Below, piece by piece: positions 1 to 53,566 of a stretch of 53,566 nt of DNA. The stretch's first letter is position 1. The number at the start of each line of letters is the position of its first letter. A program made the translations under genes and the position numbers. The stretch covers positions 1-53,566 of the forward strand of contig CAIXHZ010000015.1 in assembly GCA_903919375.1 (NCBI GenBank), given 5' to 3'. The DNA is from an uncultured Actinomycetes bacterium. Lineage in GTDB: Bacteria; Actinomycetota; Actinomycetes; Nanopelagicales; Nanopelagicaceae. Under the pieces are notes generated by a model. That model saw only the letters and a list, made by a program, of their open reading frames with translations. It ran no database searches and was not told the DNA's origin.

Positions 1-43
1 AGCCTACACCCCTGATAAAGCCACTGGGTGGTACTACTATTCA

Positions 44-1279
44 ATGACCACTTCAAATTTAGAATCTGTGATCCAGCAACTTAGAGACCAAGGAGCCCTC
101 GTGGAGAATCTCTCAGCCTTCAATAACCACCTGCCCGTCAAAGTTCGATTTGGCGAAGGTGTAGCTCAAACCCTGCCAGCGGTTGTGGCAGAACTCGGCG
201 CACGTAAGGTCTTCTTGATGGTCGATGAGGCGATTGAGAAATTCAATCCAGCCGCCAAGGAGTTGATCGATCTCTTGCAGGCATCACCAGCACTCACCTT
301 AACAATCTTTGAAAAGCCAGCTGGCGAACCCACTATCCAAATGGTCGATGATTCAACTGCTGCTTTTAAGGCAGCGGGCTCTGATATTTTAGTTGCGCTC
401 GGCGGTGGATCAGTCATCGATACCGCAAAAGCTGCCCGTCTCTGCGCACAACTCGGATGCACATTCCGCGAATTTCAATCGCAGGCCCCGGTCTATCCAG
501 TTCCCACCGTTCCATTGATCGCCATTCCAACTTCGGCAGGAACTGGATCTGAAGTTTCCGGCGGTTCAGTAATTTCCGATCCTGAAGCCGGTCGTAAAGC
601 AGGAATTGCCAATGGCAATCTTCGCGCCCATGTTGCACTCGTCGATCCAGTCCTTACCTATTCCATGCCACCATCGATGACTGCAAATACTGGCATCGAT
701 GCGCTTGCGCAGGCGATCGCCGGCATTATCGCCAAGTGCAGCACACCTATAGGTGATGCGATTGGTTATGAAGCGGTGCGCATGATGACTCCTGCGCTAG
801 TTGCGGCATATCAGGATGGAACAAATAAGCAAGCGCGCGCTGGCATGTCAGCGGGCAGCATGATGGCTGGCCTCACCATGAATATTTCTGATTGCACAGC
901 AGAGCATTCACTCGGTCAGGCGATCGGAGGGCTGAAGCATGTGCCCCACGGTCTGACCATTGGCTTGGTATTAGTCGAAACTCTTACACGTGAAGCACGC
1001 ATTGTTCCCGAGAAGATGGAACGTATTGCCGATGCTATGGGCGTGCCCCAAGATGGCACCACAGATGGCTCGCGTTGCATCAATGCAGTTCGCAAAATTT
1101 TGGCTGAACTCAACTTCCCAGTGCTCTCCAGTCTTGGCTTTACCGAGGCCGATCTCGACAATCTGGCAAATATCGCTCTTGAGGATTACTTCATCACTCA
1201 AGCGCCTAAGCCATGGAGTAAAGCTGAAGTCCTTGAGGCATTTACATCCGCACTTAAGTTGGAAACGCGTGCTGCTTAA
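44..1279 (+). CDS. Iron-containing alcohol dehydrogenase family protein
   Basis: ORF of 411 aa; GGGSVIDTAK and PTSAGTGSEVS motifs and AEHSLGQAIGG / HG metal-ligand region typical of Fe-ADH. Confidence 0.9.
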   Translation: MTTSNLESVIQQLRDQGALVENLSAFNNHLPVKVRFGEGVAQTLPAVVAELGARKVFLMVDEAIEKFNPAAKELIDLLQASPALTLTIFEKPAGEPTIQMVDDSTAAFKAAGSDILVALGGGSVIDTAKAARLCAQLGCTFREFQSQAPVYPVPTVPLIAIPTSAGTGSEVSGGSVISDPEAGRKAGIANGNLRAHVALVDPVLTYSMPPSMTANTGIDALAQAIAGIIAKCSTPIGDAIGYEAVRMMTPALVAAYQDGTNKQARAGMSAGSMMAGLTMNISDCTAEHSLGQAIGGLKHVPHGLTIGLVLVETLTREARIVPEKMERIADAMGVPQDGTTDGSRCINAVRKILAELNFPVLSSLGFTEADLDNLANIALEDYFITQAPKPWSKAEVLEAFTSALKLETRAA

Positions 1280-1282
1280 TAT

Positions 1283-2185
1283 ATGCCCGCTGAATTAACA
1301 CTTGCGCCGCGAAAAGTTCAACTCACTACCCGATCTGGCGTTGAAATTTCCCGACTTCTTCCCCACCAAGCTTTGCGCGCAATCGGCGCTTGGGTCTTTC
1401 TCGATTATTACGGCCCCACCGATCAGGACGAAGCAATGAGCGTCGGTGCCCATCCACATGTGGGATTGCAAACTGTCAGTTGGTTATTTTCAGGAGAAAT
1501 TGAACATCGTGACTCACTAGAAAGTACTCAACTCATCTCCCCTGGTGAATTGAACTTAATGACCGCTGGCACCGGCATTGCGCATTCAGAGATTTCTACG
1601 GGCTCCGCCCCGCTATTGCATGGTGTTCAACTCTGGACCGTCCTTCCCGAAAGCGCCCGACACTTGCCACCACACTTCGAGCACTTCAACACAATTCCGA
1701 ACTTCGAACATAACAATCTCTCAGTTCGCCTCTTTATGGGCACACTCGGTGGTCATGAATCGCCGGCTACTCGCTTTTCTGAACTCGTGGGTGCGGAAAT
1801 GTCGATTGCCGAAAATTCTTCCTCAACTCTCGAACTCAACCCTGATTATGAATATGGCGTGCTCAACATTAAGGGCGACCTTGCCATAAACGGTGCGGAG
1901 GTTCCGGAAGGTCATTTGCACTATCTCCCTACTGGAGCCAAATCACTAGAGGCGCGATCCACAACCGGCGCACGTTGGATTTTCTTAGGCGGAAAACCTT
2001 TTACCGAAAAGATTGTGATGTGGTGGAATTTCATCGGTCGTTCGCATGAGGAAATTCAAGAGATGCGCGATGATTGGAATTCAAATAGCTCGTGCATTCC
2101 AGCCTTTTCCGATCTCATTAACCAACGAATCCCAGCCCCGGAAATGCCACACCTCCACCTTTCTCCTCGGAGTCTGCAGCGATGA
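1283..2185 (+). CDS. Pirin family protein
   Basis: 300 aa; VGAHPHVGLQTVSWLFSGEIEHRDSLES and MTAGTGIAHSE motifs of pirins. Confidence 0.9.
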   Translation: MPAELTLAPRKVQLTTRSGVEISRLLPHQALRAIGAWVFLDYYGPTDQDEAMSVGAHPHVGLQTVSWLFSGEIEHRDSLESTQLISPGELNLMTAGTGIAHSEISTGSAPLLHGVQLWTVLPESARHLPPHFEHFNTIPNFEHNNLSVRLFMGTLGGHESPATRFSELVGAEMSIAENSSSTLELNPDYEYGVLNIKGDLAINGAEVPEGHLHYLPTGAKSLEARSTTGARWIFLGGKPFTEKIVMWWNFIGRSHEEIQEMRDDWNSNSSCIPAFSDLINQRIPAPEMPHLHLSPRSLQR

Positions 2186-2967
2186 GTATCTACGTGGAGC
2201 GCACAGGCACAGGCGACCCGCTACTTCTAATTCATGGCATGGGTTCAGCGGCAACAACGTGGCGACCACTAACACCATATCTTCGAAACGCATTTGAGGT
2301 ACTTGCCGTCGATCTGCCCGGCCATGGCCATACGCCGCTCGATCCCCACCAGGCCATGGATCCGGTATCACTTGCCGAATTGGTGTTGCGTACTCTCGAT
2401 GAATTAAATATTGACCAAGTGCATGTTGTAGGAAATTCGCTCGGCGGTTGGATTGCGATGGAAATTGCTGCCGCCCATCCGGATCGCGTTCGTTCACTGA
2501 CCGCTCTTGCCCCCGCTGGTTTATGGCTTACTCCTTATACCTCTCGCATCCCTGGTAGCGCCCCCACCCGTTTTCTGGCGCGTGGATCGGTAGCACTCGC
2601 TCCATCACTACTTAAGAAGGAGTGGGCGCGCAAAATTGGATTCAGCGCCGTCTCTCCCAAATGGCGCGATCTCGATTTTCAAACATGCTTAGATGCAGCA
2701 ACGGCGATGGGAACTTCTTCGGGATACTTCCCAGCTTGGGATGGACTCTTACTGAAACGTTTTGATAAAGAAATTTCGTCCCATGTTCCGACGACGATTA
2801 TTTTTGGCGATAGCGATAACACTCTTCCGGTGCGCACATGCCAAGAGCGTTCACTTGCGCCAGCTCATGCCAAGTGGATCGTGCTCTCTGAATCAGGGCA
2901 TGCACCCATGTGGGATCACCCGGTCGAAGTTGCGCAAGAGATCATTTCAACCGCAGGTCTGAAATGA
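2182..2967 (+). CDS. Alpha/beta hydrolase
   Basis: 261 aa; HGMGSAATTW oxyanion region, GNSLGGW nucleophile elbow, C-terminal SGHAPMWDHP; ATGA overlap with upstream gene. Confidence 0.9.
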   Translation: MSIYVERTGTGDPLLLIHGMGSAATTWRPLTPYLRNAFEVLAVDLPGHGHTPLDPHQAMDPVSLAELVLRTLDELNIDQVHVVGNSLGGWIAMEIAAAHPDRVRSLTALAPAGLWLTPYTSRIPGSAPTRFLARGSVALAPSLLKKEWARKIGFSAVSPKWRDLDFQTCLDAATAMGTSSGYFPAWDGLLLKRFDKEISSHVPTTIIFGDSDNTLPVRTCQERSLAPAHAKWIVLSESGHAPMWDHPVEVAQEIISTAGLK

Positions 2968-3671
2968 GTGTCACACTCTTTTATTCGTGGGAGATTAAAC
3001 GCAGCTCAATACCACTTGCGCTCTGGCATATGGCAGTAGATCGAATTTCTCTCAAGCGAAATCCCCAAATCACATTCTTCAAATCGCTCGGAACAGGTCG
3101 AGGCGAAACGTTCACGCCATCTGATGCTGATGCCACAAGGTGGGCACTTCTCGTAGTTCTCGAAGAATCAGCAGTGGAAGAATTTCATAATTCTGCGCTG
3201 ATCAACAGTTGGAGATCCTTCGCTGTGCACGAATATCGCGCAACCCTTGCACCGATTGCATCACATGGAGAATGGAGTAAGACCGAACCATTCTCTCCCT
3301 CCGCCCCTGCGGACTGGAGTGGCAAGGTTGCTGCAATTACTCGCGCCCGAATCAAACCTCGAATGAATGCAATTTTCTGGCGCAGCGTCCCGGAAGTTAA
3401 TGAAAGCCTTCATGCTGCTCCTGGTTTAATCACAGCGCTCGGCATTGGTGAGGCACCGATTGGGCTCCAGGGCACCTTCTCGATCTGGGAGAGCGCTTCG
3501 GCGCTGCGAGATTTTGCCTACCGTGGTCAGGCTCACCAACGCGTTATCGCCAGAACCCAAGAATTAGGCTGGTACTCCGAAGAACTCTTCGCGCGATTTG
3601 CTCTTATCGAGGAGCGAGGCAGAATTAGCACATGTCCATCCGCAGCTACCAACCCCGACGACGGGATTTAG
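2964..3671 (+). CDS. Spheroidene monooxygenase (CrtA)-like protein
   Basis: Start ATG 2964 (ATGA overlap) within the longer ORF; ARIKPRMNAIFWRSVP...GIGEAPIGLQGTFSIWES...FAYRGQAHQRVIART...WYSEELFARF resembles CrtA family. Confidence 0.8.
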   Translation: MSVTLFYSWEIKRSSIPLALWHMAVDRISLKRNPQITFFKSLGTGRGETFTPSDADATRWALLVVLEESAVEEFHNSALINSWRSFAVHEYRATLAPIASHGEWSKTEPFSPSAPADWSGKVAAITRARIKPRMNAIFWRSVPEVNESLHAAPGLITALGIGEAPIGLQGTFSIWESASALRDFAYRGQAHQRVIARTQELGWYSEELFARFALIEERGRISTCPSAATNPDDGI

Positions 3672-4441
3672 CAAGCGCCGGACGCAATCGAATACTTCTC
3701 GCTCTCTTGGTAATAACGATTGCTCTCCAGATGTCTTATCCGCTGATACATGGAAATGCCCTGACCGAAGTCACCATCTTCACCGTGATCTTTGGTGCAG
3801 CAACTGCGCTATTTCACGCGCTCACCGCATATGGTATTCGCTACTTTTTTACCTATCTCGTTATTACATTCAGTTTTTCTATGGGTATAGAAGAACTTGG
3901 ACTTCATACCGGTTGGCCATTTGGTCAATATCACTATAGCCACTCTCTCGGAGTACACCTCTGGGGAATGCCACTACTCGTTCCGTTCGCTTGGATCATG
4001 TTGGCCCATCCAGTATTAGTTGCCGCCCGGCGGTTCTGTACTTTCTGGACTTTTCTTTATGGTGGCTTAGGACTCATGGCATGGGATCTATTTTTAGATC
4101 CGCAGATGGTCGAAGCTGGTCGGTGGAGTTGGAGCAATGCATCACCTCACGTCCCCTTTCAACCTGAAATCCCGCTCTCCAATACCTTTGGCTGGCTGTT
4201 GGCGGGAATCGCGCTGATGGCTCTTCTTAACCTCACTCTTCCTAAGAGTCGACTGAAGCTTGGTCTCTCATCCCAAGCGATTGATATCTTTATCGGCTGG
4301 ACGCTCTTCGCCGGCGTCATCGGTAACCTCTTCTTCTTCCACCGTCCCGGTGTCGCAATATTCAGTGGATTTATTTTCGCACTCGTCTTCATTCCTTATT
4401 TTCTCTCCGACGCACTTGGCCGCCCAGATAACGCCGCATGA
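3632..4441 (+). CDS. CruF-like carotenoid biosynthesis protein (carotenoid 1,2-hydratase family), membrane protein
   Basis: 269 aa multi-TM; EELGLHTGWPFGQYHYSHSLG...GMPLLVPFAW...WDLFLDPQM motifs; overlaps CrtA ORF by 40 nt. Confidence 0.8.
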   Translation: MSIRSYQPRRRDLASAGRNRILLALLVITIALQMSYPLIHGNALTEVTIFTVIFGAATALFHALTAYGIRYFFTYLVITFSFSMGIEELGLHTGWPFGQYHYSHSLGVHLWGMPLLVPFAWIMLAHPVLVAARRFCTFWTFLYGGLGLMAWDLFLDPQMVEAGRWSWSNASPHVPFQPEIPLSNTFGWLLAGIALMALLNLTLPKSRLKLGLSSQAIDIFIGWTLFAGVIGNLFFFHRPGVAIFSGFIFALVFIPYFLSDALGRPDNAA

Positions 4442-5520
4442 TTTCTCATATTCTGGCCATTGCTGCTCTCGCACAATGTGCTATCAATTACTTCGCACTT
4501 CGAATCGTGCATCCCGATCAGAGCGCCATAGTTTCTGAAGCAGTATCCATATTGATTCCGATGCGTAATGAAGAGAAGAATGTTGTCGGAGTGCTCGATT
4601 CAGTTAAAGCGCAATCAGGATTAGAACAAAGCTCAATCAATGTACTTGAAGATAATTCCACCGATGTCACTGCCCCATTATTAGATAAGTATGCAGACTC
4701 AATAAAGATTGAAAGCGGCGCAGAATTGCCTGCAGGCTGGCTCGGCAAGAACTTTGCATTACATCAACTCACCTCCTTGCCCTCGGTTCGGAGCGCCGAG
4801 TATTTGGTATTTCTCGATGCTGACCTACGCATTGCGCCCACCGCGATTGCATCTGCAGTTGAATTGATGAAGAGGTTGAATTGGGATTTCATCTCTCCCT
4901 ATCCACGAGAATTGGCCGAAACCTTCACCGAGCGACTCATCCAACCGCTCTTGCAATGGTCGTGGCTTGCCAGCGTTCCCCTTCGTAGAGCAGAACGAGG
5001 AAAGCGTAAATCCATGGTTATCGCTAATGGCCAATTCTTCATTGTAAAACGATCGGCTTACGACGCTATCGGCGGCCATGAGTGCATTAAGGGTGAAGTT
5101 CTCGATGATCTTCAATTGGCACGCACCTTGGTGGGCGCCGGATATATCGGCGGCGTCGCCGATGGTAGCCAGATCGCTTCCTGTCGAATGTACAACTCCC
5201 ACAGCGAATTAGTCTCGGGCTATACCAAATCTCTATGGAAAGCTTTTGGTGGGCCAGTAGGCGCAGTGGCTACATCTGCAATCCTCTTTCTAGTTGGACC
5301 TTGGCTTTTGATTGAATTATTGAGAGGAGCTGCTTCTGCTGGGATCTATTTCGGTGCCATCATCATCTCGCGAGTCATTACTGCCAAGCGAGTGCGCACT
5401 CCTCTGTGGGAAGCGATCTTGCACCCACTGGGCATCACTTTCCTTCTCTACTTAATTGCGCTTTCTTGGATTCGAAAAAATCGAGGCACGCTCTCGTGGA
5501 AAGATCGTGTGATCTCATGA
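4438..5520 (+). CDS. Family 2 glycosyltransferase, CruG-like
   Basis: 360 aa; SILIPMRNEEKNV, LPAGWLGKNFALHQL, FLDADLRI, C-terminal TM segments; ATGA overlap with CruF-like gene. Confidence 0.8.
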   Translation: MISHILAIAALAQCAINYFALRIVHPDQSAIVSEAVSILIPMRNEEKNVVGVLDSVKAQSGLEQSSINVLEDNSTDVTAPLLDKYADSIKIESGAELPAGWLGKNFALHQLTSLPSVRSAEYLVFLDADLRIAPTAIASAVELMKRLNWDFISPYPRELAETFTERLIQPLLQWSWLASVPLRRAERGKRKSMVIANGQFFIVKRSAYDAIGGHECIKGEVLDDLQLARTLVGAGYIGGVADGSQIASCRMYNSHSELVSGYTKSLWKAFGGPVGAVATSAILFLVGPWLLIELLRGAASAGIYFGAIIISRVITAKRVRTPLWEAILHPLGITFLLYLIALSWIRKNRGTLSWKDRVIS

Positions 5521-7028
5521 CCTCGCAGAAGAAAATTATTGTCATTGGCGCCGGTATGGGCGGCTTGGCAGTCGCAGCCCGGCTGGCTAAAGCGGGAAAT
5601 CACGTGGAGATATTTGAAGCATCCAGCCAGACTGGCGGCAAGTGTCGAACCGAATGGATCGGTGACTATGCCTTTGATACTGGACCGTCACTGCTTACCT
5701 TGCCTGCGGTCTATCGAGATCTCTTTATCAAGACCGGCAAACGGATTGAACATATTCTTAAACTCAACCCAGTAGATCCTGCCTTTGATTATCACTTCTC
5801 CGATGGTGCCCGCCTCACCTTTGCCAATCTCTCTATCGCAAAAATCTGCGAAGAGATCGATCGCACTTTAGGTAAGAAGGCTGGCGATGAGTGGCACCAT
5901 CTCATGCAGCGAGCCGAACGGATGTGGGATGTTTCGCGTGGACCGTTCTTGGAGTCCGAGATGCCATCGATCCTCTCGCTCTTGCGCGGTAAAGGCGCGC
6001 TCGCGAATTTGCGCACGATTGCGCCACTGACATCACTGCGCCGTTACACAGCAAAGTGCTCCACCGATAAGCATTTAGCGCAGATCATTGATCGCTATGC
6101 CACATACACCGGCTCTGACCCGCGCAAAGTACCTGCTGTGCTTCTCACTATTGCTTTCATGGAGAGCACCTTTGGTGCCTGGCATATCGAAGGTGGCATC
6201 GGTCAATTAGCTGTGGCCCTTGAAGAGCGAGTACGCGATTTAGGCGTCACGATCCATCTCAATACCGAAATTTCCGAGATCACCCACAATAAGGTCGCTG
6301 CAACTGGCGTCACCACAACGGCGGGAAGGCACTTCCCGGCCGATATCGTGGTAGCTAATGCCGATGCCGAACTTGTTTATCACTCCTTACTCCCCAAAGA
6401 TCTAGCGGTCACGAAGCCAGAGCGAAAGAAATTGAAGCGAGCGGATAAATCTCTTGCGGGCTTCTCCCTTCTTCTCGGTCTAGACAATACTAAGATCGAT
6501 GGCCAGATTCCTCGCCTTAACCATCACAACGTCTATTTCCCTGAGAATTACGATCAGGAATTTGATGACATTTTTGCGAAGAAGATTCCTGTCTCAGACC
6601 CAACGATTTATATTTGCGCTCCAATCGATCCAACCATGGTGCGCGGAGAGAATAAAGAGGCGTGGTTCGTCCTAGTCAATGCACCTCGACATGAGCCAGG
6701 TAGTGGCTATGACTGGAGTTCTGGCGCAGAAGATTATGCAAAGAAAATTATTCAGAAGTTAGATCTGCTTGGCCTTCGAGTATCGGAGCGCTTGGATCTG
6801 ATGGAGATTCGCACCCCACTCGATCTACAAAATTTAGTGATGGCACCAGGCGGCTCAATTTATGGAACCTCTAGCAACTCGGCGCGATCGGCTTTTCTGC
6901 GCGCCGCTAATCGATCACCGCTGAAAAATCTCTATTGCGTCGGTGGTTCTGCCCATCCAGGAGGTGGATTGCCACTAGTTGGTATGAGCGCTGAACTCGT
7001 TAGCGAAGCGATAGCCTCCGGTAAGTAA
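5517..7028 (+). CDS. CrtI/CrtD-family carotenoid desaturase
   Basis: Start ATG 5517 (ATGA overlap); IVIGAGMGGLAVAARLAKAG FAD motif and C-terminal VGGSAHPGGGLPLVGMSAELV; CrtD assignment is by context. Confidence 0.85.
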   Translation: MTSQKKIIVIGAGMGGLAVAARLAKAGNHVEIFEASSQTGGKCRTEWIGDYAFDTGPSLLTLPAVYRDLFIKTGKRIEHILKLNPVDPAFDYHFSDGARLTFANLSIAKICEEIDRTLGKKAGDEWHHLMQRAERMWDVSRGPFLESEMPSILSLLRGKGALANLRTIAPLTSLRRYTAKCSTDKHLAQIIDRYATYTGSDPRKVPAVLLTIAFMESTFGAWHIEGGIGQLAVALEERVRDLGVTIHLNTEISEITHNKVAATGVTTTAGRHFPADIVVANADAELVYHSLLPKDLAVTKPERKKLKRADKSLAGFSLLLGLDNTKIDGQIPRLNHHNVYFPENYDQEFDDIFAKKIPVSDPTIYICAPIDPTMVRGENKEAWFVLVNAPRHEPGSGYDWSSGAEDYAKKIIQKLDLLGLRVSERLDLMEIRTPLDLQNLVMAPGGSIYGTSSNSARSAFLRAANRSPLKNLYCVGGSAHPGGGLPLVGMSAELVSEAIASGK

Positions 7029-7623
7029 CGCTGGCAATGCGTACAAAAGAGAAGGTCTGCATTATTAGCCAGACCCAAGCAACTACGGCAATACAGCTAA
7101 TATTTAAGTTATAGCCCACGAGTGCGATAAAGAAGAGTGATGCGCGAACGGGGCGTTCAGCGATAGTCACTACTCCTATTTCTCGTAGCCCCAATCCACC
7201 GGCTCGGGCGCGCACATATTCCTGTGAATGTGCGGCAATCCAGGCGCCTGCGACTACTGCAAGGGGAGCGCCAATGCGAGTGAAGGCAATCAGCCAAGCA
7301 AATTCGGTAATGCGATCAGAAACTGAATCAATGATTGCCCCTCGCTTGGATGTTGCTCGACCATAAATTGCGAGCGAACCATCGAGCCCATCGCCCAAGA
7401 GTGAGAGCACAAGCAGAGCGATCGCCCAGGAGCTACGCGCCATGGGAATAGTAAGGAGGCCAGCAATTACACCCGAGGCGGTAAGGATATTGGGAGAGAT
7501 GCGAAGTGCGTGAAGTGCTTTCGCCACTCGATAAGAAATCCAGAGCCAACCTCGAACTACGCCAGAGATCTCGGCTCCCCCATGAAGATCGCTCCAAGAG
7601 GTAGTGAACTCGTTCTCAGTCAT
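7000..7623 (-). CDS. CDP-alcohol phosphatidyltransferase family protein
   Basis: GDGLDGSLAIYGRATSKRGAIIDSVSD motif; start MTENEF at 7623, ATGA-type overlap with metF stop. Confidence 0.8.
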   Translation of the reverse strand: MTENEFTTSWSDLHGGAEISGVVRGWLWISYRVAKALHALRISPNILTASGVIAGLLTIPMARSSWAIALLVLSLLGDGLDGSLAIYGRATSKRGAIIDSVSDRITEFAWLIAFTRIGAPLAVVAGAWIAAHSQEYVRARAGGLGLREIGVVTIAERPVRASLFFIALVGYNLNISCIAVVAWVWLIMQTFSFVRIASVTYRRLSLR

Positions 7624-8483
7624 CGGCGATCGAGCCCCAGATTTGCTGCGATATCGACCGTGGCATGCGAAGCATTCATAGTGTAGAAATGTAAGCCTGG
7701 AACTTCGGCAGCAATGAGCTCTTCGCATAATTTCGTCGCGAGCTCTACTCCAAGTTTTTTCACATCATCGGGGCTCTCTGCAACTGCGTTAAATTGCGAG
7801 ACCATCGCGGCGGGAAGTTCGACGCCACTTAACTCCGACATTCGATGAAGTTGCTTCACATTTGTCACCGGAAGGATTCCAGCGATGATCGGAAGGTTCG
7901 AGCCTCGAGCCGCTAATTTATCGCGTAGCGCGATCCAGTGGCTTGCCTCAAAGAAGAATTGTGTCGTTGCAAAAGTTGCACCCAGTTCTTCTTTACGTAG
8001 TAAGACATCGACATCGCGGGCAAAATCCCCACTACTTGCCGGATGACCATCCGGGAAGGCTGCTACGCCAACCCTAAAGCCGCCCCGCGCAATCGCCAGT
8101 TCGACTAACTGGTCGGCATGATCAAAGCCACCAGGAGTTGTCTGCCAGGGTGCCGATGGCCCACCTACGGGATCGCCACGAAGTGCCAAAATGCTGGAAA
8201 TTCCGGCGCCTTGATATTGATTCAAAATCTCCGCGAGCTCCTCGCGAGTAGATCCCACGCATGTGAGGTGGGCGACAGTACTAATGCCAGTGTGGTCAGT
8301 AATCTCTTTAGTGATCCGCACAGTTCGATCGCGCGTGCTCCCACCTGCGCCGTAGGTCACAGAAATAAAGTCTGGTCGCAGGTGCGCAAGTTCGGACATT
8401 GCATCCCACAGCCGCTCTTCCCCGGCAGCATCCTTCGGCGGGAAGAACTCAACCGAGAAGGTAGGGAGAGGTGTCGTTGCCAT
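7620..8483 (-). CDS. metF: Methylenetetrahydrofolate reductase
   Basis: 287 aa; SVEFFPPKDAAGEERLW, DFISVTYGAGGSTRDRT, HLTCVGSTREEL, LALRGD motifs. Confidence 0.92.
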   Translation of the reverse strand: MATTPLPTFSVEFFPPKDAAGEERLWDAMSELAHLRPDFISVTYGAGGSTRDRTVRITKEITDHTGISTVAHLTCVGSTREELAEILNQYQGAGISSILALRGDPVGGPSAPWQTTPGGFDHADQLVELAIARGGFRVGVAAFPDGHPASSGDFARDVDVLLRKEELGATFATTQFFFEASHWIALRDKLAARGSNLPIIAGILPVTNVKQLHRMSELSGVELPAAMVSQFNAVAESPDDVKKLGVELATKLCEELIAAEVPGLHFYTMNASHATVDIAANLGLDRR

Positions 8484-8495
8484 AGCGATGCAGGC

Positions 8496-8501
8496 TACCC
8501 T
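8496..8501 (+). promoter_or_regulatory. Putative -10 element for crtE (TACCCT, 6 nt before GTG; leaderless)
   Basis: TACCCT-TCTCTC-GTG. Confidence 0.45.
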
Positions 8502-8507
8502 TCTCTC

Positions 8508-9584
8508 GTGCTAACTGCCGAGTATTTAACGCTCAACGGACTTCGAGCCGCTACTAATTCTGCTTTAACGCAGTTCAGCCTGACTGAAGGCGCCAGGTTA
8601 CGCGCCATCGGATCAGAACTCGAGCCAGTTGCAGATGTCATGCATCGCTTCCTTCTCGATAGCGGAAAACGGCTCCGCCCGATCTTTGCACTTGTTGGTG
8701 CACTGGGAACCGGCACGGAGATTACTCCGGCCATCATTCAAGCTGCAGCGTCACTCGAACTCGTTCACGTCTGTGCACTTATGCATGACGATGTCATGGA
8801 CGCATCTGATACCCGCCGAGGTGCGCCTTCGGTTCATCGCGCCTTTGAAGCGATGCATCGCGAACGTGCGCTTGCCGGCAATGATCAGCAATTTGGAATC
8901 TCTGCCGCAATCCTACTTGGTGATCTCGCCCTTATTTGGTCTGCCAAAATGCTTCACACATCACAGTTGGATATTGCCACACTCGTTCGTTCTCAAGAAG
9001 TTTACGATGAGATGCGCATTGAATTAATGGCTGGCCAATATCTCGATGTCTACGAACAGGTATTAGGAAGTGAGAGCGTTGAGCGCTCATTGAAAGTTGC
9101 TCGATATAAATCGGGCAAGTACACCATTGAACGTCCGCTTCATTTCGGCGCCGCACTTGGATCTAAATCTCCCGAAGCGCTTATGGAGATTTATTCTCAG
9201 TACGGCCTGCCACTGGGAGAAGCCTTCCAGCTGCGCGATGACGTCTTAGGTGTTTTCGGCAATCCAGATGAAACTGGAAAGCCAGCGGGAGATGATCTCC
9301 GTGAAGGCAAGCGCACAGTCTTGCTCGCAAAGACCATGGAGCGGGTTTCCCCTGAACAACGATCCACGCTCGAATCGATTATCGGCAAGAATGAACTTAG
9401 CTCTGATCAAGTTGAATCTGCTCGCGCAATAATTCGCACTACTGGCGCGCTCGATGAACTCGAAGAACTCATTTCAACACTGACTTATCAAGCCCTTACA
9501 TCACTTGATACCCCGCTGCTAGCACCGCAAGCCGTTGAGTTACTTCGCGAATTAACCTCAATCGTTACCCAAAGGAATACATAG
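8508..9584 (+). CDS. crtE: Polyprenyl / geranylgeranyl diphosphate synthase
   Basis: GTG start at 8508; ELVHVCALMHDDVMDASDTRRG (first Asp-rich motif), FQLRDDVLGVFGNPDETGKPAGDDLREGKRTVLL (second). Confidence 0.88.
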   Translation: MLTAEYLTLNGLRAATNSALTQFSLTEGARLRAIGSELEPVADVMHRFLLDSGKRLRPIFALVGALGTGTEITPAIIQAAASLELVHVCALMHDDVMDASDTRRGAPSVHRAFEAMHRERALAGNDQQFGISAAILLGDLALIWSAKMLHTSQLDIATLVRSQEVYDEMRIELMAGQYLDVYEQVLGSESVERSLKVARYKSGKYTIERPLHFGAALGSKSPEALMEIYSQYGLPLGEAFQLRDDVLGVFGNPDETGKPAGDDLREGKRTVLLAKTMERVSPEQRSTLESIIGKNELSSDQVESARAIIRTTGALDELEELISTLTYQALTSLDTPLLAPQAVELLRELTSIVTQRNT

Positions 9585-11065
9585 TGAAAAAAGTAACTGG
9601 ACCTACTGATCATGTCGTCATTGTTGGCGCGGGATTAGGTGGCTTGAGTGCAGCTCTTCGCCTAGCGGGCGCTGGCCGAAAAGTTACTATCGTTGAGCGC
9701 GAACTCGTTCCTGGTGGCCGAAATGGATTACTCAACAAAGATGGCTACGCCTTTGATACCGGTCCTACTGTCTTAACAATGCCTGATCTCATTCAAGATG
9801 CGCTCTCCTGTGTTGGAGAGAAATTGGAAGATTGGCTCGAACTACTCCCCCTTAAACCCCTCTATCGCGCTTTTTATCATGATGGCTCCACCCTCGATGT
9901 ACATGCCGAAACTGGCCGGATGCAAGAAGAGATTCGCAACGTTATTGGCCCCGATGAAGCAGCGGGCTATACCAAGTACGTAGATTTTGTGACCAAGTTA
10001 TACAAATATGAGATGAAAGATTTCATCGATCGTAATATTGATTCACCTCTTAATTTACTGACACCTAATTTGGCAAAATTAATTGCCATTGGTGGTTTCA
10101 GACACCTTGCACCTAAAGTCAATGAATTTCTCAAAGACCCGCGCACTCAAAAGGTTTACTCTTTCCAAGCGATGTATGCCGGTGTCAGTCCCCAGCAAGC
10201 ACTTGCAATCTATGCCGTCATTGCCTATATGGATTCAGTGAACGGTGTCTTCTTTCCGAAAGGTGGCATGCACGCCCTACCGCGCGCACTTGCCGGCGCC
10301 GCAGAAAAGCATGGCGTGAAATTTATTTACGGGAGTTCGGTCACCACTGTCGAACACTCGGGTGGTCGAGCTAAGGCAGTCATTACAGATAAGGGTGAGC
10401 GGATTGAATGTGACGCCCTCATTCTTAACCCAGATCTCCCAGTCGCATATCGAGAATTGTTGGGCTACACCCCACCGTCAGTGAAGCGATTGAAGTATTC
10501 GCCATCGTGCGTCACGCTCTTGGTCGGATCTACAAAATCCTATGATCGCTTAGCTCACCACAATATTCACTTCGGAAAGTCCTGGGATGGGGTCTTTGAC
10601 GAACTCATCAAGAAGAAGACACTCATGACTGACCCAAGCTTGCTTGTGACTGTTCCTTCCCACGATGACAAATCACTTGCTCCAGTGGGTAAGAATTCTT
10701 ATTACATCCTCTTCCCTACCCCAAACCTCACTGCCGATATCGACTGGAAAGTTGAAGGATCTCGTTATCGAGACCAGATGCTTCGCACGATGGAAGAGCG
10801 TGGTTATGACGGTTTCATTGACTCGGTCGAAGTAGAACACATGACTACGCCTCTTGATTGGCAAGAGCAAGGCATGGAGGCCGGCGCACCTTTCGCTAGT
10901 GCCCACACCTTCTTCCAGACCGGTCCTTTCCGCCCTAAGAACATGGCTAAAGGCTTTGAGAACGTTGTATTCGCAGGTTCGGGAACTCAGCCCGGTGTGG
11001 GTGTTCCGATGGTTCTTATCTCTGGCCGGTTAGCTGCTGAGCGTATTGTTGGTCCTGTTAAATAA
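9584..11065 (+). CDS. crtI: Phytoene desaturase
   Basis: GTG start overlapping crtE TAG; VIVGAGLGGLSAALRLAGAGRKVTIVE and C-terminal FAGSGTQPGVGVPMVLISG. Confidence 0.9.
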   Translation: MKKVTGPTDHVVIVGAGLGGLSAALRLAGAGRKVTIVERELVPGGRNGLLNKDGYAFDTGPTVLTMPDLIQDALSCVGEKLEDWLELLPLKPLYRAFYHDGSTLDVHAETGRMQEEIRNVIGPDEAAGYTKYVDFVTKLYKYEMKDFIDRNIDSPLNLLTPNLAKLIAIGGFRHLAPKVNEFLKDPRTQKVYSFQAMYAGVSPQQALAIYAVIAYMDSVNGVFFPKGGMHALPRALAGAAEKHGVKFIYGSSVTTVEHSGGRAKAVITDKGERIECDALILNPDLPVAYRELLGYTPPSVKRLKYSPSCVTLLVGSTKSYDRLAHHNIHFGKSWDGVFDELIKKKTLMTDPSLLVTVPSHDDKSLAPVGKNSYYILFPTPNLTADIDWKVEGSRYRDQMLRTMEERGYDGFIDSVEVEHMTTPLDWQEQGMEAGAPFASAHTFFQTGPFRPKNMAKGFENVVFAGSGTQPGVGVPMVLISGRLAAERIVGPVK

Positions 11066-11579
11066 GAACTGAGATTTGCTTTCCAGGAAAAGCGGCTGCG
11101 AACTTTTCTTGACCGGCCAATTCCGCTATCTCGATTAAGACTAGAGCGCTGCCTAGTACTCCGCCACAACGCTCGATCAACTTGGCAGCTGCAATAAGTG
11201 TTCCGCCAGTGGCCAACACATCATCAATTAATAAGACACGAGCGCCGGGTTCAATCGCATCTTCATGAATCTCAAGCGTATTGCTACCGTACTCCAGCGA
11301 GTACGACTCTGAATGACTCTTATACGGAAGCTTTCCACTCTTGCGAATAGGAATAAAACCTTTGCCACTCCTCGCGGCTATGGCAGCGCCGAAGATGAAT
11401 CCGCGCGCCTCTACTCCAGCTACGGCATCAAACTCGCCGGCAATCTCCATCAAGCCTTCGATCGCCGCAGCAAATCCATCGGCATCTGCAAGAACCGGAG
11501 TGATATCTTTAAAGAGAATTCCTGGCGAAGGAAAATCTGGAATATCACGAATTAAATCCTGGACAAGGTGCTTCTTCAT
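11058..11579 (-). CDS. apt: Adenine phosphoribosyltransferase
   Basis: DIPDFPSPGILFKDITPVLAD, GVEARGFIFGAAIA, RVLLIDDVLATGGT; SD GAGGAGA before ATG 11579. Confidence 0.93.
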   Translation of the reverse strand: MKKHLVQDLIRDIPDFPSPGILFKDITPVLADADGFAAAIEGLMEIAGEFDAVAGVEARGFIFGAAIAARSGKGFIPIRKSGKLPYKSHSESYSLEYGSNTLEIHEDAIEPGARVLLIDDVLATGGTLIAAAKLIERCGGVLGSALVLIEIAELAGQEKFAAAFPGKQISVLI

Positions 11580-11605
11580 ATCTCTCCTCGGTACCAAAAA
11601 TGGAG

Positions 11606-11635
11606 CTGGGCCCCAGAGTTTCCTCTAGAGCCCAG
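11606..11635 (-). terminator. 13-bp stem (with G-T wobbles) and GAAA tetraloop hairpin between NCS2 permease and apt; U5 tract about 4 nt downstream on the minus strand
   Basis: Minus strand CTGGGCTCTAGAG-GAAA-CTCTGGGGCCCAG CTCCATTTTT. Confidence 0.55.
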
Positions 11636-11654
11636 TCTCGTTAGAGCGGTGAAA

Positions 11655-13169
11655 TTACTTGCTAATCCACAGGTTGATTGGAGATTGCAAGAAGTAGACC
11701 ACGAATAGACCAGATACGACGTAAAGAAGTGCATGGACTTCCTTAGCGCGACCCTGAACAACGCGGACCAAGACGTGAGACAAGAATCCAGCGCCAATAC
11801 CTACTGAAATATTGTAAGTAAATGGCATCAAGATGATGCTCAAGAATGCTGGGATACCAATTCCATAATCAGACCATTCAACTTCCTTGATCTGAGACAT
11901 CATCAAGAACCCAACAATGACGAGTGCAGGAGTTGCAGCCTCGTAAGGAATGACCTTAACGATTGGAGCAAAGAATGTGGTGAGCAGGAAGAGAACGCCT
12001 GTCACTACCGAGGCGAGCCCAGTGCGAGCACCTTCGCCGACGCCTGAAGCAGACTCGATATAGGAGGTGTTGGAAGAGATGCTTCCTACGCCGCCTGCCG
12101 CTGCTGCCACTGAGTCAACAAAGAGGATCTTGTTGTTGTTAGGAATATTTCCCTGAGCATCGATCAAGTTGGCCTCAGTTGCAATTGCGGTCACGGTGCC
12201 AACTGTGTCGAAGAAGTCAGAGAGAAGAAGTGTGAAGACGATCAGAACTGCTGCCACGATAGATACGCCAGCTACATGGAAGCCGCCGAAGATGCTGAAG
12301 TGACCAAAGAGGCTGAAATCTGGCTTTGCCACAATCTTACTTGGGATAGTGGGAACGTTTAGTCCCCAGCCCTTGGGATTGATGTAATCACCTGATGGAA
12401 TAAGGAATCCCTTATAATTAGCAGGCATCTTGCCGCCGAATACACCCTTGACTACGCCTGCAGGAAGATAGTTTTCACCGATCTTGAAAGCCTTCTCTAC
12501 GATAATCGAGAGAATTGTAGAAGCGACTACGCCAATCAAAATTGCACCCTTGATTTTGCGAACCATGAGAATGATCATCAAGATGAGGCCGAAGGCGAAG
12601 ACGATGATTGGCCAACCAACGAGGTTACCGTTATCGCCAAGTGTTACAGGAACTGGTCCCTGGCCGGTACGACGAACGAATCCTGAATCAACAAGACCGA
12701 TCAAAGTAATGAATAGCCCAATACCAACCGAGATAGCAATCTTAAGTTGCTGCGGAACGGCGCGGAAGACTGCCGTACGGAATCCGGTGAGAACCAAGAT
12801 GGTGATGATGATTCCCTCTACGACAATGAGGCCCATTGCATCTGCCCATGTCATTCGAGAAGCAATACCGACGGCAACGAAGGTGTTGAGGCCGAGACCG
12901 GTTGCGAGCGCTAACGGGAAGTTAGCAAGTGCGCCCATAAGGAGGGTAAGCAGACCAGCCATAAGTGCAGTCATTGCCGCAATCGCAGCAAAGTTAGCGC
13001 CAGTGGTGCCGCCGCCGAGGTAGTGGCCGGTTGAGTCTTTTGCGCCACCGAGAATAAGTGGATTTAACGCGACGATGTAAGCCATGGTGAAGAAGGTGAC
13101 GAATCCGCCACGAACTTCCCGGCCAACGGTCGAACCGCGTTCTTTGATCTTGAAGAACGTATCGAGCAT
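11655..13169 (-). CDS. NCS2 family purine permease (AzgA-like)
   Basis: 504 aa multi-TM; TFFTMAYIVALNPLIL, ATGLGLNTFVAVGI, SDFFDTVGTVTAIA, SSNTSYIESASGVGEGARTGL. Confidence 0.9.
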   Translation of the reverse strand: MLDTFFKIKERGSTVGREVRGGFVTFFTMAYIVALNPLILGGAKDSTGHYLGGGTTGANFAAIAAMTALMAGLLTLLMGALANFPLALATGLGLNTFVAVGIASRMTWADAMGLIVVEGIIITILVLTGFRTAVFRAVPQQLKIAISVGIGLFITLIGLVDSGFVRRTGQGPVPVTLGDNGNLVGWPIIVFAFGLILMIILMVRKIKGAILIGVVASTILSIIVEKAFKIGENYLPAGVVKGVFGGKMPANYKGFLIPSGDYINPKGWGLNVPTIPSKIVAKPDFSLFGHFSIFGGFHVAGVSIVAAVLIVFTLLLSDFFDTVGTVTAIATEANLIDAQGNIPNNNKILFVDSVAAAAGGVGSISSNTSYIESASGVGEGARTGLASVVTGVLFLLTTFFAPIVKVIPYEAATPALVIVGFLMMSQIKEVEWSDYGIGIPAFLSIILMPFTYNISVGIGAGFLSHVLVRVVQGRAKEVHALLYVVSGLFVVYFLQSPINLWISK

Positions 13170-13302
13170 GAGGGACCTTCCTGATTTTGTTATCGGGGGT
13201 GGTTGCGACCCCGCGTGAAGTGACGGCTCACGAAGCCGAGGGAATACTGAGAAAAATACCTTCCGCCCGCCCTTACTACGGAGTTCGCCACGCCCACCTC
13301 AC

Positions 13303-13308
13303 TAGACT
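13303..13308 (+). promoter_or_regulatory. Putative -10 element for crtB (TAGACT, 6 nt before ATG; leaderless)
   Basis: TAGACT-TTACTC-ATG. Confidence 0.5.
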
Positions 13309-13314
13309 TTACTC

Positions 13315-14289
13315 ATGAGTACTGAGCGTGAAATGAGCCTGGCTGGGAAAAATCCAGTACAGATCGGTCCGCTCACTGGCCGAGAGTTGAAAGCTGCGGG
13401 CATTGCCGACCCTGACCTCCAGGCCTCTTTTGCTGAGTGCAAACGCCTTAACTCTTTACACGGCAAGACGTATTACTTGGCCACCCTCCTCCTCCCGCCG
13501 GCGAAGCGTCCCTTCGTCCACGCACTTTACGGTTTTGCCCGATACGCCGATGAGATCGTCGATGACCTTAATTCCACTTTAAGCGATGAAGAAAAGGCAG
13601 TAGCGCTCTCAACATGGGGCGAGAGCGTCCTTGCCGATATTCAGGCCGGTCGGAGCAATGATCACATCGGCCAGGCGCTGGTGGAGACAGTACGTCGCTT
13701 CAATATTCCACTCGAATATTTCACTGCCTTTCTCCATTCCATGACCATGGACCTCACTGTGACCGAATATCAGAGCTACTCCGACTTGATGGAATATGTC
13801 TATGGCTCAGCAAGCGTAATCGGCCTAGAGATGCTCCCTATTTTGGGGGTTGTTTCCGAATCTGCGCGCGCAGAAGCCACCGTCGCTGCCGAAAAATTAG
13901 GGACTGCCTTTCAATTAGCAAACTTCATTCGTGACGTCGGTGAAGATCTCGACCGCGGTCGAATCTACTTGCCCATAGACGAACTCCAATCCCATGGTGT
14001 CACCTCTGAAATGTTAGAGGAGCGAGTTCTCACGCCTCAGATTCGTTCTGCGCTAACGGAGCAGATAGAGCGCGTGCGTAAATTGCAACGAGAGGCGGCG
14101 TCGGGAATCGAACTCTTATCAGCCGATGCCCGCCCTTGCATGTATGCAGCGAGCGAGTTGTACTGCGGCATTGTTGATGAAGTCGAGAAAATTGATTACG
14201 AAATTTTCACCAAGCGCGCAAAAACTTCGACCGGCCGACGCCTTCGAGTTGCTCTCCCAGCTTACGCAGAAGCGCTGAGGGCTCGATGA
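13315..14289 (+). CDS. crtB: Phytoene synthase
   Basis: YYLATLLLPPAKRPFVHALYGFARYADEIVDD and AFQLANFIRDVGEDLDRGRIYLP motifs. Confidence 0.93.
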   Translation: MSTEREMSLAGKNPVQIGPLTGRELKAAGIADPDLQASFAECKRLNSLHGKTYYLATLLLPPAKRPFVHALYGFARYADEIVDDLNSTLSDEEKAVALSTWGESVLADIQAGRSNDHIGQALVETVRRFNIPLEYFTAFLHSMTMDLTVTEYQSYSDLMEYVYGSASVIGLEMLPILGVVSESARAEATVAAEKLGTAFQLANFIRDVGEDLDRGRIYLPIDELQSHGVTSEMLEERVLTPQIRSALTEQIERVRKLQREAASGIELLSADARPCMYAASELYCGIVDEVEKIDYEIFTKRAKTSTGRRLRVALPAYAEALRAR

Positions 14290-14873
14290 CTATTTTTCCG
14301 ATCACACATGAGATTGCACAAAAAATCGTCAGCGCTCCGGCAAATGAGAAGTTGGCTCCCGGCACCCAACTCATCTGCATCGATGGACCGGCAGGTTCTG
14401 GCAAGACCACACTCGCCTCTGAATTAGCAGAGCGATTTGCTACGCAAGGAATAAGCACCACCATCATTCATATGGATTCTCTCTACGATGGTTGGGGCGA
14501 GCCACTCGGGAAAACTCTTCGCGATCGGTTGCGAACCGTTGTATTGCCCGCACTTTCGCTCGGTAAAGATTTCTCGCTCCCCGCCTTTGACTGGCTGATC
14601 GATGCATGGGGCGTTGCGGAAAAATACTCCACCGCCCAAGTAATCATTTTGGAAGGCGTTGGGTCATTTCAAAAGATGAGCCGTTCGTATTCAACCCTGG
14701 GCATTTGGATTGAAGTATCGGCAGAAGAAGGTCGCGAGCGAGTTCTCGAACGCGATGGCTATCACCTCGAGCCACAGATCAAACATTGGCAGAAGAAGGA
14801 ACGTGAACACTTCACAGTTGAAGGCACGAAAGCGGCGGCAGAGTTTCACTTAGTAGGTAGCGATCGTGGCTGA
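14286..14873 (+). CDS. P-loop nucleoside/nucleotide (uridine kinase-like) kinase
   Basis: 195 aa; IDGPAGSGKTTLASELA Walker A; HMDSLYDGW; ATGA overlap with crtB. Confidence 0.75.
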   Translation: MTIFPITHEIAQKIVSAPANEKLAPGTQLICIDGPAGSGKTTLASELAERFATQGISTTIIHMDSLYDGWGEPLGKTLRDRLRTVVLPALSLGKDFSLPAFDWLIDAWGVAEKYSTAQVIILEGVGSFQKMSRSYSTLGIWIEVSAEEGRERVLERDGYHLEPQIKHWQKKEREHFTVEGTKAAAEFHLVGSDRG

Positions 14874-16755
14874 CCTCACTGGCGAGCTCATCGATGGTCG
14901 CTATCAGCTTCAGAAGTTGCTCGCAGCCGGCGGAATGGCTTCGATCTATGCTGCGCTCGATACTCGACTCGATCGAAGAGTAGCTGTAAAGATTATGCAT
15001 TCGCATTTAGCTAATGATGAAGATTTTGTTAACCGATTTATCCGAGAGGCAAAGGCAACCGCATCACTCTCTCACCCCAACATTGTGGCCATTCAGGATC
15101 AAGGCTGGAATGAGGGCGGCGCTCCCGCTGTCTTTATCGTGATGGAATTGATCGATGGCTTCACGCTGCGCGAATTAATTAACGAACGAGGCGCACTCGC
15201 TCCCATTGAAGCGCTTCGTTTCCTCTCCCCTGTTGTGAGCGCACTCGCTGCTGCCCATAAAGCCGGAATCATTCATCGTGATATCAAACCGGAAAATATT
15301 CTGATCTCCACTGATGGTCGAGTAAAGATTGCTGATTTTGGACTAGCTCGCGGAAGTGAACTTGGCTCGACGATGACAGTTGAGTCAAGTGTCATTCTCG
15401 GCAGTGTCTCGTACTTATCCCCCGAACAAGTTCAACGTGGTATTTCAGATTCGCGAAGTGATATTTACTCACTCGGCATTCTCTTCTTCGAATTGCTCAC
15501 AGGAGAGCGTCCCTTTGCCGCCGACTCCCCTATTCAAATTGCTTACAAACATGTCAACGAACGAGTCCCTGCTCCATCAAGCTTGAAATCCTCAATTCCT
15601 GCAAGCGTTGATCAAGTTGTCGCCAAAGCAACCGACCCTAATCCCGATAAGCGCTTCCGTGATGCCTCCGAGCTTCAACTCGCCCTGCAATCACTATCGC
15701 AGGCGCTCGATCCAGCAAAGCGGCAACTCAGTCTTGAATTAGATATCCCCGTCAACACCATTCTAAAATCAAGCAAAAAGGCGCGAAAAACGAGAGAGAA
15801 GACGGAAGCTCCTATGGCTAAAGAGAAGACCAGCACTACGGCTCAACTCAAGCGCAAGCGCAAGCTTTCTCGTCGAGTGAAACGAAATCGCGTAATTGCC
15901 ATTCTGATCATTCTTGGAGCGCTCTGCTTCGGTTGGTACACACAGTTTGGTCCTGGTTCGCAAATTGGAATTCCATCCGTGGTAGGCATGAGCCAGAGCG
16001 ATGCCGTTGCCGCGCTTTCGCCATTGAAATTATCTGTGAAAGTTACGGGCCAAGAATTCAGCGAAGATGTTCCCAAAGGTGCGATCATCTCCTCCAACCC
16101 TGGTGGTGGTGGCCATCTTGGAGCCGGCGGTGTTGTTCTTCTGACAATCTCCAAAGGTCCCGAGCGAATCACTGTTCCCATCCTTGCTGGCCTCACACCA
16201 GATGCCGCAGCCGCTGCGCTGACTCAGGCTGGGCTCAAAGTTGGAAGTTCCTCCGAAAATTTCGATCCATCGGTAGCCGCCGGTTTGATCTCTGATAGCA
16301 ATCCCACAGTCGGCACTGAAGTTCGCCGAAACAGCCTTGTGAATCTAATTGTCAGCAAGGGCGCACAACAAGTCAGCGCTAATTCCTATGTTGGACTCAC
16401 CAGCGACCAAGCTCTTAATGAACTCAATTCCGCTGGCTTTATTGTGAAGAGCACATATGGTTTTTCAGAGAAAGTTCCAGCCGGATCCATCATCTCCCAA
16501 ACTCCAGATGGTTCCACTCCTATCGCCAAGGGCAGCACCATTACTTTGGTTATCTCCAAGGGGCCATCAGGAATTTATGTTCCCAATGTCTTCTCACTGA
16601 CTGCAGCACAAGCGACCCAAACGCTCGAAAATATGGGTCTTAAGGTGAAGATCCATAAGATCGGAAGCGCCAAAGTGAAGAAGGTAACGCATGTGGTTCC
16701 GGTCGTAGGGACGAAAGTTCCCGTCGGTTCCACAATTACGATCACTGTCAGTTAG
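14866..16755 (+). CDS. Serine/threonine protein kinase with PASTA domains (PknB/PknL-like)
   Basis: GTG start; HRDIKPENILI, ADFGLARG, TM at about residues 340-360, then about four PASTA-like repeats. Confidence 0.93.
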   Translation: MADLTGELIDGRYQLQKLLAAGGMASIYAALDTRLDRRVAVKIMHSHLANDEDFVNRFIREAKATASLSHPNIVAIQDQGWNEGGAPAVFIVMELIDGFTLRELINERGALAPIEALRFLSPVVSALAAAHKAGIIHRDIKPENILISTDGRVKIADFGLARGSELGSTMTVESSVILGSVSYLSPEQVQRGISDSRSDIYSLGILFFELLTGERPFAADSPIQIAYKHVNERVPAPSSLKSSIPASVDQVVAKATDPNPDKRFRDASELQLALQSLSQALDPAKRQLSLELDIPVNTILKSSKKARKTREKTEAPMAKEKTSTTAQLKRKRKLSRRVKRNRVIAILIILGALCFGWYTQFGPGSQIGIPSVVGMSQSDAVAALSPLKLSVKVTGQEFSEDVPKGAIISSNPGGGGHLGAGGVVLLTISKGPERITVPILAGLTPDAAAAALTQAGLKVGSSSENFDPSVAAGLISDSNPTVGTEVRRNSLVNLIVSKGAQQVSANSYVGLTSDQALNELNSAGFIVKSTYGFSEKVPAGSIISQTPDGSTPIAKGSTITLVISKGPSGIYVPNVFSLTAAQATQTLENMGLKVKIHKIGSAKVKKVTHVVPVVGTKVPVGSTITITVS

Positions 16756-16764
16756 TCTGCGGGG

Positions 16765-17634
16765 ATGAGCAGCTCACCCCGTCTTGGCGCCCACACTCCT
16801 ACATCCGGTGGAATGGCCAAGCGTTCAATCGCCTATGCCCGCGAAGTAGGCGCTGAGGCAATCCAGGTCTTCGCCTCCAATCCCCGCGGCTGGGCAATGC
16901 CCGAGGCCAATGTCGAAGCAGATATTGCATTTCGAGATATCGCACTCGAACTCGATATCCAGACGTATGTTCACGCTCCATTCCTCATCAATCTCGGCTC
17001 GCCTACCGAAGCAACCTATAAGAACTCGGTCGCTTCAACTTCATATTCACTGAAGCGTGGTCGCGAAATTGGTGCTCAAGGTGTCGTCATTCATACTGGC
17101 TCAGCTGTCGATGAGTCACATATCGAAAAAGCTTGGAAGCAGATCAACAAGGGAATGATGCCTGTTCTGAATAATTTAACAGATGAAGATCCCTGGCTTT
17201 TGCTCGAGCCCACTGCCGGCCAAGGTCAATCACTCGTCAAAAAACTGGATGATCTCACCAAATATTTCGACGCCCTGGAATGGCATCCCAAAGTTGGTGT
17301 TTGTCTCGATACCTGTCACGTCTTTGCTGCCGGCCACGACATTGCCAAAAAAGGCGGCATGACAGAGACCCTAGATCTCCTCGTCTCCATTGTGGGCATC
17401 GAACGAATTCAATTGATTCACGCTAACGATTCGATGGATGTTTGCGGAGCGCTCAAAGATCGCCACCAAAATCTCGGCGATGGCGAAATTGGTCTAAAGC
17501 CGTTCGAAGAACTTCTTGCCCACCCAGCAGTTGCCAACGCCCCATTAATCTTGGAGACGCCTGGCATGGAGCCTGAGCATGGAAAAGAAGTTGCTTTATT
17601 AAAGAAAATGCGGGCCAAAGTAGCGAAGGCATAA
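16765..17634 (+). CDS. nfo: Deoxyribonuclease IV (AP endonuclease)
   Basis: RLGAHTPTSGGMAKRSIAYAREVGAEAIQVFASNPRGW; GVCLDTCHVFAAGHD; HANDSMDVCGALKDRHQNLGDGEIG. Confidence 0.92.
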   Translation: MSSSPRLGAHTPTSGGMAKRSIAYAREVGAEAIQVFASNPRGWAMPEANVEADIAFRDIALELDIQTYVHAPFLINLGSPTEATYKNSVASTSYSLKRGREIGAQGVVIHTGSAVDESHIEKAWKQINKGMMPVLNNLTDEDPWLLLEPTAGQGQSLVKKLDDLTKYFDALEWHPKVGVCLDTCHVFAAGHDIAKKGGMTETLDLLVSIVGIERIQLIHANDSMDVCGALKDRHQNLGDGEIGLKPFEELLAHPAVANAPLILETPGMEPEHGKEVALLKKMRAKVAKA

Positions 17635-17636
17635 TA

Positions 17637-18524
17637 ATGGCGCAGCGCCTAAAGATTCAGCGAAAATATATTGCATCGCCCTTGCTCCTGATTGTTGCCG
17701 CAATTTGGGGAAGTTCCTTCGTTGTCATGAAAGGCACGCTCCAGCGACAGGATGTAAATTCTTTTCTCGCGACTCGCTTTTTCATAGCAACGTTAGTCCT
17801 CATTGCCATTAAGCCATCTGCGCTCAAGAAAATCGATCGCCGCTTTCTTGCAAAAGGCGTGCTAGTGGGAGCATTCCTCGGAACTGGATATATTCTCCAA
17901 ACTTTTGGATTAACTCTGACGTCCATTGCAAAAACTGGATTCATAACTGGTCTCTACGCCGTCTTTACGCCGCTGATTGCCGCCGGAATATTGCGCAAAA
18001 GAGTGACGGCCTTTCAATGGGGAGCGGTCTTGCTTGCCACGGTTGGATTAGCTCTACTCTCCTTTAAGGGCTTGAGCATGGGGCTCGGCGAATTTCTCGT
18101 ACTCCTGAGTTCTCTCTTCTTTGCACTTCACATCATCGCACTCGGCGAGTGGAGCGCCGGCATGGATACCTACGCCCTCTCTATCGTTCAAATGGCAACA
18201 GTCACTGCGATCTCCCTTACCGCATCGCTCAAAAGCGGCTATCACCTCCCGCCTGATGGCGGAGTGTGGACAGCGGTTATCTATACCGGCCTCTTTGCCT
18301 CTGCCTTTGCTTTCTTCATTATGACTTGGGGGCAAACTTTCATCACCCCCACCGCTATCGGAATCATCTTGATGTCCGAATACATATTTGCCGCCCTCTT
18401 TGCAGTTATCTTCACTTCCGAACATCTCACGGTGAAAGTTCTCATCGGGGGTACTCTTGTGATCCTTGCCATGGCAGCAATTATTTGGGCAGATGGCCGA
18501 GAGCCAGAAAAGGTACAAACATGA
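17637..18524 (+). CDS. EamA/DMT family transporter
   Basis: 295 aa; AAIWGSSFVVMKGTL and duplicated EamA hydrophobic pattern. Confidence 0.88.
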   Translation: MAQRLKIQRKYIASPLLLIVAAIWGSSFVVMKGTLQRQDVNSFLATRFFIATLVLIAIKPSALKKIDRRFLAKGVLVGAFLGTGYILQTFGLTLTSIAKTGFITGLYAVFTPLIAAGILRKRVTAFQWGAVLLATVGLALLSFKGLSMGLGEFLVLLSSLFFALHIIALGEWSAGMDTYALSIVQMATVTAISLTASLKSGYHLPPDGGVWTAVIYTGLFASAFAFFIMTWGQTFITPTAIGIILMSEYIFAALFAVIFTSEHLTVKVLIGGTLVILAMAAIIWADGREPEKVQT

Positions 18525-19570
18525 TTGATTTACGCTCCGATACAGTTACTAAACCGTCGCTTGCGATGCGCGAAGCCATGATGAGCGCACCAGTCGGCGA
18601 TGATGTCTATGGTGATGATGTGACTGTCAATGCCCTTGAAGCGCGCGTTGCTGCCATGTTCGGTAAAGAGGCTGGATTATTTGCGCCATCTGGATCACTA
18701 GCCAACCAGCTTGCTATTCGATCACTCGTTAAGCCTGGCGAAGAGTTATTAGCCGAAACAAACTCTCATATCGTTCGTGCCGAACTTGGCGCAGCCGCTG
18801 TCTTTAGTGGGATCACCACTCGCACGTGGCCTGGTGGTCCCCGTGGAATTCTTTCGGCGGAAGATGCCTTAGCTATCGCGCGCCCAGATTCTGGACCTTA
18901 TCTCGTTTCGACTACAGCGATCGCGGTAGAAAATACTCATAACTTTGGTGGCGGTAGCGTGCAATCGATTTCGGAGATTGCAACACTTCGCGAGAAATCG
19001 AAGGCGATGGGAATTGCCCTCCACTTAGATGGCGCGCGAATCTGGAATGCGCACATCGCTTCGGGGGTAAGTTTTGCAGAATATGGAAAGCACTTTGACA
19101 CCATTAGCGTCTGTCTCTCCAAGGGACTTGGTGCACCAGTTGGCTCGATCATGCTCTCCACTCAGGAACGGATTACCGCCTCCCGCCAATGGCGTAAACG
19201 TTACGGCGGAGGCATGCGACAGATTGGAATGTTGGCTGCAGCGGCCGACTATGCCCTCGATAACAATTTAGCGCTGCTGGCTGAAGACCATCGCCGTGCT
19301 AGGGCACTTGCTCAAGCGTGTGCCGACATCTCACCATCTTTTATCAATCCCCATGACGTCGAGACCAATATCGTCGCCTTAGATCTAGCTTCTATTTCAC
19401 TCACCGCTGCGGAGTTAAATGCGCAATTGAAGAACGAAGGGATCGCCGCAAGCGCCCTAGGACCTAAATTCTTGCGCTTAGTCACTCACTTAGATTTCAG
19501 CGACAGCGATCTTGAGATGAGTATTGCCGTACTTCAGAAATTATTGAAGAGCGCCCTCAAAGCGAAGTAG
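18521..19570 (+). CDS. Low-specificity L-threonine aldolase
   Basis: MIDLRSDTVTKPSLAMREAMMSAPVGDDVYGDDVTVNALE; HLDGARIWNAH; SKGLGAPVGS; start ATG 18521 with ATGA overlap. Confidence 0.92.
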   Translation: MIDLRSDTVTKPSLAMREAMMSAPVGDDVYGDDVTVNALEARVAAMFGKEAGLFAPSGSLANQLAIRSLVKPGEELLAETNSHIVRAELGAAAVFSGITTRTWPGGPRGILSAEDALAIARPDSGPYLVSTTAIAVENTHNFGGGSVQSISEIATLREKSKAMGIALHLDGARIWNAHIASGVSFAEYGKHFDTISVCLSKGLGAPVGSIMLSTQERITASRQWRKRYGGGMRQIGMLAAAADYALDNNLALLAEDHRRARALAQACADISPSFINPHDVETNIVALDLASISLTAAELNAQLKNEGIAASALGPKFLRLVTHLDFSDSDLEMSIAVLQKLLKSALKAK

Positions 19571-20035
19571 CCACTCTTTGGTGGGTAGGCCGTAACCATA
19601 ATTTCCCAGTGCTCCACCCGTTTTTACGATTCGGTGACACGGAATTATGGGAGCGATCAAATTTCGAGCACATGCACTCCCTGCAGCCCGCACCGCATCC
19701 GGTGACCCTGCCTTTTTGGCCAGGTCGGCGTACGAGATTACTTTGCCCGCCGATATCTTTCGCATCGCTTTCCAACAGCTCTGCGAAAAATCTGCGCCAG
19801 GCTGTCTGACCTGAATTCCCCCAAAGGCGTTCATGTCACCATCAAAGTAATCTGCAACCAAGTCGCTGATGATCTCGATCTTGCGCACTACCTTGATACC
19901 TCGCGCTGAATCCTTGGCATCCATTCGCTCCAGCAGATCTTCATAAGATCTAAACCCAGCGCCGAGCAAGACATGTTGATCAGCAATGAGATAGAGATTG
20001 CCGACGGGTGTCTTGTGAGTAGTAGCGAGAAGCAT
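19541..20035 (-). CDS. ogt: Methylated-DNA--[protein]-cysteine S-methyltransferase
   Basis: [30 protein letters not shown] active-site region. Confidence 0.92.
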   Translation of the reverse strand: [164 protein letters not shown]

Positions 20036-20040
20036 GATTA

Positions 20041-21393
20041 TTACTTGTGGTCGCGCAACATCTCTGCAACGAGGAATGCGAGCTCCAGTGACTGAGAATG
20101 ATTGAGTCGTGGATCGCAGGCAGTTTCATATCGAGTAGCAAGATCTTCGTAAGAAATTTGCTCGCCGCCGCCCACGCACTCGGTGACATCGTCACCAGTA
20201 AGTTCGATATGAATTCCACCAGGATGCGTGCCGCAGGCCTTATGGACTTCAAAGAAGCCACGAACTTCATCGGTGACATCATCGAAATTGCGAGTCTTGT
20301 AGCCAGTAGGTGATTCAAAGGTATTGCCATGCATGGGATCGCAGACCCAGAGAACTTTTGCGCCCGAATCAGTAACTGCTTTAACAAGTGGCGGAAGTTT
20401 TTCCCGAATAGCACCGGCGCCCATGCGGGTAATGAAAGTGAGACGGCCAGGTTCATTGGTCGGATTGAGCTTGGCGATCATCGCAAGCGCATCTTCTGGA
20501 GTCGTCTTTGGTCCAAGTTTAATTCCGATGGGATTCTGGATCTTGGCAGCAAAATCCATATGAGCGCCATCGAGTTGTCGAGTGCGCTCCCCTACCCAGA
20601 CAAAGTGGCCCGAGACGTCATAAGCAAGACCAGTACGTGAATCAATACGAGTAAGTGCTTTCTCATATTCAAGAATCAAAGCTTCGTGGCTGGAGTAAAA
20701 ATCAACAGTCTTAAATGCTTCGGGATCCACACCGGCTGATGCCATGAAATCAAGGGCGCGGCCGAGTTCAGTTGCCATTTGCTCATAGCGGACGCCAAAT
20801 CGTGGGTCGCTGATAAAACCCTTATTCCATTCGTGTACCTGGCGGAGGTCAGCAAAGCCACCTTGAGTGAAAGCGCGAACGAGATTGAGTGTTGCAGATG
20901 ATGTGTTGTACACCTGGACCAACCGCTCTGGGTTGGGAGTGCGTGCTTCTAAAGTAAATTCGATGTCATTTACCGCATCTCCGCGATAAGCAGGGAGAGT
21001 TACATCGCCACGTGTTTCATCGTTATTACTACGAGGCTTAGCAAATTGCCCAGCAAGGCGTCCGACTTTAATAACGGGCGTGCTGGCAAAGTATTGAAGC
21101 ACTGCCGCCATTTGAAGAATAGTCTTGATGCGATTGCGAATGGAATCAGCGGTGGCACCAGAAAAGGTTTCGGCGCAATCTCCGCCTTGTAACCAAAAAG
21201 CCCCGCCTGCTTGAGCTTGCGCAATGCGCGCCTTCAAGTTGTCACATTCACCAGCAAATACCAGCGGTGGTAGCGCCTTGAGCTTTGCAACTGCGGACTT
21301 AATCGGTTCGCCTTCAGGACCTCCTGGCCATTGTGGTTGTTGGGCAGCCACGAGGCCAGGAGTGAAGAGCGTATCCAGATTTGTATTCGTCAT
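20041..21393 (-). CDS. aroG: Class II 3-deoxy-7-phosphoheptulonate (DAHP) synthase
   Basis: 450 aa; FWLQGGDCAETF, KVGRLAGQFAKPRS, WVCDPMHGNTFESPTGYKTRNFD, GTHPGGIHIELTGDDVTECVGG. Confidence 0.94.
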   Translation of the reverse strand: MTNTNLDTLFTPGLVAAQQPQWPGGPEGEPIKSAVAKLKALPPLVFAGECDNLKARIAQAQAGGAFWLQGGDCAETFSGATADSIRNRIKTILQMAAVLQYFASTPVIKVGRLAGQFAKPRSNNDETRGDVTLPAYRGDAVNDIEFTLEARTPNPERLVQVYNTSSATLNLVRAFTQGGFADLRQVHEWNKGFISDPRFGVRYEQMATELGRALDFMASAGVDPEAFKTVDFYSSHEALILEYEKALTRIDSRTGLAYDVSGHFVWVGERTRQLDGAHMDFAAKIQNPIGIKLGPKTTPEDALAMIAKLNPTNEPGRLTFITRMGAGAIREKLPPLVKAVTDSGAKVLWVCDPMHGNTFESPTGYKTRNFDDVTDEVRGFFEVHKACGTHPGGIHIELTGDDVTECVGGGEQISYEDLATRYETACDPRLNHSQSLELAFLVAEMLRDHK

Positions 21394-21399
21394 AGTTTT

Positions 21400-21405
21400 A
21401 TCCTA
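21400..21405 (-). promoter_or_regulatory. Putative -10 element for class II DAHP synthase gene (TAGGAT, leaderless)
   Basis: Minus strand TAGGAT-AAAACT-ATG. Confidence 0.5.
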
Positions 21406-21434
21406 GGGAAGTAGCCGCAATCGATGCCGGGTAA

Positions 21435-22460
21435 TTATCCGAAGAAGACCTCGGTTTCGGCGTAGAGGGAAGGATCGACAACTTTTAGTTTCTCGGTGGC
21501 AGATGCAAGTGGAACTCGCGCAATTGCAGTTCCATGAAGTGCAACCATTTTGCCGAAGTCGCCATCGTGGATGGCAGTGATGGCATGCACACCAAATCGA
21601 GTGGAGAGAACTCGGTCAAAGGCTGATGGAGTTCCACCACGCTGGATGTGACCAAGCACTGCGCACCGTGCCTCAAGTCCAGTCTTGGCTTCAATCTCCT
21701 TTGCGAGCCAATCACCAATTCCAGAAAGCTTGACGTGACCAAAGGCATCGAGTTCGCCATCCTTCACGATCATGTCGCCATCTTGTGGGATTGCGCCTTC
21801 AGCAACAACGATAATTGGTGCAAAGCCATCTTTGAATCGAGACTTTACATAGTCACAAACCTTGTCGACTGAGAATTTCACTTCAGGAATCAAGATGGCA
21901 GTGGCACCACCTGCGATACCAGCATGAAGTGCGATCCACCCAGCATGGCGGCCCATGACCTCAACCACGATAGGGCGGTGGTGTGACTCTGCGGTGGTGT
22001 GAAGGCGATCGATCGCCTCCATGGCGATATTGACAGAGGTATCAAAGCCAAAGGTGTAGTCAGTGTTATTGAGATCGTTATCGATGGTCTTAGGGACTCC
22101 TACAACCTTGACACCGAGCGCATCGAGTTTGGTCGCTACGCCGAGAGTATCTTCGCCGCCAATGGCAACGAGGGCGTCAATTCCCATCTTCTCGAGATTC
22201 TCTTTGATTCGCTCTACGCCGTTTTCAATTTTAAAAGGGTTGGTGCGAGATGAGCCAAGGATGGTTCCGCCCTTAGGCAAAATTCCGCGCGTGCTCTCCA
22301 GCGTGAGCGGCATGGTGAGACCTTCGAGCGGACCCTTCCAACCGTCGCGAAAACCGACGAACTCATAACCATATTCTTTAACGCCTTTGCGAACGACTCC
22401 ACGAATAACGCCATTGAGGCCGGGGCAATCGCCACCACCTGTGAGAACACCAATACGCAT
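21435..22460 (-). CDS. 6-phosphofructokinase (GGEDT...PKTIDND type)
   Basis: 341 aa; MRIGVLTGGGDCPGLNGVIRGVV, GGEDTLGVA, VPKTIDNDLNNTDYTFG, GHIQRGGTPSAFDR. Confidence 0.92.
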   Translation of the reverse strand: MRIGVLTGGGDCPGLNGVIRGVVRKGVKEYGYEFVGFRDGWKGPLEGLTMPLTLESTRGILPKGGTILGSSRTNPFKIENGVERIKENLEKMGIDALVAIGGEDTLGVATKLDALGVKVVGVPKTIDNDLNNTDYTFGFDTSVNIAMEAIDRLHTTAESHHRPIVVEVMGRHAGWIALHAGIAGGATAILIPEVKFSVDKVCDYVKSRFKDGFAPIIVVAEGAIPQDGDMIVKDGELDAFGHVKLSGIGDWLAKEIEAKTGLEARCAVLGHIQRGGTPSAFDRVLSTRFGVHAITAIHDGDFGKMVALHGTAIARVPLASATEKLKVVDPSLYAETEVFFG

Positions 22461-22580
22461 CTCTAACTCCAGATCTAAAAAGAAAATTTGAGGGCAAAAC
22501 TTGGGTAAAGCAGTCCACGATGACCTGGCTGAGTCTACCCTCAGTAGGCTGGCGCCTTGAAGTTCTTAGAGGAGTGAAAA

Positions 22581-23510
22581 ATGCTTAAACCGGAAATCGC
22601 CGCCTATCTGGAGATGGGCGCCCAATCAGGCCTCCCTGCTGTGTGGGAAGTTCCCATCTCCACATTTAGAAAGAATGGCGAAAATCGGCCAGCCCAATCG
22701 GGAACACCAGAACCCATAAATACTTTGATCCATCGCTACATCCCTGGCCCATCGGCTGAGCTCCCTATTCGCATTTATCGGCCACATCCTACAGCCACTC
22801 TCCCCGTTCTGGTCTGGTTCCATGGCGGCGGCTGGGCGACATCACATCTGGATGTCTACGAACAGGCGATGCGAAGCTTAAGCAATAAAGGCGAGTTTGC
22901 CGTCATTGCAGTTAATTATCAGAAGAGCCCCGAACATAAATTTCCGATTCCGTTCGATGATTGCTACGCCACACTTTTATGGATCCGCGACAATGCTGAG
23001 AATCTTCACATTGATCCCCTACAGATTGGCGTGGGTGGTGATAGCGCCGGTGGAAATCTCGCTGCAGCTGTTGCGCTTAAAGTTCGCGACACGGGAGATC
23101 TAGCACTCGCCTTTCAACTTCTTGTTTATCCTTGCAATGATCCCGAGATGACCTACGACTCGGCGTCACGAAATGCCACAGGTTTTGGCCTCACCACCCG
23201 TGCAATGAAATATTTCTGGGATCTCTACGCCGCAAAGAAGTCAGACTTCTCCAATCCTTACTTCGCGCCCGTTGTGGCAAAAAGTTTTGCCGGACTCGCC
23301 CCCGCAATCGTATTGACCGCTGAATACGACACCTTGCTCGATGATGGTGTGAACTACTCAGAACTACTGAAACGAGACGGCACGCAAGTGATCTATCGAG
23401 AATATCCCGGTCAGATGCATGGCTTCTTTGCACTTGCTGCCATCACACCCGATGCCGAGCAAGCCCAAGAATTTGCCGCTTGCGAAATTAATGCGCTGCT
23501 CGGTCGTTAA
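22581..23510 (+). CDS. Alpha/beta hydrolase, HSL-type carboxylesterase
   Basis: VWFHGGGWATSHLDVYE, GGDSAGGNLAAAVAL, QMHGFFALA; SD GAGGAG. Confidence 0.9.
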   Translation: MLKPEIAAYLEMGAQSGLPAVWEVPISTFRKNGENRPAQSGTPEPINTLIHRYIPGPSAELPIRIYRPHPTATLPVLVWFHGGGWATSHLDVYEQAMRSLSNKGEFAVIAVNYQKSPEHKFPIPFDDCYATLLWIRDNAENLHIDPLQIGVGGDSAGGNLAAAVALKVRDTGDLALAFQLLVYPCNDPEMTYDSASRNATGFGLTTRAMKYFWDLYAAKKSDFSNPYFAPVVAKSFAGLAPAIVLTAEYDTLLDDGVNYSELLKRDGTQVIYREYPGQMHGFFALAAITPDAEQAQEFAACEINALLGR

Positions 23511-23515
23511 GGTGA

Positions 23516-24742
23516 CTAACGAACGGTAATGCGAGTTCCTTTACCGACAACGACGATTCCAGATTCAGTGACGGTGAAGCGAGATTTATCGAGCTCGTGA
23601 TCCACGCCAATTTGCGCGCCCGGTTCAACGACCACATTCTTATCGAGAATAGCATTTCGTACGATTGCGCCAGCGCCGATCTTTACCGAAGGCATCAAGA
23701 CTGATCCTTGGATCAATGCATTGCTCGCTACTTGGACATCAAATGAGGCAACCGTTCGCTCCATTCGACCTCCCGAGATGATCGAGCCAGCACCGACAAT
23801 GGAATCAACCGCTGAACCATTTTCCGAGAACTTTGCAGGTGGAAGTGATGGCGGATTAGTAAGAAGTGGCCAGTCGCGATTGTAGAGATTAAAGATCGGA
23901 TGGATCGAAACCAGATCCATATGTGCATCGTAATAAGCGTCGATCGAACCTACATCGCGCCAGTAACCTTTATCACGCTCAGTTTCGCCGGGCACAATAT
24001 TGTGTGCGAAGTCGTAGGCACGTGCGCGACCTAGTTCGGTCATCATCGGAATAATGTTGCCGCCGAGATCGTGGCGACTCTCCAAATCATCGGCATCGGC
24101 AAGAAGCGCATTTTCCATTTCATCCCGCTTGAAGATGTAATTGCCCATCGAGACAAGTGCATAATCAGGATTACCGGGCATGCCTGGTGGGTTAGCAGGT
24201 TTTTCATGAAATGCCTTGATGGTGATGCCATCTTCGGCCAATTCAATAACACCAAATTCACTCGCTTCTTCGCGCTTCACGCGAATTGCAGCGACCGTAA
24301 CTCCTGCGCCAGTCTCCAGGTGGAATTGGAACATTTGCTCAGGATCCATGCGATAGACGTGATCGGCACCGAAGACCAAGACGTGCTTAGGATTTTCATC
24401 ATGAATTAAATTGAAGTTCTGCAAAATTGCATCCGCACTACCGGTATACCACCGCGGCCCCAGTCGTTGCTGGGCGGGAACTGGTGTTACGTAATTTCCC
24501 AGTAGGGTCGACATTCGCCACGTTGTGGTGATGTGCCGGTCGAGTGAGTGAGACTTGTATTGAGTGAGAACTGCAATACGTCGCAAATCAGCATTCACGA
24601 GATTTGAGAGTACGAAATCGATCAATCGATAGGCACCGCCAAAGGGAACAGCTGGCTTTGCGCGATCGGCAGTCAACGGCATAAGGCGTTTGCCTTCTCC
24701 ACCAGCAAGGACAATTCCTAGGGGGCGCTCGTGACGAATCAT
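23516..24742 (-). CDS. glgC: Glucose-1-phosphate adenylyltransferase
   Basis: 408 aa; [60 protein letters not shown]. Confidence 0.94.
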
Positions 24743-24748
24743 GGGTAA

Positions 24749-24758
24749 ACGATACCCT
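24749..24758. promoter_or_regulatory. Overlapping divergent -10 elements for glgC (TATCGT, minus, 24749-24754) and glgA (TACCCT, plus, 24753-24758)
   Basis: Each hexamer lies exactly 6 nt upstream of its ATG; they share the central TA. Confidence 0.55.
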
Positions 24759-24764
24759 TAGGCC

Positions 24765-25925
24765 ATGAAGATCGGAATAGTGACAAAAGAATGGCCTCCC
24801 CACATTTATGGTGGAGCTGGCGTCCATGCCCAACTTTTGACCGATTCACTCCGAAAGTTCATCGACGTTGAAGTCCACTGCTTTGGCGAGGAGCGAATCG
24901 ATGCAATTGGATACCCTGCAAGTAATTCGCAATTCAATCCAGCGCTAGCCGCTTTCGCCACAGATATCGAAATCGCTCAGAATTTGGGATCTGTCGAACT
25001 CGTCCACTCTCATACTTGGTATGCCAATATGGCCGGACATTGGGCTTCTTTGCTTCACGGAATTCCCCATGTCATCACGGCGCATTCACTCGAGCCCGAC
25101 CGTCCCTGGAAAGCCGAACAACTCGGAGGTGGCTATCGATTATCCTCGTGGGCCGAGAAGACTGCATATGAGTCAGCTGATGCAATCATCGCGGTCAGCA
25201 ATGGCATGAAGCGTGATGTACTCAACGCATACCCTGATGTGGACCCAACAAAGGTCCACACCATTCTCAACGGCGTAGATACTCAGAAATATCTCCCCAC
25301 ATTCGACCCAGAACTCCTTGCTCGATTAGGAATCAATGGCCGCTACGCGATATTTGTTGGTCGCATCACTCGCCAGAAAGGTCTCGGCCACTTACTTCGT
25401 GCTTGGCAGAAAGTGAATCCTGATATCGGACTTGTGATAGCCGCTGGCTCTCCCGACGAGCCCGCGATTGGCGCCGAAATTGCTCAACTCATCAAAGAAT
25501 TGCAGAGTGATCGAGCAAATGTCTGGTGGCTCGAGAAGATGCTTCCCCAACCTGAGCTTCGGGTTCTTCTATCAAGTGCTGATCTATTCATCTGTCCTTC
25601 AGTATACGAACCACTGGGAATTGTTAATTTGGAAGCGATGGCATGTGAGACAGCGGTGCTTGCCTCTCGGGTCGGTGGAATTCCTGAAGTTGTTCACGAG
25701 GGCGTTACTGGCGAACTCGTCGATTACACGGGAGATGCACCATCATTTGAAGGCGAACTTTCTTCACGAATCAATAACATGATGGCCGATCCCGAAAAAT
25801 TGGAACGTTATGGGAAAGCCGGCCGAGCCCGTGCCATAAAAGATTTTGCCTGGCAAACAATCGCCGAGGAGACTGCGCACCTATATGCTCAGGTGATTGC
25901 CTCCAAAAAAGCCACTCATCGATAG
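24765..25925 (+). CDS. glgA: Glycogen synthase, actinobacterial GT4 type
   Basis: MKIGIVTKEWPPHIYGGAGVHAQLL; FVGRITRQKGL; EPLGIVNLEAMACETAVLAS. Confidence 0.9.
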   Translation: MKIGIVTKEWPPHIYGGAGVHAQLLTDSLRKFIDVEVHCFGEERIDAIGYPASNSQFNPALAAFATDIEIAQNLGSVELVHSHTWYANMAGHWASLLHGIPHVITAHSLEPDRPWKAEQLGGGYRLSSWAEKTAYESADAIIAVSNGMKRDVLNAYPDVDPTKVHTILNGVDTQKYLPTFDPELLARLGINGRYAIFVGRITRQKGLGHLLRAWQKVNPDIGLVIAAGSPDEPAIGAEIAQLIKELQSDRANVWWLEKMLPQPELRVLLSSADLFICPSVYEPLGIVNLEAMACETAVLASRVGGIPEVVHEGVTGELVDYTGDAPSFEGELSSRINNMMADPEKLERYGKAGRARAIKDFAWQTIAEETAHLYAQVIASKKATHR

Positions 25926-25931
25926 GTTCAC

Positions 25932-26804
25932 ATGTCCCGTAAAAGCTGGTTCCTCTTTTTCGTTGTCGGTCTCCTCTGGGGGATTCCCTACCTACTCATT
26001 CGAGTTGCAGTCAACGAACATATCCACCCATCCATTGTCGTTATCTCTCGAGTAGTTGTAGGCGCAGCGCTCCTTATTCCATTTTCCTTTCGTCGAGGGA
26101 CACTGGGCGCAGCGCTGGCGCAATGGAAGACAATCCTTCCGTACGCAATCGGCGAGATGATCGTTCCGTGGTTCTTTATTACTACCGCAGAACAGAAACT
26201 CTCTTCTGGACTTGCTGGTCTCTTAGTGGCAACTGTACCCATTTGGTCCACGATTCTTGCTTCGATAAATGGCGACAAAACTGTTTGGCACCACAAACGC
26301 CTATTGGGAATGTTGGTTGGCTTTATCGGAATTGTTCTTGTGGTGGGTGTTGAGAGCATTAAAGGTCACGCTAATCTCTTCTCCATCTTCCTCATATTGA
26401 TCGCATCGATAAGTTATGCCTGGTCAGTCACTCGAGTAAATCGCAAAATTCCGCATATTGATTCGATTGCAATTAATGGCATAGCGATGGCTATGACATC
26501 GCTCTTCTGCCTACCTATTGCACTGATGCATCTACCCAAGGTCGCCCCCACACTGAAGGCTGATCTCTCGCTCGTGGGCTTGGGACTTTTCCCCACCGCC
26601 TTTGCATTCGCACTCTTCTTTATTTTGATGAAGGATATTGGACCGGCGCGTGCCTCACTTGTCACTTATCTCAACACTGCTATTGCCGTAGTTCTGGGAG
26701 TTCTCTTCTTAAGCGAGAAGCTAACAACAGGAATTATTGTGGGTCTTCCGCTGGTATTAATCGGCTCGTATTTCGCTAGCCGCAAACCGGCACTTACTCA
26801 GTAA
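25932..26804 (+). CDS. EamA/DMT family transporter
   Basis: 290 aa; GLLWGIPYLLIRVAV and 10-TM EamA pattern. Confidence 0.88.
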   Translation: MSRKSWFLFFVVGLLWGIPYLLIRVAVNEHIHPSIVVISRVVVGAALLIPFSFRRGTLGAALAQWKTILPYAIGEMIVPWFFITTAEQKLSSGLAGLLVATVPIWSTILASINGDKTVWHHKRLLGMLVGFIGIVLVVGVESIKGHANLFSIFLILIASISYAWSVTRVNRKIPHIDSIAINGIAMAMTSLFCLPIALMHLPKVAPTLKADLSLVGLGLFPTAFAFALFFILMKDIGPARASLVTYLNTAIAVVLGVLFLSEKLTTGIIVGLPLVLIGSYFASRKPALTQ

Positions 26805-27717
26805 AGCCCATTCGAGCCAACGCTTTAGGATCGCGCTGCCACTCTTTTGAGACTTTAACGTGCAAGCCCAGATAGACCTTTGCATCTAGGAAATTTTCGA
26901 TCGAACCGCGGGCGCGAACACCGATTGCTTTAAGCCGAGTTCCTTGTGGTCCGATGATGATGGACTTCTGGCTATCTCGTTCGATGTGTAGGGTGGCATG
27001 AATATCGTAGAAATTTTTATTCTCGCGCTTTGCCATTTCATCGATCGTAATCATGACTGAATGCGGTAGTTCTTCATATAGATTCTCAATTGCAGCTTCA
27101 CGAATCAGCTCTGTGATCGTTAATTCAGCGGCTTGATCTGTGGTGATGTCTTCTGGATAGAGCGAAGGCGAGAGTGGTAGGTGCTTGGACAGTAGATCGA
27201 GAATCAAATCTGTCTGCTCAAGTTTCTGAGCAGATAGCGGAACAATTTCTTGAACGTTAATCCCCAGCTTTTGGGCAAATTCATTAACAGCGTGAAGTTG
27301 AGCGATGAGCTGCTCCGGCTTTACGCGATCGATCTTGGTAACTGCAATAAAAATTCGCTTCTGGGTAGCAATCTGCTTGGCGATAAATTCATCGCCAGCG
27401 CCGATAGCTTCATCGGCCGGAATACAGATGAGCACGGCATCGACGGAGTCAATATTCTCACTCACCATGGCGTTGAGTCTGGTTCCGAGCAAAGTCTTTG
27501 GCTTATGAACTCCCGGCGTATCGACAACAATCATTTGGAAATCCGATCGGGAAATAATTCCACGAATAGGATTTCGGGTGGTGTTGGGATGCGGAGAGGT
27601 GATGACGATCTTCTTGCCCACGAGTGCATTTACTAGCGTGGACTTCCCTGTATTGGGGCGACCGACGATGGCAACAAAACCCGCTCGGTGCTGGCTCTGA
27701 TCTATCGATTCGCTCAT
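26794..27717 (-). CDS. era: GTPase Era
   Basis: GRPNTGKSTLVNALVGKKI, DTPGVHKP, TKID, KH-like IIIGPQGTRLKAIG. Confidence 0.95.
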   Translation of the reverse strand: MSESIDQSQHRAGFVAIVGRPNTGKSTLVNALVGKKIVITSPHPNTTRNPIRGIISRSDFQMIVVDTPGVHKPKTLLGTRLNAMVSENIDSVDAVLICIPADEAIGAGDEFIAKQIATQKRIFIAVTKIDRVKPEQLIAQLHAVNEFAQKLGINVQEIVPLSAQKLEQTDLILDLLSKHLPLSPSLYPEDITTDQAAELTITELIREAAIENLYEELPHSVMITIDEMAKRENKNFYDIHATLHIERDSQKSIIIGPQGTRLKAIGVRARGSIENFLDAKVYLGLHVKVSKEWQRDPKALARMGFTE

Positions 27718-27733
27718 AGGAGAATCATCTCAC

Positions 27734-28606
27734 CTAAAGCAGGGTCACTTGCGCAAATATTTCAGAGACCGATGAAACTAACTCCGCGCACCTTTCTGCC
27801 ACCAATCGATGGCATCCTTCGCTGGTCGGAGAAGTAATGAGCCCAGGAATAGCCATAACAGGTCTAAATATTTCAGCAGCATCTCGGGCAGTGCGAAGTG
27901 ATCCACTTCGATAAGCGGCTTCGACCACCACGGTCCCTCGTGATAGCGCAGCTATGAGTCGATTGCGGATCAAAAATCTCGATGGCATCGCCGGGACGCT
28001 CGGCATAACTTCACTCAGAAGCAGCCCGGTCTCTTCGATCTCTTCAAAGAGCTTTTCGTTGGCTGCTGGATATTTCACATGAGTCCCACATGCCAAGACT
28101 GCGATTGTCACTCCCTCGGCAACGATTGCTCCGTTGTGGGCGGCAGCATCAATCCCATAGGCACCGCCACTGACTACTGACCATTCTCGATCAACGATTC
28201 CTGCAGCAAGTTCGCCCGCAACTCGCACCCCATATGAAGTGGGATTTCGAGTACCGACAATGGCGATACTCTCCCCCAATTTTTCTAAGTTCTCTCGAGC
28301 TCCCTTGGCGATGAGTCCAAGCGGAGGCGCTGCCAAATCATTGAGACCACTCGGCCAATCTGCATCAGTGGGCGCGATGAAATAAGAATCTGCGGCAGCA
28401 ATATGAGCCAGAGCTGCATCCACAGATGTACCACGCAAGCGATCGGCAATCTTCGCAGCTGAATTCTTCTCGCCGTGATATCCCCCAGCTAATAATCGAT
28501 CAACAACAGCCAGCGGACCGTTTACTCTGACTTGATCACCCCAAAAAACTGATCCGCCTTCGATTGCAGCAAATAGTCTTACTCGAGCGCCGAATTCTTC
28601 GCTCAC
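27734..28606 (-). CDS. dprA: DNA processing protein DprA
   Basis: GTG start 28606 overlapping comM stop; SIAIVGTRNPTSYGVRVAGELA, SGGAYGIDAAAHNGA, FLIRNRLIAALSRGTVVVEAAYRSGSLRTA. Confidence 0.92.
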   Translation of the reverse strand: MSEEFGARVRLFAAIEGGSVFWGDQVRVNGPLAVVDRLLAGGYHGEKNSAAKIADRLRGTSVDAALAHIAAADSYFIAPTDADWPSGLNDLAAPPLGLIAKGARENLEKLGESIAIVGTRNPTSYGVRVAGELAAGIVDREWSVVSGGAYGIDAAAHNGAIVAEGVTIAVLACGTHVKYPAANEKLFEEIEETGLLLSEVMPSVPAMPSRFLIRNRLIAALSRGTVVVEAAYRSGSLRTARDAAEIFRPVMAIPGLITSPTSEGCHRLVAERCAELVSSVSEIFAQVTLL

Positions 28607-30120
28607 AAGTAGATCTCTCCTGTTTCGCGAAAGAGCAGGGCTTGCTGAGCATCTTCTAAAGACGGGATGGTTCTTCCATGAGAATCCGCAACGCTCCACG
28701 AGGTACGCAAGACTTTATGAAATCCTCGTACACTCAATCGCTCGGCGTCGAGTTCAGAATGCAAGAAGGCCATCGCCACTTTTGAGGCTCGATATTTCTT
28801 TCTCAGTGCAGATGCAGGAATTTCTGAATTAAGACGCCAACTTTCACCTGCAAAGCGCTCTGCCGCTAGAGCTCGTGCAGCAATTACTCGCTCCCTTACA
28901 ACTGCACTCGATTCGCCACTGTCGAACTCTGAAATCTCTATACGAGTGGGGCGTTCCACAAAAATCCGAAGATCGATGCGATCTAGAAGTGGCCCCGATA
29001 TTTTCTGAAGGTACCGCCGAATTGAGAGCGAACTACAACTACATGAACGTCCACGGCCGGAGAATTTTCCACACGGACATGGGTTGGCGGCAAGTACTAA
29101 GATGAATTTGGAAGGGTAGGTAATCGAACCTGATGCTCGGGTGATGGTTATACACCCTGATTCCAATGGCTGTCGCAGTGAGTCGAGCACGCCCTTCCCG
29201 CACTCTGGCGCTTCATCGATAAAGAGAATTCCGTTGTGAGCAAGTGAACAACTTCCGGGCCTCACAAGATGCGCACCCCCGCCCACCATTCCCACGGCTG
29301 TTGTGCTGTGATGAGGCGAAACAAATGGCGCGAGAAGAGAGATCTCACTTGACTCCAAAGTGCCATTAATTGATTGCAGTGCCGCAACTTCTAACGCATC
29401 TTCATTGCTCAGGAGCGGCAAAATCGTCGGAATGCGCTCGGCCAACATGGTCTTTCCTGTCCCCGGGGGTCCCATGAAGAGAATGTGATGCCCGCCAATT
29501 GCAGCTATTTCTAGCGCTTTCTTAGCCTCCCTCTGTCCCGCAACATCCGAGAGGTCTATGGAATTGGCCTTGGGCCCATCACTGTGAGGCAATGGTGAGC
29601 TTTGTGGAAATTCGCCAGTGCGCAGAAATCGCAGGACTTCGCTGAGGTGCGCGGCGCCGATTACTTCAATATCTCGTACTGCTCGACCTTCGTGCAGATT
29701 GCCGATGGGCAAGATCGCGCGTCGAAATCCCAACCGCTGAGCTGCAATAAGCGCCGGCAAAACTCCCCGAATCATTCGCACATCTCCACCCAGCGAGAGT
29801 TCGCCCAGAAAAATTGCATCATTATCGACTGGGAGAATGGCCTGCGCTTGCAATAGTGCGACTGCGATCGGTAAATCAAATGACGACCCAGACTTGGGTA
29901 GCCAAGCAGGTGAGAGCGAGACCGTCACTTTCTTATTTGGCCAACTCTCGCCAGAATTTATTAGCGCAGTTCGCACTCGCTCCCGAGATTCCGAGAGCGC
30001 CGTATCTGGCAGCCCGAGCAGGGTATATCCGGGCAAACCATCGGATATATCCACCTCGACTTCAATCAAATTTCCTTGCAACCCCACCAAGCCGATCGTT
30101 GCCACTCGTGCCAGCGGCAT
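28603..30120 (-). CDS. comM: YifB/ComM family Mg chelatase-like AAA ATPase
   Basis: HHILFMGPPGTGKTMLAERIPTILP, RPGSCSLAHNGILFIDEAPE, ANPCPCGKF. Confidence 0.93.
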   Translation of the reverse strand: MPLARVATIGLVGLQGNLIEVEVDISDGLPGYTLLGLPDTALSESRERVRTALINSGESWPNKKVTVSLSPAWLPKSGSSFDLPIAVALLQAQAILPVDNDAIFLGELSLGGDVRMIRGVLPALIAAQRLGFRRAILPIGNLHEGRAVRDIEVIGAAHLSEVLRFLRTGEFPQSSPLPHSDGPKANSIDLSDVAGQREAKKALEIAAIGGHHILFMGPPGTGKTMLAERIPTILPLLSNEDALEVAALQSINGTLESSEISLLAPFVSPHHSTTAVGMVGGGAHLVRPGSCSLAHNGILFIDEAPECGKGVLDSLRQPLESGCITITRASGSITYPSKFILVLAANPCPCGKFSGRGRSCSCSSLSIRRYLQKISGPLLDRIDLRIFVERPTRIEISEFDSGESSAVVRERVIAARALAAERFAGESWRLNSEIPASALRKKYRASKVAMAFLHSELDAERLSVRGFHKVLRTSWSVADSHGRTIPSLEDAQQALLFRETGEIYL

Positions 30121-30479
30121 CAGAGCACGCCCAGTCGATAGTCATATTCCCATTCGCCCATGGAGTTTTTAAATACTGCGCAGCAATCAATTCGATATGG
30201 CTGGCCCCACGCGTTATGAGTTACAAGCCACGCCAGAGCTAACTTCTGCAATCGAAGCGCCTTAGTGGAGGTGATCGCCTCTAGCGGATGACCGAAATGC
30301 AATGAACTGCGCGACTTAACTTCAATGAAGACAAATGTGCCATCAGGTTCTCGGGCAATGAGATCGATTTCGCCTTCGCGGATGCGCCAATTGCGATCTA
30401 CAACCTCCATCCCAAGCCCACGCACATAATCAGCTACGAGCTCCTCGCCGACCTGACCAATTCTCTGTTTATATCCCAT
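30120..30479 (-). CDS. UPF0102/YraN family nuclease-like protein
   Basis: GEELVADYVRGLGMEVVDRNWRIREGEIDLIAREPDGTFVFIEVKSR. Confidence 0.92.
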   Translation of the reverse strand: MGYKQRIGQVGEELVADYVRGLGMEVVDRNWRIREGEIDLIAREPDGTFVFIEVKSRSSLHFGHPLEAITSTKALRLQKLALAWLVTHNAWGQPYRIDCCAVFKNSMGEWEYDYRLGVL

Positions 30480-30560
30480 AAGAAGGGAAGGCTAAAGCCT
30501 AAAAGTTTTTTCATAACTCTCCCGCGATGGCAACTGTGGAGTTCTCGCGCTTGTGAATTA

Positions 30561-31166
30561 TTAAGCGATGAGGGCTGCGATATTGGCAAAAGATTGGCGA
30601 TGAATTTCGCAGATGCCATGTTCTTTCAGTGCAGCAGTGTGCTTTGCCGTGATGTAACCCTTATGTCCCGCAAAACCATACTGTGGGTACTTCTTATCCC
30701 ATTCAATCATTTCGCGATCACGGGTTACCTTCGCCAAAATTGACGCAGCGCTGATGGAGATCGCTACTTGATCTCCTTTCCACACAGCCAGATTGGGCAT
30801 CGATAAACCTTCAATGGGATAGCCATCGGTTAATACATATTCGGGTTCGGTTTCTAATGCAAGCACAGCTCTGCGCATTCCTTCGAGATTGGATTTGTGG
30901 AGTCCTCGGTCATCGAGCTCTTGCGCAGTGATGGAAATGATGGAGTAGGCCATGGACTGCTCAATGATGACATCAAAGAGTTCTTCACGAACTTTCTCTG
31001 TAAGTGCTTTTGAGTCTTTCACTCTATTGAGTTCAGGGGCGAATGGGTCTTTCAAAATTGTTGCGGCAATTACAAGTGGGCCTGCACATGGACCTCGACC
31101 GGCCTCATCAACGCCAGCGATAACTCGTATTCCGGATTGAAGAAGCGTCTTTTCAATAATAGCCAT
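30561..31166 (-). CDS. rnhB: Ribonuclease HII
   Basis: GVDEAGRGPCAGPLVIAATIL, DSKALTEKVREEL, GHKGYITAKH. Confidence 0.94.
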   Translation of the reverse strand: MAIIEKTLLQSGIRVIAGVDEAGRGPCAGPLVIAATILKDPFAPELNRVKDSKALTEKVREELFDVIIEQSMAYSIISITAQELDDRGLHKSNLEGMRRAVLALETEPEYVLTDGYPIEGLSMPNLAVWKGDQVAISISAASILAKVTRDREMIEWDKKYPQYGFAGHKGYITAKHTAALKEHGICEIHRQSFANIAALIA

Positions 31167-31193
31167 AGATTTAAGAGCCTTAGATATGGCTAC

Positions 31194-31877
31194 TTACTTA
31201 ACGCTCAAAACTGCTACTTTCGAAAGATCATGACCAACACTTAAGAATTTAATGTGATTGAGTGGCCAGACAACTTCAACCGCTCGTCCTACGACATCGC
31301 TCACAGGAACCATTCCTTTGTGCGGATCATCCGTATGGAAGCGTGAATCTGCACTTGCGCCACGATGATCGCCCATCACCCAGATAAAACCCTTGGGCAC
31401 TTGGACGCGAAAGGCGGTATCCGATGGCTTATTGCCAGCATAAATATAATTTTCGCTTACTGACGTTCCATTAATTTGCAGGTGTCCGGCTTTATCGCAA
31501 CAAGTAACGGTGTCGCCGCCTACTCCGATGACGCGCTTAATCAAATATTGCTTCGCTGGGTCCGGAAGGATTCCCACTGTTACCAATGCGCTCTTCACGC
31601 TTTCAACGGGGCCTTTGGCGGTATCGACTGGAGCTGCGCCGAGCCAATTTGCCGGGTCGCGAAAGACAACAACTTCGCCACGCTTGATATCGCTGAAGTA
31701 GGTGGCAAGTTTGTTCACGGCAATTCGGTCGCCGATTTGCAGAGTGTTCTCCATCGAGCCCGATGGAATAAAGAAGAAGTGAACGAAGAAGGTTTTAACG
31801 AGAACAGAGACAACAAGTGCCGAGATAACGATGACCGGAATTTCGCGAAGAAGCGAACCCTTCTTCGGCATACGCAT
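31194..31877 (-). CDS. lepB: Signal peptidase I
   Basis: FIPSGSMENTLQIGDRIAVNKL, KRVIGVGGDTV, VMGDHRGASADSR. Confidence 0.93.
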   Translation of the reverse strand: MRMPKKGSLLREIPVIVISALVVSVLVKTFFVHFFFIPSGSMENTLQIGDRIAVNKLATYFSDIKRGEVVVFRDPANWLGAAPVDTAKGPVESVKSALVTVGILPDPAKQYLIKRVIGVGGDTVTCCDKAGHLQINGTSVSENYIYAGNKPSDTAFRVQVPKGFIWVMGDHRGASADSRFHTDDPHKGMVPVSDVVGRAVEVVWPLNHIKFLSVGHDLSKVAVLSVK

Positions 31878-31902
31878 CTGGGCGCCTACTGAGCTTGGTT
31901 AA

Positions 31903-32418
31903 TTAAGCTTCAGGAGTTGTTTCGACTGCTGCATCAATGGCAACTGCCTCTACGACAGGTGCTTCGACAACGGTCTCAACGACCTCTTCTGCCACTGGCT
32001 CAACGACTGCTTCTACAACAGGCGCTACAACCGGCTTAGCAACTGGAAGATCTTCAACGATGAATTCGTTGTTAGCGCCACGGCGCTCCTTGATCTTTGC
32101 AGCCTTACCGCGGAGATCGCGGAGGTAGTAAAGCTTGGCGCGACGAACATCTCCACGACGGACCATTTCAAACTTTTCGATAACTGGTGTGTGAACTGGG
32201 AAGGTACGTTCTACGCCGACACCGTTAGAGAGTTTGCGAACAGTGAATGTCTCGCGGATACCAGAACCCTGGCGACGAATAACGATTCCTTGGAAGACCT
32301 GGATACGGCTCTTGCTACCTTCGATAACACGAACGTGAATCTTGATTTCATCTCCGGAACGGAAGTTAATAACGTCGGTACGGAGTGAAGCAGCATCCAC
32401 TGCATCTAACACGTTCAT
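31903..32418 (-). CDS. rplS: 50S ribosomal protein L19 with V/E/P/A-rich C-terminal extension
   Basis: [60 protein letters not shown]; about 50-aa low-complexity tail. Confidence 0.94.
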
Positions 32419-32517
32419 GGCAGGTCCTTTTCAGTAAACGATCATAAAAATCTTGCGAGTATCTTCTCGGCAAACCCCTATCCTGCCATAACTGGGCAGG
32501 AGGCCAAAATCGAGGTT

Positions 32518-33291
32518 TTAGTCGATCTCCCGGACCAATTGAGCGTGGAGAGCGGGGCCAGCAGCGATCACCATAGCTTCATTGGGCTCTCCGCCATGGC
32601 GGCCAGTGACTCGGGCGCCCGCTTCTTGGGCGATCAGGCCGCCGGCAGCGTGGTCCCACTCCTTGGTACCGAGCTCAAAATAGGCATCGAGCGCGCCCAT
32701 TGCGACCATGCAGAGGTCCACGGCGGCGGCGCCATTGCGCCTGATATCGCGAATTCGAGGAATAAGACGAGAGAGAAGTTCGGCCTGGCCGGTGCGCTTG
32801 GCGATGTCATAACTCAGCCCCGTGGCGATCAAAGCTCGATCCAAAGTAATGGGGTCATTGCAGGTAATCGCCGTACCGTTATAGGTCGATCCCCCATCTC
32901 GCACTCCTTGCCATAAGCCATTAATGGTGGGGGCGAAGACAACGCCAACCTGCACGCCGTCACCATCTTTCACGGCGATGCTGACATTCCATCCTGGCAT
33001 GCCATAGAAATAATTCACGGTGCCATCGAGCGGATCGATCACCCAAGTAATGCCGGTGCTTCCTGTTCGATCGCTGCCCTCTTCGCCAAAAATTCCATCA
33101 TCAGGGCGCTGGGCAAGAATGGCGTCGACGATCAATTTCTCGCTCGCAATATCCATCTGAGTAGCGAAGTCGACGGCCGAACTCTTCTGATTGAGATCAA
33201 AAACCGCTGGACGTTGCCCCAAAAGCGCGCCGGCCTGCTGGGCAATTTCTGTAGCCAAGGCTAATAAATCTTTCTTGAGTTCCATATCCAT
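32518..33291 (-). CDS. Inositol monophosphatase family protein
   Basis: GEEGSDRTGSTGITWVIDPLDGTVNYFYGMPGWNVSIAV; WDHAAGGLIAQEAGARVT. Confidence 0.92.
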   Translation of the reverse strand: MDMELKKDLLALATEIAQQAGALLGQRPAVFDLNQKSSAVDFATQMDIASEKLIVDAILAQRPDDGIFGEEGSDRTGSTGITWVIDPLDGTVNYFYGMPGWNVSIAVKDGDGVQVGVVFAPTINGLWQGVRDGGSTYNGTAITCNDPITLDRALIATGLSYDIAKRTGQAELLSRLIPRIRDIRRNGAAAVDLCMVAMGALDAYFELGTKEWDHAAGGLIAQEAGARVTGRHGGEPNEAMVIAAGPALHAQLVREID

Positions 33292-33341
33292 GGTCGCAAT
33301 TCTCCCACCTTTCTCCTCACCCTTATGGCACTCTTTGCCCT

Positions 33342-34262
33342 GTGAGCGATGAAATCAATGTGAATTCCGACAGCAAGACCCCGTTGCGCCTGATCGGGCG
33401 TTCTGAAACAGGAAATGGCCTAGAGCTCACTGATGATGCCGAGAACTCCTTCATCCTTTCCATCGACGATGCCTTGCGCGCCGCGATCGCTCAACCGCGA
33501 CTTGCGGCCGTTGCATCTCCTGATGTTGAACGCGCCCAATTTAGCGTTAAGGAAATTCAAGCGCGCTTACGAAGTGGTGAAAGTATCGATGCCATCTCGC
33601 GCACCACTGACTGGGGCATTGAGAAGATTGAAAAATTTGCTGGTCCAATTTTGCAAGAACGCGCATATGTCATCGATATGGCTCTCAAGTCTGCACTTCG
33701 CCGCGAAGCCGCATCACCGCTCCTAGGCGCGCAAGCATTTGAACAACTATCCCAGCATGGCGCTGACATGGAAGAAGTTGAATGGAACTCTCATCGCAAT
33801 GCCGATGGCAGTTGGTCGATTATTTTGTTCTACCCATCGCGAGATGGCGTAAATACAGCGACCTGGTCTTTTGATTTAGCAAAGCAGATTTTAATAGCGC
33901 AAGATGATTCGGCTCGCTGGATTGCAGGCGATGCCCGCGAACCACGTCGCACCACTCCGACCCATGGCATGGTTTATGGCGCCGAAGGATCTAATCCACC
34001 GCCAACACTTTCTCCATCACCTTCTACAACTACGACACCCGCTGCACCAAGACTTGTTGCAGTTCGCGAAGAGATCGACCTCATCGACGATGAGACGGGC
34101 GAAGAAGAGATCGTCGAAATTTTCGAACTCGATATTGAACTCGATCAGCCAGTAGAAGATGAGAGCGATGCTCGAAGTGATGGCGTGAGCGCTCGCCCAA
34201 AGATTCCTTCTTGGGATGACATCATGTTCGGGGGCTCTTCTGCGCCCACCGACAATGATTAA
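33342..34262 (+). CDS. sepH: Septation protein SepH
   Basis: GTG start; LRLIGRSETGNGLELTDDAENSFILSIDDALRAA, N-terminal DUF3071-like pattern, disordered C-terminus. Confidence 0.85.
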   Translation: MSDEINVNSDSKTPLRLIGRSETGNGLELTDDAENSFILSIDDALRAAIAQPRLAAVASPDVERAQFSVKEIQARLRSGESIDAISRTTDWGIEKIEKFAGPILQERAYVIDMALKSALRREAASPLLGAQAFEQLSQHGADMEEVEWNSHRNADGSWSIILFYPSRDGVNTATWSFDLAKQILIAQDDSARWIAGDAREPRRTTPTHGMVYGAEGSNPPPTLSPSPSTTTTPAAPRLVAVREEIDLIDDETGEEEIVEIFELDIELDQPVEDESDARSDGVSARPKIPSWDDIMFGGSSAPTDND

Positions 34263-34284
34263 TTAATCAACTAAATTAATTAAT
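34258..34284. repeat. AT-only inverted repeat at convergent gene junction
   Basis: ATTAATTAA-TCAACTAAA-TTAATTAAT. Confidence 0.7.
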
Positions 34285-34988
34285 TACCTTAACTTCGCAG
34301 CAAAAAACTCAAGCGTGCGTTTCCACGATAATTCTGCTGCTTGCGCTGCATAAACCTCAGGGCGATCATCGTTGAAGAATGCATGCGCTGTGCCTGCATA
34401 ATCATAGGTATCGATTGATCCACCAGCTGAAGTAATTTCTCGGACCGCTTCTTGAATGCCGGGCGCAGCAGATGTTCCATCACCTTCGGCGCAATGGATA
34501 AGCGCAGATTTGCCGGCAAAATTTCTCCATTCTGGTGCGTGACGCTCCCACGATGCGCCGGGGTAATAGGCAACAGCGGCAGTGATCTCTTCGCACAGGG
34601 TTGCGCTCCAGATCGAGAGCGAGCCACCCATGCAAAATCCCACTGTTCCTACCGAATGTGATGTGACAGCAGGATGAGCCAGTAAATAAGAGGCTGCCGA
34701 TGAAATATCGCTACCTGCTTGAACTAATTCGAGTTCCATTAATAATTTCTTGGCGGTATCCGGTTCGGCTGCGATTTGACCACGATAGAGATCTGGCGCC
34801 AATGCCACAAAGCCTGCCTGCGCGAATCGATCTGCAACACTTTTAATGTGTGGGACTAAACCCCACCACTCTTGAATCACAATAACTGCTGGACCGCTTC
34901 CAGATTCCGGAAGGGCTAGATAGCCACTGCCCTGAGAGTCGCCGCTTGCTTCTGGATTTCTGCTTTGATACGAAATTAACTCTCCCAT
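34284..34988 (-). CDS. Dienelactone hydrolase family protein
   Basis: VIVIQEWWGLVPHIKSVADRFAQAGFVALAPDLYRG; GFCMGGSL; AHAFFNDDRPEVY. Confidence 0.92.
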   Translation of the reverse strand: MGELISYQSRNPEASGDSQGSGYLALPESGSGPAVIVIQEWWGLVPHIKSVADRFAQAGFVALAPDLYRGQIAAEPDTAKKLLMELELVQAGSDISSAASYLLAHPAVTSHSVGTVGFCMGGSLSIWSATLCEEITAAVAYYPGASWERHAPEWRNFAGKSALIHCAEGDGTSAAPGIQEAVREITSAGGSIDTYDYAGTAHAFFNDDRPEVYAAQAAELSWKRTLEFFAAKLR

Positions 34989-35003
34989 GGCTACACGCTA
35001 CCC

Positions 35004-36104
35004 CTACTCAATGATTCGCGAAAGCATCGGAATAGATACTTCATCGCGGGTAATTCCACCGTGATGGCCCACCATAGAAGACTCTTCCTTAACGCGCGCT
35101 GGATCGATCAAAATTATTTCCTCGTTAGCAATAGCAATCAGATCGCCCATGCGATCCTCGCTATCTATGGAAACATGCTCGCCAAAGAGATTGGCCGCAA
35201 TCGCTTCGGTGCGAGTAAATAGCGAGACTTTATTGCCGAGAGTTTCGCGCCAAATATCCTGCACTTGTGCGAGATCACTTTCCTCTACATAAATATGTCG
35301 TGCTCGTGGTTCGCCGGCGAGAAGCGAGACCTTGTCCATCAAGGGATTGCCTTCACCTAAGACGATCTTCTCCCCCGCATTAATCATGCCGTGATCAGCG
35401 CTCACCCAAAGTCGAGTGCCTGAAGGAAGTCCAGAAATTAATCCCGATATTAATTCGGCAACAATTCCTAACGCTGCCAGCCATTCTGGTGAACCGATCC
35501 CCGATTCATGGCCAGCATGATCGAGATTATTTAAGTAGAGATAGGTGTACGACGGCGCAGCATCGAGCGCTTTCTTCGCACCAGCAATGATGTCGGGAAT
35601 CGTATTTGCGCCCAGATAGTGGGCACCGCGAAGTGCTGCTTGCGTAAAGCCACTTCCTTCATAACGCTTAGCGGCAACATGCGTGACAGAGATACCTTGT
35701 GCAACAGCACGTTCAAAGAGCGTTGGTGTTCGCTGCCACATAACAGGATCAACGCGTTCATCCCATTTGAGTGAGTTGAGAATTCGTCCAGGTGTTCCAC
35801 TTCGAGGTACTCGAACGGTGTAACCAAGCATGCCGTGAACACCCGGTAAAACCCCGGTGCCGACGGAGGAGATATTTACGGCAGTGGTCGAAGGAAAGTG
35901 CGAAGCCAGTTCGCCTTGCGCGATGAGCTCGCCAAAGACGGGATAGGTGCGCGAATATTTACGGAGTAACTCCAGGCCCATGCCATCGATAAGGAGAAAG
36001 CATTCCCGCCCTGTGGGCGATTGACCAAGGCCTAAGTGATCGACCGCGCCCTCGAGATTGAGGGAGGCAAAGATCGATTCTGAAAACTGCGCCAGACCGT
36101 GCAT
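35004..36104 (-). CDS. Alkaline phosphatase / nucleotide pyrophosphatase superfamily protein
   Basis: Start ATG 36104 (MHGLAQF); LLIDGMGLELL, FPSTTAVNISSVGTGVLPGVHGMLGY, HHGGITRDEVSIPML. Confidence 0.88.
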   Translation of the reverse strand: MHGLAQFSESIFASLNLEGAVDHLGLGQSPTGRECFLLIDGMGLELLRKYSRTYPVFGELIAQGELASHFPSTTAVNISSVGTGVLPGVHGMLGYTVRVPRSGTPGRILNSLKWDERVDPVMWQRTPTLFERAVAQGISVTHVAAKRYEGSGFTQAALRGAHYLGANTIPDIIAGAKKALDAAPSYTYLYLNNLDHAGHESGIGSPEWLAALGIVAELISGLISGLPSGTRLWVSADHGMINAGEKIVLGEGNPLMDKVSLLAGEPRARHIYVEESDLAQVQDIWRETLGNKVSLFTRTEAIAANLFGEHVSIDSEDRMGDLIAIANEEIILIDPARVKEESSMVGHHGGITRDEVSIPMLSRIIE

Positions 36105-36156
36105 GCGCCTATCTTGCCCTACTCGGAGCAGATCTGATTGGCACCGATGGGTGCGG

Positions 36157-36162
36157 TAATCT
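36157..36162 (+). promoter_or_regulatory. Putative -10 element for psuG (TAATCT, leaderless)
   Basis: TAATCT-CCCCTC-ATG. Confidence 0.5.
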
Positions 36163-36168
36163 CCCCTC

Positions 36169-37056
36169 ATGATTAGATTTTCTGACGAAGTCCTCGAAGC
36201 GCAGAGTGCAGGTCGCCCGATTGTGGCCTTGGAATCAACCATCATCAGCCACGGCCTTCCTCGCCCTCGCAACTTCGAGGTAGCTGTTGAAGTCGAAGCC
36301 ATTGTGCGCGAGACCGGCGCAACTCCTGCAACGATCGCACTGATCGATGGCGCTATTCATGTGGGATTAGAAAGCAGCCAACTCGATCGCATCGCCAATG
36401 ATGACAACATCGTTAAGGCATCCACTCGTGATTTAGCGATCATTCAGGCGACTAAGCAATCAGCTGCGACCACAGTCGCTGCAACTGCACACATTGCTCA
36501 CCTTGCGGGAATTTCTGTATTCGCTACGGGCGGACTTGGTGGTGTCCACCGCGGCCATACCTACGATGAATCTGCTGACCTTCAGGCACTGGCCACCTTG
36601 CCGATCGCCATCGTCTGCGCGGGTGTGAAATCTATTTTGGATGTTGCCGGAACGTTAGAGCGCCTCGAAACTTTTGCCGTGCCGGTCTTGGGTTACAAGA
36701 CCAATAAATTCCCAGGCTTCTATCTCACGGATTCGGGGTTTGAAATTGAGCATCGAGTCGACTCGGTCGCGGAAATCGCGGCAATCTGGAAGAACCGTCC
36801 AGCTCTCAAAACAAACCATTGCGCAATCGTTGTTACCAATCCTGTGAAGAATCAGATGGACCTGGCGCTGCATAATCAAATATTGAATGATGGCCTCGCC
36901 GCTGCAGAGAAGAACCACATCACTGGTAAAGCTGTCACGCCTTTCCTTCTCGAATATTTCCATACCGCAAGCAAGGGCGAATCGCTTCGAGTCAATATCG
37001 ACATCATTAAGTCCAACTCACAATTAGCGGCTGAAATCGCTATCGCACTCAAGTAA
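36169..37056 (+). CDS. psuG: Pseudouridine-5'-phosphate glycosidase
   Basis: GRPIVALESTIISHGLPRPRNFEVAVEVEAIVRETGATPATIALIDG; FATGGLGGVHRG. Confidence 0.94.
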   Translation: MIRFSDEVLEAQSAGRPIVALESTIISHGLPRPRNFEVAVEVEAIVRETGATPATIALIDGAIHVGLESSQLDRIANDDNIVKASTRDLAIIQATKQSAATTVAATAHIAHLAGISVFATGGLGGVHRGHTYDESADLQALATLPIAIVCAGVKSILDVAGTLERLETFAVPVLGYKTNKFPGFYLTDSGFEIEHRVDSVAEIAAIWKNRPALKTNHCAIVVTNPVKNQMDLALHNQILNDGLAAAEKNHITGKAVTPFLLEYFHTASKGESLRVNIDIIKSNSQLAAEIAIALK

Positions 37057-37068
37057 TTTACCTTTCCC

Positions 37069-37968
37069 ATGCCACGCATTCTCTGTATCGGCGACATCAT
37101 GCTCGATGTCACTGCCATTTTGACTCGCAATATTGAAATTGGCGTAGAGACGCGATCAAAAATAAGTACGCAAGGCGGAGGGGCAGCAGCAAATGTGGCT
37201 TCGTGGCTTTCGGCTCACGGGACTTCGGCTTACTTAATTGCTCGCGTGGGCGAGGATGCTGCAGGGCGAGTTCTTCTCGAGGAGCTAGATCGCTTTGGTG
37301 TCGAACACGGCAACCGCGTTATCGCAGGTGCCAACACCGGCGTTGTCATGGTGCTAGTTGATCCACTCGGCGAGCGCACCATGTTCCCTGACTCCGGCGC
37401 CAATGCCGGGCTTGGTCCAGCCGATCTTCCCGAACTCAATAGTTTTGATGCAATTTACTTATCGGGCTATCCCCTACTCAATCCGATTTCGCGGCCAGGA
37501 GTCTTAGAGATCATCGCTTTGGCAAAGACGGCGAACCTTCCGATTATTTTCGACCCTTCAACAGTAGGCGTCTTGCTTGAAGTCGGGGTCGCACAAGTGC
37601 GCGAATGGTTGCAATTGATGGATGCAGTAATCCTCAATGAAGAAGAGGCACAATTCCTTTCAGGTAAAGCCAACCCAATAGAAGCGGCAGCTGACCTGCT
37701 CACGCTCACTACAACTGTTGTTATCAAGCGGGGATCTAATGGCGCACTCGGCCAAAACCGCGGTGGCCAACTCATTCAAGTCCCAGCCTTTCCAGCCACG
37801 GTGGTAAATACCACTGGCGCGGGTGACGCCTTTGCAGCCGGTTTCATTGAATTTTGGGCCAACCCAGCGAAATCAGAGAATCTCATCGGCGCGCTGACTC
37901 GGGGGGCAGAACTTGGGGCAGCCTGTGTCGCACTTATCGGGGCCCGCCCGCTTGTCGCTCCCCAGTAA
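37069..37968 (+). CDS. PfkB family carbohydrate kinase (putative pseudouridine kinase)
   Basis: GGGAAANVASWLSAHG; NTTGAGDAFAAGF; adjacency to psuG. Confidence 0.85.
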   Translation: MPRILCIGDIMLDVTAILTRNIEIGVETRSKISTQGGGAAANVASWLSAHGTSAYLIARVGEDAAGRVLLEELDRFGVEHGNRVIAGANTGVVMVLVDPLGERTMFPDSGANAGLGPADLPELNSFDAIYLSGYPLLNPISRPGVLEIIALAKTANLPIIFDPSTVGVLLEVGVAQVREWLQLMDAVILNEEEAQFLSGKANPIEAAADLLTLTTTVVIKRGSNGALGQNRGGQLIQVPAFPATVVNTTGAGDAFAAGFIEFWANPAKSENLIGALTRGAELGAACVALIGARPLVAPQ

Positions 37969-37996
37969 ATAGCCTTGGGGTTGGCAAGATACCCCC

Positions 37997-39493
37997 ATGG
38001 CAAAAACACCCAAAGCCGTTCTTCCTAAACCAGGCGAGAACCCCGGTCGCATCGTCGACATTGATGTTTCGCAGGAGATGTCTGATTCCTTCCTGGAATA
38101 CGCCTACTCGGTAATTTATTCACGCGCCCTTCCCGATGCCCGTGATGGCCTCAAGCCGGTACAACGCCGCATCCTTCATCAGATGTCGGATATGGGACTT
38201 CGCCCCGACAAGGGCCATGTGAAGTGCGCCCGCGTAGTTGGCGAAGTCATGGGAAAGCTGCACCCGCACGGCGATGGTGCGATCTACGATGCGATGGTCC
38301 GTATGGCTCAAAACTTCTCGATGCGCTTGCCACTGATCGATGGCCATGGAAACTTCGGCTCACTCGATGCCGGTCCAGCTGCCATGCGTTACACCGAATC
38401 TCGCCTTGCCACCCCTGCCATGGCAATGGTCAACGAATCGGATGAAGATACCGTTGATTTCGGTGCCAACTACGATGGCCAGCTCCTTGAGCCAGTCGTT
38501 CTCCCTGCTGCATTCCCGAATCTTTTAGTCAATGGTGCCACTGGCATCGCTGTGGGCATGGCTACAAATATGCCACCACATAACCTTGGTGAAGTTATTC
38601 AAGCCACCAAGCACTTGATCGAAAACCCTAAAGCGACCCTTAAAGCGCTTATGAAATTTGTTCCAGCTCCAGATTTCCCTACTGGTGGCGAAATCGTTGC
38701 TCGCGAAGGAATTGCTGAGGCCTACGAATCTGGCCGCGGATCATTTAAAGTTCGCGCAACAGCCGTCATTGAAAAAGTTACTTCTCGCAAAATGGGAATC
38801 GTTATTACTGAGTTCCCTTACAACATCGGTCCCGAGAAGATCGTGGAAAAGATTGCCGATCTCGTTAAAGCCAAGAAGATTCTTGGTATCTCCGACATCA
38901 TCGACCTCTCTGATGGTCAGCAAGGCACCAAAGTCGTCATTGAAATTAAAAATGGCCACGAGCCAGAGGACATCTTGGAAAAGCTCTACAAGCTCACTCC
39001 TATGGAAGATCAGTTCTCTATCAACGCTGTTGCCCTTGTTAATGGCAAGCCACTGACACTTGGACTTAAAGAACTCTTGCAGGTCTTTATCGATCACCGC
39101 ATCGAAGTTGTTCGTCGCCGCTCCGAGTATCGCAAGGGTAAGGCTGAAGCTCGCCTCACGCTTGTTGATGGTTTACTGAAGGCGATTATCGATATCGATA
39201 AGGTCATCAAGATCATCCGCGCATCTGATGATGCAGCAACAGCCAAGGAAGCGCTCATCAAGAGCTTCAAACTAAACGACGAGCAGGCCACCTACATCTT
39301 AGATATGCCACTTCGCCGCCTGACCAAGATGAGCAAGCTCGAACTCGAAACCGAGCAATCAGAGCTCTCCAAGACGATTGCTGCTCTCAAGAAGCTCCTC
39401 TCGTCCGAAGAGAACATTAAGGCGCAGGTATCAAAGGAACTCGATGAGGTCGGCAAGGCATTTGCTACCCCTCGCCGTACCCGCCTGGCCTAA
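37997..39493 (+). CDS. parC: DNA topoisomerase (type IIA) subunit A, ParC-like, lacking C-terminal beta-pinwheel domain
   Basis: 498 aa; [58 protein letters not shown] ends after the coiled-coil and is followed by a terminator. Confidence 0.9.
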
Positions 39494-39507
39494 CCAGTAG
39501 TTATGAG

Positions 39508-39539
39508 AAAAGCCCCAGCCAATTGGTCGGGGCTTTTTC
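39508..39539. terminator. Intrinsic terminator between convergent parC and parE, probably bidirectional
   Basis: AAAAGCCCC-AGCCAATTGGTC-GGGGCTTTTT; 9-bp stem with A/T tracts on both sides. Confidence 0.85.
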
Positions 39540-39557
39540 ACTATCTCGTTACAGCAA

Positions 39558-41642
39558 TTAGGCGTCGATACGCTCGCGATCGATCTCAGCAGAGGAGATA
39601 AATTCTTTACGAGGAGCTACTTCGTTGCCCATAAGCAGTTCGAAGATCGCTTCTGCGGCTACGGCATCGTTCATTGTTACTCGACGTAAGGTGCGCTGCT
39701 CAGGATCCATGGTGGTCTCGCGGAGCTGATCTGCATCCATTTCGCCAAGACCTTTGTAACGCTGGATTGGTTCTTTCCAGCGCTTGCCGGCTTTGGTCAA
39801 TTCAGCAGTGAGCTTCTTCATTTCATCATCAGAATATGTGTAATGAACTTCCCCGCGCTTTCCACCAACGACATCAATGCGATGGAGTGGTGGGATTGCA
39901 GCAAAGACGCGACCATCTTCAATCAGTGGACGCATGTAGCGATAGAGCAGGGTGAGCAAGAGGCAACGAATATGGGCGCCGTCTACGTCAGCATCTGACA
40001 TCAGGATAACGCGACCGTAGCGAGCATCATCGAGGGTAAAGGAGCGGCCAGAGCCAGCGCCAATGACCTGAATGATTGACGCACATTCATTGTTTTCGAG
40101 CATCTGTGAGAGCGATGCCTTTTGAACATTCAAAATCTTTCCGCGAATCGGCAAGATCGCCTGGAATTCAGAGTTGCGAGCAGCCTTGGTAGTGCCGAGC
40201 GCTGAATCGCCCTCGACGATGAAGAGCTCGGTGCGAGCGGTGTCATCGGAGCGGCAATCTGAGAGCTTGGTAGGAAGTGATGATGACTCGAGTGCATTCT
40301 TGCGACGCTGAAGATCTTTATGAGCACGCGCCGAAATACGAGTACGAGATGCCTGCGCCGCTTTCTCCAGGGCAGCTTTACCGGTCGCTTTTTCGATGCG
40401 CTTGGTGGTTGCGAAGAAGTTCTTCATCTCCTCAGCAACAACAGTGGCAACGATCTTGGTCGCAGCGGCAGTTCCAAGAACTTCCTTAGTCTGACCCTCG
40501 AACTGTGGCTCAGACATACGAACTGTTACGACAGCGGTGAGGCCTTCCATCACGTCATCCTTGATGACATCGGCTTCATTGTTCTTCAGTGTTTTGGTGG
40601 CACGAAGTGCGTCATTGAAAACTTTGGTGATCGCTCGCTCAAATCCTTGAACGTGAGCTCCGCCCTTTGGGGTAGAAATAATATTTACAAATGAGGAGAG
40701 CGTGGTGTCATAACCATTGCCCCATTGCATCGCGATATCGACGCCCATTTCGCGATCAACTTCTGTCGGCATCATGTGGCCCTTTTCATCCAAGACCGGA
40801 ACAGTCTCGGTGTATGTGCCAGTGCCGGAGATGCGAATAACTTCACCGATCTGCTCATCGGGGCGAAGGAAAGAACAGAACTCAGAGATTCCACCTTTAT
40901 GGAAGAAAGTCTCAGAACTCTTGGTCTTGGTGCGATTATCGTTAACGATCAGAGTGAGGCCGGGAACAAGGTAGGAAGTCTGACGCGCGCGAGCGTGAAT
41001 ATCTTCGATGTTGAGTTCTGCCTCTTTAAGGAAGATCTGCTTATCTGCCCAGTATTTAATGCGGGTACCCGTTACTTTGGCAGCAACTTTGCCAATGACG
41101 CGAAGACCTGACTTCTCCTCGAAGGGAGCCTTAGGACCATCCCCATCGAAAATTCCTGGAGTTCCGCGTTGGAAACTCATCCAATAAATCTTGCCATCAC
41201 GATCAACTTCAACATCGAGGCGAGAAGAGAGCGCATTTACTACTGAAGCACCCACGCCGTGCAGACCGCCGGATGCGGCATAGGAGCCGCCGCCGAACTT
41301 TCCACCTGCGTGCAGCTTGGTCATAACAACTTCAACGCCCGTGAGGCCAGTCTTAGGTTCCTTGTCGACAGGAATACCGCGGCCATCATCATGGACTTCG
41401 ACCGAGCCATCGGACTCGAGATTAATTTCAATTTTCTTGCAGTGGCCCGCCAATGACTCGTCGACTGAGTTATCGATAATTTCCCAGAGGCAGTGCATGA
41501 GACCGCGGGAGTCGGTGGTACCGATATACATACCAGGGCGCTTGCGAACGGCGTCAAGGCCTTCGAGTACGGCTAGGTCCTTAGCGGAGTATCCATTAGC
41601 AGTTGTCTCTGCCTTGTCATCTGTCTTAGTTTCTTTAGCCAC
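39558..41642 (-). CDS. parE: DNA topoisomerase (type IIA) subunit B, ParE/GyrB
   Basis: GTG start 41642 likely; LEGLDAVRKRPGMYIGTTDSRGLMHCLWEIIDNSVDE, EGDSALG, LMSDADVDGAHIRCLLLTL. Confidence 0.92.
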   Translation of the reverse strand: MAKETKTDDKAETTANGYSAKDLAVLEGLDAVRKRPGMYIGTTDSRGLMHCLWEIIDNSVDESLAGHCKKIEINLESDGSVEVHDDGRGIPVDKEPKTGLTGVEVVMTKLHAGGKFGGGSYAASGGLHGVGASVVNALSSRLDVEVDRDGKIYWMSFQRGTPGIFDGDGPKAPFEEKSGLRVIGKVAAKVTGTRIKYWADKQIFLKEAELNIEDIHARARQTSYLVPGLTLIVNDNRTKTKSSETFFHKGGISEFCSFLRPDEQIGEVIRISGTGTYTETVPVLDEKGHMMPTEVDREMGVDIAMQWGNGYDTTLSSFVNIISTPKGGAHVQGFERAITKVFNDALRATKTLKNNEADVIKDDVMEGLTAVVTVRMSEPQFEGQTKEVLGTAAATKIVATVVAEEMKNFFATTKRIEKATGKAALEKAAQASRTRISARAHKDLQRRKNALESSSLPTKLSDCRSDDTARTELFIVEGDSALGTTKAARNSEFQAILPIRGKILNVQKASLSQMLENNECASIIQVIGAGSGRSFTLDDARYGRVILMSDADVDGAHIRCLLLTLLYRYMRPLIEDGRVFAAIPPLHRIDVVGGKRGEVHYTYSDDEMKKLTAELTKAGKRWKEPIQRYKGLGEMDADQLRETTMDPEQRTLRRVTMNDAVAAEAIFELLMGNEVAPRKEFISSAEIDRERIDA

Positions 41643-41859
41643 GGTGGCTGAGGTTATCGCCTCATCTCCTGAAAATCGGGCATATTGCCCATCGATCCCC
41701 CATATTTTTCCACTGAGGAATATCTCACACGAAATTGGACACTCCCGAGCGTGAAAAAGTCCCATTCGAGGAGCGGGGAATAAAGCAGACATGGTTGACT
41801 GTTCCCCTAGATGAAAGCAGCTGCCAAGAGTTGGCGCTGATTGAGCCACAGGGAGTGAC

Positions 41860-42075
41860 ATGACCGAGCAGATGATCCTCGAAACAACACCTCTCAACGC
41901 TGTTGATCGTTGCGATCGTTGCGGAGCTCAAGCCTATGTTCGAGCCACTCTCCTCTCCGGCGGCGAACTTCTCTTCTGCGCACATCACGCTAAGGAGTAT
42001 TCCGAAGGCCTCAAGAAGGTAGCTCAAGATATTTACGATGAGAGCCAGAAGCTCGTGGAGTCTGAATCTCACTAA
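41860..42075 (+). CDS. DUF7455-like small zinc-finger protein
   Basis: 71 aa; DRCDRCGAQAYVRATLLSGGELLFCAHHAKEY; SD GGGAGTG. Confidence 0.85.
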   Translation: MTEQMILETTPLNAVDRCDRCGAQAYVRATLLSGGELLFCAHHAKEYSEGLKKVAQDIYDESQKLVESESH

Positions 42076-42104
42076 CCTTTCACCGGCCTCGGCGGCCAGA
42101 TGAG

Positions 42105-42130
42105 AAAAGGAGCCCTAGGGCTCCTTTTTT
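42105..42130 (+). terminator. Intrinsic terminator
   Basis: Perfect 24-nt palindrome AAAAGGAGCCCTAGGGCTCCTTTT followed by TT. Confidence 0.85.
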
Positions 42131-42163
42131 ATTGCCTTTCAAAGCGTGTCTTATGATCAGATC

Positions 42164-43513
42164 ATGAGGCGGTTAGCAATCACGTTCGCAAGCGTACTGC
42201 TTCTAACGCTGCTCCCTTCTCAATTTGATGTCTCTGAGGCTGCCCCCATCTTGACTAATCCCACCCCACTCGTGGAGTACCGCGGAAGCGGAATTTCAAG
42301 TTCTGGAATGACTGACTCGACTGGACTCATGAATGCAAGTTTCTACAACTCCCCCAGCGTTTCAAATGGTGTCGTCACATTTAATGGGAGCAATCAATAT
42401 GCCATCACCAACTCAAATCTCTCGGGAAGCTTTAGCAGTCTAGGTGCAGGGCTAGAGCGAAATGTTTCAATTTTCGTCTATATCTACCCGATGGCTGATG
42501 GAACCATTGTCGATGAGTTAAGTTCCACTACTCAAAGCGTTGGTTGGCATGACACGCAAATTGAGCTTGCTGGTGGGACTTTGAAATTTCGAGTGTGGAG
42601 TTGCAGTGGGGTGAGTTCATCGATTCCCATCACCTTAAATACATGGAACTACGTGGGATTTACTTACAACTATTCCACTACAACTCTCACTGCATACGTC
42701 AATGGAACTCAAGCAGGACAGAACACAAGTTGTAGCAGGCAGACACCTTGGAATGACGGAAGTTCGAGCCTCTTTTATGGGCTTGGAACAAGTTCCACAA
42801 CAAACTTAGGGTCAGGCGCAAACGGTAATTTCAAATTGGCCCAATTCGACCTTTTTTCAACCCCTCTCACTTCGTCGCAAGTGACCTCGGCCTATAACGC
42901 AACGACGTCCAATTTCAATCCGCTTGCAACACCCAGTGCGCCGACCGTCACTGCAATTGGAGCCACAACTGCCACTGTCGCAGATACCGCCGTCGCAAAT
43001 GCGTCTTCGTATCTCATCTCCCGCTTTGCAAACGATGGAACAACTCTGCTCGAGACGAAAACCGCAACATCGGCTGCGATCGCAACCGGCACTACCTTTA
43101 CAGGGCTATCGCCCAGTTCAACCTACGTTATGAAAGTAACTGCGATAGGTGATGGCGTAAATTATGGAAATTCTGCCCTGGGTGCTGGTACCACATTTAC
43201 AACTGCAAATGGTGCTACCTCTTTGACCTTAGCGCTATCCGGCGGTGGCACGACCGCTACTTATCGTCAATCAATCCTTCTCATAGCTAGCGTGAGCAAT
43301 CCTGGTTATGTCACGTTCTATTTCAAAGGGCGCCGTATCCCCGGATGTATCAAAATACTTTCGACTGCAGGTGCAGCAACCTGTAATTGGAAGCCAAGTG
43401 TGCACGGACAAATTTATATAACTGCGCAGTTAAACCCAACTGGAGCGGGATATAACCCAAGTTCGTCGACATCACCACTACTAACAATAAACGCCCGCGC
43501 AAATACTCGTTAA
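42164..43513 (+). CDS. Secreted protein: concanavalin A/LamG-like lectin fold, Fn3-like domain, C-terminal Ig-like domain
   Basis: Signal peptide MRRLAITFASVLLLTLLPSQFDVSEA; LELAGGTLKFRV/TWNYVGFTYNYSTTTLTAYVNG-type LamG pattern (actual text IELAGGTLKFRV); IPGC...CNWKPSVHG C-terminus; TATGAT 6 nt upstream of ATG 42164. Confidence 0.75.
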   Translation: MRRLAITFASVLLLTLLPSQFDVSEAAPILTNPTPLVEYRGSGISSSGMTDSTGLMNASFYNSPSVSNGVVTFNGSNQYAITNSNLSGSFSSLGAGLERNVSIFVYIYPMADGTIVDELSSTTQSVGWHDTQIELAGGTLKFRVWSCSGVSSSIPITLNTWNYVGFTYNYSTTTLTAYVNGTQAGQNTSCSRQTPWNDGSSSLFYGLGTSSTTNLGSGANGNFKLAQFDLFSTPLTSSQVTSAYNATTSNFNPLATPSAPTVTAIGATTATVADTAVANASSYLISRFANDGTTLLETKTATSAAIATGTTFTGLSPSSTYVMKVTAIGDGVNYGNSALGAGTTFTTANGATSLTLALSGGGTTATYRQSILLIASVSNPGYVTFYFKGRRIPGCIKILSTAGAATCNWKPSVHGQIYITAQLNPTGAGYNPSSSTSPLLTINARANTR

Positions 43514-43516
43514 TTT

Positions 43517-45031
43517 TTATCGATTACCACTTCGCGTGGCGATCCCTATCAATAACTTCGTTGAACTCGATCCCGTTAAGCCACTCCCAGCCGCAGGCGT
43601 GAATATTGCTTGGACATAACTCGTGTTGTGCACGGAAGGCTTCCAACTACAGGAAGCCGTTGAGCCTGAGACAGCGATTCCTTTGCAACCAGGAATCGGG
43701 TGGCCTTGCTCGTAGAACGTGACTTTTCCAGCGGCCTGGATGGAGGCGGTCAGTACGACTGGAGTTCGAAAAGATGCAGTTGTGGCATTTCCTGGAAGAG
43801 AAAGCCCTGTTACCGTGGTGGATTTTGTTGTTCCCGAACTTGAAATGGCGCTAGCCGAAGAATCAGAAGTGGTTCGAGCCCAGACGCGAACGTCATAAGA
43901 AACGCCACCGCCGAGGCCGGAAATCGTTGCCGAAGGTGAGGCGCCGGGGCTGGTGATGCGGAATGTATTTGCCGTGGCCCAACTTCCTGTTGCCGTGGGC
44001 TTATATTGAATGACATATTCATTTGCCGTAGTTGCCGCAGGGGCAGACCATGTGAGTCCTAATGAACCCACCGTTGATATATTCACAACTAAAGATTGTG
44101 GCGTCGCAACCGCAGGCTCAGCCATCTTTCCCCATAGTTGGAATGCAAAGTTGCCTAAGCCACCGTTATATCCGTTAGAGACCGATTGATTGTAAGCCGT
44201 GTTAATGCCATTCCAAGTCGAAATATCTCCAGCTGAATTTCCGCTTAAGCCAATTCCGACTTGAGTATCACACGAGCTGGTATCGCTCTCGTTATTCCAA
44301 ATAATTCCCCATCGATGGAGTTTTCCACTGCAGGCAGAGGATCGATTAAAACCATAAATTCCATATCCCGATTGGTTGGAGAAAACAGAATTGCTGGAGT
44401 TCTGCCAGAGCGTGGAGCGAATTCCTCCAGAGGTGGGCGAAGTAGTCAGATAAATATCTGAATTTGTTTGCAATCGCGTGTACATCGACTGGGAAGAGAT
44501 ATCTTCTTTCCAAGTCCAGCCACCAAAACCATTGCTGGCGATATCACCACCGTTGGGAAGAGAACCTGCCTGAGGATTTGAAAAGACGGCAAGTACATGG
44601 GTAATCGGCAGATCGTTATAGACCGAATATTTTGCATCAGAAGTGAAATCATTGGCGATCGTGGAATTGAGCGTGCTGGTATTAGAAGTGAAATTCGATG
44701 AGCTGTAATAGAAGTTAGGACTACTTTGTATACCTTTCATCATCAGCACCCAGGAGCCATTGCTGGTTCCAGTCTGATTCATCTTGAGGTAGACCTGGGT
44801 TGCTGATCCATTGTCATAGATCCAGTAGAGACCATCAGTAGTGGTTCCATATAAGTTATAGATTTCTTGAGGAGTCATCGCAGGACAAGTAATTGAGCTC
44901 CCAATGACACACTCAGATTGTTGCGATCCGGTTGCAGACGCCGGTAGCGCCGAAAAAAAGGGAAGCGAAATGGCGAGAAGAGCAGCACACGCAATCTTGG
45001 CTAGTCGGACAGAGCCTTTGCCGTAGTGCAT
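43517..45031 (-). CDS. Secreted protein: fibrinogen-like/COLFI-like N-terminal domain, Fn3 domain, C-terminal Ig-like domain
   Basis: Signal peptide IACAALLAISLPFFSALPASA; TPQEIYNLYGTTTDGLYWIYDNGSATQVYLKM; Fn3 LGLTWSAPAATTANEYVIQYKP; IPGC...CSWKPSVHN. Confidence 0.7.
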   Translation of the reverse strand: MHYGKGSVRLAKIACAALLAISLPFFSALPASATGSQQSECVIGSSITCPAMTPQEIYNLYGTTTDGLYWIYDNGSATQVYLKMNQTGTSNGSWVLMMKGIQSSPNFYYSSSNFTSNTSTLNSTIANDFTSDAKYSVYNDLPITHVLAVFSNPQAGSLPNGGDIASNGFGGWTWKEDISSQSMYTRLQTNSDIYLTTSPTSGGIRSTLWQNSSNSVFSNQSGYGIYGFNRSSACSGKLHRWGIIWNNESDTSSCDTQVGIGLSGNSAGDISTWNGINTAYNQSVSNGYNGGLGNFAFQLWGKMAEPAVATPQSLVVNISTVGSLGLTWSAPAATTANEYVIQYKPTATGSWATANTFRITSPGASPSATISGLGGGVSYDVRVWARTTSDSSASAISSSGTTKSTTVTGLSLPGNATTASFRTPVVLTASIQAAGKVTFYEQGHPIPGCKGIAVSGSTASCSWKPSVHNTSYVQAIFTPAAGSGLTGSSSTKLLIGIATRSGNR

Positions 45032-45034
45032 GAC

Positions 45035-45220
45035 TTACTCGCTCTTATCCTTGTGCGAGCCGTCGCAGAATGGTTTCTCTTTTGATTTGCCACACCCGCA
45101 GAGTTTGAAATCGCTGCGGGTCTCCAGAATATTTCCATCTGCATCGACAAAGTTCGCCTCTCCCGTAAAGCGGATAGAGCCGCTTTTGGGATTGATGAAG
45201 ATCTGTGGACGCGTCGTCAT
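45035..45220 (-). CDS. CDGSH-type iron-sulfur protein
   Basis: 61 aa; LCGCGKSKEKPFCDGSHK. Confidence 0.9.
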   Translation of the reverse strand: MTTRPQIFINPKSGSIRFTGEANFVDADGNILETRSDFKLCGCGKSKEKPFCDGSHKDKSE

Positions 45221-45241
45221 GGCCGTTATTGTGATCGACTA

Positions 45242-46738
45242 TTAATCGAGATAATCGCGAAGCACTTGTGAACGCGATGGGTGGCGAAGCTTCGACATAG
45301 TCTTGGATTCGATCTGACGGATACGTTCACGAGTAACACCGTAGACCTTTCCAATCTCATCCAGTGTCTTAGGTTGGCCATCGGTCAGACCAAAGCGCAT
45401 CGCAACCACGCCCGCTTCTCGCTCTGACAAGGTATCCAAAACTGAGTGGAGTTGCTCTTGGAGAAGTGTGAACGAGACAGCATCAGCCGGAACAATTGCC
45501 TCAGAGTCTTCGATCAGATCTCCGAACTCAGAATCTCCTTCTTCGCCGAGTGGCGTATGAAGTGAGATTGGCTCGCGGCCGTACTTCTGAACTTCGACTA
45601 CCTTCTCGGGTGTCATATCGAGTTCTTTAGCGAGCTCTTCTGGGGTCGGTTCGCGACCGAGATCCTGAAGCATCTGGCGCTGAACGCGTGCCAACTTGTT
45701 AATGACTTCCACCATGTGGACTGGGATACGGATGGTGCGAGCTTGATCTGCCATCGCGCGAGTGATCGCCTGGCGAATCCACCAGGTCGCGTAAGTCGAG
45801 AACTTATAGCCCTTGGTGTAGTCAAACTTCTCTACTGCGCGGATAAGGCCCAAGTTTCCTTCTTGGATCAAGTCCAAGAAGAGCATGCCGCGACCGGTGT
45901 AACGCTTAGCAAGCGACACTACGAGACGGAGGTTTGCTTCGAGGAGGTGATTTTTTGCGCGCTTTCCGATCAAAACAATCTGCTCGAGCTCGCGCTTGTA
46001 TTTCTTATCGAGCTTCTTATCATTTGCCAAAAGTTCCTCGGCAAAGAGGCCCGCTTCTACTTCCAGCGAGAGCTTTACTTCGAGTTCGGCATTAAGAAGT
46101 GGGACGCGGCCGATTAGCTTGAGGTAATCCTTAACTGGGTCTGCAGTAGCTCCAGCCGTAAGAACTGTCTGCGCTGGCGCATCATCTTCTTCGGAATCTT
46201 TAATCGTAAATGCATTCTCTTCATTGGTTGATTCTTCGGCCACGTTGACAACGCGAATTTCAGATTCTTTCTCTTCTTCAATAATCTCTTTTACTTCTTC
46301 GATCAAAGATTCAACATCTTCAAGTTCGATTTCTTCGAGTTCAACTTCTTCGCCATCAATCTTGGTAACAATCGCTTTTCCGCCCTTGGTTTCGGCCGGC
46401 GCTTCCACTACAGCAGGTGCACTTGCGCCAAGTTCAGCTAAGCGACGTGCTTCAAGTTCAGCTTTTGTTGGGAAGAGCTTGCGGCCAGCGGCCTTCTTCG
46501 CTGCTGCGGCAGCCGCTTCGGCTTCGCGCGCAATTTTTAGAGCTTCGAGTTCTGCTTTAGTAGGAAAACGGCGGGGACCTGACGTTGCTTTCTTAGCAAC
46601 AGCCTTCTTCGCAGGTGCTTTCTTAGCAACTACTTTCTTAGCAGCGACTTTCTTTACTGCAGCTTTCTTAGCTACAGGCTTTGCTGCAACTTTCTTCACT
46701 GCCTTGCCGCCATTTTTGGGCGCACTAATTCCAGCCAC
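45242..46738 (-). CDS. rpoD: Principal RNA polymerase sigma factor (RpoD/SigA/HrdB)
   Basis: GTG start; [66 protein letters not shown]-terminal [32 protein letters not shown]. Confidence 0.96.
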
Positions 46739-46813
46739 AGAACATCCTTTGGTTTGTCTGGCCTATCTTCGGACCAGGGAAACTTGCTTGGCTATATTAT
46801 AATTTGTCCACAG

Positions 46814-46875
46814 GCCACTTTGCACATCCAAACACTCCCAAAGTGGCGCCCGATCCCTCAATCTCACCTTGAGGG
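46814..46875. repeat. Two hairpin-forming inverted repeats between rpoD and metX
   Basis: GCCACTTTG (46814-46822)/CAAAGTGGC (46839-46847); CCCTCAA (46855-46861)/TTGAGGG (46869-46875). Confidence 0.7.
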
Positions 46876-46887
46876 CGCCTGGAAAAG

Positions 46888-47994
46888 TTATTTCCGGTGG
46901 TTCAACCCAATCTCAATCGCTCTCCGTAGGGTTTTTCCTACCTCTTCGACCTCAATCAAGAAGCCGTCATGGCCAAAGGGCGAGGAAATCGTCACCAGGG
47001 GCTGCGCGGTAGGCGTGAGCTCCACAATCTCCTCCTGTAGGCGAGGCCAGAAGAGGCGATCAGAGTCGATTGAAATGACGATGACCGGGATGGTGATCGT
47101 GGCTAGCGCGGCTGCCACTCCCCCTCGACCTCGACCAACGTCATGCGAATTCATAGCCTCGGTGAGGACGATGTAGGTATTGGCATCAAAGCGTTTGGCT
47201 AACTTGTTGGCCTGATGATCTAAATAGGACTCCACGGCATAGCGACCAGTTTCATCACCTTGAAGTTCGCGACCAAAGCGAACATCCATCTCGGTTTCGG
47301 TGCGGTAGGTCAAGTGCGCTATTCGGCGGGCGATGCCCATGCCCTCGAGAGGCCCATGTTCCTTGTCATAGTAGTCGCCGCCATGAAAATCTTCATCGAC
47401 TTTGATGGCGCGAATCTGGATCGAAGCTGAACCGATCTGATCGCCTGTTGCTACTGCCGAGGATCCAATGGTGCAGATAGCAGCCACGCGATCAGGATGC
47501 TGGATTGCCCACTCGAGCGAGCGCATTCCACCCAGAGATGGCCCGACCGAGAGAATGTATCTCTTAATTCCAAGCAAATCTGTGAGAGCTAATTCAGCTG
47601 CCACCATGTCTCGAATATTGACTGACGGAAACCTGGCGCCCCATCGCTTACCATCTGGCGCCAATGAGGACGGACCGGTGCTGCCTTGGCAGCCGCCAAA
47701 CACATTGGGGCAGATGATGAAATATTTATCTGAATCCAAAGGAAGTCCCGGGCCGACAATAGACGGCCACCACCCTGGAACATCAGACCAGCCAGTCATC
47801 GCATGGTTAACGAGGATCGCATTATCGCGAGCTTCATTGAGAGTTCCCCATGTTTGATAAGCAATGGTGACGCTAGGAAGTATCTCTCCCGATTCAAGTT
47901 CGAGATCCCCGATGCTGAGAAATTGCCGATCCTCCGGTGCATGGCTCTCTAGCCAGGCACCGGTAACACAGTGATCAGATGTAGGAGTTCTCAT
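46888..47994 (-). CDS. metX: Homoserine O-acetyltransferase
   Basis: LVNHAMTGWSDVPGWWPSIVGPGLPLDSDKYFIICPNVFGGCQGSTGPSS; GPSLGGMRSLEWA; GHDGFLIE. Confidence 0.94.
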   Translation of the reverse strand: MRTPTSDHCVTGAWLESHAPEDRQFLSIGDLELESGEILPSVTIAYQTWGTLNEARDNAILVNHAMTGWSDVPGWWPSIVGPGLPLDSDKYFIICPNVFGGCQGSTGPSSLAPDGKRWGARFPSVNIRDMVAAELALTDLLGIKRYILSVGPSLGGMRSLEWAIQHPDRVAAICTIGSSAVATGDQIGSASIQIRAIKVDEDFHGGDYYDKEHGPLEGMGIARRIAHLTYRTETEMDVRFGRELQGDETGRYAVESYLDHQANKLAKRFDANTYIVLTEAMNSHDVGRGRGGVAAALATITIPVIVISIDSDRLFWPRLQEEIVELTPTAQPLVTISSPFGHDGFLIEVEEVGKTLRRAIEIGLNHRK

Positions 47995-48026
47995 ATCGGT
48001 TTGGCTTTACCCTTATTTGCTCCGGG

Positions 48027-49346
48027 CTACTTGGCCGCAGCAAATCCACCTTCGATATCGGCCTTGATGTCGTCGATATTTTCTAGACCCACGGAGAGAC
48101 GAATCAAACCGGGTGTCACGCCAGCAGTTAACTGCTCCTGCGCGTTGAGCTGTGAGTGAGTGGTCGAAGCCGGGTGAATAACGAGTGATCGCACATCTCC
48201 GATATTAGCGACATGGGAGTGCAAGACCAGACCTTCAACGAACTTCTTGCCCGCTTCAATTCCGCCCTTGATTTCGAAGGAGAGCACCGAGCCGCTGCCC
48301 TTAGGAGAATATTTCTGCGCCAAGGCATGCCATGGCGAGGAAGGAAGTGAGGCGTAGTTGACCTTCTCCACTTGTGGGTGGGCTTCCAGCCACTTAGCCA
48401 AGCTTTGCGCATTGGAAATATGGCGTTCAATGCGAAGCGAGAGCGTCTCAAGTCCCTGCGCCAAAAGCCAAGCGTTGAAGGGGCTGACTGCTGCGCCAGT
48501 ATCGCGGAGCAATGTGAGGCGAATTTTGAAGATGTAGGACAAGTTCGCGCCAAAGGCCGAGCCAACTCCTAGAGCTTGTGCGTAGACCAAACCGTGATAG
48601 CTAGGGTCTGGCTCATTAAAGCCAGGGAATGTTGCGGGATATTTAGCGAAGTCGAAGTTTCCGGAGTCGACGATTGCACCGACCACTGCATTTCCATGGC
48701 CAGAGAGAAACTTCGTAGCTGAGTGAACGACTACATCAGCGCCGTGTTCGATCGGACGGATTAGGAATGGTGTTGCCACGGTGTTATCGACGATCAATGG
48801 CACGCCAACTTCGTGGGCAACTTTTGCCACCGCTGCGATATCCAAAATTTCGTTCTTTGGATTTGCAATAGTTTCGCCAAAGAAAGCTTTGGTGTTGGGG
48901 CGAACCGCCTTCTTCCACGATTCTGGATCACTGGGATCTTCAACAAAGGTGACGTCGATACCGAACTTCTTCAAGGTGTAATGGAAGAGGTTGTAGGTGC
49001 CGCCATAGAGACTTGGGCTAGAGACAATATGGTCACCCGCTTCTGCAACATTTTGAATTGCATATGTTGTCGCCGCAGAACCAGATGCAAGGAGCAGCGC
49101 CGCTACCCCGCCTTCGAGTGAAGCTATGCGTTGCTCAACTGCATCTTGGGTCGGATTCATCAAGCGGGTGTAGATATTGCCGAGTTCGGCTAAACCAAAG
49201 AGATCGGCGGCATGCTTGGTATCCCGGAATTGATAGGCCGTGGTTTGGTAGAGCGGAAGTGCCCGCGCACCTGTTGTTGGATCCGGAACTTGACCGGCGT
49301 GGACTTGTCGAGTTTCAAAAGCTGCTTTTGTTAGATCAAATGACAT
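48027..49346 (-). CDS. metY: O-acetylhomoserine aminocarboxypropyltransferase / sulfhydrylase
   Basis: Start MSFDLTKAAF at 49346 with SD GGGAGG; FETRQVHAGQVPDPTTGARALPLYQTTAYQFRD; HSATKFLSGHGNAV. Confidence 0.94.
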   Translation of the reverse strand: MSFDLTKAAFETRQVHAGQVPDPTTGARALPLYQTTAYQFRDTKHAADLFGLAELGNIYTRLMNPTQDAVEQRIASLEGGVAALLLASGSAATTYAIQNVAEAGDHIVSSPSLYGGTYNLFHYTLKKFGIDVTFVEDPSDPESWKKAVRPNTKAFFGETIANPKNEILDIAAVAKVAHEVGVPLIVDNTVATPFLIRPIEHGADVVVHSATKFLSGHGNAVVGAIVDSGNFDFAKYPATFPGFNEPDPSYHGLVYAQALGVGSAFGANLSYIFKIRLTLLRDTGAAVSPFNAWLLAQGLETLSLRIERHISNAQSLAKWLEAHPQVEKVNYASLPSSPWHALAQKYSPKGSGSVLSFEIKGGIEAGKKFVEGLVLHSHVANIGDVRSLVIHPASTTHSQLNAQEQLTAGVTPGLIRLSVGLENIDDIKADIEGGFAAAK

Positions 49347-49417
49347 GAGTAACCTCCCAGAAAATAAGGGGGCCATAGAAAAATGCCGAAAGCCGAGGTG
49401 GAAACGGCAATTTCGTA

Positions 49418-49534
49418 GGACCCGCGCTTGCTGATTGCACTGTGCAATCAACCTGGTCTTCACCCGAAGCACCCCACCGCGGTGGAGGGTTGCCGTCCAG
49501 TAAGTCGGGGCTAAAACCTGGAACTCGTGACCGA
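49418..49534 (-). ncRNA. SAM-IV-like riboswitch upstream of metY
   Basis: Minus strand GGTCACGAGTTCCAG...AGCCCCGACTTACTGGACGGCAACCCTCCACCGCGGTGGGGTGCTTCGGGTGAAGACCAGGTTGATTGCACAGTGCAATCAGCAAGCGCGGGTCC; conserved core plus 3' hairpin of actinobacterial SAM-IV. Confidence 0.85.
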
Positions 49535-49550
49535 GACAAATACTAAAGGA

Positions 49551-51230
49551 TCATTCCTTTTCGCGCCAGCCTGATGTGATGGGCAAGCGGCGATCTTTTC
49601 CAAATGCTCGACTGGAGATCTTTGTTCCTGGTGGGTATTGGCGGCGCTTATATTCAGCAGCGTCGACCTTGCGAATGATTTGCATTGCCACTTCTTTATC
49701 AAAGCCAGCGGCGAGAACTCCGGCAAGCCCCAGATCCTCTTCGATATAAATATGCAGAATTTGATCAAGAAGTTGGTAATCCGGAAGTGAGTCAGAATCT
49801 TTTTGGCCGGGGTGCAATTCTGCACTCGGCTCTTTCTCAATAGAGGAGACCGGAATCGGTGGCAAGCCACCTTCGGAAATAGCGCGAGCATTGCGCCAGC
49901 GAGCTAGTGCCCAGACTTCGACTTTGAGAAGGTCTTTGATGGGCGCATATCCTCCGACTGCATCGCCGTAGAGTGTGGAGTAACCAACGGCCAATTCTGA
50001 TTTATTGCCAGTAGCTAAAACTAGATGGCCCTCTTGGTTGGAAAGACCCATCAACGTTGTACCGCGAACTCGCGCCTGTACATTTTCTTCGGCGAGGCCG
50101 GTAAGTCCCAAATTGTCGAGAAAGCTTGCGACCATCGGCTCAATCGAAATTACGCGATAATTCAAGCCAATTGCCTGCGCCAATTCTTTGGCATCTGTCA
50201 GCGAGTGATCAGAGGAGTATCGACTGGGTAGACCAACGCCAAATACTCGATGCGCACCAATCGCATCGGCTGCGATCGCAGCAACCAGTGCTGAATCAAT
50301 TCCACCGGATAGCCCCAATAGGACGCTAGGGAACTTATTCTTTTCGACATAGTCGCGCAGGCCATATACAAGTGCTAGCCAGGTTTGCTCGAGCTCGTCA
50401 TATCGCCTGGCCACGCCAGGGGTAAGCAGTTTGTAAGCAGCGACTGACTCTTCAGAGATTACAAGGTCGGGTTGACTTGTGCCCTTCATCGCCGAAATAT
50501 CGACCAACATGAGTCCGTCGTGGAATTGCGGCGCCCGAGCAAGTACCTCGCCTTGAGCATTAACAACAATGCTGTCGCCATCGAAAACTAAATCATCTTG
50601 CGCGCCGGTCATATTTACATAAACAAGGGGGGCTCCAATTTCACGGGCGCGAGTTTTGACAAGCGCCAATCGGAGATCATTTTTATTTCGCTCAAAGGGG
50701 CTGCCATTAGGGACTAATACCAAACCAGGATTGCGAGCAGCCAATTGCGCAACCGGACCTTCCGATCTCCAAATATCTTCGCAGATGGCAAATCCAATAT
50801 CTACGCCATGAAAGCGAACGACCAATGACTTATTTCCTGGCACAAAATTTCGGAACTCATCAAAAACGCCGTAGTTGGGGAGATGGTGTTTGATGTAGGT
50901 GGCAACAACTTGCCCACGATGAATAAGTGCGATTGCGTTTTGAGGCTTGTGAGTTTCACTCTCCTCGAGGTAGCCAACGACAACCAAGATTTCGCCGAAG
51001 TGTGTAGCGGCCAATGTGGCAGCTAGCTCACCAACGGCTTGGCGGCTGGCGCTGCGAAAACTCGCTCGCAGAGCGAGATCCTCAACGGGGTAGCCAGTAA
51101 TGGTCATCTCAGGAAAGAGTGCGATATGCACGCCTTGATCGGCGAGCTTTTCAACGCTGCTGAGGACAAGTGCTGTATTTGCGGTTAAATCGCCTACGGT
51201 CGTGTTGACCTGCGCAAGGGCAACCCGCAT
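49551..51230 (-). CDS. nadE: Glutamine-dependent NAD+ synthase
   Basis: Start MRVALAQVNTTVGDL; nitrilase-like domain, LLGLSGGIDSALVAAIAADAIG, SELAVGYSTLYGDAVGGYAPIKDLLK. Confidence 0.93.
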   Translation of the reverse strand: MRVALAQVNTTVGDLTANTALVLSSVEKLADQGVHIALFPEMTITGYPVEDLALRASFRSASRQAVGELAATLAATHFGEILVVVGYLEESETHKPQNAIALIHRGQVVATYIKHHLPNYGVFDEFRNFVPGNKSLVVRFHGVDIGFAICEDIWRSEGPVAQLAARNPGLVLVPNGSPFERNKNDLRLALVKTRAREIGAPLVYVNMTGAQDDLVFDGDSIVVNAQGEVLARAPQFHDGLMLVDISAMKGTSQPDLVISEESVAAYKLLTPGVARRYDELEQTWLALVYGLRDYVEKNKFPSVLLGLSGGIDSALVAAIAADAIGAHRVFGVGLPSRYSSDHSLTDAKELAQAIGLNYRVISIEPMVASFLDNLGLTGLAEENVQARVRGTTLMGLSNQEGHLVLATGNKSELAVGYSTLYGDAVGGYAPIKDLLKVEVWALARWRNARAISEGGLPPIPVSSIEKEPSAELHPGQKDSDSLPDYQLLDQILHIYIEEDLGLAGVLAAGFDKEVAMQIIRKVDAAEYKRRQYPPGTKISSRAFGKDRRLPITSGWREKE

Positions 51231-51362
51231 GGTGGTGAACTCTCGAGTGACCTCGCCGCTAGCCATATGACGAGCCTACGCTAAACTCAATCTCACCACT
51301 CACATGGACCAGGGACCCAATTGGGCCTTGAGTAGCCATGGTTAACGGGAAGAGGTTCTCTC

Positions 51363-52157
51363 ATGAGCCGCATCAGTATTAGTGATCTCGCTGCCAAAAA
51401 GCGCACCGGCGAGAAATGGTCAATGCTCACCTGCTACGAGCAGATGACTGCCGGAATCTTCGATGAAGCAGGAATCCCAGTTCTACTTGTCGGCGATAGC
51501 GCCGGCAATAACTTTCTTGGGGAAGAGAACACCATCCCCGTAACGGTCGATGAATTGCTCATGCTCACCACAGCGGTTGTGAAATCCTCCGCCCGTGCGA
51601 TGGTCGTGGCGGATTTCCCCTTCGGTTCCTACGAAGCCTCTCCCGAACAGGCGCTCGCCACTGGAATTAGATTCTTCAAAGAGGCAAAGGCTCACGCCAT
51701 CAAATTGGAGGGTGGGGCGCGGGTCGTTCCACAAATTATGCGCCTGATTGAATCTGGAATTCCCGTCATGGGCCACCTGGGTCTGACCCCACAATCCGTC
51801 CATGCGCTGGGCGGATTTAAAGTACAAGGCCGTGGAGCTGATGGAGAACGCATCAAGCAAGATGCTCGAGCTCTCCAAGCTGCTGGCGTCTTTGCCATAG
51901 TCCTCGAACTTGTTCCTGAAACACTGGCCAAAGAAATTGCCGAAGAACTCACCATTCCGATTATCGGAATTGGCGCTGGTAAATACTGCGATGCGCAGGT
52001 AATCGTCTGGACCGACTTGATGGGGCTCACGGTTGGTGCGCCGAAGTTGGCTAAGGCTTACCGAAATCTTCGTACCGAAATGATCGCTGCCGCTAAAGAA
52101 TGGTCGACTGATGTCGCCACTGGCGAATTTCCCGGGCCGGACCAAACATTTCATTAA
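51363..52157 (+). CDS. panB: 3-methyl-2-oxobutanoate hydroxymethyltransferase
   Basis: MLTCYEQMTAGIFDEAGIPVLLVGDSAGN; PVMGHLGLTPQSVHALGGFKVQGR; SD GAAGAGG. Confidence 0.95.
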   Translation: MSRISISDLAAKKRTGEKWSMLTCYEQMTAGIFDEAGIPVLLVGDSAGNNFLGEENTIPVTVDELLMLTTAVVKSSARAMVVADFPFGSYEASPEQALATGIRFFKEAKAHAIKLEGGARVVPQIMRLIESGIPVMGHLGLTPQSVHALGGFKVQGRGADGERIKQDARALQAAGVFAIVLELVPETLAKEIAEELTIPIIGIGAGKYCDAQVIVWTDLMGLTVGAPKLAKAYRNLRTEMIAAAKEWSTDVATGEFPGPDQTFH

Positions 52158-52168
52158 TCGCTACGCAC

Positions 52169-52174
52169 TAAGAT
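52169..52174 (+). promoter_or_regulatory. Putative -10 element for MFS transporter (TAAGAT, leaderless)
   Basis: TAAGAT-CCCTCC-ATG. Confidence 0.5.
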
Positions 52175-52180
52175 CCCTCC

Positions 52181-53461
52181 ATGCTGAAGAAGTTTGCGGT
52201 CGACCTAACGCCTCTTAAGAAGTATCCAGACTTTCGATTTCTCTGGTCGGCGGGATTAATTAGCAATTTCGGATCGATGATCACCTATGTGGCGCTCCCC
52301 TTTCAGATCAAGCTGCTCACCGGCTCCTATCTTCAAGTAGGCGCAATTGGATTGGTGGAACTTGTGCCCTTGATCGTCTTCGGGCTCTACGGCGGAGTCC
52401 TTGCCGACAAAGTGGATCGCAAGAAAATGATTTGGACCACCGAGTTCTTCGCACTCTTTGTCTCGCTGACGCTATTCGCCAACTCCCGACTCCACCATCC
52501 ACACATTATTTTGCTCTTTATTGTGGCCGGCACTTTTGCCGCCGTCGATGGCCTGCAACGACCTAGCCAGGATGCAATTTTGCCTCGATTAATTGAACAT
52601 CATGATCAACCATCAGCAAGTTCGCTGATGAGTTTGCGCTGGCAGTTCGGTGCAATTACCGGGCCAGCTGTCGCAGGATTCTTACTCGCGACCCTAGGAA
52701 TTGGCGCCGGCTATCTCTTCGATGTCGGTTCGTACATCATCTCAATCGCATTACTGGCCAAAGTTTCATCAGTGCCGCCAACCATTGAGAATGAACTTCC
52801 TGATTTCCAGAACCTCATAAATGGCATCAAATACGCGGTGACTCGCAAGGATTTATTGGGCACCTATGTCATCGACCTAGCAGCCATGTTCTTCGCCATG
52901 CCCAATGCACTCTTTCCCTTCTGGGCAGATCAACTCCACTCTCGCTGGGCCCTGGGGCTCTTCTACGCCGCCGGCACCATTGGTGCGATCGTCACGACGT
53001 TAACCAGCGGTTGGATGCGAACCTATCGATATCACGGACGCGCCATAATGCTAGCTGCGATCGGTTGGGGAATTGCGATCACACTTGCTGGTTCGACCCA
53101 TTCGCTGGCATTTACATTAATATTTTTGGGATTGGCGGGCGCATCCGACCAAGTAAGCGCCCTCTGTCGGGGAATTTTATGGAATCAATCCATTCCCGAC
53201 GAATATCGCGGTCGATTAGCCGGAATTCAACTCCTTTCGTACTCTGTCGGACCTCTTGGTGGGCAAATGCGCGCAGGATCTATGGCCGCATGGACAAATT
53301 TACGTACATCTGTGGTCAGCGGCGGCCTCTTATGCATCGGTTTTGTCTCACTTTTCTCGGCTGCACTCCCTGATTTTCGGAAATATGACAACCAAACCAA
53401 CAAATTTGCCGTCGCACAGAAGAAAATTCGCGATCAAGAGGCAAATAATTCCCAAAATTGA
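52181..53461 (+). CDS. MFS transporter (EntS/DHA3-like)
   Basis: 426 aa; FRFLWSAGLISNFGSMITYVALPFQIKLLTGS; GLYGGVLADKVDRKKMIW; multi-TM. Confidence 0.9.
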   Translation: MLKKFAVDLTPLKKYPDFRFLWSAGLISNFGSMITYVALPFQIKLLTGSYLQVGAIGLVELVPLIVFGLYGGVLADKVDRKKMIWTTEFFALFVSLTLFANSRLHHPHIILLFIVAGTFAAVDGLQRPSQDAILPRLIEHHDQPSASSLMSLRWQFGAITGPAVAGFLLATLGIGAGYLFDVGSYIISIALLAKVSSVPPTIENELPDFQNLINGIKYAVTRKDLLGTYVIDLAAMFFAMPNALFPFWADQLHSRWALGLFYAAGTIGAIVTTLTSGWMRTYRYHGRAIMLAAIGWGIAITLAGSTHSLAFTLIFLGLAGASDQVSALCRGILWNQSIPDEYRGRLAGIQLLSYSVGPLGGQMRAGSMAAWTNLRTSVVSGGLLCIGFVSLFSAALPDFRKYDNQTNKFAVAQKKIRDQEANNSQN

Positions 53462-53566
53462 TCGCTCGGAAGATTTTTTCGTAAAAGTTTTCGAGCATTT
53501 AATTTTTTTTCGATATCAAATCGTCGGAAATACATAAAAAAATAAAAAAATAATGTTGCGACACGC

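Follow-up and report, generated by a model that had tools for sequence, protein, structure and literature searches.

Two convergent genes at a variable chromosomal site in a freshwater actinobacterium encode predicted exported proteins of a family with a cationic, arginine-ended C-terminal Ig-like domain

The stretch of DNA analysed here (53,566 nucleotides in full, hereafter the window) contains two convergent genes, P1 on the plus strand (42164 to 43513) and P2 on the minus strand (43517 to 45031), whose TAA stop codons (43511 to 43513 and 43517 to 43519) are separated by the three bases TTT (43514 to 43516). This is the tail-to-tail arrangement, with stops 3 bp apart, that an earlier, sequence-only reading of the region had described. 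P1 encodes a protein of 449 amino acids, an alternative start being possible at an upstream GTG (42146). All on the plus strand, it comprises a signal peptide (MRRLAITFASVLLLTLLPSQFDVSEA, 42164 to 42241), a LamG or ConA-like head (42461 to 42883, residues 100 to 240; PF13385, E 5.5e-10, 40 bits, above the Pfam gathering score of 27.6), an fn3-like domain (42932 to 43156, residues 257 to 331; PF00041, E 0.0022, below the Pfam cut-off) and a C-terminal Ig-like domain, called CTD below (43229 to 43510). The family profile of this last domain reaches the last residue of the protein, which ends in RANTR, a terminal RxxxR tail (43496 to 43510). P2 encodes 504 amino acids and, all on the minus strand, is made up of a signal peptide (MHYGKGSVRLAKIACAALLAISLPFFSALPASA, 44933 to 45031), a head (44117 to 44932), an fn3 domain (43856 to 44104, residues 310 to 392; PF00041, E 9e-8) and a CTD recognised by the same profile (43520 to 43804), ending in RSGNR (tail at 43520 to 43534).

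The N-terminal signal peptide found in each product agrees with the export that had been proposed for both, and the LamG plus fn3-like composition given for P1 stands, with an fn3 match that is sub-threshold. For P2, described as fibrinogen-like plus fn3, the second half is well founded and the first is weak: the NCBIfam model GGGWT gives E 0.022 and 16 bits on the P2 head and E 6e-4 on the best ortholog, all below the cut-off of 30 bits. This head is kept in three relatives at 45 to 59% identity; a profile search of the PDB returned no relative of it, and in the AlphaFold model of full-length P2 the pLDDT is below 50 across the head. The proposed homology of the two C-termini is confirmed by BLASTP, which aligns P1 and P2 at E 3e-21 over a stretch ending in the CTD, with 44% identity within the CTD, and by their membership of a common family. 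As had also been pointed out, neither protein sequence contains an LPXTG motif or a C-terminal transmembrane (TM) segment; nor was a sortase gene found in the window's genome.

On its left, the pair is flanked by a gene of 71 codons (41860 to 42075, plus strand), which we take to be DUF7455-like and which lies beside parE; this flank is conserved in 26 of 28 genomes. A terminator-like hairpin after this gene (42103 to 42130, plus strand; a consensus match only) marks the left edge of the variable site. The right flank is a small, presumably SEC-C-like gene (45035 to 45220, minus strand) beside rpoD. In non-carriers, and likewise in several carriers, the site is a short spacer only. It holds both P1 and P2 in the window's genome and in G090, where the convergent stops are 6 bp apart, so that a short gap is not unique to the window's genome. 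P1 stands there alone in G084, and P2 alone in G078 and G108; G182, which belongs to another genus, has there a CTD protein distinct from both and with another type of head, and G135 an unrelated gene. Since the gene content of the site varies in this way among relatives, the P1/P2 pair is a variable insertion at a hotspot and not a conserved functional unit, and the idea that the two genes form a functional pair had to be dropped. Elsewhere in the window, a GyrA/ParC-family gene (37997 to 39493, plus strand) encodes 498 amino acids only, without the usual C-terminal domain; because two relatives (L140 and L154) end at the same residues, the short gene is not an assembly frameshift.

When the P2 CTD is used as query, the window's own genome (1.39 Mb in 158 contigs) yields 19 matches in about 18 proteins, of which P1 and P2, judged from their sequences, are two. 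A set of 90 CTD proteins with intact 3' ends was then collected from neighbourhoods in carriers of the genus plus one from genus g2 (13 genomes). The CTD, about 95 residues long, lies at the extreme C-terminus in all 90 and is present in a single copy in 89. The chain ends in RxxxR followed by 0 to 3 residues in 84 proteins, exactly in RxxxR in 71, and in KR or KKR in the remaining six; R-[ST]-[GN]-x-R is the commonest form of the tail, and the background frequency of arginine is 2.0%. Among 85 aligned CTDs the median pairwise identity is 31%, two cysteines and the arginine at position -5 are invariant, and the last arginine is conserved at 95%. The mean net charge is +8.9 per CTD (5 to 13), against -1.7 per 97 amino acids in the heads and -0.2 in Ig copies of this class that are not terminal. 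As these internal copies have neither the charge nor the tail, position, end motif and charge belong to the terminal version of the domain. A hydrophobic N-terminal segment was detected, by a crude heuristic, in 78 of the 81 complete CTD proteins.

The Pfam model Big_3_5 (PF16640) matches 26 of the 85 CTDs at E<=1 (best 1e-8), P2's own CTD not being among them, and the CTD is best classed as a diverged Big_3_5-type Ig-like domain. AlphaFold2, run on the 85-row alignment, predicts an Ig/fn3-like sandwich (pLDDT 84) in which the last strand would stop about six residues before the C-terminal end, leaving RxxxR as a short appendage. A sequence search of the PDB returned no significant relative of the CTD, and a fold search only generic Ig, fn3 and CARDB matches (best E 1.7e-3). 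Phage carriage of the CTD was also considered and rejected, a scan of viral contigs having returned no relative.

The sequence-only reading had pictured a C-terminal anchor shared between different heads and had proposed looking for this domain under other heads in relatives; the wider family fits that picture. Heads assigned in 83 CTD proteins include Gly_rich_2 (28), LamG (23), fn3 (9), List_Bact repeats (6) and PA14 (3), with subtilase, TIG and LRR found once each. Head types are intermingled on the CTD tree, with partial clustering: 16 changes were counted for the Gly-rich type against 22.2 in shuffled data, and 4 against 7.7 for LamG. Given this partial clustering, and a tree that is poorly resolved, recent swapping of heads is not proven.

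The family is distributed unevenly. Among the 27 genomes of the genus, 11 have strong matches that cover the whole domain and extend to the C-terminal motif, 3 have only partial generic matches and 13 have none; multi-copy genomes have 3 to 18 copies, so that copy number is patchy across sister species (0 or 3 to 18). Multi-copy carriers also occur in two other genera of the family (g2 and g16). At a strict threshold, a 395-genome sample of the class returned a single match beyond the family, a partial one, and a five-row CTD alignment searched against genome contigs found 11 loci, all in actinobacterial MAGs. Many genera of the family also encode, once per genome, a protein of about 310 to 320 amino acids that carries an Ig-like domain of the CTD class at its N-terminal end (L053, L055 to L059), and this generic protein is the source of many single weak CTD matches.

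Through the genes that neighbour CTD genes, a second locus was found, which we call the core. At seven places in six genomes, CTD genes adjoin members of a family with the motif ANIxINxGxxEFGQG (the EFGQG family), which are exported or membrane-tethered, carry a net charge of -3.6 per 97 amino acids, and have no match in Pfam (camelysin and TasA included), NCBIfam or the PDB. They often have Lcl_C or LamG heads at the C-terminal end (as in L132 1250 to 2440, L122 1338 to 2528 and L139 2239 to 3531), an arrangement that reverses the plan of the CTD proteins, the shared module here being N-terminal; LamG heads are present on both mounts. Gene order in the core is fam1, two to four EFGQG genes, fam3, fam2, fam4, fam6 and fam5, usually flanked by fam11-fam12 and joined in some genomes by fam7. 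The core is present in some 35 genomes out of the 251 sampled from the order (for example L244 2000 to 11730, L252 4535 to 12093 and L274 123 to 6170), and most of its members are unannotated. In the window's genome, one contig (C133) contains the end of fam2 followed by fam4, fam5, fam12 and fam11, the core being cut by the contig end.

Fam3 matches TIGR02228 at E 7e-13 (just under the cut-off), a SipW model at E 0.002 and human SEC11A at E 3.5e-7, and conserves the motifs S-M-P, H-R-I and K-G-D-x-N with their Ser, His and Asp; by these marks it is an ER/SipW-type (Sec11) signal peptidase. Fam4 is collagen-like (E 1e-13), fam2, about 525 amino acids long, has both a signal peptide and a number of hydrophobic segments, and fam1, fam2, fam5 and fam6 gave no informative family match. 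Fam7 resembles O-antigen ligase/polymerase (PF04932, E 4.5e-6, which missed the Pfam cut-off) and adjoins the core in seven genomes. In a 397-genome sample of the phylum, the only matches of fam2 beyond the family were two weak ones. Three genomes have a second, divergent pair of fam2 and SipW-type peptidase (G066 C5 2574 to 3336; G084 C17 22509 to 23919; G078 C53 2897 to 3828), additional to the main core in G084 and G078. Two others encode EFGQG proteins with neither CTD proteins nor core (L279 3592 to 7464 in G102; L260 3485 to 5005 in G079), either as remnants or because this subunit has a separate use there.

CTD and core genes occur together to a large extent. EFGQG genes were found in 14 of 14 CTD carriers tested versus 2 of 20 non-carriers, and fam2 in 12 of 14 versus 0 of 20. 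In the 251-genome sample of the order, 25 genomes have a C-terminal CTD and 35 a strong fam2 match, taken as the core; the core is present in 22 of the 25 and in 13 of the other 226 (Fisher p 1e-19, kinship ignored). The association spans five genera (g1, g2, g4, g9 and g16), and non-carriers are found in four of them (g1, g2, g4 and g16). In six genomes (G019, G031, G054, G165, G243, G249) a CTD gene directly adjoins the core. In these CTDs beside the core, the tail is shorter, having the first arginine only, and the charge is +1 to +4, so that the form with RxxxR and a charge of +9 may have been elaborated later, along with dispersal, a direction that we infer. There are exceptions: G015, which is 99% complete, has three CTD proteins and two EFGQG matches with no fam2 or fam3, G142 has a CTD with neither EFGQG nor fam2, and G066 has only the divergent core. 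In 13 genomes the core is present and no C-terminal CTD was found, which indicates that the core functions in its absence. Part of the association could stem from common ancestry or from a surface lifestyle that the genomes share. Sortase genes were found in 3 of 14 CTD carriers and 1 of 16 non-carriers; as the window's genome and most carriers have none, sortase was ruled out as the machinery that handles the CTD.

The question arises as to what the CTD does. Export, terminal position, tail, charge, diversity of heads and association or linkage with the core can all be read from the sequences, and on this basis we consider, with a probability of about 0.58, that the CTD is a docking or sorting module that mounts interchangeable heads on a SipW-type fibre or surface apparatus. 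P1 and P2 would be members of a genome-wide exported set, each with one or more variable heads and a cationic, disulfide-capable CTD ending in R-x-x-x-R. After Sec export and removal of the signal peptide, the CTD would fold and bind an extracellular structure made by the core, so that the protein is retained on the cell surface. The core, with its SipW-type peptidase, EFGQG subunits, collagen-like protein and the membrane proteins fam2, fam5, fam6 and fam1, would build an EFGQG fibre or layer, and the CTD would dock the heads either to this structure or to its base in the membrane. Contact could be made between the CTD charge of +9 and the -3.6 per 97 amino acids of EFGQG proteins, together with the arginine tail, while LamG and other heads would point outward as interchangeable units of adhesion or recognition. 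Docking on a fibre, fibre formation, the role of the arginine tail and adhesion are inferred, the first three by analogy with SipW/TasA systems. In a stronger version, the SipW-type apparatus (fam1 to fam6 and EFGQG) would recognise the folded, Arg-ended CTD, capture as many as about 18 different exported proteins and fix them to an extracellular fibre, perhaps by a covalent bond. This would amount to a new sortase-independent sorting system of freshwater Actinobacteria; we regard it as doubtful.

Three other explanations are considered. The CTD might be a stand-alone electrostatic anchor on anionic cell-wall or capsular polymers, for which the core is not needed. The restriction of the +9 charge to terminal copies, the lack of a sortase in the window's genome, and the presence of CTD proteins without a detected core in G015 and G142 are in keeping with this. 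However, generic charge has no need of an invariant arginine at -5 or of a fixed RxxxR end at 31% identity, and would not predict that the CTD tracks core and EFGQG genes or adjoins the core, and we think such an anchor unlikely.

Less plausible again is a cleavable tag of the type 9 secretion (T9SS) kind, which core membrane proteins (fam2, fam5 or fam6) would recognise and remove, the head being joined covalently to a glycan, perhaps by the Wzy_C/O-antigen-ligase-like fam7. An Ig-like C-terminal domain with a conserved end and the position of fam7 beside the core would suit it, but a candidate transpeptidase was not found, fam7 is missing from some core loci besides scoring under the Pfam cut-off, and no protein scanned against NCBIfam matched a T9SS family. 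We give an equally low rating to the view that the CTD is only an Ig spacer which was inherited and multiplied by gene duplication, its terminal position and arginine tail being historical. It would account for the probable membership of the common Big_3_5 repeat class, with generic internal copies in relatives, and for the partial clustering of heads on the CTD tree; yet the copies are old, as their median identity indicates, and their end has stayed fixed, while the domain is terminal in every protein of the set and internal copies show neither its charge nor its tail.

To our knowledge, little is established on how proteins are retained at the surface of sortase-less bacteria of the Gram-positive type. 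If the docking reading is right, the tag (an Ig domain ending in RxxxR) and its cognate cluster would let the surface proteome be listed from sequence, would predict which species make the structure, and would allow a new docking mechanism to be tested. The window's lineage, by our reading the abundant freshwater Nanopelagicales (acI), is regarded as streamlined, free-living plankton; the distribution of the CTD points to sharp, all-or-nothing differences between closely related planktonic species in a surface adhesion programme. The literature that we searched, in which subscription journals are thinly covered, contains no description of such a system in these bacteria, and the core gene cluster is apparently undescribed.

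Among known systems, the T9SS sorting domain is Ig-like and sits at the extreme C-terminus of many proteins with unrelated heads. The CTD is likewise a terminal Ig-like domain under unrelated heads, but its hosts are Actinobacteria, which have no outer membrane, and it matched no T9SS sorting domain in Pfam or NCBIfam, or among the best 50 PDB fold matches. LPXTG and CTERM tags (PEP-, GlyGly- and MYXO-CTERM) consist of a motif, a transmembrane helix and a basic cluster, and share with the CTD a short conserved C-terminal signature, basic end residues and many substrates per genome (PMC11980579). In contrast, the CTD is a folded domain with no TM segment, and most of its carriers are without sortase: in place of the tripartite LPXTG end, the C-terminal 100 residues of 85 proteins consist of Ig domain up to the end of the chain and contain no TM segment, and six CTD proteins scanned against NCBIfam gave no CTERM match and have no TM. 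Big_3_5 is probably the sequence class of the CTD, but normally forms internal tandem repeats, whereas the CTD is single, terminal and cationic, with an RxxxR end.

Closest to the core are the SipW/TasA systems (tapA-sipW-tasA; sipW-tasA-calY-capP in Bacillus cereus), which in Gram-positives form surface fibres independently of sortase (PMC9674648, PMC13082335); in B. cereus, TasA, CalY and CapP build filaments without sortase (PMC13082335). The core also encodes an ER/SipW-type signal peptidase together with small exported proteins resembling fibre subunits. However, EFGQG subunits match no TasA or camelysin family, and the core is SipW-like by its peptidase and not by its subunits. It differs further in having additional membrane and collagen-like proteins and in coming with dispersed, C-terminally tagged proteins, of which we know no counterpart for TasA.
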